Shown: positions 1-64,000 of the stretch, piece by piece
How positions within the stretch are numbered: position 1 is the stretch's first letter
Layout: each line of letters starts with the position of its first letter
Source: Pararhizobium sp. IMCC21322
Lineage (GTDB): Bacteria > Pseudomonadota > Alphaproteobacteria > Rhizobiales > GCA-2746425
DNA length: 64,000 bases
Reading direction: 5' to 3'
NCBI RefSeq assembly: GCF_030758295.1
Contig: NZ_CP132335.1
Span: forward strand, 3,510,412 to 3,574,411
The notes under the pieces: generated by a model
Seen by the model: the letters and a program-made list of their open reading frames with translations, nothing else
The model's database searches: none
Told to the model about the DNA's origin: nothing
Position numbers and translations under genes: made by a program

Positions 1-357
1 ATCCTGATCTGGCTGGGAAACAGCACGGGGTCTTTGCGCCGAAAACATCGTATTTCGCTTGGGGATGGCGGCAACAAGCATCTGATACGCACAATGCGCG
101 GTCATGCAAATGCCGCAGAAAACATTCCGATCACGCTGATCATGCTGGCAATTGCCGCGATGATTGGCACACCGGTGTTTGTTTTGCACATTCTTGGCAT
201 TCTATTCGTCCTAGGCCGTATCCTTCATGCGTGGCACTTCATTCAGGATGATGCACCGGGCTGGCAACGCTTTATTGGCTTTGGCCTGTCGGCACTGGTC
301 ACGCTTGTCTTGGCGTTGGGCCTGGCCGGGCACGGTGTCTGGCTTATTTTCCGTTAA
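1..357 (+). CDS. MAPEG family membrane protein, 5' end cut by window
   Basis: The reading frame is open from base 1, so the true start lies outside the window. The visible part has the MAPEG pattern: a basic stretch followed by a glycine-rich GDGGN segment, then RTMRGHANAAEN and three hydrophobic helices. MAPEG proteins are small integral membrane enzymes related to microsomal glutathione S-transferases; the bacterial substrate is usually unknown. It precedes metY on the same strand with a gap of about 180 bp, and belongs to the chromosomal flank of the island. A TTG at 34 could be read as a start, but the frame continues upstream of it with hydrophobic residues, which supports a longer gene. 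Confidence 0.75.
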   Translation: MLIWLGNSTGSLRRKHRISLGDGGNKHLIRTMRGHANAAENIPITLIMLAIAAMIGTPVFVLHILGILFVLGRILHAWHFIQDDAPGWQRFIGFGLSALVTLVLALGLAGHGVWLIFR

Positions 358-535
358 CCCCACATTCCAGCTTCAATTCCTGCTTTACGGTGTGGATTAA
401 AACTGATTTTTCCTGCTTGGCGGTTTTCGCGGCAACGCTTTGTTTGCCAGCCATGGCAAAAATCCGCTATGACAGCCGCCCAGAGGATTAAACTGAGCAC
501 TAAATAAACACTGATCAACGAACCGAGGAACGTCC

Positions 536-1813
536 ATGTCTGAAAACGGCCCATCATTTGACACGCTTGCAGTTCATGCAGGTGCCAAGCCCGACCCGAC
601 CACCGGTGCACGCGCAACCCCAATCTACCAGACCACAGCTTTTGTGTTTGAAGATGTCGACCATGCTGCCAGCCTGTTTGGCTTGCAGGCATTCGGAAAC
701 ATCTACACACGCATCACAAACCCCACGACAGCTGTTCTGGAAGAGCGCGTTGCGGCCCTTGAAGGCGGCACTGCAGGACTTGCCGTGGCATCTGGACACT
801 CCGCTCAATTGCTGGTGTTCCACACATTGATGCAGCCCGGCGATGAAATTGTTGCAGCCAATAAACTCTATGGTGGCTCCATCAACCAGATGAACCACTC
901 GTTCAAGAATTTCGGCTGGAACGTCGTGTGGGCAGATTCAGATGATCTGTCGTCTTTTGAAAATGCAATTACACCAAAAACCAAAGCCATTTTCATCGAG
1001 AGCCTTGCCAATCCCGGCGGCGTGGTGACCGATATTGAAGCCATCAGCAAGATTGCGAAACGTGCAGGCGTTCCGCTGATTGTCGATAACACCATGGCAA
1101 CCCCCTACCTGTGCCGCCCTTTTGAGCATGGCGCAGACATTGTTGTGCACTCGCTGACAAAATTCCTCGGTGGTCACGGCAATTCCATGGGCGGTGCCAT
1201 CGTGGATGGCGGTACATTCGACTGGATGCGTGAAGGCCGCTACCCGATGCTCAGCGAGCCACGTCCTGAATACAACAACATGGTTATTGGTGAAGTTTTT
1301 GGCAATTTCGCCTTTGCAATTGCCTGCCGCGTACTTGGCCTGCGAGATTTGGGTCCCGCAATTTCGCCAACCAATTCCTTCAACATCCTGACCGGCATTG
1401 AAACCTTGAGCCTGCGCATGCAGCGCCATTGTGAAAATGCCCTGAAAGTGGCTGAATTCCTGTCGAACCACCCGAAAATTGCATGGGTCTCCTATGCAGG
1501 CCTGCCGGGTGATCGCTATCACCAGCTCCAGCAGAAATACATGCCAAAGGGCGCAGGCGCAGTGTTCACCTTCGGTGTAACCGGTGGCTATGATGCCGGC
1601 GTAGCCATGGTCGGAAAAGTCGAGCTTCTGTCTCACCTTGCCAATATTGGCGATACCAGAAGCCTGATCATTCACCCGGCTTCCACAACCCATCGCCAAT
1701 TGTCCGACGAGCAGAAAAAAGCTGCGGGTGCTGGTCCCGACGTGGTGCGCGTGTCTATCGGCATCGAAGATCCGGCAGACATCATTGCAGATCTGGAACA
1801 GGCCCTCGCCTGA
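536..1813 (+). CDS. metY: O-acetylhomoserine sulfhydrylase (aminocarboxypropyltransferase)
   Basis: This 425-residue PLP enzyme of the Cys/Met metabolism family condenses O-acetyl-L-homoserine with sulfide to give L-homocysteine in the cytoplasm, the direct sulfhydrylation route to methionine. Seen in the sequence: the N-terminal FDTLAVHAG motif, the phosphate-binding YTRITNPT segment (Tyr57, Arg59), the SGHSAQ loop, and the PLP lysine in SLTKFLGGHG (Lys209). Its length and unbroken frame match the family. A GAGG ribosome site precedes the ATG. It stands alone and ends at a strong terminator. O-succinylhomoserine as substrate cannot be excluded from sequence alone. Confidence 0.93.
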   Translation: MSENGPSFDTLAVHAGAKPDPTTGARATPIYQTTAFVFEDVDHAASLFGLQAFGNIYTRITNPTTAVLEERVAALEGGTAGLAVASGHSAQLLVFHTLMQPGDEIVAANKLYGGSINQMNHSFKNFGWNVVWADSDDLSSFENAITPKTKAIFIESLANPGGVVTDIEAISKIAKRAGVPLIVDNTMATPYLCRPFEHGADIVVHSLTKFLGGHGNSMGGAIVDGGTFDWMREGRYPMLSEPRPEYNNMVIGEVFGNFAFAIACRVLGLRDLGPAISPTNSFNILTGIETLSLRMQRHCENALKVAEFLSNHPKIAWVSYAGLPGDRYHQLQQKYMPKGAGAVFTFGVTGGYDAGVAMVGKVELLSHLANIGDTRSLIIHPASTTHRQLSDEQKKAAGAGPDVVRVSIGIEDPADIIADLEQALA

Positions 1814-1835
1814 TCTGATCTCAAGCAGTCACAAG

Positions 1836-1875
1836 AAGGCCGTGGCGCTGTATCCCAGCGCCACGGCCTTTTTTT
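1836..1875 (+). terminator. intrinsic terminator after metY
   Basis: A perfect 15-bp stem (1836-1850 with 1856-1870) and a 5-base loop are followed by a run of T. The stem also starts with AA, so it may serve the converging gene at 1911 as well. Confidence 0.92.
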
Positions 1876-1910
1876 AGGTAATCAAGTCTGACTGTGAATG
1901 CCGACAGGCA

Positions 1911-2504
1911 TTAATAAGTGCTGGCGTTCTTCATAGCCATGACCAGAGCCGTATGCGCCCAGGTGCCCTTGCCGCCTCGTGCTTCAATTTCCAGAAGCTG
2001 ATCACGAGCCGCATTGCGCTGGTTCTGCTGCAAATAGGCCTGACCCATATAGGAGCGCGCCAGAATGTAATCCGGGTCGCGCTTCAGCGCTTCCTTGTAA
2101 TATCCCATACCGACATCCATCCGGCCCGCCTTGCGGTTTGAAAAACCAAGATAGTTCAAGATACGCGGATCATCGGAGTTGCCGGCCAGCTGCAAAAGGT
2201 CAATCGCGTTCTCATACTGGCCGTCATAAGCCAATTCCCGCGCGGCATCATAGAGTGTGTCATCATCAAACATGCCTTGCTGGGCGGATACGCAGGTTTT
2301 GGTGTCCTTGTCCCACAGCTGCCCGTTCTTGCACTTTTGCGTTGTCTCAGTCGGCTTGGGTGGCTCGGAACTATCAGATCCGACTGCATTGGCCTGACCC
2401 AGCAGCAGGCCAAGTGCCAGAAGAGGAGCGCAAGACCAGGCAAGAAAGGTCTTGCCGGCAACATTCGGGAGGCGGGATGATGAGGAAGAAAGGAACTGCG
2501 TCAT
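1911..2504 (-). CDS. exported TPR-repeat protein
   Basis: The 197-residue protein starts with a signal peptide: a charged/serine-rich start, a hydrophobic core LAWSCAPLLALGLLLG, then a likely cut after ANA. A short Cys-containing linker (CKNGQLWDKDTKTC) follows. The C-terminal half carries about three tetratricopeptide repeats with the usual Gly/Tyr/Ala pattern (NYLGFSNRKAGRMDVGMGYY). TPR domains bind other proteins; the partner is not visible here. It is a stand-alone chromosomal gene, convergent with metY and sharing its terminator region, and it lies just outside the island. Confidence 0.8.
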   Translation of the reverse strand: MTQFLSSSSSRLPNVAGKTFLAWSCAPLLALGLLLGQANAVGSDSSEPPKPTETTQKCKNGQLWDKDTKTCVSAQQGMFDDDTLYDAARELAYDGQYENAIDLLQLAGNSDDPRILNYLGFSNRKAGRMDVGMGYYKEALKRDPDYILARSYMGQAYLQQNQRNAARDQLLEIEARGGKGTWAHTALVMAMKNASTY

Positions 2505-2743
2505 AATAAGCTCTCTGTTGGTTGTTGACGTTGGAACTACAAGGTCTACGGCGGGGCTTCAAAATAAGTTTCAAAAAAAGTTTCAGCGCTTCGGCAACTA
2601 GCAACTTGCCATGGCAATTGTTGGACGAACCAACGCGCCCGGCGCTCGGAAATCCGGCTGTGACCGCAACCGGACAACAAATTTGTGAATGGCACTGAGA
2701 AAACTCTTGCACTACCGCAACGCATCGCGCTATCCCCCGCGGT

Positions 2744-2833
2744 GGAGAGGTGGCCGAGTGGTTGAAGGCGCGCCCCTGCTAAGGGTGTAAGCGTGAAAGC
2801 GTTTCGAGGGTTCGAATCCCTTCCTCTCCGCCA
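2744..2833 (+). tRNA. tRNA-Ser(GCT)
   Basis: The 90-nt gene folds as a class II tRNA. The acceptor stem is GGAGAGG with CCTCTCC, the discriminator is G and the CCA is encoded. The anticodon arm CCCCTGCTAAGGG gives anticodon GCT. It has a long variable arm typical of tRNA-Ser and a T arm GAGGG-TTCGAAT-CCCTT. Its 3' end is the integration site of the island: the last 15 bases of the gene plus 9 downstream bases are repeated at 63265-63288. Confidence 0.97.
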
Positions 2834-2842
2834 TTCACCCTT
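2819..2842 (+). repeat. attL: 24-bp att core at tRNA-Ser 3' end
   Basis: This copy covers the tRNA 3' end (TTCCTCTCCGCCA) and continues with TTCACCCTT. The identical 24 bases occur at 63265-63288. Confidence 0.9.
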
Positions 2843-3008
2843 TTAAATCGTTGTTATATAAACGCGTTATTAGGTGGCCCGGAATTTAGCCCACATTTGA
2901 AGTCGCACTGTGCCGCACCAACCTGGGCCCGACTGCACGTCAAATTTGCCCTTTAGCCCAAATCAGCAACAATATGCCAAGATAGATGAGCGTCTGTCTC
3001 AGCCATTG

Positions 3009-4643
3009 TCATAGATGGAGTTGATACGAAAGGCCGCTTGCCTCGCTATTCGACACTGTCATTGGTAATGACGAGGTCGGGAGTTCAATCCTCCCCTGCG
3101 GCACCATCATATTTTTACCGCCCTGAGTTTGGCTTAACAGCTTGAAAGGTAAGGATGTTTTTGGTGTTCTATAACCTTCAATCCGGCGATACTCCAAACG
3201 GTCTGTAAATGCCAATCTTAGGACTGTTTTCTGCAGCATCAAATTGCCGGAATTCCATAGTTTCCAAGGGTTTGACAGGAATTTCAGGGAGAGTTCTAGA
3301 ATTTGCTTTTTGCTCTTCTCCGGATGCTTGCTTTTGGCGAGTTTTTCAGCGGCTAAGAGCTTCTGGCGTTCCAGAGTCGCAATCTTATTTTCGTATGCGG
3401 CAACAACGGAACTGTTTTGCGTATTTACAATCCGGTCAAGAAAACTGTTGATTTCTTTGTCGATCTTTTTGGCTTCGCTGCGCAGACTCTCAACCAACTC
3501 ATTGGCCTGCGTTCTGCGGTGTTCCCATAGTTTTTCGATTATGGCCTTCACCAAACGGAACAGGTTCTCCGTCGGGGTCATGGCTTTTAGGATATCTTCA
3601 AATAGACCTTCAACTTCAGCGCGCGGCAATGATTTGCCATACTCCGCACAGGTTTTGGTTTGGCAGAGGTAATAAGGGTATTCCTTATATTTCCCTTTCG
3701 ACCAACCAGCCGTCAGAGGCTTTGAGCAAGAGCCGCATGCTACAAATCCGCGTAGTGGAAAATCTTCATTGATGTCTTTTCGCGCAGGTGCGTAAGTACC
3801 CGCTTGTAGCCGATGTAAGATTTTCTCGTGCGTCTCAAAAGAGATTATTCCTTCGTGCCGCCCCGGCCGTAAAGAAACATTCCAAGCTTTGGACTCAACA
3901 TAACCCGCGTAAATCGACTTTTTCAAAAGACGCGTGACGGTCATCGGGCGGAGTTTTCCATTCGCCTTGTCCTTTGGATATTTGGGCTGGCTTTCAAGGA
4001 AGCGTTGTACTTCCGCTTGCATCGCAAACCGCCCCGATGCAAACCCCTCAAGCGCTTCCCGCAAAATTGACGCCTGAGGTTCGTCAAAAACAAGTTCTTT
4101 CCCTCCGTTTGGGGATTTCACATATTTGTAACCGACAGCCGCACGATTAACCCAAAAACCTTGCTCCATCCGCGCCTTCATTTTTTGCGATACTTGGCGG
4201 GCATTTTGTTCCCGTTCAAGCGTTCCCGTCGCGGCCAATATGGTCTCTAGAAACTTTCCTTCCGGCGTGTCTTCAAATTTGAAGTTCAGGCAGATGCGAA
4301 TGGCATTGCGCTTTAGCATTTCACGTCGCAAGGCCAAGTGAAATTCGGTATCACGTGCATAGCGCTTGAGGTCATCAAAGATCACCAGATAACGTTTGTG
4401 TGGGTTCGCATCCAGATGCGCCAACAAATTGACCATGCCTGAGCGCTTCATGAAGTTACCGCCACCTGTCATCGTATCAGGAAAAACGGCTTCAACAGGG
4501 CACCCCAATTGCTGTGCCTCTTGGCGGCAACGATGCTCTTGAGTGTCTAGACCTGACCCGTCGTTTTCCTGTTTTTTGCCAGAAACCCGACAATATAGGA
4601 GGGCGGCGTCGGGTATGATTATTTTTTCGCTTGTTTGACTCAT
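3009..4643 (-). CDS. large serine recombinase (integrase type)
   Basis: This 544-residue site-specific recombinase has an N-terminal resolvase domain with the catalytic serine in YCRVSGKKQ (Ser21) and the FDDLKRYARD arginine segment. A Recombinase domain follows (about 170-290), then a zinc ribbon (CGSCSKPL with a later pair of Cys, about 300-340) and a long coiled coil (about 370-450). Large serine recombinases integrate and excise mobile elements. The last 33 residues (from MVPQGRIELPTSSLPMT) are encoded by the antisense strand of a tRNA-Thr 3' half, a hallmark of recombinases whose gene end lies in the attachment site. The start overlaps the stop of the upstream gene as ATGA. Which site it uses now is unknown. 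Confidence 0.88.
   Translation of the reverse strand: MSQTSEKIIIPDAALLYCRVSGKKQENDGSGLDTQEHRCRQEAQQLGCPVEAVFPDTMTGGGNFMKRSGMVNLLAHLDANPHKRYLVIFDDLKRYARDTEFHLALRREMLKRNAIRICLNFKFEDTPEGKFLETILAATGTLEREQNARQVSQKMKARMEQGFWVNRAAVGYKYVKSPNGGKELVFDEPQASILREALEGFASGRFAMQAEVQRFLESQPKYPKDKANGKLRPMTVTRLLKKSIYAGYVESKAWNVSLRPGRHEGIISFETHEKILHRLQAGTYAPARKDINEDFPLRGFVACGSCSKPLTAGWSKGKYKEYPYYLCQTKTCAEYGKSLPRAEVEGLFEDILKAMTPTENLFRLVKAIIEKLWEHRRTQANELVESLRSEAKKIDKEINSFLDRIVNTQNSSVVAAYENKIATLERQKLLAAEKLAKSKHPEKSKKQILELSLKFLSNPWKLWNSGNLMLQKTVLRLAFTDRLEYRRIEGYRTPKTSLPFKLLSQTQGGKNMMVPQGRIELPTSSLPMTVSNSEASGLSYQLHL
3057..3106 (+). pseudogene. 3' half of tRNA-Thr(GGT), displaced attachment fragment
   Basis: The sequence gives an anticodon stem TGTCA/TGACG with loop TTGGTAA (anticodon GGT), variable loop AGGTC, T arm GGGAG-TTCAATC-CTCCC, acceptor CTGCGGC, A and encoded CCA. 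Upstream, a GCCGC at 3033-3037 could pair with GCGGC, but no proper D arm exists, so this is not a working tRNA. It overlaps the 3' end of the serine recombinase gene in antisense. Confidence 0.8.
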
Positions 4644-5011
4644 GGATGACCTCCTTCGCTTTCAGGCAACCCGTCTTTGTGCGCTCTACCTTCAAATTGT
4701 TGTCTTATTGAATTTTCCGATTCTATCAGACCAGCCAAATCCAGGGCAGAAATATGCCCCAATGTGCCTTTTTGCTCACAGGCTTGCTGCACTGGATGGG
4801 TGCCAAAGCCGAGATCAACAAAGGCAGTGACAATGTTGCATAAAATCTCGATGAATTCGCGTTTTTGATCGTCTGTCAGATCGCTAACTTCAAGCAAATG
4901 AGCGAATTCCTGCCAGTCCATTATCAGGGGGGAAAACTGTACCGCGTCATTCCCCGGTGCAGAGTGTGCCTCCGGTGATTTGTCCGAGTTTGGGGGGGTG
5001 TTCTGTTTCAT
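4640..5011 (-). CDS. hypothetical protein, coupled to serine recombinase
   Basis: The 123-residue acidic protein has no recognised domain. It has a Pro/Ser-rich head, then a helical stretch (MDWQEFAHLLEVSDLTDDQKREFIEILCNIVTAFVDLGFG) and a second short helix near the C-terminus. Its stop overlaps the recombinase start by 4 bases (ATGA), so the two are probably co-translated and it may be an accessory factor of recombination; that role is inferred from position only. It is the first gene of the unit reading toward the att end, with a palindrome at 5081-5100 upstream. Confidence 0.7.
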   Translation of the reverse strand: MKQNTPPNSDKSPEAHSAPGNDAVQFSPLIMDWQEFAHLLEVSDLTDDQKREFIEILCNIVTAFVDLGFGTHPVQQACEQKGTLGHISALDLAGLIESENSIRQQFEGRAHKDGLPESEGGHP

Positions 5012-5080
5012 GTCAACATGCCTCTCGATAAGTTAGTTTACTTGTTTGATCTCCTTTTCAATTCAAACAAAAGAGAACAT

Positions 5081-5100
5081 AATAGGAACATTGTCCTATT
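5081..5100. promoter_or_regulatory. candidate operator upstream of recombinase operon
   Basis: AATAGGA and TCCTATT are separated by 6 bases in an AT-rich gap between 5012 and 5171. The size suits a phage-type or XRE repressor dimer. Several XRE genes lie in the island, but which one binds cannot be told. Confidence 0.4.
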
Positions 5101-5171
5101 AAATCAAGTAAAAACGGCGTAATATTGTTGCGTTTTCAGTTAGTTATGAAAATAAACCGTGCCGGGCGCGC

Positions 5172-5507
5172 TCACTCAGGCTTATCAATAAGCCCTTCGC
5201 CAAATTGCTCTTTGATACTGTGAAGTTCACCGATGGCGTGCAAAAGCAGCTCCCAGCGTAGGCACTGATTCATTGGCAAGTTCCCGGCAGGAAAACGATA
5301 ATTAAGACACATTGCTTCGGCGCGTCCGATGTGACCCAGATCGTGCGTTTGCTCGTGTTCTATTCGGCGTACTGTATCGTGCGCCTCATTGAGATAGTGA
5401 ACGGCGCTTTGACGTATCCCGAATAACTCCAGGTGAGATTGCGTCACTGGCAGGGTCATGTTTTTTCCGTGTGGCAAATCAACCTTGGCGAAGAAAATAT
5501 CTCTCAT
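5172..5507 (-). CDS. hypothetical protein
   Basis: The 111-residue protein is soluble, rich in His and Glu, and matches no family I recognise. It is the last gene of a minus-strand set (6666-5172) whose members are separated by 12-22 bp. A AGGGAGA ribosome site precedes the ATG. It lies between the recombinase unit and the coupling-protein genes of the mobilizable element. Confidence 0.6.
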   Translation of the reverse strand: MRDIFFAKVDLPHGKNMTLPVTQSHLELFGIRQSAVHYLNEAHDTVRRIEHEQTHDLGHIGRAEAMCLNYRFPAGNLPMNQCLRWELLLHAIGELHSIKEQFGEGLIDKPE

Positions 5508-5519
5508 GATGGTGTCTCC

Positions 5520-6137
5520 CTATTGCGACTGAGTGCGCGTTCGCCTTTGGGCTTGCCCGTCTTCTTTTCTTTCTCTTCGGCTGAAGGACCGTGCTTCAGG
5601 AGTATAATGCTGCTTCTCAGTCTCCTTGGCCCACTGGTAGAAGTCTTTTCCCTCTTTGGCTTTGAATGATTCTGCGATGACGCGTTTAGCGCCCGCTTCG
5701 CTAATCCCGAGATCTTGTGCGTAATCCACAGCCGCTTTATCCAGGGCGCGGTAGAGAGGGATGTCACCGTCTTCTATCCGTATGCCGATATTAATCGCGT
5801 AAGCATGCCCTTTGCTTTTTTCGAGGTCAGTGAGCGTTGCCTCTCTGTCCTGCAGGACCTTCAACGTCGCTTTCATGGTTAGGTCGTAACGCGAGGCATA
5901 GACATCCCTGATGATAATCTCGGCTTTCATGGCGTCGAAAGGTTGATGGCGGGCGAACGTTTGGGAAAAATCGGTGAGCACGTCCTTGAACTTGCCGGAA
6001 TGCAATATCTCCCGGTGCGTGATTTCCGTGAGGTTCCAAACGACCTGAAACTGTGAACCTGTCAGGCTGCGGCCAGTCTTGCTCTCCATTGCGCGTTGAA
6101 AGCCAGCCATGTCGTTTTCCGTATTGGTGATGTTCAT
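5520..6137 (-). CDS. hypothetical protein
   Basis: The 205-residue protein is mainly helical with a charged, Arg/Glu-rich tail (SFSRRERKEDGQAQRRTRTQSQ). No domain is recognised. The middle (IIIRDVYASRYDLTMKATLK) and the AINIGIRIEDGDIPLYRALD segment look like a folded globular core. It is 12 bp from the next gene and 22 bp after the previous one, so it is probably in the same transcript. The basic tail suggests nucleic-acid contact, which is inference only. Confidence 0.65.
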   Translation of the reverse strand: MNITNTENDMAGFQRAMESKTGRSLTGSQFQVVWNLTEITHREILHSGKFKDVLTDFSQTFARHQPFDAMKAEIIIRDVYASRYDLTMKATLKVLQDREATLTDLEKSKGHAYAINIGIRIEDGDIPLYRALDKAAVDYAQDLGISEAGAKRVIAESFKAKEGKDFYQWAKETEKQHYTPEARSFSRRERKEDGQAQRRTRTQSQ

Positions 6138-6159
6138 CTTGTTCTCCTTTGGCTTTTGA

Positions 6160-6666
6160 TTAGCGGTCGCGGCTCAGTCTGCGAGACTGCCCGCGTGGTT
6201 GATTTTCCTTTTGATCTGCTTGGCGACGATCTGCGGAACGCTTGAATTCCTGCCTGCTTTTGTCGCGCTTTTCATTGCGCTCATGGACAACATCCAAAAA
6301 GCTGCCGAGCTCGGTTTTTTCCCGACCCTCAATTGAGCTCAAACGGCGGGCGTGGTCGTGTTGAACCTCGCGGTGCGCTTGGCGTTTTAAGCTCTGCTGA
6401 TTGAACCGATCCGTCCCAAACAGCTTAAGAGTATGGTCTTTGGTTTTCGCGCCCGCTTTGTCGATGAGCGTTTTAAGCCGCTTTGCAACGCGGGCGTCAT
6501 ATTCGCCATAGTATTTTTGTGATGTGAGGCGCGTTTCGTTTTTGTAGCGGCTGGTAATTTCATTGGCCTTGTCCCAGTCTCCGGGCTGTCGCAAAATCTG
6601 CGCCTGCCTGCGCAAGGCGCGCAGTTCAAATTGCCGTTTTATGTCGTCTGAAGTATCAGAGCACAT
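6160..6666 (-). CDS. hypothetical basic, charged protein
   Basis: The 168-residue protein is very rich in Arg, Lys, Gln and Asp, almost without hydrophobic clusters, and ends in an Arg/Asp-rich tail. Its composition is like accessory mobilization or DNA-binding proteins, but there is no recognised domain. It is the first gene of a three-gene minus-strand set (6666-5172). A divergent gene starts about 60 bp away at 6730, so promoters probably lie between. Confidence 0.6.
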   Translation of the reverse strand: MCSDTSDDIKRQFELRALRRQAQILRQPGDWDKANEITSRYKNETRLTSQKYYGEYDARVAKRLKTLIDKAGAKTKDHTLKLFGTDRFNQQSLKRQAHREVQHDHARRLSSIEGREKTELGSFLDVVHERNEKRDKSRQEFKRSADRRQADQKENQPRGQSRRLSRDR

Positions 6667-6729
6667 GCGGAAATATTCCTTCTGCTGTTTTTATTGCGTT
6701 GGCGAATCCGTTTGTGGTACTCTCAAAAG

Positions 6730-6990
6730 GTGAGAAGTTTCAGAGATATAGATGATGTTGACGAGTGGCTGGAACCGATGGATTACAGCGGTTTCTGGTA
6801 CGCAATTGCGCCGTTTGATCTGGACATCATGACCAAGGAGCATTGTGACCAGCAGATCAGGGAGACCAATGTTTCCGCCGCTGTAGTGCTGAACGTCATG
6901 AAGAATTTTGCCCGGCAAGAATTGACGGAAAAACTCGGTCTTGACCACCGCATGCCGACCCCCTGGGTGAAACTGGCAACCAGCCATTAG
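6730..6990 (+). CDS. small conserved-looking hypothetical protein
   Basis: The frame is open from a TTG at 6694, but the GTG at 6730 gives a more natural start (VRSFRDIDDVDEWLEP...) of 86 residues. The protein is compact and mixed alpha/beta (DYSGFWYAIAPFDLDIMTKEHC) with no domain I can name. It is the only plus-strand gene in the 3-12 kb block. Its last 4 bases overlap the end of the converging gene at 6987-7232. It could be a small regulator. Confidence 0.55.
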   Translation: MRSFRDIDDVDEWLEPMDYSGFWYAIAPFDLDIMTKEHCDQQIRETNVSAAVVLNVMKNFARQELTEKLGLDHRMPTPWVKLATSH

Positions 6991-7232
6991 TCTCTCCCAT
7001 CCGTTTTGAAGAATTTGATGCGCGGGCAATTGCCATTGCCGGGATGGATGGTGATTTCAGTGCGGAAATTCGTATAAGTGCAGCGCGTATAATGCCGTTC
7101 GGCAAACGGATCATTGCCACCATCACTGTAAAAATCATACGACCAGTTGAGATAAGGCGTGCCAAAAACCAGATAGATTGCGACGAGCGCTGCCGGAAAA
7201 ATCAGCCACGGGAAAAAACGTAAAATGCTCAT
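6987..7232 (-). CDS. small single-span membrane protein
   Basis: I start it at 7232 (MSILRFF...), because that ATG overlaps the stop of the coupling-protein gene as ATGA; a start 3 codons upstream is possible. The 81-residue product begins with one transmembrane helix (FFPWLIFPAALVAIYLVFG), and the rest is probably periplasmic with two cysteines (CTY and NCP). It is the last gene of the coupling-protein operon. Function is not recognised; by position it may help DNA transfer at the inner membrane. Confidence 0.6.
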   Translation of the reverse strand: MSILRFFPWLIFPAALVAIYLVFGTPYLNWSYDFYSDGGNDPFAERHYTRCTYTNFRTEITIHPGNGNCPRIKFFKTDGRD

Positions 7233-8701
7233 GACTGCCACCCGTCATACTGGGGCAGTACAACCTTGTAGTCGGGCGGCAATATCTTTCCGCCTTCGTT
7301 CGGATTGCCTGACAAATCAGCGGAAAGGGGGAAGAAGTTATTCTGCCGCACTTTCTTGCAATGGAGAGTGGGTTGGCCCGGAATGAATATAATTTGCTGG
7401 TCAGCCGGAAGGCTTTGGAGTTGATCAGCGGTGAACAGGCGTTCTTTGCCTAAATTGATTGTTCTTGAAACGTCGGGTTTGCCCGAACTTTCGTTGATGC
7501 TGTAACTGACATTCTCAACATCACCGATGGCTTTTGAAATGGTCTCGGCTGCCTGGTTGGTAATTTGCAGATACTGGATGGCGCAATTATCTTCCAAAGT
7601 CGCAACTATTTTTACGCCATTTTGACGTTCCAAGTCGGCTTTTGATTGGGCCAGATACAAGACCTGCAATCCGAACGATCTAAAGATCGTGACATTCTTA
7701 ATGATGTCCTTGGCCGGAGTGTTTGCTACCTCATCGAAAATCAAAATCGTGCGCCCACACTCGCCGGACATTTGGGCATTCAAAAAGGCGTTGAAAGTCA
7801 GCCCATAATAAATACTGAGGTTGGCGGCATTTCTGGCATTTTGGCAGACACATACAATGTAGTTTTCTTTCAGCAATTGCTCATGGGTGATGTCCGCATC
7901 CTGTCCAATTTCGTGGAGGGGCCCGCCTTCCATGAAGATCGAGAAGGCCGAGAGCGCTGCCAAAATATGCTGGCTGTAATGCTCCGGATTATCGGCGTGC
8001 ATTTGCAGTATTTGTCTGGCGCGGTTTTTGGTCAGCGGCGTGCCTTCTTCCGCTTCAATCTCGAGCGCGCTGTGCCATAGATCAGGATCAGCAATCAGGC
8101 TGGCTATTCCGCCCGGTGTGGCGTTATCGGGGCTGTGTGCCAGCAGGATTAATATCGCAACGATAACAAGCTCTCTTGGTGATTGCCGAAAATAGAAATT
8201 GCGGGGTTCGTTATCGGGCTCGTTTATAAAAACCTTGCTGACACTCTCAATTTCCAGCATCAGATTGGGCGAGTTTTCGCGGTGGGCAGCAATCAAATTG
8301 CTAAACGGATTGACGCGCACACGATGAGGATAGGCCTTGCCCATCGACCCGCTATCATCAATGACCGCAAAATTGCGCCCGTATTTCAGGCACAAATCTG
8401 CGATCTGGTAGGCCACTTCCGGCTTCACATCGTTGATGATCTGCCCCCGTGTGCTATCTGCCAGCAAAGTCAAAATCGCCGATATCGTGACACAAGTGGT
8501 CTTGCCTGATCCTGCGCCACCATAGACGAGCCAGGACAGGGTGGTGTTCGGCTCATAGATAGGTGTTTCACCCTCAAGGGTGAGGCCGATCACTCGGCGG
8601 ATTTCCCGGTTTTCAGCGGCGATCTTCCGCACATCTTTGCGGGTCAGTCCAAACGGGTTTTTAAGATGTCGGAGAACATTTTTGAGGGGCTTTCGCATCA
8701 C
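7229..8701 (-). CDS. type IV coupling protein (VirD4/TraG-like ATPase), no TM domain
   Basis: This 490-residue ATPase resembles the cytosolic part of VirD4/TraG coupling proteins, which bring the relaxase-bound DNA strand to the secretion channel. Seen: Walker A GGAGSGKTT (about residue 61), a following DVKPE segment, the IDDSGSMG and RVNPFSNL strands, and Walker B TILIFDEVAN. The usual two N-terminal membrane helices are missing. The gene upstream, overlapping by ATGA, encodes a two-helix membrane protein of about 100 residues that could supply them. It is in an operon of at least seven overlapping genes (11801 to 6987). No pilus genes are seen, so transfer would need a helper system. Confidence 0.8.
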   Translation of the reverse strand: MMRKPLKNVLRHLKNPFGLTRKDVRKIAAENREIRRVIGLTLEGETPIYEPNTTLSWLVYGGAGSGKTTCVTISAILTLLADSTRGQIINDVKPEVAYQIADLCLKYGRNFAVIDDSGSMGKAYPHRVRVNPFSNLIAAHRENSPNLMLEIESVSKVFINEPDNEPRNFYFRQSPRELVIVAILILLAHSPDNATPGGIASLIADPDLWHSALEIEAEEGTPLTKNRARQILQMHADNPEHYSQHILAALSAFSIFMEGGPLHEIGQDADITHEQLLKENYIVCVCQNARNAANLSIYYGLTFNAFLNAQMSGECGRTILIFDEVANTPAKDIIKNVTIFRSFGLQVLYLAQSKADLERQNGVKIVATLEDNCAIQYLQITNQAAETISKAIGDVENVSYSINESSGKPDVSRTINLGKERLFTADQLQSLPADQQIIFIPGQPTLHCKKVRQNNFFPLSADLSGNPNEGGKILPPDYKVVLPQYDGWQS

Positions 8702-8997
8702 AGCATCCCCGCTTTTTCAAGATCTTCGCGGCTGGCAAGTTTGGCATTGTGGGGCGCTGGCCGGGTAAGCATGTCGTCCCGAACGGCGTCATTCTGCCGT
8801 AATTTAAGGGCTGCTGAAATTGCCTTGCCAATCAATCCGGCAGCGGAGAGAAAACAGCAGATGCTTAAAAAGCCGAACGCCCACCAGTGCGGATCAGTGG
8901 GGTACACAACGTAACCCACAAAGATCAAAAAACAGCCATAGGCAATCATCAGATTGATCTTTGCAACGTCGCGCCATGAGCTATTGAGTTCTTGCAT
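8698..8997 (-). CDS. two-helix membrane protein, partner of coupling ATPase
   Basis: I start it at the ATG at 8997 (MQELNSSW...), preceded by an AGGAG site; an in-frame extension upstream is unlikely. The 99-residue product has two hydrophobic helices (INLMIAYGCFLIFVGYVVY and WWAFGFLSICCFLSAAGLIG), then a basic, charged C-terminal tail. The stop overlaps the coupling ATPase start (ATGA). Its size and topology match the N-terminal membrane part of a normal TraG/VirD4 protein, so it may be that domain as a separate gene; this is an inference from order and topology. Confidence 0.65.
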   Translation of the reverse strand: MQELNSSWRDVAKINLMIAYGCFLIFVGYVVYPTDPHWWAFGFLSICCFLSAAGLIGKAISAALKLRQNDAVRDDMLTRPAPHNAKLASREDLEKAGML

Positions 8998-9367
8998 GTG
9001 AGGCTCCTTTTTTCGCTGCGGCGATGCGCGACATGACCTCATCCCGCTTGCGATCAAGCGTCTTATAATCGCCCCAGACGACGTTTCCCTGCTTTGCTGA
9101 AATGAGCTCGCGCGAGATGAATTTCAGTTGGCCGACCTGAAATCCGGCAAAGACGGAAATTGCCGTAACGCTTGCTATTGTGATGATTTCGACGGGGTAC
9201 AAGAGATCACTAAAGGCGACCACAAAACCAATCGAAGCAACCCCGAAGAAAGCAAATGCAAAGCGGAATGGCCGATCCGTATCCACGTGATCCAGGCTTG
9301 AAATGGAATAGCTTGTCCGATGCGTTTTGACGGTATCGGACCCGATGCGCACATACCCCAAAATCAT
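8981..9367 (-). CDS. membrane protein of the mobilization operon
   Basis: I start it at 9367 (MILGYVRIG...), which overlaps the stop of the upstream gene as ATGA. The product has 128 residues: a soluble head, two membrane helices around residues 40-85 (FRFAFAFFGVASIGFVVAF and VEIITIASVTAISVFAG), and a charged C-terminal tail with a basic DYKTLDRKRDEVMSRIAAAKKG segment. Its end overlaps the next gene by 17 bases. No family is recognised. Tight coupling points to a membrane complex with its neighbours. Confidence 0.62.
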   Translation of the reverse strand: MILGYVRIGSDTVKTHRTSYSISSLDHVDTDRPFRFAFAFFGVASIGFVVAFSDLLYPVEIITIASVTAISVFAGFQVGQLKFISRELISAKQGNVVWGDYKTLDRKRDEVMSRIAAAKKGASHARTQ

Positions 9368-9897
9368 TGAAACCTCCCGGCGCAAACGGGAGAGGACAAA
9401 GCCGCAAAAAGCTCTGCGTCCAGATTGCGGATTTTAGACGCAGTAATGAGCCGTGCCGAGCCGGCGTAGAGCGCCCATGGCACGCGGTCTTCCAGTTGGA
9501 CGTTAACAGCGCATTTGCAGGATGATGAGGCGTGTGCCGCCGCATTTTTGAGGCGCGCGTTATATGCGTCTTTCAGTTTTTGATTTTGTTTTTCGATCTG
9601 CCCCGCCAGCGGGTTCTGAAACAGAGGTTCCATGATATTACAAAGCTGCTTGCCATCCGGCCCCGCGAAAATTCCGACAATGCTATTGCAATCCGGGGTT
9701 GGAACAGGCGTTTGTAGATCTGGTGCATCTTGCTTCGCCGCCAGAACAAGAGCTTGTTCACAGCGCGGCAAAAATCCGGACTTTTCGATTGTGCGTGCGC
9801 CAATAGTCTGTCCGCCGATAAAGAGGGCAAACACCCCATATGCAACACCCGTCAAAACCAAACCCCCGCCGCCGGGAAGTGTGTTCAGATCAAACAT
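9364..9897 (-). CDS. membrane-anchored, Cys-containing hypothetical protein
   Basis: The 177-residue product has a membrane segment near the N-terminus (GGGLVLTGVAYGVFALFIGG) and a large part that is probably periplasmic, with cysteines at CEQ, DCNS, LCNIM, CKCAV and VCAG that could form disulfides. No domain is named. It sits between two overlapping membrane-protein genes of the coupling-protein operon. A role in the transfer apparatus is inferred from position only. Confidence 0.6.
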   Translation of the reverse strand: MFDLNTLPGGGGLVLTGVAYGVFALFIGGQTIGARTIEKSGFLPRCEQALVLAAKQDAPDLQTPVPTPDCNSIVGIFAGPDGKQLCNIMEPLFQNPLAGQIEKQNQKLKDAYNARLKNAAAHASSSCKCAVNVQLEDRVPWALYAGSARLITASKIRNLDAELFAALSSPVCAGRFQ

Positions 9898-10485
9898 TTA
9901 TTGCTCCTGTTTCTTTGCGCCTATTTCCACTTTGCCGAAACGACAGTGAGAAAAAGCGGCAGCACCTAAGGCATCACGCGTGACGCCAAGCGCGGTAATT
10001 TCCGATTGGGGAATGCTGGTGAGGTCGGCATAAACGGGGGTGGCAACAGAGTTCTTATTGGCAAGATCGATGCGACGCGTGACCGTTCCTGTGCCGTAAT
10101 TTACGTAGCACCACTGTCTTTGAATTTTGCCATCGACGACATCATGCGCGGTGGCAAAGGATGTGCCGGTTATGATGACCAGACCGCTATCATTCCATTT
10201 TACTTTCTGAAAAAATGAAATGTCTTCTGCATGCGCCAAGGCGTCAGCAAGTTGTTCAATTTCCGGCGCAGGGCGTAATTTCTCGTCCGTCACCCAATCG
10301 CCAAACCAGGCATATTTAAATTGCTCGAATTTAAGCCGGGCCTCAAAATGCTTGGCGTCCGCAAAGATAATCACCGCAAATATAAATACGGCAAAAGCCC
10401 CAAGCCCGATAATAACGACGGACTGGCCTGCGCGTAAAAGCGCAGACCGTCCTTTCCTTGTCTGTTTCACGGAATGCTCAGCCAT
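9898..10485 (-). CDS. single-span membrane protein with periplasmic domain
   Basis: The ATG at 10485 shares one base with the stop of the upstream gene (TGATG). The 195-residue product has a basic head, one membrane helix (QSVVIIGLGAFAVFIFAVIIF) and a periplasmic domain of about 150 residues with mixed alpha/beta character and two cysteines. Nothing in it is recognised. It belongs to the overlapping operon around the coupling ATPase, where nearly every member is a membrane protein. Confidence 0.62.
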   Translation of the reverse strand: MAEHSVKQTRKGRSALLRAGQSVVIIGLGAFAVFIFAVIIFADAKHFEARLKFEQFKYAWFGDWVTDEKLRPAPEIEQLADALAHAEDISFFQKVKWNDSGLVIITGTSFATAHDVVDGKIQRQWCYVNYGTGTVTRRIDLANKNSVATPVYADLTSIPQSEITALGVTRDALGAAAFSHCRFGKVEIGAKKQEQ

Positions 10486-11801
10486 CACTCAGCCATCCCG
10501 TCAGGTGACAAACCATTCCCATGATCCTTGCGCGGACGCCCGGGTTTGCGCGAGGTCGGGGTATTTTTGGGGGATGTTGCAACCGGGATTGGCCTGTGAG
10601 GCGTCTGCCGCAGCGCCAGCAATTGCTCACGAAATTCGTCAACATCATCCCGGCGCTTAACAGTTGGGTTGATGCCATTTTCGGTAATGTACACATGATA
10701 CAGACGCGCATATGTGATAACAAACAGCATCAAAGGCAGGCCGATTTCCGCGCCATAAACCACAGCAGCGAAAGGCCAATAATAGGCAATGTAGCTGAGC
10801 ACATCAGCCAGAGAAGGACGGCTTGGAAACGGTGCAGACTGATCTGCTTTGCCCTCGATAGTTTCAAGAACCCGCTGCAATGCCTTACCATGGCCGTTTA
10901 AAACCGCATCAACATTGCGAGTGGCGATGGGGTGGCCTTGCAACTCAACAGACCCTTGAAGCTCATTGGCATAAGCCAGCAGAAGGCTTTTGGGGATGGC
11001 ATTATCGAGAATTGCCCCCTCCGCCACGATCTGCGCATGGTTTTTTTGGAGAACGCTGCGCTTTTCGCGAAAACTCAATTCTTGGCTGTCTAATGTGCTC
11101 TGATACTCACCAAGCAATTTATTCATGCGTTCGAGAGATTCTTTGCGCGTAATTTCACCATCGGCCAAAATGTCGGAGATGTTTTGCGCGCGGGTGCTTT
11201 TCTCAATCAAAAGCCGAGTGACTGGCCCGGTGCCTGGCTGGCCGCTTTCGCTTAGTGATGCTGAAACGCGTTCACTTTCTGCATGTGCCGGTAAATCGCT
11301 TGTAATCGCAGATAGTACCGGGACCGTTTGTGTTGCCTGAATGGCCACTTCATTTTTGGCAGCAGCAGTAGCCGCCATACTGGCGTGATGTTCCTGAAGC
11401 TGGATTTCACCAACAGTATCCTGCACATTACCTGTGATGGTTGCCGATGAAATCGCAAAACCAATGGCGACAATCCCGACAATGCTTAAAAATTGCACTC
11501 CTTTGAAATTCAAGACACTGAGAACAGTCCCTCGCGTTATCGCAAGATGATTGATCGTATAGGCACAAACCACTGCAATGAGCGAAATAATCAGGCTCAA
11601 AAAAAGCGAGAGTGGCGTGGTGTCGCCAAGTATTTTGGACATGGCATTCCACAAAAGGGAAAATTGAAATATCCCTAGAGCTGCGAGCGATAATGTATTG
11701 AAACCAATGCCTGGCTTGTTCGGCAGTGCGAAATTTCCACCATTGTCCCCGGTTTCTGAAAAGGGATTTTCTTCTGCGTAGTCAGTCACGTTCCGTGTCA
11801 T
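10485..11801 (-). CDS. multi-span membrane protein with internal coiled coil
   Basis: The 438-residue product has about three N-terminal membrane helices (residues 35-125), then a long helical region of about 200 residues likely to form a coiled coil, then one or two more helices (SYIAYYWPFAAVVYGAEIGLPLMLFVITYA), and a basic tail with a KPGRPRKD AT-hook-like motif. It is the first gene of the coupling-protein operon. The design (membrane anchor, coiled coil, cytosolic DNA-binding-like tail) suits a scaffold for DNA transfer, but no homology is recognised. Confidence 0.62.
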   Translation of the reverse strand: MTRNVTDYAEENPFSETGDNGGNFALPNKPGIGFNTLSLAALGIFQFSLLWNAMSKILGDTTPLSLFLSLIISLIAVVCAYTINHLAITRGTVLSVLNFKGVQFLSIVGIVAIGFAISSATITGNVQDTVGEIQLQEHHASMAATAAAKNEVAIQATQTVPVLSAITSDLPAHAESERVSASLSESGQPGTGPVTRLLIEKSTRAQNISDILADGEITRKESLERMNKLLGEYQSTLDSQELSFREKRSVLQKNHAQIVAEGAILDNAIPKSLLLAYANELQGSVELQGHPIATRNVDAVLNGHGKALQRVLETIEGKADQSAPFPSRPSLADVLSYIAYYWPFAAVVYGAEIGLPLMLFVITYARLYHVYITENGINPTVKRRDDVDEFREQLLALRQTPHRPIPVATSPKNTPTSRKPGRPRKDHGNGLSPDGMAE

Positions 11802-11922
11802 GTCTTGCTCCAGAATTCAGGACGCAAAAATTCATTGCCGCAAACCGCGCGCATGAAAGCACCGCCCCGATTGTTGAGGTTGATAGGGTTTGGTTGATTG
11901 AATTAGGTAGGCCGAGAAGTGG

Positions 11923-12174
11923 TTAGACCAGAGTCCAGCCGATGCCCCGGCAGCCAGGACAAATAAAATATCTCCTCCAGCAACCCCGCCCCCTGCACAC
12001 AGGGCATGAAATTTGCTCAAGGGCACCCATGTCAAAATCCGCATCCACTAACGCAGTGGCAGAAATTTGGTCAAAGTCTTCCCAATCTATCGCCGGGAAT
12101 ACATCTGCATCAAAACTTGATACTGTTGGCCAGTATCGGGAGATATCCATGTCCATCTTAAAATGTTCCTTCAT
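11923..12174 (-). CDS. small protein with DnaJ-type zinc-binding motifs
   Basis: The 83-residue product has an acidic N-terminal half and a C-terminal CPVCRGRGC plus CPGCRGIG, the CxxCxGxG pattern of DnaJ zinc fingers. It probably binds one zinc ion. It lies upstream of the coupling-protein operon on the same strand (gap about 120 bp) and divergent from the gene at 12305. Function unknown. Confidence 0.55.
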   Translation of the reverse strand: MKEHFKMDMDISRYWPTVSSFDADVFPAIDWEDFDQISATALVDADFDMGALEQISCPVCRGRGCWRRYFICPGCRGIGWTLV

Positions 12175-12304
12175 ATTGGCTTTGCTGAACCCGCAGATGT
12201 TGACAAAACAATGCGGTCACCCCTCCCCATAAATTAGAAAACCGGGTATGTGAGTGGGGCGTCTTGGGGTAACGGGTAGTTGTGAGCGAAGGACGTTTTA
12301 GATA

Positions 12305-13117
12305 GTGAAGTCGTGGGTTATTGACTGGCAATCAGCCAATATTAGAGAACGCAAAATTCTCTATCGGTACACACGTGATCAAAAACGCAAATTACACATT
12401 GGATGGCTAGACGTCTTCCAAACCGCTTTGACGACTGCTGTCGGCAATGATTACGAAAACAATTTCCGCAAAGGGAAAATTTCCGGTGAGAGAGCGGCAG
12501 AGATATTTCAGTGGATTGCCGGACAGAGCCAGACGATTGCCGATCAAATAGAAGATGAAATTTTGCGTGCGCGAGAGAAGGATGACGAAAACGTAGAGCC
12601 GTCTGCCACATCATGGAACGAATTATTACAACAGCAAGGTCGTTTTGAGAATATCGAGGTTTATCGTCATACACCCGAACTGAACATCGTGCGTTTTGCA
12701 AACCCGCAACCACTCAGCGATTTACGCCTGCGATTGACAGACGAATTCCATTTCGAGGTCACACTTGAGGCACCAGGAACATTGGGTGTTCTACAGGGAT
12801 ATAAATCAGATTGGTATCTGTTACCGATCCTGCGAAATGGACATGTTTTAAAGATTACAACTGCGGGTAAAGTCACTATTCCGGAACGCGATAAGGATGG
12901 GGGTATCGACCCACTGAGCGAAGACGAAGATGAAGGCAAGCACCGCTTCGTCTTTCTCTGGAGCGCTGAAAACAATATTTTTTTACCTTGGCACAAATGG
13001 CCATTTGACAGACCCATTTTACGAAGGCAGCTGGATGAATTCGCGCGGAATTTGTTTTTTTCTCCGAACGCTGATTGGCTGATCTATCGATGCAATCTCC
13101 TGATTGGAAAATCATAA
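12305..13117 (+). CDS. hypothetical protein, partner of the metalloprotease
   Basis: The 270-residue protein starts at GTG. It has a basic N-terminal third, a middle acidic linker, and a C-terminal half that looks beta-rich (LRLRLTDEFHFEVTLEAPGTLGVLQGY). No family is recognised. Its end overlaps the metalloprotease gene by 14 bases, so the two are made together. It may be the substrate, inhibitor or sensor of that protease, which is inference. The base composition is somewhat AT-richer than the ParB-like gene nearby. Confidence 0.65.
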   Translation: MKSWVIDWQSANIRERKILYRYTRDQKRKLHIGWLDVFQTALTTAVGNDYENNFRKGKISGERAAEIFQWIAGQSQTIADQIEDEILRAREKDDENVEPSATSWNELLQQQGRFENIEVYRHTPELNIVRFANPQPLSDLRLRLTDEFHFEVTLEAPGTLGVLQGYKSDWYLLPILRNGHVLKITTAGKVTIPERDKDGGIDPLSEDEDEGKHRFVFLWSAENNIFLPWHKWPFDRPILRRQLDEFARNLFFSPNADWLIYRCNLLIGKS

Positions 13118-14165
13118 TAACAACGCGTATGGATTTAGAACGTTCATGACAGGCGTATCTTTGTTTCAAACATTGTGTGATGAGGTTATCACTGACCTTA
13201 GAAATTATGCAGTGGAACTGGAAAACGAAATTAATTTTCCTGAGTCTGCACATCTCGCTGTCAATATTTCTGATTCAGATCAGGCAAGTGCCTCGGCGTC
13301 ATGGAACGCAACAGACGGTTGCTACCAAATCACACTTGACCGCGCCCTTTGTGTTTGGGCATTTGATGTTGCGGTAAATTCCAGCATACACATAGACAGC
13401 GATTTCAATTCGAATGTATCACATCGGCTGAACTTATCCGATTACAGCCGAAAGTGGTCTATCGATGAGATAAACAGGAAATCTCGTTTGGCAGAACAGA
13501 GACTGCCGCCACATCAAAACGGAGTGTGTCACTATTTGTTTGGCACTGTCTGTCTCGTGATATTCTGCCATGAGCTGGCACATATTTTCAGCGGCCATGT
13601 GGACTATCTCAAATCTCGCCGGAAATCCGATTGCGTTCTAATTGACGAGTTGAACATTGCACGGCAATCAGAGAAAGCCACTGGTTTGCCATTGAGATTT
13701 TTGGAATTTGAAGCTGATTATACTGGCGCGCGCTGGCTTGTTGAATTGGCTGGCGGGAAACGGTTTTGTCCCAGACTATGGCGTGGTTACACCGTTCAAC
13801 AAAATCTTGTTATGGGCCTCTGGGCCTTCGTGCTTTTCACGATTTCACTGACAGAAGCAGTCAGTCATTCCGGCTATAAACCCGGTCAATATCCAGAGCC
13901 GATGCTCCGATTCACAACAGCAGTTTCTGCAATGAACGGCATATGGAACAAACAGGTTCCAAATGCCGAGTTTCAAGAAGAAATCTTCCTGCCTGTAGCC
14001 GATTTGTTACAAGCCTTTGAATCTCTTTATCCGGCAATCGATCATGCCAGGGATTTTGCTGACGCAAATTGGGCGAATGCAATGAAATACAAAGCAGCAA
14101 AACTTGCTACCGATCACAAGCAGATGGCGCTCAAACTTGATCCTTACCGGCTCAATTTTATTTGA
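13104..14165 (+). CDS. HExxH zinc metalloprotease-like protein
   Basis: The 353-residue protein has a HELAH zinc motif at about 156-160 inside a hydrophobic helix (CLVIFCHELAHIFSGH) and, 41 residues later, EFEAD (201-205), which would give the third zinc ligand and aspartate as in M48-like gluzincins. A further hydrophobic helix follows (LVMGLWAFVLFTISLTEAV). The start is TTG at 13104 inside the preceding gene; an ATG at 13146 is the alternative. It forms a two-gene unit with 12305-13117 and sits among transfer and antirestriction genes. A stress, toxin or defence role is possible but unproven. Confidence 0.7.
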   Translation: MENHNNNAYGFRTFMTGVSLFQTLCDEVITDLRNYAVELENEINFPESAHLAVNISDSDQASASASWNATDGCYQITLDRALCVWAFDVAVNSSIHIDSDFNSNVSHRLNLSDYSRKWSIDEINRKSRLAEQRLPPHQNGVCHYLFGTVCLVIFCHELAHIFSGHVDYLKSRRKSDCVLIDELNIARQSEKATGLPLRFLEFEADYTGARWLVELAGGKRFCPRLWRGYTVQQNLVMGLWAFVLFTISLTEAVSHSGYKPGQYPEPMLRFTTAVSAMNGIWNKQVPNAEFQEEIFLPVADLLQAFESLYPAIDHARDFADANWANAMKYKAAKLATDHKQMALKLDPYRLNFI

Positions 14166-14827
14166 GTCTATTGTCTCAGCGTAAATGTGTGGCTGTCCGG
14201 GCGGGCTCTATTTCACTAGGCGCGTACCTTGCCAAGCGAATCCGAACCAGCAAAGCTGTTTCGTCCCATTCGGGTAACAATCCCTGACAGAAGAAGACCA
14301 AATAGCCAGCGCTCCAAGGGTGGTCTCGGTCCCGCGGCTTCGTGCCGCTCCTGCGGGAACACCGGGAACCTTGGCTTACCGATCGACGCGTCCCGCCACC
14401 TCAAATGTGGCTCCTGGCAGTCTTCATTTTATGGTGCCGTCGTTGACGGCGTTTCTAAGGACTGTTGGAGGCGGCATATGTGCCGCCGCTTATAGTGATG
14501 CCCGGCACACCGGACATGGAAACCCTAGGCCAGCTTACACCGACACAAAACACCTGATCCAATAGCCTAAATCCTCCGGCCCGCTCCATTCACCTCATTG
14601 CATTCGGCTCCCGTGTTGTCGGATCGGCTGGCGAGCAGCCGCCGCAAGCGGTGAGGCTTTGGGGCGTTTTGCTTTCGGCACAACCGTCCAAAGAGACGTC
14701 GTCCCCGATAAATCGGAGGCGGCTTTTTTCGTTTTTGGACGCTCGCCGCGAGCAAGGTTTCATGTTCGGGGTAGACAGAAGAAAGTCTGAAAACCTCGTT
14801 TTTGAAAACCAACAATGCGAGGATAAA
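14166..14827. other. hairpin-rich non-coding region upstream of ardA
   Basis: About 660 bp without a convincing gene. It holds a perfect 7-bp stem with a TATG loop (14470-14487), a nested hairpin near 14332-14360 (CCCGC...GCGGG around GGC/GCC), and a CCGAT/ATCGG stem followed by TTTTTT near 14708-14734. Such density is typical of plasmid leading regions, single-stranded promoters or origins of transfer. I cannot point to a nic site. Confidence 0.55.
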
Positions 14828-15337
14828 ATGACCCTGATATTTTATGCACAACCCTATGATATTTCTGCCGAAGGCTTTTACTTTCGATCTGTCGATGAGT
14901 ATGAGCGCCAAGCGTCAATCTTACGAAACAGCCACGGCCAAAAGGTCGAGGAATTTGAAATTCAATTCATTGACGGCGAGACTATTGACTGTGAGCTTGC
15001 CAAAGTCTGGGGCTTAAACCAAACAGTGATTGAGCCGTTCATAGAGGCGGTTGATGACTGGAACACCGACCAGAAAATCCGCTTCATTATTGCGGTTGGA
15101 GAATGTGGTTATTCCCACTCTCAACTTAGCGACGATCCCGAAGATATTGAAATCGACATTTACGAACTCGATAGCCTGAAAGAGTTGGCATATCAGTTTG
15201 TAGAAGAAGGACTGTTTGGCGACATCCCTGAACGCCTCCAGCACTATCTGAATTATGACGCTATCGCTCGCGATTTGGGTGCCGATTACAGCGAAACAAC
15301 AATCAACAGCACGAACTTTGTTTACAGGTGCGCGTGA
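14828..15337 (+). CDS. ardA: antirestriction protein ArdA
   Basis: The 169-residue acidic protein has the ArdA family C-terminal signature: IYELDSLKELAYQFVEEG, then the LFGDIPERLQHYLNYDAIARDLG segment. ArdA mimics DNA and blocks type I restriction enzymes when a mobile element enters a new host. I start at the ATG at 14828 (MTLIFYAQPYD), which has a GAGG site 6-9 bases upstream; an open extension upstream is not protein-like. It overlaps the next gene by TGATG. Position after a hairpin-rich region and before a ParB-like gene suits a leading region expressed early after transfer. Confidence 0.88.
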   Translation: MTLIFYAQPYDISAEGFYFRSVDEYERQASILRNSHGQKVEEFEIQFIDGETIDCELAKVWGLNQTVIEPFIEAVDDWNTDQKIRFIIAVGECGYSHSQLSDDPEDIEIDIYELDSLKELAYQFVEEGLFGDIPERLQHYLNYDAIARDLGADYSETTINSTNFVYRCA

Positions 15338-15654
15338 TGGCAAATCCATATCGAAAGTATCAAGGTTTTGGGCTTCGTGTTCATAGAGCGGAAACGGCAT
15401 TTAAAAAGCTGGCACTTGACCATTTTGCAGACATTTACACACGCGGCTTCGACAATTGTTTTGAAATGTATGACGGAGATGCAGTTGTTTGGGCGCTCAT
15501 GGATAAAGCATCCAAAGAACCAGACCAATATGGGCAAAACCTTCTGACCGAGGGTATTCAGCACATGTTTAACCGAACCTTGGCGGGGCAAAAATACCCT
15601 GAAGCTTGGCTGAAAATATATCGAGCAAAACCTGAACAAAATTCATTTCTGTGA
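15337..15654 (+). CDS. hypothetical protein downstream of ardA
   Basis: The ATG at 15337 shares a base with the ardA stop (TGATG), so translation is coupled. The 105-residue product (MANPYRKYQGF...) is mixed alpha/beta with no recognised domain. It ends just before a long hairpin at 15655. As a partner of ArdA in the leading region it may also protect incoming DNA, which is inference. Confidence 0.65.
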   Translation: MANPYRKYQGFGLRVHRAETAFKKLALDHFADIYTRGFDNCFEMYDGDAVVWALMDKASKEPDQYGQNLLTEGIQHMFNRTLAGQKYPEAWLKIYRAKPEQNSFL

Positions 15655-15712
15655 GTGATTGCATCACAGGAAAGCGTGACCCCATGCGCACGCTTTCCGC
15701 TGATGCAATCAC
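15655..15712. promoter_or_regulatory. 58-nt hairpin upstream of the ParB-like gene
   Basis: Left arm GTGATTGCATCA then GGAAAGCGTG; right arm CACGCTTTCC then TGATGCAATCAC. The arms pair perfectly apart from a 2+2-base internal loop, and the top loop has 10 bases. There is no T-run, so it is not a standard terminator. It could be an mRNA control element, a ParB-like binding site or a single-stranded promoter. Confidence 0.7.
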
Positions 15713-15749
15713 GCATCATTTTATCCATTTATTGAAAAGGAAAACTATC

Positions 15750-17453
15750 ATGGAGTTACAACATATTGACCTAAGCCAACTTAAAACAACAAAATTGAAT
15801 GTCCGTAAAATCGGCGCAAAAGAAATTGATGACCTTGTGCCAAGCATTCAATCTCTTGGCATTATTCAGCCGCTTTTGGTACGTGCTAATTGTGAGGGCT
15901 TTGAAGTTGTCGCGGGACAGCGCCGCTTTCATGCCTTGAGCAAAATTGCCGAATCCGAAGCAGTTGAACCTGTGCCCTGTATCATCATGCAGGAGGGGGA
16001 CGATGCGAAGGCCATTGAGGCGTCTTTGGCGGAAAACATTGCCCGTCTGCCAATGAGAGAAATTGACCAGTACAAAGCGTTTTCTGCCCTGTCCAAAAAA
16101 GGGACAGGCGTTGAAGATATTGCCGCGCAATTTGGAATTACCGACAGGCAGGTCAAACAGCGTCTTGCCCTTGGTAATTTATACGCGCCGATTTTAACCG
16201 CCTATGAAAAACAGGAAATAGGCGTCGATACAATCCGCTCCCTAACCTTGGCAACGCCGAAGCAGCAAAAAGCATGGTGGCAATTGTTCAAGAGCGACGA
16301 ATACGCGCCCCAATTTCACGCGCTGAAAGCTTGGCTTTTTGGTGGGGCGAATATCCCGCTTGAAAATGCGTTGTTTGATGTCGCGGATTATAAGGGGCAG
16401 ATTGTTTCCGACCTTTTTGGGGAGGAAAGCTATTTTGATGACGCAGAGAAATTCTGGACGCTTCAAAACCAAGCCATAGCCAAGCTGAAACAGGGTTTTC
16501 TGGATGAAGGCTGGCAGGAGGTGACTATCCTTGATGTCGGAGAGTTTTATTACAGATGGGATCACGCTGAAACGGATAAAGACAACGGCGGCAGGGTCTA
16601 TATTTCTGTCAGCAAGCTTGGTGAAGTCTCCCAGCATGTCGGTTATGTCACCCAAAAAGAAGCCAAGCGCAAACAGCAAGAGCTGAGCGGCGAAACGCCC
16701 GTTTCCAAAAACGGCGAACTCACCAAGTCCATGCAGAATTATCTGGCCTTGCATCGCCATAGCGCGGTGAGAACCGAACTCCTGTCACATCAGGGCATTG
16801 CCCTGCGTTTGGCAGTTGCGCAGATGATTGCGGGATCTTCGCTTTGGAGTGTTCAGGCCGACCCGCAAAAGGCCAACACAGACGCCATTGCCCAAAGCCT
16901 TGCAACCAATAAGGCGGAAAGCGTGTTTCAGGCAGAGCGCGGACGGGTGCAGAACCTGTTAGACCTGTCTGGTGACGCGGGCGAACCCATCGTACCGCGC
17001 AAAACCGATTGGGGTAAAAGTCCTGATCTTTACGCCATAGTCGCCAAGCTGATGGAACTGGACGATGCCAGCGTCAATCTGGTTTTGACCTTTGTCGTTG
17101 CCGAAACCCTGCCAAGCAATTCTGCCCTTGTTGAGATTTTGGGTGAAAAACTGTCGGTGAACATGGCCGATCACTGGCAACCGGATCAAACCTTCTTTGA
17201 TCTGTTGCGCGACAAGGAAACGCTCAACACCATTGTCAAACAAGTCGCTGGAAAAAGCGCGGCAGACGCGCATGTCGCCTCGACCGCCAAAGTCCAGAAA
17301 CAGATCATTCAGGACGGCTTGAGCGGCAAGCGCAAGAATGGCAAGCAGGACTGGCAACCGGGTTATATGAGTTTCCCCATGACCGCGTACACCAAAAAGG
17401 GCGGCATTGAAGCCATGGACAGCCGCAAAGCCCTCAAGAAGCTGTTTAAATAG
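15750..17453 (+). CDS. ParB/RepB-like nuclease-domain protein
   Basis: The 567-residue protein has an N-terminal ParB/Srx domain (NVRKIGAKEIDDLVPSI, GIIQPLLVR, VVAGQRRFHAL, ENIARLPMREIDQY) followed by a helix-turn-helix (GVEDIAAQFGITDRQVKQRLAL). A long C-terminal part is of the kind seen in plasmid-borne ParB family proteins. These proteins bind DNA; many such large versions lie in leading regions rather than next to ParA. I start at the ATG at 15750, after GAAAAGGAAAAC; the open frame upstream overlaps the hairpin. It ends at a strong terminator. The ParA-like gene at 29889 is 12 kb away, so pairing of the two is uncertain. Confidence 0.85.
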   Translation: MELQHIDLSQLKTTKLNVRKIGAKEIDDLVPSIQSLGIIQPLLVRANCEGFEVVAGQRRFHALSKIAESEAVEPVPCIIMQEGDDAKAIEASLAENIARLPMREIDQYKAFSALSKKGTGVEDIAAQFGITDRQVKQRLALGNLYAPILTAYEKQEIGVDTIRSLTLATPKQQKAWWQLFKSDEYAPQFHALKAWLFGGANIPLENALFDVADYKGQIVSDLFGEESYFDDAEKFWTLQNQAIAKLKQGFLDEGWQEVTILDVGEFYYRWDHAETDKDNGGRVYISVSKLGEVSQHVGYVTQKEAKRKQQELSGETPVSKNGELTKSMQNYLALHRHSAVRTELLSHQGIALRLAVAQMIAGSSLWSVQADPQKANTDAIAQSLATNKAESVFQAERGRVQNLLDLSGDAGEPIVPRKTDWGKSPDLYAIVAKLMELDDASVNLVLTFVVAETLPSNSALVEILGEKLSVNMADHWQPDQTFFDLLRDKETLNTIVKQVAGKSAADAHVASTAKVQKQIIQDGLSGKRKNGKQDWQPGYMSFPMTAYTKKGGIEAMDSRKALKKLFK

Positions 17454-17467
17454 CAGCCACCAAAACA

Positions 17468-17503
17468 AAAACCGCCCGTTGGTTTCGACCAACGGGCGGT
17501 TTT
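17468..17503 (+). terminator. intrinsic terminator after the ParB-like gene
   Basis: A perfect 16-bp stem (17468-17483 with 17488-17503) has a TTCG loop and ends in TTTT. With AAAA on the other side it works in either direction. Confidence 0.93.
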
Positions 17504-17567
17504 ACCGCTTTCGCGGCAAATGTCGTTTTTTATGGATTTTTGCCCTTATTTTGAGTTACAATGGGGC

Positions 17568-17750
17568 ATGAGCGAAATCAAAGAAACATCATCATTGGCT
17601 GAGTTGACACAGCCTTGCGATCCATCTTCCGACCCAAACTATCTGGTTTGGAAAGAAGCCAAGATACGCAAAGGTCTTGAGCAGTCAAAAGACCGATCAA
17701 ACATGATTCCCGCCCATAAGGTTTGGGAGACATTCGGCTTTGAACGTTAA
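17568..17750 (+). CDS. antitoxin of a RelE/ParE-type pair
   Basis: The 60-residue acidic protein (MSEIKETSSLAELTQP...) ends in KVWETFGFER. It sits just upstream of, and overlaps by 11 bases, a RelE/ParE-family toxin gene. Proteins of this size and place neutralise the toxin and repress the operon. The ATG at 17568 is chosen over an upstream in-frame start, because the extra residues are hydrophobic and unlike antitoxins. Assignment rests mainly on the neighbour. Confidence 0.75.
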   Translation: MSEIKETSSLAELTQPCDPSSDPNYLVWKEAKIRKGLEQSKDRSNMIPAHKVWETFGFER

Positions 17751-18036
17751 TTTTACCCCCGAAGCCCTTTCTGACCTTAAACATATTCATACCTACATCG
17801 CTGAGTTTGACCCGTCTGCCGCTGACCGTGTCATATCGCGCATTCGTCAGGTCACGCAGATCTTTGAAAACTTCCCGCTTCTGGGGCGCGAGGGACTTGT
17901 CAAAGATACGCGGGAGTTCGCCGTAACGGGTTTGCCCTATACGATTATCTACAAGATCACATCACCAACCGACATTGATATCCTGACCGTGATCCATCAG
18001 CGAATGCAATACCCTCCAGTAGAGCAAGACGATTAA
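17740..18036 (+). CDS. RelE/ParE superfamily toxin
   Basis: The 98-residue protein has the ParE/RelE fold pattern: FTPEALSDLKHIHTYIAEFDPSAADRVISRI, then the FPLLGREG turn and the strand pair REFAVTGLPYTIIYKI. Members either cut mRNA at the ribosome (RelE) or block gyrase (ParE); this sequence alone does not tell which, although the FPLLGREG pattern is common in ParE. It starts with TTG inside the antitoxin gene. Toxin-antitoxin pairs stabilise mobile elements. Confidence 0.85.
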   Translation: MNVNFTPEALSDLKHIHTYIAEFDPSAADRVISRIRQVTQIFENFPLLGREGLVKDTREFAVTGLPYTIIYKITSPTDIDILTVIHQRMQYPPVEQDD

Positions 18037-18042
18037 GACCAA

Positions 18043-18615
18043 TCACTGATGAAGCGTCCGCTCCGGTGGTAAAGCCCGCATTCTGCGGGATAGCGTCCAT
18101 GGGTGCACTTTCAAAGAGGCCGCCGCGTCTTTGATGGATGTATCAGAGCTACCAATCAATGCTTTTGCATGGCGCACTTGTTCATCGGTAATTTTGGGCG
18201 GTCTGCCTAACCGGCTTCCTCGCTTGCGTGCCAAGACCAGCCCTTCAATCGTGCGCTCCGATATCTTGCGCCGTTCCCATTCCGCCGCTGCCGCTCTGCT
18301 TTGATATTCGTGATTTCCATCTGCTGTGCTGGTGTCGATGTTCATGTTCATGGCCTTGAATTTGATGCCACGCCGCCGAAATTCCTTCTCATAGACAATC
18401 GCGTCATATGTTGTCCTGAAAACCCGGTCTAAATCCCAGACAAGAAACGTATCGCCGCACTGTAGCTTTTGGACGATTTCCTCAAATATTGGCCGTTTTG
18501 CCGATACAGCAGACAGCACTTCAACATAAAACGCGTCACATAAGCCTTTCAGCCCCTCAATTTGACGATCAGGCCTCTGCATTTTTGTACTGATCCGAAG
18601 ATATCCATATATCAT
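18043..18615 (-). CDS. resolvase/invertase family serine recombinase
   Basis: I start at the ATG at 18615 (MIYGYLRIST), giving 190 residues; an open frame extends upstream but without resolvase features. Seen: catalytic Ser9 in YLRIST, the VWDLDRVFRT arginine segment, the E-helix region AAAEWERRKISERTIEGL, and a C-terminal helix-turn-helix (GRPPKITDEQVRHAKALI...SIKDAAASLKVHPWTLSRRM). Such enzymes resolve plasmid dimers or invert short DNA pieces. No paired inverted sites were found nearby. It converges with the toxin gene, with 6 bp between the stops. Confidence 0.85.
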   Translation of the reverse strand: MIYGYLRISTKMQRPDRQIEGLKGLCDAFYVEVLSAVSAKRPIFEEIVQKLQCGDTFLVWDLDRVFRTTYDAIVYEKEFRRRGIKFKAMNMNIDTSTADGNHEYQSRAAAAEWERRKISERTIEGLVLARKRGSRLGRPPKITDEQVRHAKALIGSSDTSIKDAAASLKVHPWTLSRRMRALPPERTLHQ

Positions 18616-18804
18616 GTTTTTCAATGCGTTAGCTACATATAGTCGGTGACAAGCCAACCAACAAAATCGGTCCTTTTTGTGTGATCCTGAATTTGTGAGG
18701 AAGCGCCGGGATTGTGTCCAGCCAAGTCCTTGAAATTGCACGATTACAATTCAATTATAACAAAACCAAGGCATAAGAATCAAATTCCACAATATTGACC
18801 GATT

Positions 18805-19179
18805 ATGTTGAATAGAAAAGTTAATATATTAAGTAAATATAAACAAGTTTTAGTCATAATGACATTAGTTTTACTTGTACTTTATAGCATGGGGTCAGCA
18901 AAGGCACAAAATTCCGGCAATTTAAATGCAGGATTTGTCTTGAATGAAATGACGTCAGATCAACAGATCAGTTATATTGGAGGCACTATAGAGGGATTGG
19001 CCTACTCGCGATGGCTGTACGGCGGCAAAGACAACGAGGGTTTTCGATGCGTCCGGAATTGGTTTTACGGAGGGGGCGAAAATAGGTGGCCGTTGATTGA
19101 AGCTTTTTTTGATCGTCATCGAGAAAAACAGGTAGCGCCGTTATTGTATATTTTGGTGAAGAAGGAATGCGGAGAATAA
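18805..19179 (+). CDS. small exported protein
   Basis: The 124-residue product has a signal peptide (YKQVLVIMTLVLLVLYSMGSAKA, cut likely after AKA) and a mature part of about 90 residues with two cysteines (FRCVRN and KKECGE). The spacing of the Cys residues resembles small periplasmic immunity or chaperone proteins, but no family is certain. The next gene starts with GTG directly after its TAA, so the two are co-translated. Confidence 0.65.
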   Translation: MLNRKVNILSKYKQVLVIMTLVLLVLYSMGSAKAQNSGNLNAGFVLNEMTSDQQISYIGGTIEGLAYSRWLYGGKDNEGFRCVRNWFYGGGENRWPLIEAFFDRHREKQVAPLLYILVKKECGE

Positions 19180-19953
19180 GTGGTTCAGTTAATTCAACAT
19201 TTTGGCAGCAAAGACCATAGTCCGGCAAATGAACGGCGGCAGTGGTTTATCAAAGCGCGCCACGAAAAGCGGCTGCAAGAAGAAAGCACCGATAAACTGA
19301 ACGATGGCATTTTGGCAACTGCAGCCGAGGCTGTCATGGCAACCCAAATTCAAATTGAAACGTTTCGCGCAAAACTTGATACCTATGATATGGCGACGAC
19401 CACTGCCCTGATGGAAAATCAAGCTACCCTGGAGGACATTGAAAGGCGCTTGATAGAGATTGAGCAGCGGCTTGAAGGCATTTGGATTCATGCAAATGTA
19501 ATGGGAGATGGGCGTCGGGTTTTCTTAAATGCTGATCGAACGCAAGCTTATGATGAACTGGGCTCAGAAATCGGCAGTGACGACTATGACTATGCCCTTT
19601 TCCCGGAAGATCATTTTGCAATTGATCCATATGTAGATCAGTTGAAGCTGCGGGGAGAATTGCATGGAATGCGCGAGGAAACCTTGGAAGCGCGCGAACG
19701 CATCCATGAATTTGACGCGTTGCAAGTTGAGGCGCGTGAGAAAGTCGCAAATGGCGAAATCTCGGAGGCCGATTTAGAAAAACTGGATGCAGACTTGTTG
19801 GACGCCATGCCACCAGAAGTTGGACAACATTTGGACGGATATCAGCCGCCGTCACCAGCGCCCGACATGACAGCCGCTTTTGCTGCCAAAGCCATGCCAG
19901 CCATGACTTCAGCAACCACAGGCGTTCAGGCTGTTTTCCAACCGGAAATGTAA
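19180..19953 (+). CDS. coiled-coil hypothetical protein
   Basis: The 257-residue protein begins at a GTG placed directly after the stop of the exported-protein gene. It has a coiled coil around residues 30-100 (MENQATLEDIERRLIEIEQRLEGI), a second helical stretch around 155-210, and an Ala/Pro/Met-rich tail. There is no signal peptide. No family is recognised. It may act with the exported protein upstream, judging by the tight join. Confidence 0.6.
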   Translation: MVQLIQHFGSKDHSPANERRQWFIKARHEKRLQEESTDKLNDGILATAAEAVMATQIQIETFRAKLDTYDMATTTALMENQATLEDIERRLIEIEQRLEGIWIHANVMGDGRRVFLNADRTQAYDELGSEIGSDDYDYALFPEDHFAIDPYVDQLKLRGELHGMREETLEARERIHEFDALQVEAREKVANGEISEADLEKLDADLLDAMPPEVGQHLDGYQPPSPAPDMTAAFAAKAMPAMTSATTGVQAVFQPEM

Positions 19954-19959
19954 TAGAAT

Positions 19960-20340
19960 TTACGCCGCGTCTTTGTTGCGTTTTTCATCCCACCGGATGA
20001 TGGAGCGCACAAGGTGAAAAACGCTCTTGCGGATATTCTCGTCCGGTAATTCCATGATCTCCGCCGCCAGCAACAAGCCAACCTTATTCGTGTTCGAAGC
20101 TGCCGGATGCTGGTCAGTCTCGCCATAGAAAAAGCCGACAGGCGTATTCAGCGATGCGGCACATTTGCCGATTGCCTCCGCAGTTAAAGGGATTTCACCC
20201 GCCTCGTATCGTTGCATTGTCGGGGTTGAAACACCCAGTCTCTCGCCCAGAACCTCTTGCGACAATTTGTTGAGACTTCGTATCTGCCGGACACGAAAGC
20301 CCAAGTCGACATTGAATTTGTTTTTCTGTTTCTTTTTCAT
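19960..20340 (-). CDS. XRE-family transcriptional regulator
   Basis: The helix-turn-helix covers about residues 10-65 (VRQIRSLNKLSQEVLGERLGVSTPTMQRYEAG), followed by a helical C-terminal half. The ATG at 20340 has a G-rich site upstream; two further ATGs at 20352-20355 are possible. It follows the gene at 20360-20800 closely and may share its transcript. A related regulator lies at 22457. It probably represses island genes, with the target unknown. Confidence 0.78.
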   Translation of the reverse strand: MKKKQKNKFNVDLGFRVRQIRSLNKLSQEVLGERLGVSTPTMQRYEAGEIPLTAEAIGKCAASLNTPVGFFYGETDQHPAASNTNKVGLLLAAEIMELPDENIRKSVFHLVRSIIRWDEKRNKDAA

Positions 20341-20359
20341 TGCGGCCCCCATCATCTGA

Positions 20360-20800
20360 TCAGGCGGCAAACGCCTGGCACAGGGGAGTGCCAGACGTTT
20401 GCGGGGAAAGCCGACTTGAAAGGTATGACGGCTTTGACAGTGCCGTTTTAACCTTGTGGTATAAAGCGTGGTGCAGTTTCATGCTTGTCCAGTAAAGCCG
20501 GAAGATACGATTGAACTCGATCTCAAGCGTGCGCTCGGCAATATAGGCGATTTTGCTCTCTTTGCGGCTGCGGCGCATTTTTCTCAACTCTTTGGATAAG
20601 TCCTGTGCTTCCCCCCGGAACAGCTCCAGCATTTCTGTGCTGGCTTTGAAGGGCATATAGTCCGGCACAGTCGTTTCCACTGTTGCGCGTTCGATTTGAT
20701 CCATTATTTCCTGGGCTACAGCCTCGCCATAGCGTTTTTCAAGCTCTGCTTTCAGCGCCTCATTGTCTTCTTTTTCAGTATTCTTATTAGTATTACTCAT
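20360..20800 (-). CDS. hypothetical helical protein upstream of XRE gene
   Basis: The 146-residue protein is largely helical and charged (LKAELEKRYGEAVAQEIMDQIERATVET; then AQDLSKELRKMRRSRKESKIAYIAERTLEIEFNRI). No domain is recognised. It is the first of a two-gene minus-strand unit with the XRE regulator and diverges from the HTH gene at 20927 across an AT-rich gap that probably holds both promoters. Confidence 0.6.
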   Translation of the reverse strand: MSNTNKNTEKEDNEALKAELEKRYGEAVAQEIMDQIERATVETTVPDYMPFKASTEMLELFRGEAQDLSKELRKMRRSRKESKIAYIAERTLEIEFNRIFRLYWTSMKLHHALYHKVKTALSKPSYLSSRLSPQTSGTPLCQAFAA

Positions 20801-20926
20801 AATAAACCCCCGTTTGTCTTAAGTAATTAAATATGTAAATTAATAATATGTTGTACTTTCTACAGATATATGGTTAAAGAATGGTTAATATATAGTAATA
20901 ATAGAAATTAAATTCCGGTATAGACA

Positions 20927-21583
20927 ATGATTACTAAAGAACAATTACGCGCAGCAAGGGGTTTGGCGGGCTTCGAGCAAAAATTCGTCGCTGAGAATAT
21001 CGGCGTAGACCCGAAAACTATTTCCAATATCGAAAATGGAAAGGGCAACGTTTCAAGCCCGCATGCTGCAAAGCTCGTCAATTTCTATGAAACGCGCGGC
21101 GTCGAATTTACCGATCACAATGGGGTTCGGCAAATCCCGTCGGGTGTTCGGGTCTATCGTGGAAACGCTGAGTTCCGTCAATTCTATGACGATATCTACG
21201 AAACAGCCCGGAAGGTCGGCGGCGAGATATGCCTTTACAACGCCGCATCGCACCTTGTCATCGGCGCTTTGGGTGCTGACTTCGTGAAGGTTCAACAAGA
21301 ACGTATGCTGGCGTTGAAAGACAAGAAGCCCAATCAGTTTAGATACCGGGTCATTTTTGCGGAAGGTGATGGCACATTTTTCGGCGCGTCCTATTGCGAA
21401 TATCGCTGGATAAATCCCGAACATTTCAATGATACGGCTACCTTTGTCTACGGCGACAAGGTGGGCATTGCCACGTTTGAGAACAACGACGTCATGGTTG
21501 TTGTTATCAAGAATGCCGGTTTTGCCGAGTCCCTGAAAAAGCAGTTCAGCTTGCAGTGGCAATTGACGCATGAGCCAAAGTGA
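20927..21583 (+). CDS. HTH regulator with C-terminal sensor-like domain
   Basis: The 218-residue protein has an XRE-type helix-turn-helix at residues 5-60 (EQLRAARGLAGFEQKFVAENIGVDPKTISNIENG). A domain of about 140 residues follows (VRVYRGNAEFRQFYDDIYETARKVGGEICLYNA) that I do not recognise; its start resembles effector domains attached to other XRE regulators. The stop overlaps the start of a GNAT-like gene (TGATG), so regulator and enzyme are made together. It likely controls its own operon. Confidence 0.72.
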   Translation: MITKEQLRAARGLAGFEQKFVAENIGVDPKTISNIENGKGNVSSPHAAKLVNFYETRGVEFTDHNGVRQIPSGVRVYRGNAEFRQFYDDIYETARKVGGEICLYNAASHLVIGALGADFVKVQQERMLALKDKKPNQFRYRVIFAEGDGTFFGASYCEYRWINPEHFNDTATFVYGDKVGIATFENNDVMVVVIKNAGFAESLKKQFSLQWQLTHEPK

Positions 21584-22146
21584 TGTTCGGGACAATCAAA
21601 CGCACGCATTTCATGGAGACCAAGAACCAGTTTAATGCACGTGGCATTTGCGCAAAACATAGATTGGTTGAAGTCATCCCAAACCCAAAGGGGATTATTA
21701 ATCGTGTGTCGCGCATACCCTGGAACTGGATCAACAAGGAACTTTATGATTCTGATGTTTTGACGGCGCGGATCAAAAAACAAAATATGCGTTTGTTTGA
21801 TTTTGTTGAGGCTGGAAAACAGATTGGCTATTGCATCGCTGTACCCCCGGATCAAAATATTACCAGGACGTTTCTTGCGGCGGTAGGGCCGAAAAATCCG
21901 ATTGAGATTGAGAATATCGCGCTGTTCCCCGAACATGCCGGCAATGGCAGAGGCCGTAGCGTGATAAATCTCATGATGGGTAAGTTATTTGAAGACGGTC
22001 ATGATGTCGTGTGTCTGAATACCAGCGAAACAAACTATCCAACATTATCCGCATTTTATGAGCGCATCGGAATGACCAATGTGGGGCAGGATGACATTCC
22101 GGACTTCAACATCAGGACGCGTCAGCCAGCATGCATCGTGGCTTGA
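21583..22146 (+). CDS. GNAT-like N-acyltransferase coupled to HTH regulator
   Basis: The 187-residue product has a GNAT-type acetyl-CoA site: the beta-4 strand IEIENIALFPEHAGNGRGRSVINLMM (an R/Q-x-x-G-x-G-like turn) and the C-terminal LNTSETNYPTLSAFYERIGM, in which the Asn and Tyr occupy typical positions. The first 90 residues are unlike common GNATs. The substrate is unknown. Fused expression with an HTH protein recalls acetyltransferase toxin-antitoxin pairs and also signal-synthase/regulator pairs; the sequence does not decide. Confidence 0.65.
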   Translation: MFGTIKRTHFMETKNQFNARGICAKHRLVEVIPNPKGIINRVSRIPWNWINKELYDSDVLTARIKKQNMRLFDFVEAGKQIGYCIAVPPDQNITRTFLAAVGPKNPIEIENIALFPEHAGNGRGRSVINLMMGKLFEDGHDVVCLNTSETNYPTLSAFYERIGMTNVGQDDIPDFNIRTRQPACIVA

Positions 22147-22204
22147 TCTGATTGCTGTATTGCATCATGCGCAAATCCCGCGTTCAAGAGTTACGCCAGA
22201 ATTT

Positions 22205-22247
22205 GCGTGTTGCGTAATGGTGCTACGTTGGTAACCGCGCAACACGC
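22205..22247. repeat. 10-bp inverted repeat before XRE gene
   Basis: GCGTGTTGCG (22205-22214) and CGCAACACGC (22238-22247) are perfect arms with a 23-base centre. It has no T-run. It may be a regulator site for the XRE gene at 22457 or a structured RNA end for the GNAT operon. Confidence 0.55.
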
Positions 22248-22456
22248 ACAAAATGCTGCCTATGGCATGGTTTTTCTTGAGCGTTGATCCAAAGATCTGC
22301 GATTATCTTTTGATGAGCGAAACAGAAACCATCACCCAACATCACAGAACAATGCGATATTTCCCCATCGCTTGTGCAGATCGGGGGAAAGCCAGCCGAA
22401 AGCGATTTGGGGTGTGTAGGCTTTCCTCCGGTTTCATGCGCTTTTGAAGGCCTGAA

Positions 22457-22846
22457 ATGCGACTTGTAGATCAAGATATTGAAAAGCTAATCGGGCAACG
22501 CCTAAAGAAGGCGCGCCTCGAGGCTGGTCTGACGCAAGCCGCTCTAGCTGAAAAAATTGGGATCAAATTCCAACAGCTTCAAAAGTATGAGTCCGGCAAG
22601 AACAGGATTTCATCATCCAAATTGTTGCAATCCGCTATCACCCTGGATCAGCCGGTTAGTTATTTTTTGTGTGATGCACGCGCAGTTTTGACGGGCAGGC
22701 AATTATTATCAGAGCCGCGCAGTTTAGATGATGATGAGACGATTTTTGGTTATGGCCTTATCGTTCATGAAATACGCGACCCCGCATTCAGGCGGTCGTT
22801 TATCAATCTCATTCGCCGCCACAACAAAATTGCTGAAATCACCTAA
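22457..22846 (+). CDS. XRE-family transcriptional regulator
   Basis: The 129-residue protein has a Cro/CI-type helix-turn-helix (IGQRLKKARLEAGLTQAALAEKIGIKFQQLQKYESGKNR, about residues 12-50) and a C-terminal part like plasmid regulators that end in a FRRSFINLIRR helix. It is about 310 bp beyond the GNAT gene with the inverted repeat in between. It converges on a gene at 22955. The target is unknown. Confidence 0.82.
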   Translation: MRLVDQDIEKLIGQRLKKARLEAGLTQAALAEKIGIKFQQLQKYESGKNRISSSKLLQSAITLDQPVSYFLCDARAVLTGRQLLSEPRSLDDDETIFGYGLIVHEIRDPAFRRSFINLIRRHNKIAEIT

Positions 22847-22954
22847 ATTGGTTTCAGCCCATCCTGTTTAGCCCCGCGCGCAACAATCTTGAGGCTGTTA
22901 TCAGGCAGAGGCCGCTGTAACTTAACGGCCTCGACCTACAACGACGCTTCGCCT

Positions 22955-23371
22955 TCAAAGGCCTGACGCGGGTTCGAAGCCAAGCAATACAAAGGTCATT
23001 TTGCCTTCTACGTTGAATTTCTGCACCGTTTCGCCAACCCGCACCGCCGTCAGGCAGCGGTAACGCCCTTTGTCTGCCGCCATGGAGACACACACCTGAT
23101 TATTATCGGTAATTGCATAGGCACCGGTGCCCTTCCAGCCACCGTTTGTCAGTTCGCCCTCCAAAATGTTGCTCGGGTCATAGAAAAATCGAAACTCTTT
23201 CTCCCCAGCTTTGGCAGTTACAACTTTTCCGACAATCAGCTCGGCGATCTGGCCTGCGTTGAGCATTTCGCCACCATTGTTGATCGCGGTTTCCAAATCT
23301 GTTCCGGCGAAGGCAACGCCGCCCGCCAAGGCAAAAGCTGTCGCCGTCGCGTATGCTTTCAAATGTGTCAC
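22955..23371 (-). CDS. exported hypothetical protein
   Basis: The 138-residue product has a signal peptide (TATAFALAGGVAFA, cut after FA-G) and a mature domain that looks beta-rich, with GKVVTAKAGEKEFRFFYDPSN, GGWKGTGAYAITDNNQVCVSM and YRCLTAVRVG. The two cysteines could bond. This resembles small periplasmic DUF proteins of alphaproteobacteria, but I do not name a family. It diverges from the CadC-like regulator at 23538, which may control it. Confidence 0.65.
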   Translation of the reverse strand: MTHLKAYATATAFALAGGVAFAGTDLETAINNGGEMLNAGQIAELIVGKVVTAKAGEKEFRFFYDPSNILEGELTNGGWKGTGAYAITDNNQVCVSMAADKGRYRCLTAVRVGETVQKFNVEGKMTFVLLGFEPASGL

Positions 23372-23537
23372 GTCAGTTCTCCAATGTTTCTAATGCGTTA
23401 TCTGGGCGATTGCCCATGTAGCAGTGTTAGGCTGTGCAGGTTGAGTAAGCTTGATCGAAAGCTGATATTTTCTGACATCGAGGTGACAATCCCCAAAGAT
23501 CATTGAGAAAAAGATCGGCGAAGGGATAGAGTGACTG

Positions 23538-25181
23538 ATGTATTCTTTTGATGACTTTCAGTTTGACCCCGCTACCGGTGGATTATCGCAGAGTGGGAAA
23601 CCCATCGCTTTGGAACCCCAAGCCATACGGCTATTGGAAGTTCTGATCCGACACCGGGATCGGATCGTCAGCAAAGAAGACCTTATCGAGGAAATCTGGG
23701 ACGGGCGTGCCATCACGGACGCCGCGCTCAATACGCGGGTTCGATCTGTCCGCAAGGCCTTGGGCGATGCAGCGACCACCTCCAAATTTATCAAAACATT
23801 TCCCAAACGGGGGTTCCAGTTTGTCGCTGAGGTAACAACTGGCGTGGCTGCGACGAAGGCCCCGTCTAACCAAATAAGACGGATTATGATTGTTACTGCA
23901 CTGGCTCTTGCGGTTGCTACCGTCTTTATTGCAATGACCCTGTTCACCACGAAACCCAAAGCGCTTGCGACGGAAAAACCTTCGGTGGCCGTCGTGCAGT
24001 TTGAAAACCTTGATGGGCAAAATGGCGCGCAGTATTTTGTCGATGGATTGACCGACGACCTGATTGCGCATCTTTCGCGCCATCGAGAGCTGTTTGTTGT
24101 GTCACGTGCGACGATGTTTTCTTACGCAGAAGGTTCGAACACACCTGTGGAAATCGCGCGCGATTTGGGCGTTGGATATGTGGTGCGTGGGAGCGTGCGT
24201 CGAGACGGTGGGCAAGTGCGGGTCAGTGGTGAGTTAATAGATATCGATGCCAACAAGACGATTTGGGCTGAAACCTTTGATCGCAAACTCACCGATATCT
24301 TCGCCGTTCAGGACGAAATCAGCCAAGCGATTGCGGGCCAGTTGCTCCCTGAGATTTATGCGTCTGACGCTGTCCGGGTAAGGGACGAACCAACCGACGA
24401 CATGGGCGCCTGGGACCTATATTTGCGCGGGCGTAGCAGCCAGGAAATTTACTCAAAGGACGCGCAAGAAGATGCGGTGCGTTATGCGCAGCAGGCGATT
24501 GATCGTGATCCTGAATTTGCCACTGCATACAGTCTGTTGGCGCGTGCACTCGGCACTATGTTTTTCTTTCAATGGACTGAGAACCCGCATGACACGCTGG
24601 TGTCTGCGACCGAGGCTGCCAAGCGTGCCATTGAACTGGACGATCAAGATGCTCAGGCGCATGCGGCTTTGGGCTATCTTTACCGATTTACCGGTGATGC
24701 AGACCCAGCCATCGCAAATCTGGAGCGGGCTGTTGCACTTAACCCGAATGACGCCCGCATCCGCTTAGAACTGGCGCACACACTCGATTGGTTTCGGTTC
24801 CAAGACCGAGCACTTCCACAAATTGAAATGGCCCTCAAGCTCAGTCCTCGAGATCCGCTGTTGCAAAACATGTATTTCTACAAAGGCCATATTCTGTTCC
24901 ATCTTGGTCGCCACGAAGAAGCGTTTGAAGCAGCGCGTCAGCTTGGAACAGTCGCGACAAGTAACACGTGGCGCGTTTTCCATCATTTGCTGCGCGCAGC
25001 CAACCTTATTGAACTGGACCGAGCTGAGGATGCGTTAGATGCGATAGAGGCAGCGCTGGCCATAAATCCAAAACTGTCTGTATTGGCGATGCGACGACAG
25101 TTCGCGGGATCTCGGAACCATCCAGAAAATCGCAGGATTTGGTTGGAGAGTTTGAAGAAAGCGGGATTACCCGATCAATGA
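23538..25181 (+). CDS. CadC-like membrane regulator with TPR repeats
   Basis: The 547-residue protein has an OmpR-type winged helix in residues 1-100 (IALEPQAIRLLEVLIRHRDRIVSKEDLIEEIWDG; NTRVRSVRKALGD; IKTFPKRGFQFVAEV). One membrane helix follows (RIMIVTALALAVATVFIAMTLF, about 117-140), then a TolB/adenylate-cyclase-associated domain (PSVAVVQFENLDG...YFVDGLTDDLIAHLSR), and TPR repeats from about 330 on. This architecture binds DNA from the inner membrane and senses signals in the periplasm. It is a single gene divergent from the exported protein at 22955. Confidence 0.85.
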   Translation: MYSFDDFQFDPATGGLSQSGKPIALEPQAIRLLEVLIRHRDRIVSKEDLIEEIWDGRAITDAALNTRVRSVRKALGDAATTSKFIKTFPKRGFQFVAEVTTGVAATKAPSNQIRRIMIVTALALAVATVFIAMTLFTTKPKALATEKPSVAVVQFENLDGQNGAQYFVDGLTDDLIAHLSRHRELFVVSRATMFSYAEGSNTPVEIARDLGVGYVVRGSVRRDGGQVRVSGELIDIDANKTIWAETFDRKLTDIFAVQDEISQAIAGQLLPEIYASDAVRVRDEPTDDMGAWDLYLRGRSSQEIYSKDAQEDAVRYAQQAIDRDPEFATAYSLLARALGTMFFFQWTENPHDTLVSATEAAKRAIELDDQDAQAHAALGYLYRFTGDADPAIANLERAVALNPNDARIRLELAHTLDWFRFQDRALPQIEMALKLSPRDPLLQNMYFYKGHILFHLGRHEEAFEAARQLGTVATSNTWRVFHHLLRAANLIELDRAEDALDAIEAALAINPKLSVLAMRRQFAGSRNHPENRRIWLESLKKAGLPDQ

Positions 25182-25515
25182 GCGAGGGTCGGCAAGGCGG
25201 ACCTTTATGCATTTCGCAGCATCGTGCAGTTTGGGCTCAAAGCTGCCCATTCCCGCACCACAGTATCCAACGAGATAATCAGAATTGCCTGATCACCTAC
25301 GGCCCCGAGCAGACTTTGGTGATCTTCGCAGCGGAGGTCCGGTTCGAGCCCTTTGCAGAAGCTCTTCGATCAGGCGGAATGGCATAGATGGGTGCGAAGC
25401 GGACTGTACGCTTTTGAATTAGCAAGCGGGCAGTTTGCAGAGAACCTCCAATTAGTGTTTCTTCAACCGTGAATTAGAACTGCAATGTTGCAGGTGCCGA
25501 TACTGAGGGGCGTTC
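25182..25515. other. intergenic region without a convincing gene
   Basis: No protein-like frame is supported. A stretch near 25197-25260 (GCGGACC ... CGCAGCA ... GCTGCCCATTCC) looks like the decayed GC-rich repeats seen around 26565 and 28381. Confidence 0.4.
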
Positions 25516-26409
25516 ATGTTTTCTGAATTCTGGAATTGGCTGCTGGGTGTGGTCATCTCTGCCGGCATGATAGGTTTTGTCGCGTATCTATTGCGCGCCA
25601 CCATAGGCAAGTTTTTTGCCAAGGCTGTTGAGCATCGATTCGAAAAGAAGCTAGAGACATTCAAGGCTGGTATTCGGGACACCGAAAAAGAGTTAGACCA
25701 AATTAGGTCGTTCCTGGTCGCTGCCCGCAGAGATCGAGACTCTGCGGTTCAATCGAAGCGGCTAGAAGCAGCAGAAACACTGCTGCGCGCACGTCACGCG
25801 GTATCTCAGCTCTCGATGCTCGTGGAGTACATGAAGATTCTTAACACTGAGCAGATACTTAAGGAAGGAGACGATCCGAAAATTGCCGAATTCATGGATG
25901 CACTGGCAAAGCCGTTCAATGTCGATGAGAAGATTGCGCTGCTTGGAACAATCGACATGACAATTCCACGGCTATATCTCAGCGACCAGTCATTGAAAAA
26001 TTTCGACGCATACAAAAGCATCGTCCTCCAAGCCGCAATGATGATGAAGGTCTTCAGCATACCATTGAGTGACAAAGGTGACCTCTTCACAGAAGGTGAA
26101 CTAAGCAAGATGATAATCGAGCTAGCTCCCATCTCAAAGGCGTCGTTCGACAAGTGGGGCGAAGGGCATGCGTACTACTGGTCTACATATTTCCACGATG
26201 AGATCTTGCGAGCACTTCGTCACGAAGTGTCCGGCGCGGATGACAGGGCGCATGATGCGGAATCCGTTGAATGCTTGGCGCTAGATTCTCGTCGCGCGCA
26301 GATCAATATCCGCTCATCTTTAGAGCAGACAGGCCTGTCCGATAGTCTGATCAAACCGAACGAAGGCACCGCGGAAAGTTCGGTCGCTGCCAAAAAGGCA
26401 TCAGAATGA
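25516..26409 (+). CDS. membrane-anchored coiled-coil protein
   Basis: The 297-residue product has one N-terminal membrane helix (WLLGVVISAGMIGFVAYLL), a coiled coil (residues 35-75, FEKKLETFKAGIRDTEKELDQIRSFL) and a helical cytosolic domain. A tail of low complexity follows. No family is recognised. Anchored proteins of this type are common in accessory islands, often in defence neighbourhoods. A P-loop ATPase follows after a 400-bp gap. Confidence 0.68.
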   Translation: MFSEFWNWLLGVVISAGMIGFVAYLLRATIGKFFAKAVEHRFEKKLETFKAGIRDTEKELDQIRSFLVAARRDRDSAVQSKRLEAAETLLRARHAVSQLSMLVEYMKILNTEQILKEGDDPKIAEFMDALAKPFNVDEKIALLGTIDMTIPRLYLSDQSLKNFDAYKSIVLQAAMMMKVFSIPLSDKGDLFTEGELSKMIIELAPISKASFDKWGEGHAYYWSTYFHDEILRALRHEVSGADDRAHDAESVECLALDSRRAQINIRSSLEQTGLSDSLIKPNEGTAESSVAAKKASE

Positions 26410-26816
26410 CAACTTCTGGATTTGGTGCCATTATCGCTAAACAACTAAAATGGGCTGAAAAAGATCATCGGCCCAATGTCAGCCCCGCTCTGTTCCCGTT
26501 CGTTGGTCCCATACGAAAGCTCGCATTCCGCCCAAACTGTCCGTGCCGGAATCGGCCCTTAGCTGCCGTTCATGTGATCTGCAGCGAAAGGCTGCAAGGA
26601 GCCCACTTTAACAGATGCTGCGCGATGCACGAAGGTCGGCTTTGGCTGACATTGCGGTGTATCAAGTTAACGTTCGTTTACTTGATACACTTCAAATTTC
26701 TGGCGAACCAAGACAAATCAAAATGAGACAATGAAAGGGTCTGTTAGGTAGAACTTGAATGTGCTGGCGGGTTCGGCGAAGGTACAGAAAAGTTTTACTC
26801 TATCTTTGGGAAAAAT
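26410..26816. other. intergenic region with a degenerate repeat
   Basis: No gene is supported. The stretch 26564-26596 (AGCTGCCGTTC..., then ATCTGCAGCGAAAG) recurs imperfectly at 28382-28414, on the other side of the ATPase gene. The 120 bp before the ATPase start probably hold its promoter. Confidence 0.5.
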
Positions 26817-28256
26817 ATGGCGCACCCTTCTGTCCTAAAAGAAATTTCACGTTGGTCAATCGAAGCTAAAGACGAGGATAACTCACGCTACTTTTTCCAT
26901 TTTGATGACGTTTCCGACATCGAGGAGGGAAGAAAAAACTATGTCATTGGGCGAAAAGGAACAGGTAAAACCGCTATCGCCGAATATCTTCATAACGACA
27001 AAAATTACAATCAGTTCTCACGATTGCTTTCGTTCAAAAATTTCCCTTTCAATTCGCTGTATAGCCATGCGGATGAATCATATAATCGTCCAAACCAATA
27101 TATCACTCTCTGGCTGTATGTAATTTACCATTATATTTGCTCAATGCTTGCCGAAAACGAGCAAGTTTGCAGTAGATGCAAATTCGATTTGAAGAAGTCA
27201 TTCAATTTCGACGTGAAAGGTGCGCTGGCTCGTTCAATGAAAACAATTACAAGCCAAGGCTACAGCCTCAATTTAGCGGGTTTTGGTGGTGGTTTTCAGT
27301 CCGACGGAGAGACTGCTGAGTTCGATTACGTAAAAGCCAACGAAACCATGCGGGAATTTATTCTTTCGGTCATAGATGATGGTGAATACTATATTATTTT
27401 TGATGAATTGGACGAAGACTACCGAGATGTCCTAAATCCAGATCGCCGCGACTCGTACTTCGAACTTTTAATAAGCTTATTCAAGGCAGTTCAAGTAATA
27501 AGAACTGATTTTTCGAATTCTAACACTAACATAAGACCGGTCATATTTCTGAGAGATGACATCTTTGACTTGTGTAGGGATGTTGACAAAAACAAATGGT
27601 TGGATCGTGCGGTTACACTCAGCTGGACGGAATCGCAATTGCGCGAACTAGTGCACTTCAGACTTGCACGAGCAATCGAATCAAAAAGCGAAAAGGTCGA
27701 TGACGCTTTGTCGTCTTGGGATGAGATATTCGCGGTTCGAAAGACGAGCATCGGTGCCAACCGACGTGGAGCAATCGACACATTCAAATATCTGACTAGC
27801 CGCACTTTTCTCCGGCCAAGAGATATCATCAGTCATGTAAGGGAGTGTGCAAAAATAGCTCTCTCCAAGAATCATGAGCAGATAAGCAACTCGGACATCA
27901 AAGATGCTGCATCGGGTCATTCTGCGTACATGCGAAGGGAAGTCGTGGATGAATTGTTCCCTGTGTTAGACGATGTCGCTGAAGTCCTTGGAGTTTTGTC
28001 AAAGATCAGAAAGCCTATATTTACGAGAAAAGAATTCAATGACCGGTATCGCGAGTTTGTTAACCAAAACCCGTCCGCGAAAAAGCCTTTGACTGAGAGT
28101 CAGGTCCTAAAGTTGCTGTTCCATTTCAATGTAATTGGAAACATCACTTCTGGGAACCACAGAGTATTTGCCTACGATAGTGACACAAAGACCATGAACA
28201 TGGATGAAAACATGTGCATCCATAATGGCTTAATACACAGCTTGGACATACTATAG
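26817..28256 (+). CDS. P-loop ATPase, Sll1717-like (candidate defence protein)
   Basis: The 479-residue protein has Walker A GRKGTGKT (residues 45-52) and Walker B YYIIFDELDED (about 197-207), then a FLRDDIFD segment and a C-terminal winged-helix-like region (RKEFNDRYREFV...ESQVLKLLFHFNVIGNI). The layout agrees with AAA/STAND-type P-loop ATPases of the Sll1717 kind, often found in phage-defence islands. No nuclease domain is visible, so if it defends it may act as a stand-alone switch. It stands alone between two copies of a degenerate repeat. Confidence 0.7.
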   Translation: MAHPSVLKEISRWSIEAKDEDNSRYFFHFDDVSDIEEGRKNYVIGRKGTGKTAIAEYLHNDKNYNQFSRLLSFKNFPFNSLYSHADESYNRPNQYITLWLYVIYHYICSMLAENEQVCSRCKFDLKKSFNFDVKGALARSMKTITSQGYSLNLAGFGGGFQSDGETAEFDYVKANETMREFILSVIDDGEYYIIFDELDEDYRDVLNPDRRDSYFELLISLFKAVQVIRTDFSNSNTNIRPVIFLRDDIFDLCRDVDKNKWLDRAVTLSWTESQLRELVHFRLARAIESKSEKVDDALSSWDEIFAVRKTSIGANRRGAIDTFKYLTSRTFLRPRDIISHVRECAKIALSKNHEQISNSDIKDAASGHSAYMRREVVDELFPVLDDVAEVLGVLSKIRKPIFTRKEFNDRYREFVNQNPSAKKPLTESQVLKLLFHFNVIGNITSGNHRVFAYDSDTKTMNMDENMCIHNGLIHSLDIL

Positions 28257-28689
28257 CTGAAGCCCTAACATTTCCACAGTATTAACATAATTTGCCTATC
28301 CGTATTTGAAGGCGCTAAATCGGGATCAATTACCGAATGCAGTCATTGGCGTAGCCGCAGCTAAATGTCGCTTTGTCCGCTCAGCTGCCGTTCGTTCAAT
28401 CTGCAGCGAAAGCCCGCTTCCCGCCCAACTTCGCCGTTTGTTGCGTTGCAATAGGTATGGCCAGAGAATTTTCCCTTCTTGGTAAAGACACTTGAATTTA
28501 GAAAAGCTCTATTCCCGATTGGCTTCGCTCATATGGATTTGCAAGAAAACATTGGAGCCCCGTGAACCAAATTTGCGACGGGTCATGACTGCTACGGAAG
28601 TGGAAATGAGCCGAGAAAGAATAAATACCGCAGGCGGCAAGATGTGTGTTGTTAAACAACACTACTTGGCAAGGGGGCAAAGCCCCCGT
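28257..28689. other. intergenic region with degenerate repeat and palindromes
   Basis: It contains the second copy of the repeat (28382-28414), a 17-bp palindrome GTGTTGTTAAACAACAC (28646-28662) and a 6-bp stem with AAA loop (28673-28687). The palindromes fall where resolvase homology in the next gene stops, so they may be the end of an inserted or deleted element. Confidence 0.45.
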
Positions 28690-29007
28690 TGCATCCCCGA
28701 GTAACGGCATATCTACAGTTGGGTCGATTGTCTCATTGAGTGATTGTAAACCTACATTTCGCGCTTTGAAGACTGCCGCCACACCGAGAGGACGCAGCAA
28801 TGAACGCCCAACCTCATCCAATCGCCAGATTGTCAGAAGATCGCCAGCATCGAGGGAGCACAAAAGCTTTTTCAGTTTTGGCCACTTGAGCGATGCGCCA
28901 GACACCTTCTCTATGACAACCTTTTCGCAGCTAGCCGCCTTTAGAGCATCGCGTTGCGCGTTCGGGCTTTGGACAACTGTTTCAAAAAGGATCGCGTAGG
29001 AACGCAA
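28690..29007 (-). pseudogene. decayed serine resolvase fragment
   Basis: The first 100 residues follow the resolvase pattern (QRDALKAASCEKVVIEKVSG, LLCSLDAGDLLTIWRLDEVGRSL, SLNETIDPTVD). The catalytic YARVST segment has become YAILFETV, so the serine is lost, and RLDRLGR has become RLDEVGR. After GLQSLNETIDPTVDMP the homology ends and the frame runs into unrelated DNA. It cannot be an active recombinase. Confidence 0.75.
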
Positions 29008-29022
29008 GGCCTTAAAATCTTT

Positions 29023-29562
29023 TTAGGCCTGCTCTCTTTTACCAGCTTGGGGTGTTGGGTCATCGGGGAAAACCAATGGCCAGAGAGCGTCTAAAAAATC
29101 TTGCGAATAACCTCGACCGGTTAGAGCGTGGCGTGCTGCCTCTTGGTCATTTTTGAACCGCTGAGCTTGGTCGAATAATATCGCTTGTGCTTGGTCTGTC
29201 GGCATTGCACCCACAATCATCAAGCGCCATGCTGCTTCCACAACATTTATGTTGGAGAACATCAGATAGATACGACGTACTAGGGCTGGCTCGAGGCCTT
29301 GAAAGTTTTTTGTTCCTATTGCTCCGCGCAGGGATTCATCCCCTTCAATGACCGTTTTGTTGAAGTCATTCCACATCTGATTGATGAGTATTTTATTGTT
29401 TACGGCTAGGAGCTCGTTCTCTCTCCTTTTCAAACCATCGTTCTCTTGTTCAAAATTTCTTCTTTCTTCAATGGCTATCTTTGTTTGGCGATACATGAAG
29501 AATGCCGCAACGGCAGCGGCGATAGCAGAAACTGCGGTGAAAAACAGGGCAATTTTATCCAT
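29023..29562 (-). CDS. membrane-anchored hypothetical protein
   Basis: The 179-residue product begins with a membrane helix (IALFFTAVSAIAAAVAAFFMY) and a coiled coil (residues 25-60), then a helical cytosolic domain (LVRRIYLMFSNINVVEAAWRLMIVGAMPTDQAQAIL). The plan, a short anchor with a helical body, is like many accessory-island proteins of unknown role. It lies between the resolvase fragment and the ParA operon, on the opposite strand to the latter. Confidence 0.62.
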   Translation of the reverse strand: MDKIALFFTAVSAIAAAVAAFFMYRQTKIAIEERRNFEQENDGLKRRENELLAVNNKILINQMWNDFNKTVIEGDESLRGAIGTKNFQGLEPALVRRIYLMFSNINVVEAAWRLMIVGAMPTDQAQAILFDQAQRFKNDQEAARHALTGRGYSQDFLDALWPLVFPDDPTPQAGKREQA

Positions 29563-29888
29563 AAAATATTATGTTAGTAAGGCAGAATAAATTACAAGGG
29601 CAGAGCGACTATGGAATAAGGGTATTTGAGTTTGTTTGTTGCAAAAGGAAGGTTTTTGCGACGGTGTTTCGTGCCGTGTTATTTCAATGGGTTAGATGTC
29701 GCAAAATACCAGATGAATTTTGGGCCCTTATGGGTTTTCATGTGGCCCAGAACGTTTAGAAATTGAATAAATGGTTTTAGGCTCACGGTCCTTTTAGCGA
29801 CCTTACCGGAATCATTGCGTATTATGAGGTGATCCACTAAAACATATATCAGTCTAGACCTTCTGTTATCATAATTGCTTGGAAGAAA
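29563..29888. promoter_or_regulatory. divergent intergenic region before the ParA operon
   Basis: About 326 bp between the membrane-protein gene and the ParA-like gene, with no gene seen. It should contain the promoter and, if this is a partition system, a centromere-like site. I did not find clear iterons. Confidence 0.4.
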
Positions 29889-30701
29889 ATGACCGTTGTT
29901 ATCTCATGTGTGAATCTGAAGGGTGGCGTAGGAAAAACCGCCATTGCCGTTAACTTCGCTGCATATTGCGGAAAAAATGGCTTTAAGACACTGCTTGTCG
30001 ATCTGGACCCGCAAACTAATGCGACGTTTTCATGTATCTCCCCTGAAGAATGGTCCAAACATAGCAAGAAAAAGGGGACAGTTGCCGACCTTTTAGGTGT
30101 TCGTAACGGAGACCATGCGGAGGGTAACATTGTGAAAGCAACAGATGTGATTTTGAAAGAGGTCTTTAAGGGGGTAGATCTTGTCCCGTCAAACCTAAGC
30201 TTGTTCACGATTGACTTAGATATTGGCGCAAGAACTGCCAGAGAAAATCTCCTCAAAAAGAGCCTTATAGGTGTGATGGACGATTATGATGTCGTAGTTT
30301 GTGACTGCCCACCAAACTTGACATTACCAACACAAAATGCGCTAGCCATGAGTACACATTATGTGGTTCCGGTGTCCCCAGATTTTCTATCCAGCTTGGG
30401 AATTGCCCTTCTGCTAAGAAGGGTCAAAAAATTCGGAGATGATATGGACGTAGATATTGAGAACGCGGGTATCGTAATGTCTCGAGTAGGGCGAGCGTCG
30501 TATTTTAGAGACCAAACTACCGCCGACTTAAAGAAGCAGTTTTCTGGAAGCGTGTTGAAATCGGAGATCAAAGAGCGCTCTGTGGTGACGGAATCTACCG
30601 CGAAAAACAAATCAGTATTTCAAATGAATGATGCTAACGCAAAGCGGGAGTTCACCAACTTTTCGGTGGAGCTTCTGAAAAAAGTGGGCCTACTACCATG
30701 A
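29889..30701 (+). CDS. ParA-like ATPase, first gene of a three-gene operon
   Basis: The 270-residue protein has the deviant Walker A of the ParA/MinD class (LKGGVGKTAIAVN, with the signature Lys11 and Lys16), the A' motif VDLDPQTNAT, and Walker B-like VVVCDCPPNLTL. ParA ATPases move DNA or protein cargo on the nucleoid. The usual ParB partner is not next to it; instead two unknown proteins follow, with a 4-base overlap (ATGA) to the first. It may partition the excised island or be part of another system. Confidence 0.85.
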   Translation: MTVVISCVNLKGGVGKTAIAVNFAAYCGKNGFKTLLVDLDPQTNATFSCISPEEWSKHSKKKGTVADLLGVRNGDHAEGNIVKATDVILKEVFKGVDLVPSNLSLFTIDLDIGARTARENLLKKSLIGVMDDYDVVVCDCPPNLTLPTQNALAMSTHYVVPVSPDFLSSLGIALLLRRVKKFGDDMDVDIENAGIVMSRVGRASYFRDQTTADLKKQFSGSVLKSEIKERSVVTESTAKNKSVFQMNDANAKREFTNFSVELLKKVGLLP

Positions 30702-31078
30702 AAACACATGAGCTTGCTAAGTCCTTGACTGCATTATCTAAAATATTGCGGAGTGTGCCAAATCAAGAATTGAGCGACTTTGGAAATTTGGTGTCAGCGA
30801 CAAAGGACGCGCCAAGTGCAGAACGAGGAATTAGCTTGTCCACCCTCGCTGTATTCTCCACCTATGGGAAAAGTGAATGGCAAACTGTCATTGCCGATTT
30901 TGACCTTCCAATTGAAATTAGACCGCGGGATGCTGCACGTGATGTCATGGGTAAAATTCTGACTTACTTGGCGGAGAACAGTCAAGAGCGTGACAGAATA
31001 GCCCGCAAGTCGTTGAATACGCCAAAAACGACTTCAGAGCTTTCAAACGCACTAAGCTTTTTGCTCAAAAATGACTAG
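30698..31078 (+). CDS. unknown protein B of the ParA operon
   Basis: The 126-residue protein overlaps the ParA-like gene (ATGA) and the next gene by 8 bases. It is helical with a conserved-looking core (ISLSTLAVFSTYGKSEWQTVIADFDLPIEIRPRDAARDVMGKILTYL) followed by a C-terminal tail. No helix-turn-helix or ribbon-helix-helix is obvious. In position it is where a ParB-like adaptor would be. Its role is unknown. Confidence 0.68.
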   Translation: MKTHELAKSLTALSKILRSVPNQELSDFGNLVSATKDAPSAERGISLSTLAVFSTYGKSEWQTVIADFDLPIEIRPRDAARDVMGKILTYLAENSQERDRIARKSLNTPKTTSELSNALSFLLKND

Positions 31079-31817
31079 CATTTCAGTCGCATTGCAAGCT
31101 AACTATGCAGCGTTTTCTGAACAGCTACCAATTGATTTGCAAATCAATGCTGGTGTATTCCGCGGCAAGAAAAGTTTAGTGGAAAGTTATGCAAGAATAG
31201 CGTCCCTTAACGCTCTCAAAATTGATTTAATCGAGCCAAATTTTCCAAAGGGCGCGGCTCAGTTTTTCTTCGAAGCTCATAACGATGCTCTGTTATCCCA
31301 TGTGAATGCCTGCTTTGGAAGCTGGAGGCCCGCACTTCAGTCGCTGCGAAGTTTCATGGAAAACTCCTTGGCAGCCATCTACTATTTAGATCATCCAGTT
31401 GAGTTCTCAAAATGGGAAAAAGACACTTTTCGGATTACTCCAAAAGAGTTGCGCGAGTATGCTTCTTGCCACCCAAAAGCACTAGATATTTGTAACGAAC
31501 TCGGTCTGAAGGTCGCTCTCGATACTGAGTACGCGACGCTTTCAAAAGCTGTTCATGGATCAAATAGTTTATTCCGAATGACATCGGCAAATGGAAAAAC
31601 TAATATAGCACAGGCGAGCATCCCTGAGCTTGGCAAGTGGTCTGCTCGTGAGCGTGCAACTGTTGATATCTGTGTAACTTTAATGATTGCAGTCCTCCAC
31701 GAACATTTGGACGGAGCTAAAATGTCAGGTTTGCGAACAAGCTTGAGCGTTTCTCTGAGACAAAACAGCAGAAAAGCGCTCAAAGAACATTTGGGAATCA
31801 CTATTCCTAATCCATAG
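31071..31817 (+). CDS. unknown protein C of the ParA operon
   Basis: The 248-residue helical protein overlaps the preceding gene by 8 bases. It has a LQSLRSFMENSLAAIYYLDHP helix and later YATLSKAVHGSNSLFR, whose Ser-x-x-x-His pattern recalls HEPN-like or DUF5677-type helical proteins, but the match is weak. ParA plus two helical proteins, all overlapping, forms a compact unit that I cannot equate with a known partition or defence system. Confidence 0.68.
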   Translation: MTSISVALQANYAAFSEQLPIDLQINAGVFRGKKSLVESYARIASLNALKIDLIEPNFPKGAAQFFFEAHNDALLSHVNACFGSWRPALQSLRSFMENSLAAIYYLDHPVEFSKWEKDTFRITPKELREYASCHPKALDICNELGLKVALDTEYATLSKAVHGSNSLFRMTSANGKTNIAQASIPELGKWSARERATVDICVTLMIAVLHEHLDGAKMSGLRTSLSVSLRQNSRKALKEHLGITIPNP

Positions 31818-31895
31818 CCGCGAGATATTCACCAATGATGTTTGCGCGCAGATTCAACGGAGTAAAATAGTTGGCTATTGCTCTAATTCGTGATT

Positions 31896-31944
31896 GCATA
31901 ACCGGTTTTATGGAACTTGTTGCAAATATCATGGATTTTGCGAC
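31896..31944 (+). repeat. 49-bp dif-like direct repeat, copy 1
   Basis: The copy starts GCATAACCGGTTTTATGG and ends TTTTGCGAC. It contains CATAA-N6-TTATG, the inner-arm layout of XerC/XerD dif sites. 42 of 49 positions match copy 2 (32654-32691 joined to 34368-34378). Confidence 0.65.
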
Positions 31945-32009
31945 AGGCAGGCGTTTCTTTCAAGTTTTGCTTAGGTATGGAATAATATCGGCAATGAATG
32001 GAGCGACAG

Positions 32010-32421
32010 ATGGAATTCAAAAAAGGCAGGCTAATAGACCACGTTCATTTGCGCGTTGCCGATTTGAAAAAGAGCGCGGTTTTTTTACAAAGCCATTGCA
32101 GAGGTGCTTGGCATTGACGCTTTCAATTCGCAGGACGGATTTTTTACCTGCGATGAGCTGTTTGTCAGTACCGCTGACGGGGAAGTCAGCAAAGTACATT
32201 TGGCATTTCAAGCTACCAACCGCGAAACGGTGAAGGCTTTTCACAAAGCCGCGCTTGCCAATGGTGGCACAGATAACGGAGCGGCAGGAGAACGGCATTA
32301 CCATCCCGCCTATTTTGCTGCCTACGTCCTCGACCCAGACGGTAACAATATCGAAGTTGTTCATCATGGCCCTGCCAAACGTAGTGCCGAGGCAGTTGTT
32401 TTTACGGCAGATGACCCATGA
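32010..32421 (+). pseudogene. VOC/glyoxalase-family protein, frameshifted
   Basis: From ATG 32010 the frame reads MEFKKGRLIDHVHLRVADLKKSAVF, the first strand of a vicinal-oxygen-chelate fold, then breaks at a run of seven T (about 32083-32089). One T fewer restores VFYKAIAEVLGIDAFN and the rest of the domain to YVLDPDGNNIEVVHHGP, ending at 32421. The metal-ligand positions (His near the start, Glu in NIEVV) are kept. The frameshift is either a true mutation, slippage or a sequencing error. It overlaps the next gene by 4 bases. Confidence 0.8.
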
Positions 32422-32648
32422 GCGGCTTGAAGCGTGTCACGCAGACCATGCCGAAATTGGTCAAAGACGCTCTGATAAAAGAGGGTTTGGAATCGGCTTA
32501 TGAAGACCGCCCTCCCTATCAGCGTAACGATTATCTTATGTGGATTAACAACGCGAAAAAGGACGACACTAAAGAACGTCGCCTCAAGAAAATGCTCGGC
32601 GAGTTGAAGCAGGGAAACGGCTACATGGGTATGAAGTGGTGCGCTTGA
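32418..32648 (+). CDS. YdeI/OmpD-associated (OmdA)-like small protein
   Basis: The 76-residue product matches the C-terminal part of the YdeI/OmdA family: YEDRPPYQRNDYLMWINNAKKDDTKERRLKKMLGEL with the aromatic RNDY..WI core. Full-length family members are longer, but short versions exist. It overlaps the VOC gene by ATGA. The two genes form the whole content of a 0.7-kb module between dif-like repeats. Confidence 0.72.
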   Translation: MSGLKRVTQTMPKLVKDALIKEGLESAYEDRPPYQRNDYLMWINNAKKDDTKERRLKKMLGELKQGNGYMGMKWCA

Positions 32649-32653
32649 AAGTC

Positions 32654-32691
32654 GCATAATCGGATATGTGGAACTTGTTGCAGATATCATC
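32654..32691 (+). repeat. 49-bp dif-like direct repeat, copy 2 (left part)
   Basis: The first 38 bases of the repeat lie here, starting GCATAATCGGATATGTGG. The IS1182 element is inserted after its base 38; the remaining 11 bases (ggttttgcgac) lie at 34368-34378, on the far side of the IS. Confidence 0.65.
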
Positions 32692-34363
32692 CAGACCGTG
32701 TGGAAACTCTGGTTCTGTTCGACTTTGGTGCGGTTACCTTTGTTTCGGCGTTTCTGACACGTTTTTCCAACTGTTCTTGCCACATGCGTTGTGTAACCGA
32801 TTTTGTGGCCATATTGGACAACTTTCAACGTGTTTGGCAGCACAAAGATGGCGATTCATACCTGCAGCGCCGCCATTAGTCCTGTCACACCGACAAGTGT
32901 GAGCGCCCGCCTGATGTTGTAGGCGAGTGTGGTGAGGCTGAACTCGGCTCGGACGTTTTCCAACCGCCGCATCAGGAAAGCGCCCTGGTTCATCCATTGT
33001 TTGATTGTTCCAAACGGGTGTTCAACGCTGTTGCGACGATCATCCATTAACTCTGGGCGGGCAACCAGTCGCTCAGCCATTCGATCCAGAACCGCCTCGT
33101 TTTCCAACCGCGATACCCGGCGGAAAGTCTTGGTGCAGCGCGGGCGCAAGTCGCAGGCTCGGCACGCTGCCCGGTTGCAATAGTCGATCTTGATGTTGTC
33201 GCGCGATTTGCTTTTGTAAAGCGGGGAAAGTCGTTGATCGTCGGGACAGATATAGTGATCCGCCTCAGCATCATAGCGAAACGCATCCTTGGCAAAGAAG
33301 CCTTCACGCACAGCCGGGCCACGTTGCGGTTTGGGCACATGGGGAATGATGTTGGCCGCTTCACAGGCCTCAATATCTTCGATCTTGAAGTAGCCCCGGT
33401 CGGCCACAACATCGATTGTCTCGACTTCCAGAAGCGCGCGAGCGGGCTCGGCGGTCTTGGCCAGTAAACCCAGATCACCAACCTGAGTGCATACATCCTG
33501 CTCGACAATCAGCTTGTGTTTGCAATCGACTGCGATCTGCGCGTTGTAGCTGACCCCGGCCTTGACCTTGCCCGACTGATAGCGACTGTCGGGGTCGTTC
33601 AGCGATATCTGGCTTTCGCCCGTTTCATGCATTTGTTTGAGAAGGGATTTGTGCCGATCCTGTTTGGCTTTCAGCTTCGCAATCTTGTCGGCGACATCTC
33701 CAAGGCCATCCGATCCTGCACTACCGGAGTGGCTGGTTGTGTCAGTGCTGTCGCTCTCATCCATTTGTTTTAGATAGGCGTCGAGCCGATCATCAGCTTC
33801 CTTGATGGCCTTCGTCAGGCCCGTCTTGGTGAAATTCCGGTCCTTGGCGTTGACCGCCTTGATCCGGGTTCCATCCACCGCCAGCAACTCGCGCCCGAAC
33901 AGATCGAGTTTGCGGCACAATACGACGAATTCCCGAAACACTTGTTTGAAGGCAGCCCGATTGTCCCGCCGGAAATCGGCAATGGTCTTGAAGTCCGGCT
34001 TGAGATGCCGCAGCAGCCAGATCACCTCCATATTGCGACCGCACTCCACCTCCAATCGACGACTGGAACGAACCCGGTTCAGGTAGCCATAGATATAGAG
34101 CTTCAGCAGATCGGCAGGATGATAACCGGGTCGACCCGTCGCCTCAGCCTGCACCCGCCCAAACCCAACGGCTTCCAAATCCAGACCATCAACAAACGCG
34201 TCAACAAAACGAACGGGGTTGTTCACCCCAACATAATCCTCCACCCGTTCGGGCAAAAGCAACATCTGCGAGCGATCAGTTCCAGAAATATGAGCCATGG
34301 CGCAAAATACCACCACCGGCTTTCAGAGGGAATCCCGAATGGGGCGGGTTTCCACACAGTCTG
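32692..34363 (-). mobile_element. IS1182-family insertion sequence, complete (1672 bp)
   Basis: The terminal inverted repeats are CAGACCGTGTGGAAACTC (32692-32709) and, in reverse complement, CAGACTGTGTGGAAACCC (34346-34363). A 4-bp direct repeat CATC flanks it (32688-32691 and 34364-34367), as expected for a target-site duplication. One intact transposase gene fills it. The insertion split a dif-like repeat, so it came later. Confidence 0.92.
32856..34298 (-). CDS. IS1182 family transposase
   Basis: The 480-residue DDE transposase starts at the ATG at 34298 (MAHISGTDRSQMLLLPERVEDY). Family features: ADLLKLYIYGYLNRVRSSRRLE, FRRDNRAAFKQVFREFV, LLAVDGTRIKAVNAKDRN (catalytic Asp), DVVADRGYF (second Asp) and, near the C-terminus, NSVEHPFGTIKQWM (catalytic Glu), followed by FSLTTLAYNIRRAL. 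The frame is intact, so the IS may still be able to move. Confidence 0.93.
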   Translation of the reverse strand: MAHISGTDRSQMLLLPERVEDYVGVNNPVRFVDAFVDGLDLEAVGFGRVQAEATGRPGYHPADLLKLYIYGYLNRVRSSRRLEVECGRNMEVIWLLRHLKPDFKTIADFRRDNRAAFKQVFREFVVLCRKLDLFGRELLAVDGTRIKAVNAKDRNFTKTGLTKAIKEADDRLDAYLKQMDESDSTDTTSHSGSAGSDGLGDVADKIAKLKAKQDRHKSLLKQMHETGESQISLNDPDSRYQSGKVKAGVSYNAQIAVDCKHKLIVEQDVCTQVGDLGLLAKTAEPARALLEVETIDVVADRGYFKIEDIEACEAANIIPHVPKPQRGPAVREGFFAKDAFRYDAEADHYICPDDQRLSPLYKSKSRDNIKIDYCNRAACRACDLRPRCTKTFRRVSRLENEAVLDRMAERLVARPELMDDRRNSVEHPFGTIKQWMNQGAFLMRRLENVRAEFSLTTLAYNIRRALTLVGVTGLMAALQV

Positions 34364-34584
34364 CATCGGTTTTGCGACGAATTGACAGCACTGCAAAGCG
34401 CTTATGATAATCAATCGAAAGCACGTAAGAGTGCAGATAAAATGCAATAGCTAGTTATTGTCCGAAGACAACACAACACGATCAACTTGCTTCGACCTTT
34501 CCGCCCTCTCTTCCTTGTCAGCTAGCATGTGCAGGGTAAAACTGTCGTTAGCGTCAGTCGAGTCTTCTACAGCTAAGGGGCAAA

Positions 34585-37386
34585 TTATCGCCTTGGACGT
34601 AAGACCAGTCCTCTATCGCGCTCCGGCGCACGCTCCTGCTTCATCCTTGGCATGTTGTCGCTATCGCTATAGAAACGGGCGTCATGTTTGTGGCGTGTGA
34701 GAGCGACGTAGGTCAGGTGTTTGTCCAGCGTTCGCGACGATAGGACAAATGACCTATCCACGGTTGCGCCCTGGCTTTTGTGGATGGTGGTGGCGTAGCC
34801 GTGATCTATAGAGGCGTATTGGCTTGGGAAAAACGTCAGACGACGCGGTTTGTCGCTGTTGGCACCGTCAAGGGTAACAACTATTTTGTCTTTGGTGACT
34901 TTTTCAATCGTCGCTAACGCACCATTTTTCACGCCAAGCTCGGTATCGTTTTTGGTGAAGATGATGCGGTCATTGGGGGCAAAGGCGCGCTTGCCATGAG
35001 TGGTTTTAAAATAATGCTCATCGACCAGTTCACCGCTTGATTTGCGCGCCATGCGAACAGCCTGATTGATCGCATGTACATCTTTGCGGCGATGGGCGAA
35101 GGCCAGCCGTGAGGCACTTTCGCCGCGTGTTTCGATATCAACCATATAATCCTGCACCAACGCGGCAATGGCGTCGTCTTGGCTTTTGGTGGTTTTGACC
35201 GCGCCGTGCTTTTGATAGGCATCTATCGCCTTTCCGGTATTGCCCGTTGCCAGATCAAGCGAGGCTTGGCGCTGCCAGTCTGATTTCTGGCGACGAATTT
35301 CTGTGAGTTTTGCCGCTCCAATATTTTCGGCAATATCTTTAAATGGAGTTCCGGCATTGATGGGCTGTAATTGTTCCGGGTCGCCTACCAGAACGAGCTT
35401 TGCACCATATGTCTTGGTGTGCTCGACAAAACGGCTCATTTGGCGAGTGCCAATCATTCCGGCTTCATCAATCACCAGAACATCGCCGGGTTTTAATTGA
35501 TTGTATCCGTTCTTCCAGCTCATTTCCATCGAGGCCAAGGTGCGGCTGATAATGCCGGAGGCATTTTGCAGACCATCGGCAGCTTTACCGGACAATGCCG
35601 CGCCAAAAACCTGATAGCCTTGTTTTGTCCAAGCCTCATGCGCGGCGGCAAGCATTGTGCTTTTGCCGGTTCCGGCCAGGCCGACAGCGGCGCTTATTCT
35701 TTCTGGCTTGAGAATATGATTTATCGCCGCGTGTTGTTCATCGCTCAGGCTTGCCCCATGTAGCTTTTGCAATATCGCGTTTTGGCGTTTGATGGCGTCA
35801 TGCGTGTGGGCAGGTTTCACGCCATGAGTCTTTTGTTTGGCCATGAATTTTGCGTCATGCGCGAGCCCGCTTTTAAGCCCCTCCATTTCCCGCGTTGAAT
35901 AAATCGGTAGCGGATCACTTTTGATCTCGACCAGTTCTTTCGAGCGCAAAACCGCATCGGAGGCGGCGCGTAAAGCCAACGGATCATCGATATAATTAGC
36001 CAGCCCGCGCAGGATATCACGGCGGTTAAACTCGGACTTTTTATCGGTGATAATATCCAGAATTTTGATCGGCGATTGCCGGACTTGTTGCGCCGTATAG
36101 AGTTGGTCTTCTTCGGGCAGTAAAAGCGCTTGGTCGGGATCTGCCAGCAGATCGACACCAGGCACCTGTTCGTTAAGTTCAAAAGCATTCTCGCGATGTA
36201 GTTTCGCCAGATGCACCACGTGCTGTTCCTTGAGGGTACAAAACTGTTCCTCTAAGCCGCGTCTTTCACCGAGTTGCCTTTCAATCAGTTTTTGCATCTC
36301 CGCCTGGTCACGGATTTTATCGGCTTCTGCGGCCTGTATGTGTTCAGCACGCATAATGTCGTATTTGCCGGAAAGCCTTGCCCAGAGAGCTTTTACACCT
36401 GTCGGCAAAAGCGCGACGCGGGATTTAACGATTTTAATCCTGCGCGCCTCTTGTGCTGCCTCCAATGCAGTACGCGCTTGTCTGTGATCACCGACAAGAG
36501 CGCGGCGTTTTGATTCAACGGCATCAACTTGTTTCTGAAAGAGTGTTTCTGCTTCTGCATAGGCGGCATCAAACGGAGCGCCCACCTTATCGGCAAAGCG
36601 TTCTGTGATATGCAATTGGACAGCATCAACAGAAGGCAGCTTTTTAATATCACCAAGGCGCGCGCGTAATTCTTTGGTCTTCACGCCAAGCCAGCGCGAA
36701 AGCGAATAAACTTCGCCCTGACCATCAACCGCAACAAAGCCGCGCCTGTCACCTTTAGCGAGCGCCAAACCATGTTCAGACAAGGCGGCGGCAAAGGCGG
36801 CCTTTGAATCAGAGCCCACCCAACAATCCAGCAAAAGGCTTTTTAATTCCTTTGGGTCACGTTGAGCTCTTTTTGCTTGCTGGTGTTCGACTTGTGAGTA
36901 ATTGAGCTGGTCACGTTCCTCGCTATTCATCAAGCCGCGTGGCATTTGCCAACCATGTTCAAGGAATAGCTCCCGCGACAGCTCTTGTAACTTGCGCTTA
37001 TAAAGCGAGACATTCAGCGCGCGCATACGGACAATATCAATGCGTGACCACACACAATGCGCGTGCCGTCTGCCTTTCTTTTCATGAAATATGATTGCGC
37101 GGGGTTGGCCGGTTAATCCAAGTTTAGATTCAATTCCTGCAACGGCTTGCTCAAATGCTTCGACAGATACATTCTCTGTTTCCGGTGGGCTTAAGACCAG
37201 CGAGAACATGAAGTTCTTGCACTTCGTTCCCCGGCTCACCGCATAGGCTTCTGTTAAAGCCTCGGTCAGATCATCAGACACAAATCCAGAAATTTCATGC
37301 ACGCGGACATGCTCATTCTCACGCGTGTTCAAAAGATGCCGTGCCAATTGCACAGCACCGCCGCGTTCATTGCCCTTTAAAATCAA
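34585..37386 (-). CDS. relaxase-helicase fusion (mobilization nuclease with RecD/TraA-like helicase)
   Basis: The 933-residue protein starts with a relaxase domain (MILKGNERGGAVQLARHLLN; a histidine motif GRRHAHCVWSRID with His108 and His110). A coiled-coil linker follows (about 280-400), then an SF1 helicase like RecD/TraA with Walker A GLAGTGKST (569-577), Walker B LVIDEAGM, GDPEQLQPI, TTIHKSQGATVD and LTYVALTRHK. It would nick the transfer origin, stay bound to the 5' end and unwind the strand. Its start overlaps mobC (ATGA). Together with the coupling ATPase at 7229 it gives the element mobilization functions. Confidence 0.9.
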   Translation of the reverse strand: MILKGNERGGAVQLARHLLNTRENEHVRVHEISGFVSDDLTEALTEAYAVSRGTKCKNFMFSLVLSPPETENVSVEAFEQAVAGIESKLGLTGQPRAIIFHEKKGRRHAHCVWSRIDIVRMRALNVSLYKRKLQELSRELFLEHGWQMPRGLMNSEERDQLNYSQVEHQQAKRAQRDPKELKSLLLDCWVGSDSKAAFAAALSEHGLALAKGDRRGFVAVDGQGEVYSLSRWLGVKTKELRARLGDIKKLPSVDAVQLHITERFADKVGAPFDAAYAEAETLFQKQVDAVESKRRALVGDHRQARTALEAAQEARRIKIVKSRVALLPTGVKALWARLSGKYDIMRAEHIQAAEADKIRDQAEMQKLIERQLGERRGLEEQFCTLKEQHVVHLAKLHRENAFELNEQVPGVDLLADPDQALLLPEEDQLYTAQQVRQSPIKILDIITDKKSEFNRRDILRGLANYIDDPLALRAASDAVLRSKELVEIKSDPLPIYSTREMEGLKSGLAHDAKFMAKQKTHGVKPAHTHDAIKRQNAILQKLHGASLSDEQHAAINHILKPERISAAVGLAGTGKSTMLAAAHEAWTKQGYQVFGAALSGKAADGLQNASGIISRTLASMEMSWKNGYNQLKPGDVLVIDEAGMIGTRQMSRFVEHTKTYGAKLVLVGDPEQLQPINAGTPFKDIAENIGAAKLTEIRRQKSDWQRQASLDLATGNTGKAIDAYQKHGAVKTTKSQDDAIAALVQDYMVDIETRGESASRLAFAHRRKDVHAINQAVRMARKSSGELVDEHYFKTTHGKRAFAPNDRIIFTKNDTELGVKNGALATIEKVTKDKIVVTLDGANSDKPRRLTFFPSQYASIDHGYATTIHKSQGATVDRSFVLSSRTLDKHLTYVALTRHKHDARFYSDSDNMPRMKQERAPERDRGLVLRPRR

Positions 37387-37832
37387 TGTTGCGTCTGCCC
37401 GCCAACACCGAGCGCCTGCGTCAGATCAAGCCGCATAGAGCGCACATAGGCATAGGCTTCATTGATCTGGTCTTCGCTCTGCTGATCCAGCAGCAACGTG
37501 CCGCAATTGGCTTCATAGGCAAGCTGGTTCAGATTATTGGCAATCCGCGATTGCCCCAATAATCCCAACACCCGGCCTAAAGCCTCCTGATCTTTGACAG
37601 GAGCGCGAAGTCTGATCTTGCGCGGCGCGCCATCCCCGCCAAACAGACATCTGCGAATATAGGCGCTCACCGACATTCCCGCCGATAAGTGTTTTAGCTG
37701 CTCCATTTCCTCTTCTGTCACCCGAAAACCCACGAACGGTGGTTTTGACGTTTTTGTGTCCTTCTGTGCTGAAACTCCCGGGAATTCCTTGCCAACGGCC
37801 TTGTTTTCCTGAAGCTTTTTGCTCTCCCTCAT
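37383..37832 (-). CDS. mobC: mobilization protein MobC
   Basis: The 149-residue protein has a ribbon-helix-helix-like head (PFVGFRVTEEEMEQLKHLSAGMSVSAYIRRCLFG) and the bacterial-mobilisation C-terminal pattern (LGQSRIANNLNQLAYEANCGTL). MobC proteins open DNA at oriT for the relaxase. The overlap with the relaxase gene supports the job. The transfer origin is expected near here, probably upstream in 37990-38620, but no nic site was recognised. Confidence 0.88.
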   Translation of the reverse strand: MRESKKLQENKAVGKEFPGVSAQKDTKTSKPPFVGFRVTEEEMEQLKHLSAGMSVSAYIRRCLFGGDGAPRKIRLRAPVKDQEALGRVLGLLGQSRIANNLNQLAYEANCGTLLLDQQSEDQINEAYAYVRSMRLDLTQALGVGGQTQH

Positions 37833-37987
37833 ATGGACAGCCTCGGGCGTTGCACACGAGGGCGAGCCTGCTTTTTCGGCTTTGAAGATAGTTCGTCTAA
37901 ATCAATATTCTCCTGCTTGAGATACTGGTTCCATTCCTCTAAAGTATCCAAAATTGTGTTCGAGGTTTGTATCTCCCCGGGCACCAC
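37829..37987 (-). CDS. small ORF upstream of mobC
   Basis: The 52-residue frame from GTG at 37987 (AGGA 4 bases upstream) ends as ATGA over the mobC start, the same coupling used by most genes of this element. Product: charged and helical (TILDTLEEWNQYLKQENIDLDELSS) with a basic tail. A longer open frame extends to 38215 but looks unlike protein. Low confidence. Confidence 0.4.
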   Translation of the reverse strand: MVPGEIQTSNTILDTLEEWNQYLKQENIDLDELSSKPKKQARPRVQRPRLSI

Positions 37988-38682
37988 TTTTCCTAATAAA
38001 AACAGTTTGTTATTCGCGGGCGTGTTGCCGCTGAAATTTGTCGAATGAAAAAAGTAAGCACACAGTAAGTGCCAAAACGGGAAGATGCGGGAATACCTTC
38101 GGCAGGTTTGTGCGTTGCGGCTTTTGCCTGTGGCTGACGCATTGCAAGGTATCGTACGGGCGAGAAGCAGACTTTCTCTGCGAATTGGATGAACGGCAGC
38201 AATGCGGGACAACATGAGCTTGATCCAATTAGATATTTTGGCTCATTGCGATGTTGAATTTACACGGATTCTATTCCATCGGTTTTCTCCAGATTGAACC
38301 TTCATAAGACAATTGAGTTGGATTGGTTAGACGACATCTGCGTGGGCATTTGAGTTTTAAAAAATCAATCAATTTGTCCTGACAGCAATAGGCGCGATGG
38401 GTGTAAAAGATTAACTGCATAACGATCAAAAGCTTGTCCTACTGTAGGCCTGTTTACCAGGAAAACAGAGAAAACGCGTTTGATTGAGCAACTTTTTGTA
38501 ACGTCAGTCAGTGCATTGGACGCGAATTTATTTGAAAAATATGGTATATATTTCAGATGGATACGATATTTTTACATAACCTCCCCATTGAAAATACGAA
38601 AAATCTAAAAAAAGAATTGACCTGTTAATCGTTTAACTGTTAATCGTTTAACAGTCGGGCGGAAATTCGGAAAGGAGGAAAT
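37988..38682. other. non-coding region between mobC and lacI; likely oriT and promoters
   Basis: About 700 bp with no supported gene. It turns AT-rich toward lacI. Two tandem LacI-type operators lie at 38624-38652. The origin of transfer is expected here by position next to mobC; short inverted repeats are present, but no recognisable nic motif. Confidence 0.5.
38624..38652. promoter_or_regulatory. tandem LacI-type operators
   Basis: GTTAATCGTTTAAC occurs twice (38624-38637, 38639-38652). Each is a near-palindrome with a central CG, as in LacI/GalR operators. They lie 31 bp before the lacI start and point to autoregulation and control of the downstream operon. An AAAGGAGG ribosome site follows. 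Confidence 0.8.
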
Positions 38683-39705
38683 ATGGCGAAGCAAAGAGTG
38701 TCGATTAAGCAGGTCGCAGATGCGGCCGGTGTATCGACCGCCACTGTCTCCAACGTATTTTCAGGTAAAAAACCTGTGAAGCCGGAATTGGCTGAACATG
38801 TAAGGAAAGAGGCTGAGAAACTAGGATATAGCATTAACAGAGCAGCATCCTTTCTGCGCTCGGGTGAGAGCGGTATTGTGCCAGTTCTTGTTCCTGACCT
38901 ATCAGATCCCTTCTACACATCGCTCATTACTGAAATTGAGAGCCATGCACAATTGGATGGCTATGAAATTATCGTTGCCAACTCCAAGGACGATGCAGAA
39001 ACAGAACGTGGTCGTATCTCTGCGCTTATGTCTTGGCAGCCCGAAGGCATGATTGTCGTGCCGGTATCAGACGATGTTCCGGAGCAACTTTTTGACCTGC
39101 GCGACAAATTTCCCATTGTTCTGGTTGACCGTGGAACCGAGGTGGAGGGGTTCGACACTATCCGCGTAGACAACGCTGAAGCAGGCGCGCAAGCTGCCGC
39201 ACATCTTGCTGAACACGGGCACAGGACGGTCTTGATTGTGGCATCCGATATGCGGCTGCATGGTGTTCGAGAACGTAGTCGCGGAGTTGTCGAGACAATT
39301 GAAGCTGCTGGCGGCTCTGCAGAGATCGTCGAAGTTGGTCCTGTTCCGAAAGTGGGATCTGTTCATCTTGGCCGCTGGCTTGATGCGCATCAGATGCCGA
39401 CAGCTATTTTTGCGGTTACCGACATGACAACCTTAGCTACATTGACTTGCCTTGCGGAACGCCAGTTTGAAGTCGGTAAGGATGTCTCGGTCATTGGTTT
39501 TGATGACTATCCATGGATGTCGGCACGACGAACACCGATTACGGCAATCAGACAGCCGATAGAGAAGATGGCCAGCAGCGCTTGGACAATGCTGAAGAGT
39601 CGTATGAGTAAAGATGATGAGTTTGCCGCGCCAAAACCATTGAAATGTACCATGGAAATTCGGGCTTCGACACAAGACGCTAAGCTTACGGCTGGGATGG
39701 CCTAA
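38683..39705 (+). CDS. LacI-family repressor of the ribitol operon
   Basis: The 340-residue regulator has the LacI helix-turn-helix and hinge (SIKQVADAAGVSTATVSNVFSGKKPVKPELAEHV) and a periplasmic-binding-like sensor domain (GIVPVLVPDLSDPFYTSLITEIE; FDTIRVDNAEAGAQAAAHL; VSVIGFDDYPW). Two tandem operators lie directly upstream. It is followed in the same direction by the polyol transporter and dehydrogenase genes, so ribitol or D-ribulose is a likely inducer; that is inferred from the genes it precedes. Confidence 0.9.
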   Translation: MAKQRVSIKQVADAAGVSTATVSNVFSGKKPVKPELAEHVRKEAEKLGYSINRAASFLRSGESGIVPVLVPDLSDPFYTSLITEIESHAQLDGYEIIVANSKDDAETERGRISALMSWQPEGMIVVPVSDDVPEQLFDLRDKFPIVLVDRGTEVEGFDTIRVDNAEAGAQAAAHLAEHGHRTVLIVASDMRLHGVRERSRGVVETIEAAGGSAEIVEVGPVPKVGSVHLGRWLDAHQMPTAIFAVTDMTTLATLTCLAERQFEVGKDVSVIGFDDYPWMSARRTPITAIRQPIEKMASSAWTMLKSRMSKDDEFAAPKPLKCTMEIRASTQDAKLTAGMA

Positions 39706-39873
39706 AACGGCCATGGAGCTGTAACAGCTGTAGACCGCAGTTCAGCACAAAGCTGGGTTCTACAACAACTAAACCGCTAACAGAATGTTCAAACACGGCT
39801 TCGGCCGCGGACGATACCGGCTTGTCAAATTCCAGGCCGGATTTCACTAGACGCTTCAACTCAGGAGGAAACA

Positions 39874-41220
39874 ATGAAGCACTTAAAATCAATCAAAATG
39901 GGGGCATCGATGCTCACCATGACCATTGCGCTAGCCGCAAGCGGCGCTGTCGCTCAAGACTGGGGCAGTGTACTTGGCGACCATTCCGGCAAGACGCTAC
40001 GCGTTCAAACCATTCAGGATCCCTTCATCGATGCCTTGAAAGTAATGGGCCCGACTTTCACAGGCCTAACCGGGGCGGAAGTGACCGTGGAGGGCTTCGG
40101 ATACGACCCGTTACACGAAAAGCAAATCCTTGCCTGCTCGCAGCAGGACAATCAATATGATGTCTTGTTTATCGACGGTATCTGGGTCGGCGAGTATGTC
40201 GAAGCAGGCTGCATCGAATCCGTCGAAGAACGCGTTGCTGCCGCTGATCCGGCGATCATGGCAATGGACGACTATATTCCTTCCTTTGCAGGTCAGGCAA
40301 ATTGGGACGGAAAGCTTCAATGTCTGCCGATAGCGGGCTATTGGCACATGCTGCATTACCGTAAGGACCTTTTCGAAGCGGCTGGCCTGAAAGTGCCAGA
40401 AACCTTTGAAGAACTCATGGCAGCCGCCAAGTACTTTGCCGAAGATGACGGTGATCCGGATGTCGCAGGCATGGCGATGAACTTCCAGCGCGGCTCTGCT
40501 GCCGGTCAGCAGTTTTTCGAGTGGATCTATTCCGCAGGTGGAAAACCTTGGGAGTCTAACTTCCCCGGCTCTGAAGATGCTTATGCCGACCAGACGCCTT
40601 TGTTCAATTCACCAGAAGCCGTCGCTATGATCCAGTTCTTCAAGGATATGGTGCAATACGGACCTCCTGGCGTGGAGCAGTTCGCATGGGATGAACGCGC
40701 GAATGCCTTCACTCAGGGTAAAGTCGCCATGATCAACAACTGGTCCGTACGGACACCTTTGTTCATGGATCCCGATATCTCAAAAGTTACCGACAAGTTT
40801 GATGTTGCGATGTTCCCTCACGCTGAAGGCGCAAAATCTGTTCCTCCTGTCGGTGGCTGGATCATGTGCATAAACGCACATTCAGAACAGAAGGATGCTG
40901 CCTGGGATTACATGCAGTGGTTTGCAAGCCCTGCAACCCACAAAGACTTCGTCAAGCTTGGTGGACCACCCAGCCGTCACTCTGCCATGCAGGATGCTGA
41001 GATCATTGCGGCCCAGCCTTGGGTACCAACTCTCTATGAATCCTCTAAAGCGGCATGGTCTGAATTGCGTCCGCGTCATGCGGCGACGTTTGAGATGATT
41101 GATGCACTCGGCCTTCAGGTGAACCGTGCCATCGTTGGCGATGCGTCGCCACAGGATGCGATGGACGAAGCTAACGCAAACATCACCAAGATACTGCAAC
41201 GCGCAGGCCTTCTGGAGTGA
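39874..41220 (+). CDS. ABC transporter sugar/polyol-binding protein
   Basis: The 448-residue family-1 extracellular binding protein has a signal peptide (MLTMTIALAASGAVAQ, cut after VAQ or AQ-D). Typical features follow: an YDVLFIDGIWVGEYVEAGC segment, GYWHMLHYRKDLFEAAGLKVPETFEEL and AFTQGKVAMINNWS. It captures the substrate in the periplasm and hands it to the two permeases downstream. GAGGAAAC precedes the start. A strong stem-loop follows the gene and probably keeps its mRNA part more abundant. Confidence 0.9.
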   Translation: MKHLKSIKMGASMLTMTIALAASGAVAQDWGSVLGDHSGKTLRVQTIQDPFIDALKVMGPTFTGLTGAEVTVEGFGYDPLHEKQILACSQQDNQYDVLFIDGIWVGEYVEAGCIESVEERVAAADPAIMAMDDYIPSFAGQANWDGKLQCLPIAGYWHMLHYRKDLFEAAGLKVPETFEELMAAAKYFAEDDGDPDVAGMAMNFQRGSAAGQQFFEWIYSAGGKPWESNFPGSEDAYADQTPLFNSPEAVAMIQFFKDMVQYGPPGVEQFAWDERANAFTQGKVAMINNWSVRTPLFMDPDISKVTDKFDVAMFPHAEGAKSVPPVGGWIMCINAHSEQKDAAWDYMQWFASPATHKDFVKLGGPPSRHSAMQDAEIIAAQPWVPTLYESSKAAWSELRPRHAATFEMIDALGLQVNRAIVGDASPQDAMDEANANITKILQRAGLLE

Positions 41221-41273
41221 TGCAAGACTCTGTGATGCGTCCTCCCAGAACAACATAGGTGCATCACAAAATG

Positions 41274-41298
41274 GAGGAGCCGATCTGATCGGCTCCTC
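41274..41298 (+). terminator. stem-loop between binding-protein and permease genes
   Basis: A perfect 11-bp stem (GAGGAGCCGAT with ATCGGCTCCTC) has a 3-base loop. It has no T-run. Such hairpins after binding-protein genes commonly act as mRNA stabilisers or partial terminators. Confidence 0.7.
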
Positions 41299-41349
41299 TA
41301 ACACTTCAAAATCATCCTGCTATCAAGCGGACAATGGAAACACGGTGCC

Positions 41350-42264
41350 ATGGCTGAAAACCTAGCTATCCCACTCACAAAGCCGAAGAGACGGGACGAT
41401 GAGAGCAAGATCAAGCTTCTGTTCCTCGCACCGGCTGTCATTTATCTTCTGCTGCTGAGCGTCTTTCCGTTTATCTATTCGGTCTATCTCAGCCTCTATG
41501 ACGCCAAATTAACGCGAATGGACCGCAAGCTATTTATTGGTTTTGAGAATTACGAAAGACTGCTGACAGACCCTCTGTTTCTGAAGGCTGTCCAGAACAC
41601 AGCCGTCCTGACAGTTGCTTCTATCACGCTTGAAATTATCTTTGGCTTCATCTGCGCAAAGGTCTTCTTGAGTCTGAAGGAAATGCGAACAGGCCAGGTC
41701 CTGCGATCCATGGCAATTCTGCCCATGATGATTACCCCAATTTGTGTCGGCCTGATGTTCAGCTACATTCTGAACCCGACACTTGGCATTGCAAATTATC
41801 TCTTGTCAGGCGTTGGCGTTGAAGGTCCATCGTGGTTTGGAGACCCCACTTTTGCCCTCCCGACAGTGATCTTGATTAATGCCTGGCAGTGGACCCCATT
41901 CATGATGCTGCTGATGCTTGCTGGCTTGGTATCTGTGCCATCCTCGCTATATGAAGCGGCCGAATTGGAAGCGGCAAAATGGCATCATGTCGCACGCTGG
42001 ATCGAACTTCCAGCGATCCGTGATGTCATTATGATCGGCGTTATCCTGCGCGTAATTGACAACCTCAAGCTCTTTGATCTGGTCTATGTCACCACCCGTG
42101 GCGGGCCGGGCGATGCCACTGAATTAGTGACGTTCTTTGCATACCGTCAGGACTTTCGCTTCTTCCAGGTCGGCTACGGCTCGGCAGCGGCGGTAATCAT
42201 CTTGCTGATATCGATCCTGGTCACAACAATTGCAGTCGCTTACATGCGGAAGGCTCAGCGATGA
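41350..42264 (+). CDS. ABC transporter permease (MalF type)
   Basis: The 304-residue permease has six membrane helices, beginning with LLFLAPAVIYLLLLSVFPFIY, and the cytosolic EAA loop (SLYEAAELEAAKWHHVARWIELPAI) that contacts the ATPase. It forms a heterodimer with the next protein. The two genes overlap by 4 bases (ATGA). Confidence 0.92.
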   Translation: MAENLAIPLTKPKRRDDESKIKLLFLAPAVIYLLLLSVFPFIYSVYLSLYDAKLTRMDRKLFIGFENYERLLTDPLFLKAVQNTAVLTVASITLEIIFGFICAKVFLSLKEMRTGQVLRSMAILPMMITPICVGLMFSYILNPTLGIANYLLSGVGVEGPSWFGDPTFALPTVILINAWQWTPFMMLLMLAGLVSVPSSLYEAAELEAAKWHHVARWIELPAIRDVIMIGVILRVIDNLKLFDLVYVTTRGGPGDATELVTFFAYRQDFRFFQVGYGSAAAVIILLISILVTTIAVAYMRKAQR

Positions 42265-43076
42265 AAAACGAAAACCTTAGCTGGAAACTAACGGCCGCCT
42301 TTGTGATCACCTTCGTGTTCATGGCGCCTATCGTCTGGATGATCCTCGCCGCGTTCAAGACCATTAATGACATCTATGCCATTCCGCCCGTCTGGATCCC
42401 TGATTTCTCCTATCTTGACAATTTCAAGCTGCTTCTGAGTGAGAATTGGAAGTTTCTCATGAACTCGACCATTGTGACACTCTTTGCCACATTGCTGTGC
42501 CTGGCATTTGCTTTGCCTGCGGCATTTGCCTTGGTCTATTTCAAATTCCAGAAGCAGAACTTTATTGCAGACTGGATTCTATCCACCCGAATGATGCCGC
42601 CAATCGCTGCCGCCGTGCCGCTCTATATGGTATTTAACGGGGTTGGAATGCTGGACACCCTTCCGGCACTAATCCTCGTCTATGCCGGGTTCAATCTGCC
42701 ATTTGCGGTTTGGGTCGCGATGTCCTTCTTCCGCAATATTCCCAAGGAAATCATTGAGGCCGCGCGTGTGGAGGGATGCTCATGGGTGCAAACATTTCGG
42801 ATTATTGCCCTGCCGCTTGCCAAATCCGGGATCGCGACAGTTGCTACCTTTGTATTCATCTTCGCATGGAATGAACTTCTGCTTTCACTGTTCCTGACGA
42901 CCCGGGAAGCAAAAACATTTCCCGTCGTAATTTCTTCCTTCTCAACGGTGACAAAGACTTATTGGGAACTGATTTCTGCCGCGACCATTATCCAAATTCT
43001 GCCGCCGGTGATCTTCACAATCCTGATGCAAAAACACATCGTCTCTGGCTTGACGATGGGCGCAGTAAAAAATTGA
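42261..43076 (+). CDS. ABC transporter permease (MalG type)
   Basis: The 271-residue permease has six membrane helices and the MalG-type EAA loop (PKEIIEAARVEGCSWVQTFRIIALPLAKSGI). It overlaps the upstream permease and precedes the ATPase by about 80 bp. With the binding protein and ATPase it completes a CUT1-type importer; ribitol or a related polyol is the likely substrate from context. Confidence 0.92.
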   Translation: MKNENLSWKLTAAFVITFVFMAPIVWMILAAFKTINDIYAIPPVWIPDFSYLDNFKLLLSENWKFLMNSTIVTLFATLLCLAFALPAAFALVYFKFQKQNFIADWILSTRMMPPIAAAVPLYMVFNGVGMLDTLPALILVYAGFNLPFAVWVAMSFFRNIPKEIIEAARVEGCSWVQTFRIIALPLAKSGIATVATFVFIFAWNELLLSLFLTTREAKTFPVVISSFSTVTKTYWELISAATIIQILPPVIFTILMQKHIVSGLTMGAVKN

Positions 43077-43157
43077 TACGAGTAAACAATTGTACAGTTC
43101 TACTTGAACAAATTCGTCAATCACACTTTGTACAACGCCTCTGTAAGGTAAATTGAA

Positions 43158-44228
43158 ATGGGCAAAATTAGATTAGAAGGCATCCATAAATCTTTTGGAG
43201 AAGTGTCGGTATTGAAGGACATCAACCTGGAGGTTGACGATGGCGAGTTTGTTGTTTTTGTTGGCCCCTCTGGTTGCGGAAAATCGACACTCCTGCGGAT
43301 GATAACTGGACTCGAAACCGTTACATCCGGGCACGTGTTGATTGACGGTGAGGATGTTACCGAAAACAAACCATCCTCTCGCGGTCTTGCGATGGTTTTC
43401 CAGTCCTATGCCTTGTTTCCGCACCTTACTGTGCGGGAAAATGTTGGCTTTGGTCTTCGTATTGCGGGGCTTGCACCTGAAGAGATTGCTAAAAAAGTTG
43501 GCCATGCCTCCAGCATCCTGGGACTCGATCCGCTATTGGACCGCAAACCAAGAGAATTGTCTGGTGGTCAACAACAGCGGGTAGCCATTGGACGAGCCAT
43601 CGTGCGCGAGCCAGCTGCCTTTCTTTTTGATGAACCTCTCTCAAACCTGGATGCAGCTCTCCGGGTTCAAATGCGGATTGAATTGGTCCGCCTTCACGAG
43701 CGCCTGAAAACGACGATGATTTATGTTACCCATGATCAGGTCGAAGCCATGACAATGGCAAATCGGATTGTCGTTTTACAAGGCGGAGATGTGCAACAAT
43801 TTGCGTCCCCAATCGAGCTCTATGATCGTCCGGTGAACAAATTTGTAGCCGGGTTCATTGGATCACCAAAAATGAACTTTTTGGAAGCTAAGCCTGTCGA
43901 AGGAAAGGTGATTCAGATCAAGAACGGACCGCAAATTGAAGTATCCAACATTGATCAAGACAAGATAACTGAAACGCTGACTGTGGGCATCCGCCCGGAA
44001 CATATCATCTATGACCATGACAAAGGTGATCTGAAGGGTGAAATCATTGTTGAGGAACAGCTCGGCAGTGATGCGTTTCTCTATATTGAGGTTGAGAATA
44101 TCGGCATGATTACGGTCCGTGCGGTCGGGGAGCGTAATTTTCACAACCATGACACTGTATTTCTGAGTTTCCCGCCGGACCGATGTCATGTTTTTGACGC
44201 ACAAGACCAACGGATCAATACAAATTAA
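43158..44228 (+). CDS. ABC transporter ATPase (UgpC/MalK type)
   Basis: The 356-residue ATPase has Walker A GPSGCGKST (36-44), Q-loop FQSYALFP, signature LSGGQQQR, Walker B FLFDEPLSNLDA and the switch histidine YVTHDQVEAM. A C-terminal TOBE domain follows (VGIRPEHI). It drives the importer formed by the two permeases upstream. Its length matches the family. Confidence 0.94.
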   Translation: MGKIRLEGIHKSFGEVSVLKDINLEVDDGEFVVFVGPSGCGKSTLLRMITGLETVTSGHVLIDGEDVTENKPSSRGLAMVFQSYALFPHLTVRENVGFGLRIAGLAPEEIAKKVGHASSILGLDPLLDRKPRELSGGQQQRVAIGRAIVREPAAFLFDEPLSNLDAALRVQMRIELVRLHERLKTTMIYVTHDQVEAMTMANRIVVLQGGDVQQFASPIELYDRPVNKFVAGFIGSPKMNFLEAKPVEGKVIQIKNGPQIEVSNIDQDKITETLTVGIRPEHIIYDHDKGDLKGEIIVEEQLGSDAFLYIEVENIGMITVRAVGERNFHNHDTVFLSFPPDRCHVFDAQDQRINTN

Positions 44229-44282
44229 ATCTGTGATTATTCGACCAGGCAACGGGCTGGATTTAGTATATCTGAGGAGAAC

Positions 44283-45014
44283 ATGATGAGCGAGAGTTTG
44301 GCGGGAAAGATCGGGGCCATTACAGGAGCGGCGTCAGGAATCGGTTTGGCGAGTGCCAGAGCTATGCTCGATGCAGGCATGATCGTCGTGCTGATTGACT
44401 ACGATGCTGACAGCCTTTTGCCCGTGTGTGAAGAGCTGGGACCAAATGCACGTCCGATGGTCCTGGATCTCCTGGACGGCGCTGCTGTGTCGGCCATGCT
44501 CCCTGAAATACTGGATCTCGCCGGTGGCTTGGATGTTTTCTATGCAAATGCCGGTGCTTATGTGGGTGGTCCGGTTGCCGATGGAGATCCCGACATTTGG
44601 GATCGGGTACTCAATCTCAACAACAATTCGGTTTTCCGCTCTATTCATGCGGTATTGCCGCATATGCTTAGCCAAAAAAGCGGTGATATCATCGTCACAT
44701 CATCCGTGGCAGGTGTTATTCCGGTCATCTGGGAGCCGATTTATACAGCCTCAAAATTTGCAGTGCAGGCCTTTGTTCATTCTACCCGCCGGCAGTTAAT
44801 TGAACATGGTGTTCGGATGGGAGCAGTGTTGCCTGGCCCGGTGATAACGGCACTGCTGGATGACTGGCCAAAGGCCAAGATGGAAGAGGCCCTTGCAGCT
44901 AAGTCATTGATGGAGGCTTCAGAAGTGGCCGATGCCGTGATTTTCATGCTCACGCGGCGACGGAGTGTCGTCATCCGCGACATTACGATCTTGCCGCACG
45001 GACTGGATATGTAG
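44283..45014 (+). CDS. rbtD: ribitol 2-dehydrogenase (SDR family)
   Basis: The 243-residue short-chain dehydrogenase has the cofactor motif TGAASGIG (14-21), NAG (89-91), and catalytic Tyr154/Lys158 in YTASK. Long stretches follow the ribitol dehydrogenase of enteric bacteria closely: [40 protein letters not shown] and [20 protein letters not shown]. It oxidises ribitol to D-ribulose with NAD+. AGGAG precedes the ATG; a second ATG follows at once. The kinase that should come next is destroyed. Confidence 0.9.
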
Positions 45015-45021
45015 TCCACAA

Positions 45022-45314
45022 ATGATCAGCAATCATGCCGGTATCTCATTGGGTATTGATGTTGCGCGCTAGCTGCAGTGTAGTCGAACAATCCAGCCTA
45101 GATTGGAGCAAAGATCGAACGCATTGTCATAAGTGGCAGCGCAGGCAGGAGTGGTGTTATCCGACAGCTTCTTGCGGACACAACGGGTGTAGCAATTGTT
45201 GCACCGGACACGGAACAACCTGCCCTTCTAGGCTCAGCGAACTTGGGCAAAGCATTGCTGGCATCCGCTGTGACACCCCTCGGAAAGACCCGATGTGCGA
45301 GCTCTACAATATAA
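45022..45314 (+). pseudogene. rbtK: ribulokinase remnant (FGGY kinase with internal deletion)
   Basis: The start MISNHAGISLGIDVAR is kinase-like but ends in TAG at 45070. From 45108 another frame reads IGAKIERIVISGSAGRSGVIR then QLLADTTGVAIVAPDTEQPALLGSANLGKALL, the ATP-binding C-terminal end of FGGY pentulose kinases, up to a TAA at 45314. About 400 or more central codons are missing compared with a normal kinase of some 530 residues. It sits exactly where a D-ribulokinase gene belongs, after rbtD. Confidence 0.82.
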
Positions 45315-45600
45315 TATTCGAACAAGTGCAATCGGCCCCAGACAGGCCGCAAAGCATTGAACAAACAACAATGAATAGCTCTGTGTGACCCGATGTTTCA
45401 GTAACAAAACCGGCGGTCACAGATCTCTGATTTCGTTGTTTGCACTGAGGATTCATGACTGAAAACCAAAGTAAACCGGAGGATCGAAGTCAATAGCAAG
45501 GGCTTTCAAACACAGGAAACGAATGCGCGTTGCTTCTACCAGTGGCAACGGAATTAGCTGATAAAAATACTTTTACAATTACGCTTACGGAGGAATGAAA

Positions 45601-46449
45601 ATGGAAGGATTTGGTGTTCATACCAGCATGTGGACCATGCAATGGGATCGCGAAGGAGCAGAGCGCGCCATACAAGCTGCTGTCGACTATAATATGGATT
45701 TTTTGGAAATCGCTCTGTTGGATGCCGCTTCGGTTGACGCTGATCATACCCGCGCCCTGCTGGAAAAACATGAAATGAGAGCCGTTTGTTCACTCGGCCT
45801 TCCCCAGCCGGTGTGGCCATCGCACAATCCCGAAGGCGCGGTCGAATATCTCAAACTTGTCTTTGATACCGCAAAGGCCATGGGGGCAGAGGCGGTCTCC
45901 GGAGTGACCTATGGAGGAATTGGGGAGCGGACAGACTTGCCGCCGACTGAATCTGAACTATCAAATGTCGCCCGCGCCCTGGACGCTTCGGCCAAATATG
46001 CCAAGTCGCTCGGGCTGTTGTTCGGCATTGAGCCTGTAAACCGTTATGAGACGCATCTCATAAATACCGGATGGCAAGCCCGCGACATGATTGAACGTGT
46101 TGGATCTGACAACATCTTTATCCATCTGGACACCTATCATATGAACATCGAAGAAAAGGGTGCCGCCAATGGCATACTCGATGCACGTGATCACCTCAGA
46201 TACATACATCTATCGGAAAGCGACCGTGGCACGCCCGGGGAAGGTTGTTGCGACTGGGATGAAGTCTTCGCAGCTCTGGCCGCCATTGGCTTCAAGGGCG
46301 GTCTGGCGATGGAAAGCTTCATCAACATGCCGCCAGAAATTGCCCATGGCCTGTCCGTATGGCGCCCCGTCGCACAGAATTTCCAAGAAGTCATGGATAA
46401 GGGGCTCCCATTTCTGCGGAACAAGGCAGCACAGTACCGACTGAAATAG
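45601..46449 (+). CDS. ketose 3-epimerase (D-tagatose 3-epimerase family)
   Basis: The 282-residue TIM-barrel enzyme has the family's metal ligands: Glu144 (FGIEPVNRYE), Asp177 (HLDTYHMNIEE), His203 (YIHLSESDRGTPG) and Glu238 (LAMESF). The spacing equals that of the Pseudomonas D-tagatose 3-epimerase ligands shifted by 8. The family moves ketoses between C3 epimers, including D-ribulose and D-xylulose for some members. I start at ATG 45601, 7 bases after GGAGG; an ATG at 45595 is too close to it. It is the last gene of the ribitol cluster. Confidence 0.88.
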   Translation: MEGFGVHTSMWTMQWDREGAERAIQAAVDYNMDFLEIALLDAASVDADHTRALLEKHEMRAVCSLGLPQPVWPSHNPEGAVEYLKLVFDTAKAMGAEAVSGVTYGGIGERTDLPPTESELSNVARALDASAKYAKSLGLLFGIEPVNRYETHLINTGWQARDMIERVGSDNIFIHLDTYHMNIEEKGAANGILDARDHLRYIHLSESDRGTPGEGCCDWDEVFAALAAIGFKGGLAMESFINMPPEIAHGLSVWRPVAQNFQEVMDKGLPFLRNKAAQYRLK

Positions 46450-46831
46450 GCGGACAAGATTTAGTTCTGAAAAAAGATATTTAAGCAATTAACAAGTCTG
46501 GCGTTCATGTCGGTGATCCCGGATATGAACGTCAACTTCGTGGTGGCTCCAAAACGACGTTGCGACTTCAGCACATATCATTTTGCGTCGATCAGTTGAA
46601 TTCGCCGCAAAATGCGGTGAGACGGTTTGGGCCTGAAGTGGTCCCGTCTAATTCAGTCTACTGCATTGAATATGTGCTCCACATGCCACTGGCTTTCGGT
46701 TGCAACCCTAGTTGTCACATCAAAGTATACCCTGCTGTGACGTCACATAATCTGGCCCGACACCGTAACATCCGGGTTGACATCGACTATTTGTGACACT
46801 GTAGCCTTGGGCTTGAACCCAGAGGTGACAC
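46450..46831. other. non-coding region before resolvase pseudogene; possible res site
   Basis: About 380 bp with no gene. It holds GTTCAT...ATGAAC arms near 46504-46530 and several TGTCAC/GTGACA half-sites between 46713 and 46832. Resolvase binding sites are commonly placed just upstream of the gene, so it may be a decayed res site. Confidence 0.35.
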
Positions 46832-47404
46832 ATGACAAAAATTGGTTACGCCCGCGTCAGCACGACCGACCAGGACCTGGACTTGCAGCAGAACAAGCTG
46901 AAAGCCGAGGGCTACGAAATCATACGGTCTGCAAAGGTCTCGGGTGCCACCCGGGCTGGTCGCGAAGAACTCCAGACGATTATCGAGTTTCTGAGAACCG
47001 GCGACGAACTGATGGTCACCCACCTCGATCACTTGGGACGTGATACACGCGCTGTCTTGAACATCATACATGACTGCGAACAACGGGGTGCGTTCGTCAC
47101 CATACTCGGCCCTCACGTATCAACACGCGGTGAAATGGTCCACATGGTGCTGACAGTGCTTGGCATGGTGGCACCGATGGAGCGCAGGTTCATCAAGGTG
47201 CGCCAGAGAGAGGGCATTCAGCAGGCAAAGGCAAACTTCATCTACAAAGGCGGTATACGCCGCATAGACCGTGCGATGGTGCTGTAGATGCACAAGAAAG
47301 GCGTCAGTCCGACTAAAATCGCCGGTTCCGTTGGTTGCTCGAGAATGCAGGTACCGCATCGTGGAAGCCCAAAAGACGTAGCTCTGCCCTTCTTGTGCTG
47401 TTAG
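46832..47404 (+). pseudogene. resolvase (Tn3-type serine recombinase) with lesions
   Basis: The frame starts MTKIGYARVSTTDQDLDLQQ with the catalytic serine, and continues through the E-helix. It stops at TAG 47285-47287, in the linker to the helix-turn-helix. After the stop the same frame encodes MHKKGVSPTKIAGSVGCSRM, the expected helix-turn-helix; a 1-base deletion then separates it from YRIVEAQKT, which lies in another frame. The RLDRLGR motif is HLDHLGR, so one conserved Arg is lost. The 151-residue truncated product would lack its DNA-binding domain. Confidence 0.82.
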
Positions 47405-47480
47405 TGGGAAACACGCAAACCTATATCTCACATTCTGGAATTGTAGGGCGGGAGGACTGAGGGTTTTTCCGTTCCAGCGT

Positions 47481-47591
47481 GTAGGCCGTGGCGACATTGG
47501 TGGCGTCACGTGTATTCAAGCCGTCTTCGGCTAGGCGCACCTTTTGCTTTGCGGATTCGCGCGTAAACGGTGGCAATGGGGGGGGGGGCGG
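47481..47591 (-). pseudogene. fragment of a DUF1348 (NTF2-like) protein
   Basis: The fragment reads [18 protein letters not shown] then [13 protein letters not shown], the start of DUF1348 family proteins (NTF2-like), where a WRNR segment should follow. The homology ends after about 35 residues. A run of 11 G (47578-47588) lies at the N-terminal side and encodes prolines. Confidence 0.6.
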
Positions 47592-47706
47592 GTTTCCATG
47601 GAATATGTCCATTTTGGACCAGTTCTCGATGGTGATGATCGAGCGTAGAAGGCGGCTAGGGGTAGAGATCAGCAATCCTGCTGATCTTTCTTAAGAACGA
47701 TGGCTC

Positions 47707-48729
47707 CTATTGGGTGTTCATACCAGATAGCGACGCTTTCCCAATCATCCGTCCTGTCTCAACGCGTGCATGCGCCCTTCTGATATTCACAGCTGAAATT
47801 TTGCCCATATCTTCGGTTCTCGTGTGCACCATCGTTTCGGAATCTATCATTTTTGCAACGCGTCGCAGGACGTCTCCTTGGATAGGCATCTTGTCTGTTG
47901 AATACAGGGATCGGGTGAACATCAGCTCGTAATTGATACGCACACTTTTCCCCATGAACAGGTCAAGATCGAGTTTGGCCTTGGTGCTGGCGACCAAACA
48001 AATCGCACCTTCGGGAGACACGATATCAGCCATGACCTCCCAATACGGAATGTTGTTGCTGAGATTCAAAATCAAAGGAACTGTATCATGGCCTAAGGCG
48101 ACCAGTTGCTCCTTCAAGTTTTTTGAATGGTCGATGACGTGCTGCGCGCCCATTTTGAGGCACCAGTCCTTGCTCTCTTTGCGCGATGCCGTTGCAATGA
48201 TTTTGCACTTGGACAGCTGGCGAGCGAGTTGAATGGCCATTGACCCAAGGCCCCCGGCACCGCCAATTATCAGGAGTACGGTATTCTCGTCTGTGACTCG
48301 GTCAATCTCCAGGCGGTCAAACAGCGCCTCCCATGCCGCAAGTGTTGTTAGCGGAACGCAGGCGGCTTCCTCCGGTGTCAGGCTTGCAGGTTTTGGACCG
48401 ACAATCCGCTCATCAACGAGCTGCACTTCCGCGTAGCAACCTGGACGGTTGATCTCACCTGCATACATGACCATGTCGCCGACTTTGTATGTTTTGACGT
48501 CATCACCGACGGACAAAACTTCACCACAGGCATCCCAGCCCAAGATAAGCGGTTCAGCCAACTTGCCGACAATATCGTGCCGTTCTTTGAAATCCACAGG
48601 GTTCAGGGAAATTCCGTCAATACGCACAAGTAGATCTTTGCCTTTGGCAACAGGGATCGGCAGTTCAAAATCAAAGAAGCTTGCCTCGTTGTCGGTGGAG
48701 AGGTTTTCAAGGACGCCAACAGCTTTCAT
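47707..48729 (-). CDS. zinc-less alcohol dehydrogenase / quinone oxidoreductase-like protein
   Basis: The 340-residue MDR-family protein has a GroES-like N-terminal domain (DLLVRIDGISLNPVDFKERHD), the LGWDACGEV segment, and a nucleotide-binding GGAGGLGSMAIQLARQL motif (about 155-170) for NADPH. The zinc-binding cysteines of true alcohol dehydrogenases are absent, as in ZADH-type quinone oxidoreductases. It reduces reactive carbonyls or quinones; the substrate is unknown. It diverges from the LysR gene at 49048, its likely regulator. Confidence 0.85.
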   Translation of the reverse strand: MKAVGVLENLSTDNEASFFDFELPIPVAKGKDLLVRIDGISLNPVDFKERHDIVGKLAEPLILGWDACGEVLSVGDDVKTYKVGDMVMYAGEINRPGCYAEVQLVDERIVGPKPASLTPEEAACVPLTTLAAWEALFDRLEIDRVTDENTVLLIIGGAGGLGSMAIQLARQLSKCKIIATASRKESKDWCLKMGAQHVIDHSKNLKEQLVALGHDTVPLILNLSNNIPYWEVMADIVSPEGAICLVASTKAKLDLDLFMGKSVRINYELMFTRSLYSTDKMPIQGDVLRRVAKMIDSETMVHTRTEDMGKISAVNIRRAHARVETGRMIGKASLSGMNTQ

Positions 48730-49047
48730 TTCATGCTTTCCAATATCTGGGCCGCAACCTTCGCGACGCTTTAGTTCGTCTAGCGCAAACCCGGCAAACT
48801 CTGTTCCCTCAAAAAACTAACTGATGAGTTAGATTTTCTAATGGTAAAATCTATTCGAAGTGACTAAATTGTCGGTAAAGAAATGTCGGGTGGGGCCCGC
48901 AGCGATACTGTAGTGATTGCCACGTGATAGCGCATTAAGGTCTGTAACATCGTCAGACCAACATCAGCTCAGGCTGTGCAGCCCCCTTCCCGCTGTTGTC
49001 AATATCGCGAATTCAACAATTACCTTTTTGGTCTAGGAGATTCATAA
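48730..49047. promoter_or_regulatory. divergent promoter region, quinone oxidoreductase / LysR
   Basis: About 318 bp between two divergent genes without a coding frame. It should contain both promoters and the LysR binding site. An ATTAGAAAATC / GATTTTCTAAT-like symmetry occurs near 48829-48851. Confidence 0.45.
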
Positions 49048-49983
49048 ATGAGAAAACTGCCACCATTGAATTCGCTGCGCGCTTTTGATGCCGTGGCTCG
49101 GAATGGTGGTCTGTCAAAGGCAGCTTCAGAGCTGCGTGTAAGTCCATCTGCCGTGAGTCAGCAAATTACAAACCTGGAAGATTGGATGGGTGTGCGGTTG
49201 CTGGATCGGACTTCTAACACGACCAATTTAAATCAGAATGGCTTGCAATTTGCCAAGCATATAAGACAAACATTTGACAAGCTTGAGAACGATGTATCGA
49301 AGATTCGTGAAATCAGAAATGATGAGGAAATCAGGCTAAGTATATTGCCATCTTTGGCGTCCAGATGGCTGATACACCGACTGCCTCAGTTCCGCGCCTT
49401 GCATCCGAGCTCCCGAGTGATGGTAGAAGCCTCTTTTGATCAGGCTGTCTTCAATCAGCGCGAACTGACACTTGCAATAAGATCGGGAACCGGTTCGTAC
49501 TCCGGATGCCATGCAATAAAGCTATTCGACGAATATGTGTCCCCCGCTTGCAGCCCGGACTATTGGAACAAACACGCTGTTGCCTTGAAGGACATCGGTA
49601 ACCGGGCGCTTCTTGCAGATCATACTTTCGGGAGAGAAAACACCAATCTGGATTGGTGTACGTGGATGGCCCGGGAGAACATTCAGACAACTGGCACCCT
49701 AGAGCCAAGTCAATTGTTCACGGACAGCAACCTGACAATTCAGGCTGCGGTCAACGGTGAAGGGTTCATGCTTGGCAGGAGCGTTCTTATCGACGAGGAG
49801 ATCACACGAGGTTCTTTGATCGAACCTTTCCCTAACAAACAGATTTCTGATTGGCCATATTTTGTGGTTTACCCTGACGTGTATCATCCACCGCGTACTG
49901 CCCTGAAATTAATCGTCAATTGGCTCCGTGAGCAGGCCGACGAAACGCCAGGAAGTATCAGGCGCAATGTCACGACGGCCTAG
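49048..49983 (+). CDS. LysR-family regulator (GcvA-like)
   Basis: The 311-residue regulator has the N-terminal winged helix (NSLRAFDAVARNGGLSKAASELRVSPSAVSQQITNLED) and a substrate-binding domain (RLSILPSLASRWLIHRLPQFRALHP), the pattern of GcvA-type LysR proteins. It diverges from the quinone oxidoreductase-like gene and most likely controls it. The inducer is unknown. Confidence 0.88.
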   Translation: MRKLPPLNSLRAFDAVARNGGLSKAASELRVSPSAVSQQITNLEDWMGVRLLDRTSNTTNLNQNGLQFAKHIRQTFDKLENDVSKIREIRNDEEIRLSILPSLASRWLIHRLPQFRALHPSSRVMVEASFDQAVFNQRELTLAIRSGTGSYSGCHAIKLFDEYVSPACSPDYWNKHAVALKDIGNRALLADHTFGRENTNLDWCTWMARENIQTTGTLEPSQLFTDSNLTIQAAVNGEGFMLGRSVLIDEEITRGSLIEPFPNKQISDWPYFVVYPDVYHPPRTALKLIVNWLREQADETPGSIRRNVTTA

Positions 49984-50049
49984 AGTTTTCTGGCTGGTAA
50001 ATCGAACAACGCGAGCGCGCGGCAGCTTATAATATCTAACTGATTTCAC

Positions 50050-50736
50050 TCACCTATCTGGGGGATGCATTCTTCGAGATTCTTGGAGAATCTTGGACAA
50101 TCTGGAACTTCGCCGCGCGACAAACCGCTCCAGTAGGTTCGGGTAATCGGGTGCAACAGCTTCGGTGACAGATTGTCTGCCATTCAAAGCATGACGCCAC
50201 CTTCCAACCTTGGAAAGCCCGGAAAGGATGCCGAAATCACCAATTCGATCAAAGGTGTCAAAATACCGGAACACCGGCCCGAACACAACATCGACAAGGC
50301 TGAACCGTTCCCCGTCGAAGTAGGCGCCGATGCCCAATTCGCTTTCCAACCGCTCGAACTTACCACGAAGGGCAGCCGTCTTGGCAACAAAGGTCTTTTC
50401 GTCCGTTGCAGAGTAGAATCCTGCAATATCGTTCAGCGTGGCCGAACCGAACTCCATCCACGCTCGATGCTGCGCGCGCTCAAGCGGGTCGTCCGGATGC
50501 AGCGGGTTCGGTTGCGTTTCTTCGAGATATTCAAGGATCACAGCAGACTCGAAAATCGGCACGTCATTCGCCACCAGAACTGGCGTCTTTCCGAGAGGTG
50601 AGATTGCAAGGAACCAATCCGGTTTGTCAGCAAGGTCGACATAGGTGCGCTTAAAAGTAACACCCTTCTCGGAGAGGGAAATCACGGCCCGCTGAACATA
50701 AGGGCAGAGATCATGGCTGATCAGATGAAGTTTCAT
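50050..50736 (-). CDS. glutathione S-transferase
   Basis: The 228-residue protein has a thioredoxin-like N-terminal domain with a catalytic Cys/Ser-site motif DLCPYVQRAVI, the cis-Pro loop GKTPVLVAND, the ESAVILEYLEE segment for glutathione, and an all-helical C-terminal domain. CPY is typical of omega-like and glutathionyl-hydroquinone-type enzymes. The ATG at 50736 (MKLHL) overlaps the stop of a 36-residue ORF. It is the last gene of the DoxX operon. Confidence 0.88.
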   Translation of the reverse strand: MKLHLISHDLCPYVQRAVISLSEKGVTFKRTYVDLADKPDWFLAISPLGKTPVLVANDVPIFESAVILEYLEETQPNPLHPDDPLERAQHRAWMEFGSATLNDIAGFYSATDEKTFVAKTAALRGKFERLESELGIGAYFDGERFSLVDVVFGPVFRYFDTFDRIGDFGILSGLSKVGRWRHALNGRQSVTEAVAPDYPNLLERFVARRSSRLSKILQESRRMHPPDR

Positions 50737-50843
50737 AATGGCTTCCCCCAAACATAGACCAATTTCTCGCGTCCAAAGAACCCAAGCACGCGGGCCTCGC
50801 GCTCGGCTAGAACATCGGTCAGATTACTGATCAGCTGTTTCAT
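50733..50843 (-). CDS. 36-residue ORF between doxX-like and GST genes
   Basis: ATG at 50843 overlaps the DoxX stop (ATGA), and its own TGA overlaps the GST start (ATGA). The product reads MKQLISNLTDVLAEREARVL then GFFGREKLVYVWGKPL. Coupling at both ends suggests translation, but the ORF may equally be a deletion remnant of a larger protein. Confidence 0.55.
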   Translation of the reverse strand: MKQLISNLTDVLAEREARVLGFFGREKLVYVWGKPL

Positions 50844-51283
50844 TGCTTTGCCTCCTTCTGGCTGAATTCTGCGATCAAGGATGGGGATAGGGAACGATTG
50901 AGCGCGAACGCTCCATCGCCGAGCATGCCTTGCACGACGGCCAGCAGTGTCAGGTAGGCAGGATATTCCCAGCCGCCATTTTCATAGCCGAACATCCAAC
51001 CATTACCGGAATGCGCCCATGTCGCCCCAGCAAGGATCGGCACGGTCGCGAGGGCCACCCATCTCGTCTGGACCCCAAGCACGAGAAGGACACCCGCCAC
51101 GACTTCTGCCGAAAATACCGCGTAGGAAAGCCAGCCGGGTATTCCGATAGATTCAAAAAACTGGGCCGTCCCCGGCAGCGTGAAAACGAATAGTTTCAGG
51201 ATGAGGCTGTGCGCCAGGAACATGATGCCAAGCGCTAGGCGTAGTAAGAATGTGGCAATGTCAGTGAGCTGTGCCTGTGACAT
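50840..51283 (-). CDS. DoxX-family membrane protein
   Basis: The 147-residue protein has four membrane helices: LLRLALGIMFLAHSLILKLF, a LSYAVFSAEVVAGVLLVLGV, ALATVPILAGATWAHSG and AYLTLLAVVQGML, the DoxX layout. DoxX proteins take part in thiol or quinone-linked redox stress. I start at the ATG at 51283; upstream codons lie in the MarR operator. It leads a three-gene operon ending in GST and diverges from the MarR gene. Confidence 0.85.
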   Translation of the reverse strand: MSQAQLTDIATFLLRLALGIMFLAHSLILKLFVFTLPGTAQFFESIGIPGWLSYAVFSAEVVAGVLLVLGVQTRWVALATVPILAGATWAHSGNGWMFGYENGGWEYPAYLTLLAVVQGMLGDGAFALNRSLSPSLIAEFSQKEAKQ

Positions 51284-51297
51284 GATGAGTGTCCTTA

Positions 51298-51363
51298 TGT
51301 AAATGCAACTGCATCTACATTGACAACAGATGATTGCACTGTCAACCTTGATGCAAATGCATC
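51298..51363. promoter_or_regulatory. two MarR-type palindromic operators
   Basis: A 22-bp palindrome TGTAAATGCAACTGCATCTACA lies at 51298-51319 and a related GATGCAAATGCATC at 51350-51363. They fill the gap between the divergent doxX-like and MarR genes and both share ATGCA/TGCAT arms. They are the probable binding sites of the MarR protein. Confidence 0.8.
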
Positions 51364-51382
51364 TATATGGCATATTGATATT

Positions 51383-51811
51383 ATGACTAAACCGGATCGC
51401 GCAACTCAGGCCGCATGGGCCACTCTTATGACAACCAGCCGACGGCTCTTTGAGACGGTCGAGGCGGCGCTGAAATCGGCCGGACATCCAACTCTCGCTT
51501 GGTATGATGCACTACTGGAGATCGAGAAGGCTGGCCCCGACGGCTTACGCCCTTTCGAACTCAGGGAACTTCTGTTGCTGCCGCAATACGGCACGTCGCG
51601 TCTGCTGGACCGTATGGTGAAAGCAGAACTGATCGAACGTCAGGACTGCGACGACGATGGTCGTGGGCAGATCGTGCGCATCGCTAACAAAGGACGATCT
51701 CTCAGGCATGCGATGTGGCCTGTCTATGCGCGCGTTCTGTCGGAAGAGATCGGAGCAAAGCTGACCACCGAAGACGCGGTTCAGCTTGTCAGGCTACTGT
51801 CGAAGCTTTAA
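51383..51811 (+). CDS. MarR-family regulator
   Basis: The 142-residue winged-helix protein (ALKSAGHPTLAWYDALLEIEKAG; LRPFELRELLLLPQYGTSRLLDRMVKAELIERQDCDDDGRGQIVRI) has the MarR recognition helix and wing. I start at the ATG at 51383 rather than 51320, because the extra codons overlap the operators. It should repress its own gene and the DoxX/GST operon. A cysteine in the wing (DCDDDGR) might sense oxidants, which is a guess. Confidence 0.87.
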   Translation: MTKPDRATQAAWATLMTTSRRLFETVEAALKSAGHPTLAWYDALLEIEKAGPDGLRPFELRELLLLPQYGTSRLLDRMVKAELIERQDCDDDGRGQIVRIANKGRSLRHAMWPVYARVLSEEIGAKLTTEDAVQLVRLLSKL

Positions 51812-52198
51812 ATTCTGATCACGCAAAGAACCGGCTCAAATAGCAATGTAGGCTCCTCCAGGATTCCGGCTAAAACGGTCGATACTGGTGAAAAACCTTC
51901 CGATCTTTGATTTTTTGGATCGGTCAGCCAGAATTGGCAGACAAGAAGATGATTAGTGGCTGAGTGCGGTCATTTTCGGCATGGTAGTTCAAGTTGCTTG
52001 CGTCATCGAAGCAGATGCGGAGGGAGCCTGATTTGTGTCCACAGGATAGACGCTTTAACAGAGTTTGGTGCGTGCTTGGTCGCCGCAGGTATGGCCTGCC
52101 GCCGGTTCAATGCTGCCACAACGCTGTCAGCAGCCTCGATTTATGTCTGCAAAAAGATACGCGAACAAGGGCGTAAAAACTGAATTGGAGGTAAGATC
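51812..52198. other. intergenic region without a convincing gene
   Basis: About 387 bp. Short open frames exist but have no protein-like features. A GGAGG at about 52186-52190 serves the gene at 52199. Confidence 0.4.
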
Positions 52199-52591
52199 AT
52201 GATCGAAGGGAGTTGCTGCTGCGGAGCGGTGAAATTCGAACTGTTAGCTGAGCCATCTATGGTAGGTACTTGCCATTGTTCTAGATGCCGTAAGGTAGGT
52301 GCCAGTACTATCGCGTTTGTAAAGAAAAACGACCTAAAATGGGTTCGCGGAAAAGAGCACATTCAGCTATTTGAACCAACGTCGCCTTACATTTATGGTC
52401 GATGTTTCTGCAAGATATGCGGCAGTTCCCTTGGTGAAATCCTATCGAAAGAAGACAGCTTTCCCATCGCGGCTAACGCACTTGATGGAAACCTCAGTTT
52501 GAAAAACCAGTCTCATGAGTTTGTGAGCGAAAAACCGTCTTGGTACGAGATTTGTGACGATGCTCTGCAGAACGATGGACATCCAAATTAG
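52199..52591 (+). CDS. GFA-family (glutathione-dependent formaldehyde-activating-like) protein
   Basis: The 130-residue protein has the GFA zinc pattern: GSCCCGAVKF, CHCSRCRKV and, later, CFCKICGSSL. The family fold binds two zinc ions; most members have no proven activity, and true formaldehyde activation is not assured. It is a single gene after a GGAGG ribosome site. A second GFA protein is at 56136. Confidence 0.85.
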   Translation: MIEGSCCCGAVKFELLAEPSMVGTCHCSRCRKVGASTIAFVKKNDLKWVRGKEHIQLFEPTSPYIYGRCFCKICGSSLGEILSKEDSFPIAANALDGNLSLKNQSHEFVSEKPSWYEICDDALQNDGHPN

Positions 52592-52920
52592 TCTCGACTT
52601 CCTTGTTCCAAAGAGAATTTTTAGGGAAAGTCGAAATTGACGAGAAAGATAGCAGAATTGCTTACGTAGGGTTTTGCAGATTGGTGGCGCTGGTGGTCCG
52701 TTTTACGACCTCAACGTTCAATACCTCTCTGCTGAAGTGGGAAAGATCAGCTCGCAGGGGGCTTTTTGCTACTATTCCGCATAACTTAGTTGAGTTGTCA
52801 GCGTGGCGACCAAACGTAGTTGCTGTCGTCTGAGGGACACATTGGGATAAACATAACGCGCCGGACATCCACAGCGTTCTCCAGACCCCGCGCGAGAATT
52901 GCGGACATTTTGGGGCCATG
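52592..52920. other. intergenic region without a convincing gene
   Basis: About 329 bp between two convergent genes. No reading frame looks like protein. No clear terminator hairpin is seen. Confidence 0.4.
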
Positions 52921-53802
52921 CTACGCGACCTTCGATAGTTGCTCCCAGATTGATTGCGCAACAATTCCAACCTCTTTGTCGCGCTTGCGCATTTGAAACA
53001 AGTGAGATTGGCGTTTTTCATAGCCTTCAACATTGAGAGCCACCAAATCACCTTGAGCCAATTCACGTTCGATCATATGGGTCGGAATGCCGCCCCAACC
53101 TAGCTTCGCCAACAGAATCTCTTTTTTTGCTGCAAAGTCCGAAACGGTCCAGCGAAGGCCGCCTGGAAGCAGATCCCTGCTTTGAGCAAACTCGCCACTA
53201 CTACTGTCGGCGACGACCACCTGGGTATAGCTTTGCATCTCGGTGATCGTTTTCACGTGCGAACTTCGCGCGGGCTCAAAATCTGGATGGGCCACCGGCA
53301 CAATTGTGACCTGTGCAAAGGACAATGCCTCGACCTGATCTACGGGAACGCCATCCATCGCTGCGATGATAATGTCGGCGTCATTTCGTAGCAGTCGTTC
53401 AATCGGCCCCCCCATGCTTTCTCGGGACAAACGTATATGAGTGGCTGGGTACTCATTCCTGATAGTGCCGACGATCTCGAGAACTGGCTTCAGTGGAAAC
53501 GTGGCGGTCACCGCCAAAAACACCTCTGGCTCCTGTTTGGCATTCAGGTTTTTTGCAACGATATTCAGCTCTTTCATTTGCTGCATTACGCGTGTTGCTT
53601 GCCGATGAAACACCTCTCCCGCTGGGGTCAGGGTTGGTCTGTATTCTTCACGCGATAGCAAAACGATATCGATATGGGTCTCTAATTTTTTGAGCATGTG
53701 GCTAATGGCAGATTGGGATTTGTTCAGCCGCTCTGCAGCGCCTCGAAAGGTCCCCTCAGTGACGATGGCGTGCAGCACAACCAATTGTTCAAATGTTATC
53801 AC
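52921..53802 (-). CDS. LysR-family regulator
   Basis: The 293-residue regulator has the N-terminal helix-turn-helix (VLHAIVTEGTFRGAAERLNKSQSAISHMLKKLE) and a LysR sensor domain. It diverges from the GST gene at 53935 across a 130-bp AT-rich gap, with an ATAAT-N7-ATTAT inverted repeat at 53822-53838. It probably activates the GST/NTF2/tautomerase/monooxygenase/GFA operon. Confidence 0.88.
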   Translation of the reverse strand: MITFEQLVVLHAIVTEGTFRGAAERLNKSQSAISHMLKKLETHIDIVLLSREEYRPTLTPAGEVFHRQATRVMQQMKELNIVAKNLNAKQEPEVFLAVTATFPLKPVLEIVGTIRNEYPATHIRLSRESMGGPIERLLRNDADIIIAAMDGVPVDQVEALSFAQVTIVPVAHPDFEPARSSHVKTITEMQSYTQVVVADSSSGEFAQSRDLLPGGLRWTVSDFAAKKEILLAKLGWGGIPTHMIERELAQGDLVALNVEGYEKRQSHLFQMRKRDKEVGIVAQSIWEQLSKVA

Positions 53803-53934
53803 TCGACATGACCTTCCGATTATAATGATTAGTATTATAGATCATCATGGTGAACATTCAATATTATTAATTAGGCATATCTGTTGATACCAGTCCCTAA
53901 GTCACAAAGCGAAACCTCAGAAATGGAACCTCTC

Positions 53935-54558
53935 ATGAAACTTCATTACAAACCCGGCGCGTGCTCAATGGCATCCCACATTATCCTGAACGAACTCGGT
54001 TTATCGTTCGAACTCGACAAAACAAACACTGAATCCGGCAAGACCGAAATAGGCGAAGATTTCCGCAAAATAAATCCAAACGGCTATGTTCCGGCGTTGA
54101 TCACCGACGACGGTGAGATCATAACGGAAAATCCTGCGGTACTGCAGTATCTGGCCGATCAGTCGCCCGATGCCGGGCTTGCCCCGCCGAACGGCACGGT
54201 GGAGCGCACGCGGCTTCAAGAAGTCCTCAATTTCGTATCGTCAGAACTACATAAATCCTTCGGTCCGTTTTTCTCAGGCAAGGAACTTAGTGACGACGCA
54301 AGGCAGAAGGCCGAGGCCAATGTCGGACGCCGCGCAGCACACATCGAACGAATCCTTGCTGATGGCCGCACCTTTCTTCTCGGCGATACATTCACGGTTG
54401 CGGACGCGTACGCATTCGTGGTGCTCAATTGGGCGGGTTTTGTCGGAGTGAGCCTGGACGCGCATCCCAAAACCCAAGCTTACGTGGCACGTATCGCTGC
54501 GCGTCCCGCCTCTATCAAGGCGATGATTGCAGAGGGTCTCATGGAGCAGGCAGCATGA
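53935..54558 (+). CDS. beta-class glutathione S-transferase
   Basis: The 207-residue protein starts MKLHYKPGACSMASHI with the catalytic Cys of the beta class, followed by the KINPNGYVPALITDDG and ITENPAVLQYLADQ glutathione-site segments. A C-terminal helical domain (FLLGDTFTVADAYAFVVLNW) matches the family. I start at the ATG at 53935. Its stop overlaps the start of the NTF2-like gene. It leads a five-gene operon. Confidence 0.9.
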   Translation: MKLHYKPGACSMASHIILNELGLSFELDKTNTESGKTEIGEDFRKINPNGYVPALITDDGEIITENPAVLQYLADQSPDAGLAPPNGTVERTRLQEVLNFVSSELHKSFGPFFSGKELSDDARQKAEANVGRRAAHIERILADGRTFLLGDTFTVADAYAFVVLNWAGFVGVSLDAHPKTQAYVARIAARPASIKAMIAEGLMEQAA

Positions 54559-54929
54559 GCAAGTTTGCCGCCGTATCAGGCGTGCTGAAGACCTACTTTG
54601 ACGGTCTTTATCACGCCGACATTGAAAGGCTGGGAATCGCGCTTCATCCGAAAGCTATCTACGCAACGGCGGACGAAACTCCTCTTCTGTATCGTACAAT
54701 GGATCAATATTTCCCGGTGGTGGCGAAGCGCGTATCCCCCGCATCACGCAATGAACCCCGGTGTGATGTGATCGAGTCCATTGAGTTCGCGGGCGAAAAC
54801 ACCTCCTTTGCCCGAGTGCGGTGCTCCATCGGCAAGAAGGATTTTATCGACTGCCTGACCCTTGTGCGAACCGATGGTGAATGGCGAATCATGGCCAAGA
54901 TTTTCCATTACACTGAACGCGAGTCCTGA
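54555..54929 (+). CDS. NTF2-like (SnoaL/lumazine-binding-like) protein
   Basis: The 124-residue protein has the small cone fold pattern: VLKTYFDGLYHADIERLGIALHPKAIY, FAGENTSFARVRCSIGKKDFIDCLTLVR and GEWRIMAKIFHY. Members act as isomerases or binding proteins for small aromatic or polyketide-like molecules. The start overlaps the GST stop (ATGA). Its substrate is unknown. Confidence 0.82.
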   Translation: MSKFAAVSGVLKTYFDGLYHADIERLGIALHPKAIYATADETPLLYRTMDQYFPVVAKRVSPASRNEPRCDVIESIEFAGENTSFARVRCSIGKKDFIDCLTLVRTDGEWRIMAKIFHYTERES

Positions 54930-54940
54930 AAGGAACCCAT

Positions 54941-55147
54941 ATGCCCTATGTAAACATCAAGGTGACCCGCGAGGGCGTCACCACCGATCAGAAGGCCGAG
55001 TTGATCAGCGGAGTTACTGACTTGCTGGTCCGGGTTCTCGACAAGTCTCCGGCGACGACTTTTGTCGTAATCGACGAAGTTGCACTTGAGGATTGGGGGG
55101 TTGGTGGTCTGCCCGTTGAGAAGTACCGACGCAAAGCGCCGAATTGA
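54941..55147 (+). CDS. 4-oxalocrotonate tautomerase family protein
   Basis: The 68-residue protein has the catalytic Pro after the start Met (MPYVNIKVTREGVTTDQKAE) and the conserved LL-VLDKSP-TTFVVIDEV segment. The family works as hexamers, converting enols to ketones; some also act on halo-acids. It is the third gene of the operon, preceded by AAAGGA. The substrate is unknown. Confidence 0.88.
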   Translation: MPYVNIKVTREGVTTDQKAELISGVTDLLVRVLDKSPATTFVVIDEVALEDWGVGGLPVEKYRRKAPN

Positions 55148-55152
55148 CCAAA

Positions 55153-56139
55153 ATGTCTATTCGCACACCACTCTGCGATCTATTTGACATCGAACATCCT
55201 GTTCTTTTGGCACCAATGGCGGATGTTAGTGGCGGCGCAATTGCCGCCGCTGTGAGCCGGGCTGGCGGTTTGGGTCTAATCGGTGGTGGCTACGGCGACG
55301 CCGATTGGCTCGCTCTCGAGTTCGACACTGCGGGCGAAACGCGGATTGGCGTGGGCTTTATCACTTGGTCTCTTACACAACAGCCGCACTTACTTGATCT
55401 GGTCCTGGATCGTGCGCCCGCCGCGCTGATGCTGTCGTTTGGTGATTTTCAACCGTTTCTTCGCAAAATTAGGGATGGAAAGACCAAACTAATCGTTCAG
55501 GTACAGACGCTGGATCAAGCGCGCGAATGTGTGGACGCTGGGGTCGATGCTATCGTGGCACAGGGCACCGAGGCAGGCGGACACGGCGGTACCAGATCCA
55601 CATTGCCTTTCGTTCCTGCGGTCGTTGATGTCGCAAAGGATATACCGGTAATTGCGGCTGGTGGCATCGCCGATGGGCGTGGTCTAGCCGCGGCTTTGGC
55701 CCTTGGGGCCGCAGGCGTGTTGTGTGGAACCTGCTTTTTTGCCAGTGACGAATCCCTCGCGAGCGAAAATGCCAAACAGGCTGCCCTTTGTGGCAGCGGT
55801 GAAGATACCCAACGCAGTTCGGTCTTCGACTTGGCACGGGGCCTAGATTGGCCAGACGGCTGGAACCTCCGCACGATGCGAAATGCCTTCACCAATCAAT
55901 GGAGCGAGAACATTGGAGGCCTCAGGCAAAACCTTGCCGAGGAGCAAGCCCGTTTTGCCATCGCTCGGGACTTGGATGACACAGACATCGCCCCGGTGAT
56001 TATCGGTGAAGCTGCTGATCTGGTTCGGGCGATAGAACCCGCGCAAGACATACTTTACAGGATGATTTCGCAGGCTGAAGATCGTTTGCAGCGCACAAGC
56101 AGACTTGTTGAGCCAAATAACAAAGGGTTGCGACGATGA
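55153..56139 (+). CDS. nitronate monooxygenase family FMN protein
   Basis: The 328-residue TIM barrel has the FMN site IVAQGTEAGGHGGTRS, preceded by HPVLLAPMADVSGG, and AAGGIADGRGLAAALALGAAGV. Nitronate monooxygenases oxidise alkyl nitronates; related enzymes work on other substrates or as quinone reductases. I start at the ATG at 55153; a TTG at 55144, overlapping the tautomerase stop, is possible. Its stop overlaps the start of the GFA gene. Confidence 0.87.
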   Translation: MSIRTPLCDLFDIEHPVLLAPMADVSGGAIAAAVSRAGGLGLIGGGYGDADWLALEFDTAGETRIGVGFITWSLTQQPHLLDLVLDRAPAALMLSFGDFQPFLRKIRDGKTKLIVQVQTLDQARECVDAGVDAIVAQGTEAGGHGGTRSTLPFVPAVVDVAKDIPVIAAGGIADGRGLAAALALGAAGVLCGTCFFASDESLASENAKQAALCGSGEDTQRSSVFDLARGLDWPDGWNLRTMRNAFTNQWSENIGGLRQNLAEEQARFAIARDLDDTDIAPVIIGEAADLVRAIEPAQDILYRMISQAEDRLQRTSRLVEPNNKGLRR

Positions 56140-56537
56140 AAAAAGTCAAGGGTGGCTGCCTTTGTGGAACAGTCTCATTCGAGGTCGTCAACGCTTTTGA
56201 AAAACTGTTTATATGCAGTTGTGATCAGTGCCGCCAAATCACTGGGTCAGCTTTTGCATCTAACTTGTTCGTAAACATCGAAGGGTTTGACTGGCTCGGG
56301 GGCGCTGACGATATTTGCAATTACCAAGTGCCCGGGCGGGATATTTCCAAGTCATTCTGCCGGGTCTGTGGGTCCGGCGTTCCCTGGACAAATAGGAACG
56401 CAACAAAGATGATCGTCCCTGCTGGATCACTGAGCGCACCGGCTGTCGTTGCCGAACGGGTCAGGGTATTCACCTCAGAACAGCCTGCATGGGCGTCGGA
56501 TTTGGAACAGGTCACCGCACATGCGAAGTTTCCATAG
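56136..56537 (+). CDS. GFA-family zinc protein
   Basis: The 133-residue protein has GGCLCGTVSFEV, CSCDQCRQITGSAF and SFCRVCGSGV, the GFA cysteine pattern. It is the last gene of the operon (ATGA overlap). The presence of GST, GFA, tautomerase and nitronate monooxygenase together suggests breakdown of a reactive small molecule with glutathione. Confidence 0.86.
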   Translation: MKKVKGGCLCGTVSFEVVNAFEKLFICSCDQCRQITGSAFASNLFVNIEGFDWLGGADDICNYQVPGRDISKSFCRVCGSGVPWTNRNATKMIVPAGSLSAPAVVAERVRVFTSEQPAWASDLEQVTAHAKFP

Positions 56538-56858
56538 GCTCTAGTTTCAGAGCTTATCGCTCCCAAATCTCTATCGACTGAAAACAGCACAACAATCTAA
56601 ACGAAGAAATCATGATAACCTGCCACGTGACCTCCAAATTTGTTCCTTCCAAAAACGCAGGCTTCGAGGTTTGTGCAAAAGTATGGATCCCTCTGTAGAG
56701 CGTTTTGGCGGCACACATCATGGATCCTTCCTGCCACACGAGGGGCTAAATGAACTAGCGTTTGCGGCATTTTCATCCCCGTTTCTGGCGGGATACGAAA
56801 CCTAGCAGGTTGCTGGGCTGGCTTGCGCTGATCTTATCGAGCATTCTGATGGTGCGAT
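56538..56858. other. intergenic region without a convincing gene
   Basis: About 320 bp between convergent genes. No coding frame is supported and no perfect terminator is visible. Confidence 0.4.
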
Positions 56859-57353
56859 TCACCTTAGTTTTTTGCTGACAAAATCTTTCACCGCTTGTTT
56901 ATTGTGATCGCCTATTTCAACATCTCCATCATCAAGCAGATCCTTCAAGGTCTGGGCCCGCAATGCATCACGCCATAATTTTTCGGCGGCCAGCATGCGG
57001 CGCTTAATAAAACAATCGGCTTTGTAGGCACATGGGGCATTAGTCGTAACATCGCCGTTCTGGCGGATTTCCCGGCAGACATAAGCAGGGCCCGGCCCAT
57101 CTATTGCCTCGACCACATCCAACATTGAGATTTCGTTGGCAGGGCGCATAAGCCGATAACCGCCGCGCGGGCCTGGCAGGGCTTCCGTCACAGCTGCAGC
57201 AGTTAGCGCGCGCAGGTGTTTCAAAAGGTAGCTTTCAGAAAGGCCATGCAGTGCTGCGAGATCCTTGCCAGACAAAACTTTGTTGCGGGGCAGCGCGGCA
57301 AGAATAACTGCGCAGTGCAAAGCTGCTTCAACACCATCACCTAAACGTCGCAT
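56859..57353 (-). CDS. Rrf2-family regulator
   Basis: The 164-residue protein has a winged helix (VLSGKDLAALHGLSESYLLKHLRALTAAAVTEALPGPRGGYRL), then VVEAIDGPG and a three-cysteine part (VCRE, APCAYKADC) that could bind a [2Fe-2S] cluster or sense redox. It diverges from the AhpD-like gene at 57472 and probably represses it. Its length is normal for the family. Confidence 0.88.
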   Translation of the reverse strand: MRRLGDGVEAALHCAVILAALPRNKVLSGKDLAALHGLSESYLLKHLRALTAAAVTEALPGPRGGYRLMRPANEISMLDVVEAIDGPGPAYVCREIRQNGDVTTNAPCAYKADCFIKRRMLAAEKLWRDALRAQTLKDLLDDGDVEIGDHNKQAVKDFVSKKLR

Positions 57354-57471
57354 AGAGGCTCCAATTCTTTACATTTTTTCACTTTACATCCTTGGCGTTG
57401 CAATGTCTTATCATAGATATAAATTATCCATGATTCGATTTCAACTTAAACCTGACAGTAAGGATCTCCCC

Positions 57472-57906
57472 ATGAAAATGCGTTTCAACGTCGCAAAAGA
57501 CACACCGCAACTCTACGAGGCTCTAATGTCATTGAATCGTGCGGTTGCCGAAGCGAAGATTGAATCTCGCCTCATACACCTCATCAAGATTCGCGTTTCT
57601 CAGATAAATGGCTGTGCCTTCTGTGTCGGTATGCACGTCAAAGAAGCTATCGATGATGGTGTAACGGAAAAAGAACTCCACCTGCTATCCGTATGGCGAG
57701 AATCAAGTGCATTTTTTGCGCGGGACAAATCCGCCCTTGCATGGGCCGAGACACTCACTCTGTTAGCGGGCTCTGGCGTTCCGGACGCAGATTTTGACGC
57801 TGCTCGCAGCGAATTTTCTGAAACCGAGTTGGCAGCACTCACGGTTGCTGTCGGAACCATGAACCTTTGGAACCGCATCGGTGTTGGCGCGCAGATGCCA
57901 GCGTAA
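57472..57906 (+). CDS. carboxymuconolactone decarboxylase / AhpD-like protein
   Basis: The 144-residue protein has the AhpD core NGCAFCVGMHVKEA (Cys-x-x-Cys then His) and LWNRIGVG at its C-terminus. Such proteins reduce peroxides or serve in redox relays. I start at the ATG at 57472, 9 bases after AAGGA. An in-frame upstream extension has no family match. It precedes the cupin gene by 34 bp in one operon, divergent from the Rrf2 gene. Confidence 0.88.
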   Translation: MKMRFNVAKDTPQLYEALMSLNRAVAEAKIESRLIHLIKIRVSQINGCAFCVGMHVKEAIDDGVTEKELHLLSVWRESSAFFARDKSALAWAETLTLLAGSGVPDADFDAARSEFSETELAALTVAVGTMNLWNRIGVGAQMPA

Positions 57907-57939
57907 GCGAATTCCACACTTAACAGGAGAATTATCATT

Positions 57940-58470
57940 ATGTTCCATAACTGCAAAAACATGCTCCTTTCTCAAACATCCGCCGTAATGCCTGTTGCGA
58001 ACGGACAGCCTGCGCACGGTATACTTGACCGTTTTCTCAAAAGACTGGCTCGGAGAGCTCTCGTCCTCGCCTTGCTAACAGCTGCTACAATCTCCTCGGC
58101 AAGCTATGCCGACACCATCGAAGCGAGCACATCAGGCGTCGAACGACAAATGCTCTATCAATCTACGTTGCCAGATTTCCCAGACCGAATGGTGACGGCG
58201 CTGACGATCGAGATTGCACCGGGTGCAGTGGTCGGTCCGCATCGCCATGGCGGATTTATTTATGTCTACATGTTGGAAGGCCGTGTACGCAGCCAAATGG
58301 AAAATGAAGAAACTGTAGAATACGTCGCCGGTCAAAGCTGGATTGAAGAAGCCGACGCACTACACATCCAAACCACCAATTCCAGCACAACTGAGTCTGC
58401 AAAGTTTCTGGCAGTCGTCTATAGCGATGTTGGTGCCCAGATTACAAAGCCCGAAATGGACAACCATTAG
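57940..58470 (+). CDS. exported or membrane-anchored cupin
   Basis: The 176-residue product has an N-terminal hydrophobic region (ALVLALLTAATISSASYA, with a possible signal cut) and a single cupin barrel: APGAVVGPHRHGGFIYVYMLEG with His-x-His, and later EEADALHIQTTN with another histidine. The metal site is complete. It follows the AhpD-like gene under the same promoter. The substrate is unknown. Confidence 0.82.
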   Translation: MFHNCKNMLLSQTSAVMPVANGQPAHGILDRFLKRLARRALVLALLTAATISSASYADTIEASTSGVERQMLYQSTLPDFPDRMVTALTIEIAPGAVVGPHRHGGFIYVYMLEGRVRSQMENEETVEYVAGQSWIEEADALHIQTTNSSTTESAKFLAVVYSDVGAQITKPEMDNH

Positions 58471-58981
58471 TCTGCTTTTAGGGGTCTCAATTTTGGAGTT
58501 GCGGAGTTCTGATTTTCGTCTTTGTTTGATCGGTAAGAAATGAGTGATGCAATTGTTCGTAAGTCCGACGCGATAGACCGGCGATTGCATAGGATCTACC
58601 TCGGTGCTTGATCCCAAAGTTTGATGGTGCAATTTTTTCTCAGGAATGGAAGGCAGCGTTATGGGACAAGTGCTGAACGGCAGGAAAGTCTGTGCTGTGT
58701 GACTTCATGCGCCGTGCAGCGAGGGGCAGTTCACCCAATATGTTCTGTAAGATGTTTAAAGCGCGCAACCTGGCCAGCTAGGCAAAACAAGGCTTGTTTG
58801 TGCCGATGTTTTTGACACTGTAGGTGTGAAGTGCAGGCATTTACAGCGCTGCATCGGCTTCAATGGCTGCATTTAGCGTCTCGTGTATGCAGCCGACTTC
58901 CATGCGATTGCACATTCTAAGGCTTACTTGTTGAAAAATTTCGCACTCTGATTGTCAAGCACTCAACACGTGGAATGCGTT
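58471..58981. other. intergenic region without a convincing gene
   Basis: About 510 bp. Short frames show no protein-like features and no strong repeats were noticed; it may contain decayed sequence. Confidence 0.4.
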
Positions 58982-59875
58982 TCAATGTTTCGATCCAATG
59001 CCTTCTGCTAACAGATCAAAAACCAAGCGGATACGCAGATTTGTTTTAAGCTCTCGGTGGGCCACCAACCAGGTCTCAATGCTGATAGGCTCAAACGCCA
59101 AACAGGGGTTTTCGAGTTCTGGATAAACCTCGCCGATCTCGATCGGAAGAATGCCAATCCCAAAGCCTTGCCGGACAAGTTCGAGGGTCAGCGTTGCACT
59201 CGACGTCGAAAAATTGAAATTTGCGGTCGTCAGGTTCAGCCCGCGTGACGCCATCAAGCCAAGCCGCAGTTCTGGCTGGTCGAAACCGACAAACTTCAGC
59301 CCTTCAAGATCGGCGAGCGTCTTTGGGCGGCCAACTTCGTCGAGGTACTGTTTTGATGCAAAAAGATGCGCCGTTGTGTCCCGGAGCCGTTTCGCAAAAA
59401 GGTTCTCATCTTTGGGTCGGGCATGACGGATGGCGATATCAGCTTCACGCCGCCGCAAATCGCTTAACTCATTGGATGCGATTATCTCAATCTGAAGATC
59501 CGGCGCTGTTTCACGTAGCTTCTTTAGGAATGGCGGCAGAAAATGCGTCGCCATCAGGTCTGTGGCAGAGATCAGCACATGTCCGGTCACAGCTTGGGAT
59601 TGGCCGGTTGCGGCAACGGATATGCTGTTTGCCGCATCGCCCATCGTCCGAAAGTGTGCAAGCAACTCCACGCCTGATTGTGTCAGCAAAAGCGCGCGCG
59701 AAGTCCGTTCAAAGAGGGTCACACCAAGCGCCTCTTCCAGGCCCGCGACCTGCCGGCTCAGCGTTGGCTGCGTCAGCCCAAGCGCACGCGCGGCTGCGGA
59801 CAGCGATCCTTCCTCAGCGGTCACGAGAAACGCCCGTGCTTGATTCCAGTCGAAAGCTGATCGTTTCCACTCCAT
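58982..59875 (-). CDS. LysR-family regulator
   Basis: The 297-residue regulator has the helix-turn-helix (LVTAEEGSLSAAARALGLTQPTLSRQVAGLEEALG) and the LysR sensor domain. I start at the ATG at 59875 (MEWKRSAFDWNQ). It diverges from the methyltransferase gene across a 96-bp gap with an ATGCAATT/AATTGCAT inverted repeat. It probably controls the methyltransferase operon. Confidence 0.88.
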   Translation of the reverse strand: MEWKRSAFDWNQARAFLVTAEEGSLSAAARALGLTQPTLSRQVAGLEEALGVTLFERTSRALLLTQSGVELLAHFRTMGDAANSISVAATGQSQAVTGHVLISATDLMATHFLPPFLKKLRETAPDLQIEIIASNELSDLRRREADIAIRHARPKDENLFAKRLRDTTAHLFASKQYLDEVGRPKTLADLEGLKFVGFDQPELRLGLMASRGLNLTTANFNFSTSSATLTLELVRQGFGIGILPIEIGEVYPELENPCLAFEPISIETWLVAHRELKTNLRIRLVFDLLAEGIGSKH

Positions 59876-59903
59876 CATTTACGTATACCAAACCAAGAAC
59901 GAT

Positions 59904-59930
59904 ATGCAATTCTGTATTGGTAAATTGCAT
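59904..59930. promoter_or_regulatory. candidate LysR binding site
   Basis: ATGCAATT (59904-59911) and AATTGCAT (59923-59930) form a perfect inverted repeat with an 11-base centre, in the gap between the divergent LysR and methyltransferase genes. The T-N11-A layout is typical of LysR boxes. Confidence 0.7.
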
Positions 59931-59971
59931 TCTATAGTTTGCCATCGACCAACTTTAGGCAGGCAAAAGAT

Positions 59972-60730
59972 ATGACGCAGCTGGAAAGCAAAAGTCTCAG
60001 GCCATCGCACTCCCCTGCGATGGAAAAGGCAATCCCCATGACCTCTCGTCGCATTGGCTCTTGGGAAGTCCTCATTAGCAGGCGACCGCTCTCCTCTGCG
60101 GACCTTGCCAGCCGTTACGACGCTGTCTCGGGTAGTTGGGAGCGGACAGCGCGTCGCTTTCAACTGGAAGCCGCGTATCAAGAACCGCTTTTGACCTCTC
60201 AGGTCGCAACAGTTCTTAAGCAGGTTGGGCCACAGGCGCGGATCCTTGATTGCGGCATCGGGAATGGAAGCCTGTCGATTGCTCTCGATAGTATTCTGAC
60301 AGGTCCGGTCGAATACCACGGTATTGATACCTCTGCCGAGATGCTGGTGCAGGCCAGCTCCACGATGCAGCACGCCGGGCTACGCGCGCACCTTAAGCAA
60401 GCTGATGTCCTGTCATTGCCTTATGATGATCAGTCTTTTGACGTGGTTATGGCCGCGCATGTCCTTGAACATCTGCCGGATCCGCAACGCGCGCTCAAAG
60501 AAATGATCCGCGTTCTAAAACCGGGCGGGATGGTGTTCGTTTGCGTGACGCGGCACTCACTTTTCGGCGTACTTGTCCAATTCAGGTGGCGCACATGGGC
60601 GATCACAGAACAACAGGGCGTAGCGTGGCTGCATGATTGTCAGCTTGCCGATGTCGGATACCAACCGGTTTACCTCGGCTCCTGTGCTGGCGTCGCAAGC
60701 ACGGCCTTTTGGGCGCGACGGCCCCAATGA
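59972..60730 (+). CDS. class I SAM-dependent methyltransferase
   Basis: The 252-residue protein has motif I ILDCGIGNGSLS (about residue 90), the acidic GIDTSAEML, FDVVMAAHVLEHLPDPQRALKEM and RVLKPGGMVFV, the UbiE/methyltransf_11 pattern. The substrate is unknown. I start at the ATG at 59972 (MTQLESKS). Its stop overlaps the DUF2306 start (ATGA). Confidence 0.88.
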   Translation: MTQLESKSLRPSHSPAMEKAIPMTSRRIGSWEVLISRRPLSSADLASRYDAVSGSWERTARRFQLEAAYQEPLLTSQVATVLKQVGPQARILDCGIGNGSLSIALDSILTGPVEYHGIDTSAEMLVQASSTMQHAGLRAHLKQADVLSLPYDDQSFDVVMAAHVLEHLPDPQRALKEMIRVLKPGGMVFVCVTRHSLFGVLVQFRWRTWAITEQQGVAWLHDCQLADVGYQPVYLGSCAGVASTAFWARRPQ

Positions 60731-61455
60731 TCTCTCAAAATCGAAAAGTCCCCAAGTTACACCTCGGAAAATCCGAGTGGGTCGTTCTTGGTATAATCTT
60801 GGTCTATTCGTTCATTCCGGTTTTTGGCGGGTTGATACGGGTTTTTGAGCTTGCAGGCGGGCCGCAGATCGCACCAGAGAACCCTCGGGCATTGCTTGCT
60901 CCGCTCCCCATTACTCTCCACATCCTGAGCAGCATTCTGTTCTGCGTCCTCGGCGCTTTTCAGTTCCTCCCAAGCCTGCGACGCCAACGTCCGGCGGCGC
61001 ATCGTGTCGTCGGCCGGGTGATTGCGGTGGCGGGAAGTGTTTCCGCGCTTGCGGCTTTATGGATGACGCATTTTTATGTCTTTCCCGAAGCGCTTCAGGG
61101 TGCCCCCCTTTATTGGGTGCGGATGGTCTTGGGCACAGCAATGATCGGACTCATCATCTGGGCTGTGATCGCAATCAGATCCCGCAACGTTTTCCAACAC
61201 AGCGCGTCAATGGTGCGGGCCTATGCCATCGCTCAAGGCGCGTCGACCCAAACCGTTATGGGCATTGCCTGGATCATTGCTGTCGGCTCCGAAGCGATGG
61301 GACCCTTGCGCGACGGGCTGATGATCTTCGCGTGGGTGCTCAATCTGCTGGCCGCAGAAATCTTGATCCGGTCAATGCTACGGCCCGCGCAGCGACGGCA
61401 AAAGAATTCGCCACTGCCCACTATACCGCCCTCAACACTAAGAAATGAGACTTGA
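60727..61455 (+). CDS. DUF2306-family membrane protein
   Basis: The 242-residue protein has about six membrane helices: WVVLGIILVYSFIPVFGGL, LPITLHILSSILFCVLGAFQ, a VVGRVIAVAGSVSALAALWM, MVLGTAMIGLIIWAVIAI and two more, with the RRQRPAAHRVVGRV loop of the DUF2306 family. I start at ATG 60727, overlapping the methyltransferase stop. Function unknown; it may carry electrons or act in the membrane next to the methyltransferase product. Confidence 0.8.
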   Translation: MISQNRKVPKLHLGKSEWVVLGIILVYSFIPVFGGLIRVFELAGGPQIAPENPRALLAPLPITLHILSSILFCVLGAFQFLPSLRRQRPAAHRVVGRVIAVAGSVSALAALWMTHFYVFPEALQGAPLYWVRMVLGTAMIGLIIWAVIAIRSRNVFQHSASMVRAYAIAQGASTQTVMGIAWIIAVGSEAMGPLRDGLMIFAWVLNLLAAEILIRSMLRPAQRRQKNSPLPTIPPSTLRNET

Positions 61456-61456
61456 A

Positions 61457-61873
61457 ATGACGTTCCAAAATGGTAATCCCCGTATCCTTTTGTCGGTCCT
61501 GTGGATCTTCATTATCCTGAATTTCTTTGCACGCGATATCCATGAGTTGATCCGCCCCGGCATGCTGGAACAGATGATGTCCGGCACAATTGACGGGGTC
61601 GTCGTAACGGAAATGTTGATGCTGTTAGGGTGGCTCATGATCGAGATCCCGATCTTGATGACAATTCTCGCGTTGCTCCTTCCACATGCGATTAATCGAT
61701 GGGCAAACATCGGGGTGGGCCTTTTGACGATGGTCATGATCGTCGTGATAAACCGCGACCCTGACCTCGACAATGTCTTTTTCATGGGTATTCAGTTGAT
61801 CGCCTTAATTGCCATTATTGGGATAGCATGGCGGCAGTGCGACAATGAGCCGACATACGCAACAACTTCGTAA
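61457..61873 (+). CDS. four-helix membrane protein (DUF6326-like)
   Basis: The 138-residue protein has four membrane helices (ILLSVLWIFIILNFFARDI; VVVTEMLMLLGWLMIEIPILM; IGVGLLTMVMIVVIN; VFFMGIQLIALIAIIGIAW) in the DUF6326 layout. I start at ATG 61457; an ATG at 61445 overlaps the DUF2306 end. It is the third gene of the LysR-linked operon. Function is unknown. Confidence 0.78.
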   Translation: MTFQNGNPRILLSVLWIFIILNFFARDIHELIRPGMLEQMMSGTIDGVVVTEMLMLLGWLMIEIPILMTILALLLPHAINRWANIGVGLLTMVMIVVINRDPDLDNVFFMGIQLIALIAIIGIAWRQCDNEPTYATTS

Positions 61874-62046
61874 ATGCGAGACGTCTGGCTGCTTTGTCCA
61901 GAAGCACGTCTAAGCACCAATAGCTGTTATTCGTCGATCATGCAGCATCCGTCGAATTGGGCTCATAGCCACCAGCAGCCCGATGTGCGCCGTACGGGCC
62001 GTTGTGGGCCTCACATGGGATGCTGTGGCAAGGGTTTGGCCTGCAA
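61874..62046. other. intergenic region
   Basis: No gene is supported between the membrane-protein gene and the 41-residue ORF on the other strand. Confidence 0.4.
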
Positions 62047-62172
62047 CTATTGGCATCGGGCGTAGAGTTTGTTGATCCAACCATTTTCGGGTTCATCAAT
62101 AAACATGATAATTTCTTCCAACAGATCTATCGCCATATCACCGGCGATGGCGACTGATTTCTTGTTGAGCAT
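62047..62172 (-). CDS. 41-residue ORF downstream of a terminator-bearing leader
   Basis: ATG at 62172 with AAAGGA 9-14 bases upstream. The product (MLNKKSVAIAGDMAIDLLEE then IIMFIDEPENGWINKLYARCQ) is acidic and helical with no recognised family. Directly upstream on the same strand lie an intrinsic terminator and a structured leader with a strong promoter. Expression may thus depend on read-through. Confidence 0.55.
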   Translation of the reverse strand: MLNKKSVAIAGDMAIDLLEEIIMFIDEPENGWINKLYARCQ

Positions 62173-62197
62173 TTCAGTTTTCCTTTCAAAAATTAGG

Positions 62198-62224
62198 AAA
62201 AAAAAAGAGCCCCGAAGGGCCCTT
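62198..62224 (-). terminator. intrinsic terminator before the 41-residue ORF
   Basis: On the minus strand, AAGGGCCC and GGGCTCTT form an 8-bp stem with a TTCG loop, followed by nine T. It stands 26 bases before the ORF start. Confidence 0.85.
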
Positions 62225-62358
62225 GGAAAATCGCGCTAAACAGCGCGTTGTAGTGTTGTGTTTTCAATTCGCTCGGCGTGGGTAACCCGCCCTCACCTCA
62301 CTGACTCTCCTTGATAAACTAAATCATGCAATGCCCTTGGCACTGCGGTTTGCTAACA
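62198..62358 (-). ncRNA. structured leader or small RNA
   Basis: The predicted transcript of about 160 nt starts near 62358. It has a first stem GGCG/CGCC (62275-62291), a perfect second stem CGCGCT/AGCGCG with loop (62232-62247), then the terminator. No known riboswitch or sRNA family is recognised by eye. It either ends as a small RNA or controls the 41-residue ORF by attenuation. Confidence 0.6.
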
Positions 62359-62363
62359 CGCCA

Positions 62364-62392
62364 ACTATATGAGATTAAACGCACTTTGTCAA
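62364..62392 (-). promoter_or_regulatory. strong sigma-70-type promoter
   Basis: On the minus strand, TTGACA (62392-62387) and TATAGT (62369-62364) are 17 bp apart. The -35 is a perfect match and the -10 has five of six. It reads into the leader and the 41-residue ORF. Confidence 0.82.
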
Positions 62393-62737
62393 CGGAACGT
62401 AACTTATAACCCATTGTAACAGATGCGTTTTTCCGGTTGATAACTTTTGTTTTGATTGCCACTGCCAGATCAAATTATCGACGACAATGCTGTTGAAACA
62501 TGCCCTTTATTGTTGCGTGTCCACAAAACCGTTGTGTCGGAACTTCCGACACGTTCATGAAAATTTTCTGCCTGATAGGTCTGCAAAACACTGACGAAAA
62601 GGCCCTCCAATCAGCTCCGTAAAGGTTTGGTGGCAACCGGTAATTCACTTGCCCGGTTGATGCCAATTTCCCAAAAATCCTGGAGTTCATAATGAACACA
62701 CATCTGCTCATTCGAGCAAAGTCGACAATCGTGTTTT
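62393..62737. other. non-coding region before integrase remnant
   Basis: No gene is supported. It lies between the strong promoter and the tyrosine-integrase pseudogene and probably contains the deleted remainder of that gene. Confidence 0.4.
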
Positions 62738-63103
62738 TCAGCGAAAAGACCTGTCTGAACTGGAGCACGTTGGTCGACGCCGTCGGCTTTCATAAGCAAA
62801 GGTTGGAGCCACCCGCATTTCGATCTGGCGTTCCTCAACCGGATCATCGCCACTTCGTGCAACTTTCCGGTATTTGATCGCAAGATCGCGAGCCTCTGCC
62901 AATGATACTAGTGACAGACCACCCAAGCCCATGTCTCTTCGCCGACCACGCACCATCAACCTGAGCAGCCAAAGTTTTGCTCCAGACGTATCTACCACCA
63001 GATACAGCCCATTGCCGTCGGCATACTTGCCAGGTTTGGCCACTTGTCGCACTTTCAGCGCGCTTAGTGCTTTGTCAGGGTGTCAACCAGTTCGCTTAGC
63101 CAT
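62738..63103 (-). pseudogene. tyrosine integrase remnant (N-terminal Arm/DUF4102 domain)
   Basis: From ATG 63103 the frame reads MAKRTG then TGA (63083-63085). It resumes in frame with HPDKALSALKVRQVAKPGKYADGN, GLYLVVDTSGAKLWLLRLMV and LAEARDLAIKYRKVARSGDDPVEER, the Arm DNA-binding domain of P4-type integrases. The catalytic domain (R...HxxR...Y) is missing. It lies 160 bp inside attR and is most likely the original integrase of the tRNA-Ser island. Confidence 0.82.
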
Positions 63104-63264
63104 GGGGTTTCGATAAACCGATATTACCCCACATTCATCCCCACAAAAAAGCTTGCATTGTATAGGATGTTAAAGAACGTCCTTGCACAACAACATTTTT
63201 TTATCGTACTGATTCAATTGCTTATTTGCACCCATACTCATCTGCTCGCACTCTAACTGGGCTG

Positions 63265-63288
63265 CCTTCCTCTCCGCCATTCACCCTT
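63265..63288 (+). repeat. attR: 24-bp att core
   Basis: Perfect copy of 2819-2842. It contains the last bases of tRNA-Ser (TTCCTCTCCGCCA) without the rest of a tRNA. Chromosomal sequence is expected to resume from here. Confidence 0.9.
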
Positions 63289-63894
63289 GCAAGCATTTGA
63301 GTTACATAAGATTCACATTACGCAGGGAACCGACCGTAAATTCAGCCCCGAAGAAAATCGTTTTGCAAAAGCTGTTTAATCAAACCCAAAGGCAGCAACT
63401 GATCATTTTGTTTGCCTCGAGTGGTAATTTTTCTGGATCAAAACTATTCTGATTGCAAGGCGGCCAACCATGTCAATTGTCCGCCATCAGGTGTGTGGAT
63501 GAGCTGTCTCTCCATTCAAAAAATGAGAAATTGGCGTAAGTGCAAATGCTGTGGCCAGTCGAAATGCTCTGATTTATTACCAATTCAACCCATAATTGAT
63601 CCTGGATGACTTTAGGTAATTCTATTGTTTCTACAATTTGAGTGTGCTGTTTGACACACACCACCTCAAGCAAAGCCCCATTTTTCACAATCCCGGATTG
63701 AATATTAACCATGTTTGCAGAGAAATACACGCATTGGTTGCATTTCAGGGCCAGCAGCAGCGAATCAGCAAGTTATCATTTGACGGCTTAGAATTTCTGC
63801 GCGAAAACAGTCAACCCTTTATTAACCAATGCGCATTTCGCGTCTACGCATTGTATCTGAGATTGATGTTGAAAGTTCTGTAGGTGGCATTGGT
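63289..63894. other. non-coding chromosomal region right of attR
   Basis: About 600 bp without a convincing gene. The part next to attR would be the sequence that once followed tRNA-Ser directly. Confidence 0.45.
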
Positions 63895-64000
63895 ATGAAT
63901 CTATTCAAGCTTTGTATTTTTCTGACAGCGCAATGTGTTGCGGCAAGCGCAATGGCAGCCGATCTAAGCACGTTCCAGCACTATGGCGGAGGACAGTGCT
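63895..64000 (+). CDS. exported protein, 3' end cut by window
   Basis: ATG at 63895 begins MNLFKLCIFLTAQCVAASAM then AADLSTFQHY, a signal peptide with a likely cut after AMA or MAA. Only 35 codons are in the window. No function can be given. It lies in the right chromosomal flank. Confidence 0.6.
   Translation, partial: MNLFKLCIFLTAQCVAASAMAADLSTFQHYGGGQC

Follow-up and report, generated by a model that had tools for sequence, protein, structure and literature searches.

Three overlapping genes of Pararhizobium sp. IMCC21322 form a conserved, co-diverging and accessory unit, which is most likely a defence or toxin-like system that has not been described before, and not one for DNA partition. 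The probability that this unit is a mobile conflict module, either anti-phage or toxin-antitoxin-like, is put at roughly 0.6. The genes lie in a window of 64,000 nucleotides, which is the whole stretch of DNA that was analysed, and are as follows:

29889..30701, + strand: gene A, ParA-type ATPase, 270 aa, ATG-started ORF
30698..31078, + strand: gene B, helical protein, 126 aa, ATG-started ORF; candidate partner or adaptor
31071..31817, + strand: gene C, DUF5677-related helical protein, 248 aa, ATG-started ORF; candidate effector

A preliminary description of this DNA claimed overlaps of 4 and 8 bases, and these are borne out by the ORF listing of the window, in which A overlaps B by 4 bases and B overlaps C by 8 bases, with all three genes on the + strand. 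The G+C content of the module is 44.5%, compared with 49.9% for the window. The same description called the module a candidate new system. This term is upheld, as the three genes travel together as an accessory unit and as neither B nor C has a match in PADLOC-DB 2.0.0 or, at E ≤ 1, in NCBIfam.

Conservation and spread of the three genes

The genome collection was searched with the C-terminal half of ParA, taken from the window and from a second genome (G284), and 22 pattern matches were obtained, with 19 loci confirmed. Co-occurrence of the three genes in other genomes, which had been proposed as a check, was confirmed: B and C follow ParA in the order A-B-C in 18/18 loci whose contig continues beyond ParA, with C damaged in two of them. 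The contig of L020 stops inside ParA. The contig of L017 is that of G284, and L017 is therefore not independent of the G284 locus. The B and C proteins of the 18 loci also entered the profiles that were used in the later locus scan. Among viral contigs, the same ParA query found three, of which L012 has A-B-C and the other two (L013, L014) end just past ParA.

The co-divergence of the three genes was assessed on 18 complete sets, namely the window, L012 and 16 genome loci. The pairwise identities of each protein were found to track those of the other two (Mantel r 0.82, 0.81 and 0.80), and 0 of 5000 permutations gave values as high. The close packing of the genes is also widespread. Across 19 loci (L012 and 18 genome loci), A and B overlap by 4 bases in 12, and B and C by 8 or 4 bases in nine. 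The host record titles name Alphaproteobacteria and Saccharospirillum, a gammaproteobacterium, in addition to metagenome-assembled genomes. The latter are labelled Deltaproteobacteria, Desulfobacteraceae, Proteobacteria, Planctomycetota, Acidobacteriaceae, Tectomicrobia and Dehalococcoidia, labels in which binning errors are possible.

Searches with C returned few genomes. Three of 199 related genomes, three of 385 genomes of the class and four of 398 genomes were found, the own genome being included each time. In both of the other relatives among the 199, ParA is followed by a small protein and then by a C that is only 19–25% identical. The other two genomes of the class hold a close A-B-C set (G284) and a lone C-like gene, and among the 398 genomes one match (G759, L123) is likewise a C-like gene on its own. 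None of the four same-genus genomes gave a match to C, nor did the genome contigs when C was used as a single query. A first C alignment gave no match against the viral contigs, whereas a later, larger alignment found six loci. The C-terminal half of ParA had no match among phage records at 1e-12.

Some loci extend the gene order beyond the range of recognizable sequence similarity. With the B profile, B homology is undetectable in L002, L003, L038 and L092, and these loci therefore count for gene order only. L092 (5986-8174), on a viral contig, has the same succession of a ParA, a small protein and a C-like gene, the last with a weak profile match (E 1.6e-5). At L043 (6001-8609), ParA is followed by a 127-aa protein and then by a 386-aa protein that appears ParB-like by eye; the N-terminus of the 127-aa protein weakly resembles that of B (E 0.0008 when seven sequences were searched). 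Both ParA and C are present at L122, with a gap between them.

Properties of the three proteins

ParA ATPases are known mainly for moving DNA and cargo. The ParA ATPase motifs of A are intact, since KGGVGKT, DxDPQ and CDCPPNLT are present in 21/21 aligned members of its family. A matches Pfam AAA_31 (1.7e-39) and Soj/ParA chains in the PDB. Against PADLOC-DB 2.0.0, a single match of 14.4 bits was obtained, to PDC-M28B (E 0.0038).

The 126- and 248-residue proteins had been described as helical, which agrees with the all-helical AlphaFold2 models of both. The model of B is of modest confidence (mean pLDDT 70.7, pTM 0.51), and that of C has a mean pLDDT of 91.0 and a pTM of 0.88.

No convincing known domain was found for B in Pfam. 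Residue 2 of B is K or R in 19/20 members, and in known systems basic N-termini activate ParA ATPases. When the B profile was compared with PDB sequences, the best match was the CARD of BCL10, at E 0.0076 and over 39 residues only. The 50 Foldseek matches listed for the B model include two death-effector-domain entries, with a top query-normalised TM of 0.36, and none of the fold matches of the model is significant. Neither the sequence match to the BCL10 CARD nor the fold match to the DED is strong alone, and the CARD, Death and DED families gave no Pfam match at E ≤ 1 in the 20 B members.

Two identities for B were considered and given up. The identification of B as ParB was rejected, as no ParB family is among the Pfam matches of the 20 members and the LG[RK]GL motif is found in none of them (0/20); an excerpt of PMC12704722 gives this motif as the ParA-binding motif. 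The idea that B is a SAP-like DNA-binding protein arose on visual inspection of the small proteins that accompany ParA at L044-type loci. It was dropped because Pfam has no SAP match in the scanned B-position proteins and because hhalign gave probabilities of only ~4 and 6% between the viral small protein and B.

A distant locus, L037 (4400-5836), encodes a ParA with KGGVAKT as its Walker A motif and a long C-terminal extension. This extension matches the separate B-position protein of L038, with 27% identity over 117 aa and an E of 5e-9 from a two-sequence comparison. Such a resemblance supports an A-B complex in that branch; homology of either the extension or the L038 protein to the B of the window is not detectable with the B profile.

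The C of the window matches only DUF5677 in Pfam, and weakly so (7.5e-5, 23.3 bits against a cutoff of 27.1 bits). The same family (PF18928) is matched by 11/20 C members at E ≤ 0.1, with a best value of 8.1e-8. Eight residues are invariant in the 20 aligned members: R93, H108, E111, P135, Y154, L157, S158 and H162. E97 is nearly so, being D in L030. The Ser-x-x-x-His segment to which the preliminary description drew attention is S158-H162, within YATLSKAVHGS, and thus falls on two of the invariant residues. An alignment of C-type and DUF5677 proteins was also made, of which the 16 rows are ten C or C-like proteins (the window and nine selected) and six of the seven DUF5677 loci, L127 being left out. 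R93, E97, Y154 and H162 are present in 16/16 rows. In the model, H162 ends the helix 146-162, and R93 and E97 are on the helix 85-107.

No relative of C was found among solved structures with its sequence profile. The fold search of the C model against the PDB with Foldseek gave 335 matches at E ≤ 10 and none at E ≤ 0.001. Among the best 50 of the 335, all seven with a probability above 0.5 are HEPN structures (4nqf, 3o10, 2hsb) or 2q00, an unnamed structural-genomics protein. The probabilities are 0.93 for 4nqf_B, 0.75 for 3o10_A and 0.60 for 2hsb, with a best HEPN E of 0.87, which is not significant. The HEPN motif Rx4-6H is not conserved, as the best suitably spaced pair of R and H columns is occupied in 5/18 full-length C proteins, and no HEPN family is among the Pfam matches of the 20 C members. 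Since the HEPN fold matches are not significant and the motif is not conserved, C is termed DUF5677-related and HEPN-like in fold, and not a HEPN member. A fold search against viral models gave no match better than E 0.8.

The frames of A and B are intact in L032 and L033 but C is damaged there, as would be expected if C were the costly part of the module; assembly error is a possible cause of the damage. C-like proteins were also seen without ParA alongside, at L007/L011 and L123; at L123, the gene immediately after the C-like one is by eye that of a P-loop ATPase.

Genomic context and candidate roles

The neighbours that were scanned were picked by eye and without a background rate, the flanks of L024-L031 being left out, and no enrichment is therefore claimed. 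Some of the loci lie among or beside phage-type genes. On the viral contig of L012, which is the same contig as L034, the module is placed between Phage_Mu_F (2.1e-19) and a Mu-like protease (6.4e-84), with Portal_Mu upstream and gpT downstream. The distant A-B-C set of L038 is beside a P2-type portal. At L036, the C gene is cut by the contig end, on the portal side, and a D12 methylase is located between C and the portal. The P2-type structural genes of L036 and L038 comprise the portal, a gpP-like terminase, GPO and the P2 capsid, with matches up to 1.7e-150. According to an excerpt of PMC9122126, the locus between gpA and gpQ in the P2-like phages of E. coli is an anti-phage hotspot.

Restriction or methylase genes are near five loci. 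A type III methylase follows C at L019, where a kinase and a UvrD-like gene are upstream; a methylase ends 12 bases before ParA at L022; a type IIG enzyme is separated from the module by one ORF at L023; an Mrr-type nuclease is near L016 and a methylase near L021. Other neighbours are an S24 repressor adjoining L015, with an IrrE-type regulator nearby, an integrase at L032 and a HATPase-domain gene at L009. The large neighbour at L018 has no Pfam match, and the surroundings of L008, L010, L026 and L028-L031 are ordinary by eye.

In the window itself, a P-loop ATPase of the Sll1717 family (26817-28256, +, 2.6e-84) is encoded 1.6 kb upstream of the module. It has a weak likeness to the anti-phage NCBIfam model DS41_1 (5.1e-9; 35.6 bits, where the cutoff is 370). 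It is followed by a 169-aa ORF (28498-29007, −) of which the sole match is a resolvase N-terminal domain (6e-12), and by a gene for a 179-aa protein (29023-29562, −) that has no Pfam match and by eye a hydrophobic N-terminus. The latter gene is divergent from the module and 326 bases away. Just downstream of the module (32000-32420, +) there is by eye a glyoxalase-like reading, seemingly split between frames. Genes of a conjugative element are also near the module: the segment 32856-37386 (−) holds an IS1182 family transposase (8.3e-115) and a gene (34585-37386) with a match to the Ti-type TraA relaxase, of which the score of 581.8 bits is just below the cutoff of 590.45.

The preliminary description offered three readings of the module, namely partition, positioning and defence. 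Defence is favoured because of the genomic context; partition is disfavoured, as no ParB, no repeats and no plasmid carriage were found; positioning keeps a place, though a small one. As a conflict module, A would be an ATP-driven switch and B the partner of A that links it to C. C would be an effector that A-B keeps inactive until the state of A-B is upset by infection or takeover. The freed C would then arrest growth; its target would most likely be RNA or a nucleotide, on which it would act at a site formed by R93, E97, Y154 and H162 (the R-E-Y-H set). Of the steps proposed here, the chemistry of C is the least certain. The occurrence of C-like genes without ParA (L007/L011, L123) was counted against the conflict module.

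In a more daring form of this mechanism, which is regarded as very unlikely, ATP-bound ParA would sit on the host DNA and a death-fold-like B would keep C dispersed and silent. Breakdown or remodelling of the nucleoid by a phage would free ParA, upon which B would assemble C, and C would destroy RNA or a pool of nucleotides. If true, the pattern-forming ParA ATPase would be used as a sensor of host-DNA integrity.

The module could also serve addiction alone, as a toxin-antitoxin that stabilises mobile elements but does not act against phages. Its mobile contexts, the two loci in which C is damaged with A and B kept, and the precedent of the ParA/Soj-HEPN pair, which was proposed as a toxin-antitoxin, are consistent with such a role. 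However, addiction modules are common on plasmids and the module was not found among plasmid records, and restriction-modification genes are among the neighbours in five loci. A pure addiction role is therefore considered unlikely.

ParA-type ATPases with small partners are known to position carboxysomes and other cargo (McdAB). By analogy, ParA and B might spread C, or a C-bound cargo, over the nucleoid. This is suggested by the pairing of a ParA with a small protein whose second residue is K or R (19/20) and by the B-type extension borne by the ParA of L037. However, the patchy spread, the phage-type clusters and the restriction-modification neighbours suit conflict genes better, and there is no candidate cargo except C. 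Positioning as the function in its own right thus appears unlikely, but it could be part of a defence mechanism.

A role of the module in DNA partition is disfavoured, because no ParB, no repeats and no plasmid carriage were found. Under this explanation, the module would be an unusual partition system in which B, though not a ParB, would be the adaptor that binds the centromere; what it stabilises would be the surrounding integrative element or an ancestral plasmid. In its favour, A is a genuine ParA, the window holds the Ti-type relaxase gene at 34585-37386 and a protein with a ParB_N domain at 15651-17453, and three HTH models of Pfam match one B member each of the 20, weakly (E 0.06–0.29). 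However, neither a ParB-type second protein nor centromere repeats, which the preliminary description gave as the marks of an ordinary system, were found. Over 29400-32200 as a whole, short repeats are scattered and do not form an array; none was found in the part 29400-29900, whereas 31800-32200 has two families of two copies each. C (E ≤ 0.01), B (E ≤ 0.1) and the C-terminal half of ParA (E ≤ 1e-20) had no match in 72,556 plasmid records, nor did the C proteins of L002 and L003. As a control, full-length ParA at 1e-5 matched 4,517 of the 72,556 records, all with less than 60% identity and with ~31–32% among the ten matches listed. Furthermore, one copy of the module is inside prophage-type head genes, C is left without a role, and the chromosome already has its own ParA-ParB pair, in which a ParB_N gene (348.6 kb) neighbours the gene of a ParA (349.0 kb). 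The latter ParA and that of the module are the only matches to the ParA family profile in the own genome. A partition function is thus judged highly improbable.

The usual ParB is missing, as claimed earlier, in that no adjoining ParB gene was found. The ParB_N protein of the window (15651-17453, +; 600 aa, domain match 4.4e-14) is ~12 kb away. Three ParB_N matches of like score, in open frames of 575–601 aa, are found elsewhere in the genome. The 600-aa protein was set aside as a partner of the module because these three like proteins have no family-profile ParA nearby.

If the conflict reading is true, the ParA fold would be extended into immunity, in a unit common to distant bacteria, and DUF5677 would gain its first testable role. 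The R-E-Y-H set of C and the Walker A lysine of A make the hypothesis directly testable.

Comparison with known systems

The three-gene unit is not named in the titles and abstract openings of the published literature among the matches listed. With ParABS, the module has a ParA-type ATPase in common; it differs in that B neither matches ParB nor contains LG[RK]GL, that no repeat array was found in 29400-32200 and that none of the plasmid records gave a match. A recurrent pair on viral contigs (L044-L050, L053-L055 and L057) consists of a ParA that by eye is fused to an HTH and a protein of 126–168 aa. This pair is similar to the module in having a ParA (31–36% identical) that is followed by a small protein, but it has no match to C.

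DUF5677 proteins (PF18928) share R93, E97, Y154 and H162 with C, as seen in the six that were aligned. They differ in their surroundings, since the seven DUF5677 loci in 150 relatives have by eye no ParA gene within 3.2–3.5 kb. Bacterial CARD adaptors are described in defence systems in an excerpt of PMC13236601, which cites Wein et al. 2025. The likeness of B to these is that the BCL10 CARD is the best PDB sequence match of its profile; the differences are the length of this match, which spans 39 residues, and the Pfam search, which gave no CARD, Death or DED at E ≤ 1.

Anantharaman et al. 2013 (PMC3710099, in excerpt) reported a gene dyad of ParA/Soj and HEPN (the MAE_18760 family) and postulated it to be a toxin-antitoxin. 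Set against the dyad as it is described there, the module has three genes, with B as an extra partner, and its C has no conserved Rx4-6H, matches DUF5677 and has no HEPN match in Pfam. In both, a ParA/Soj ATPase gene is beside a gene for an all-helical putative effector, and as far as the excerpt goes, the ParA/Soj-HEPN pair is the closest published relative of the module among the matches listed.
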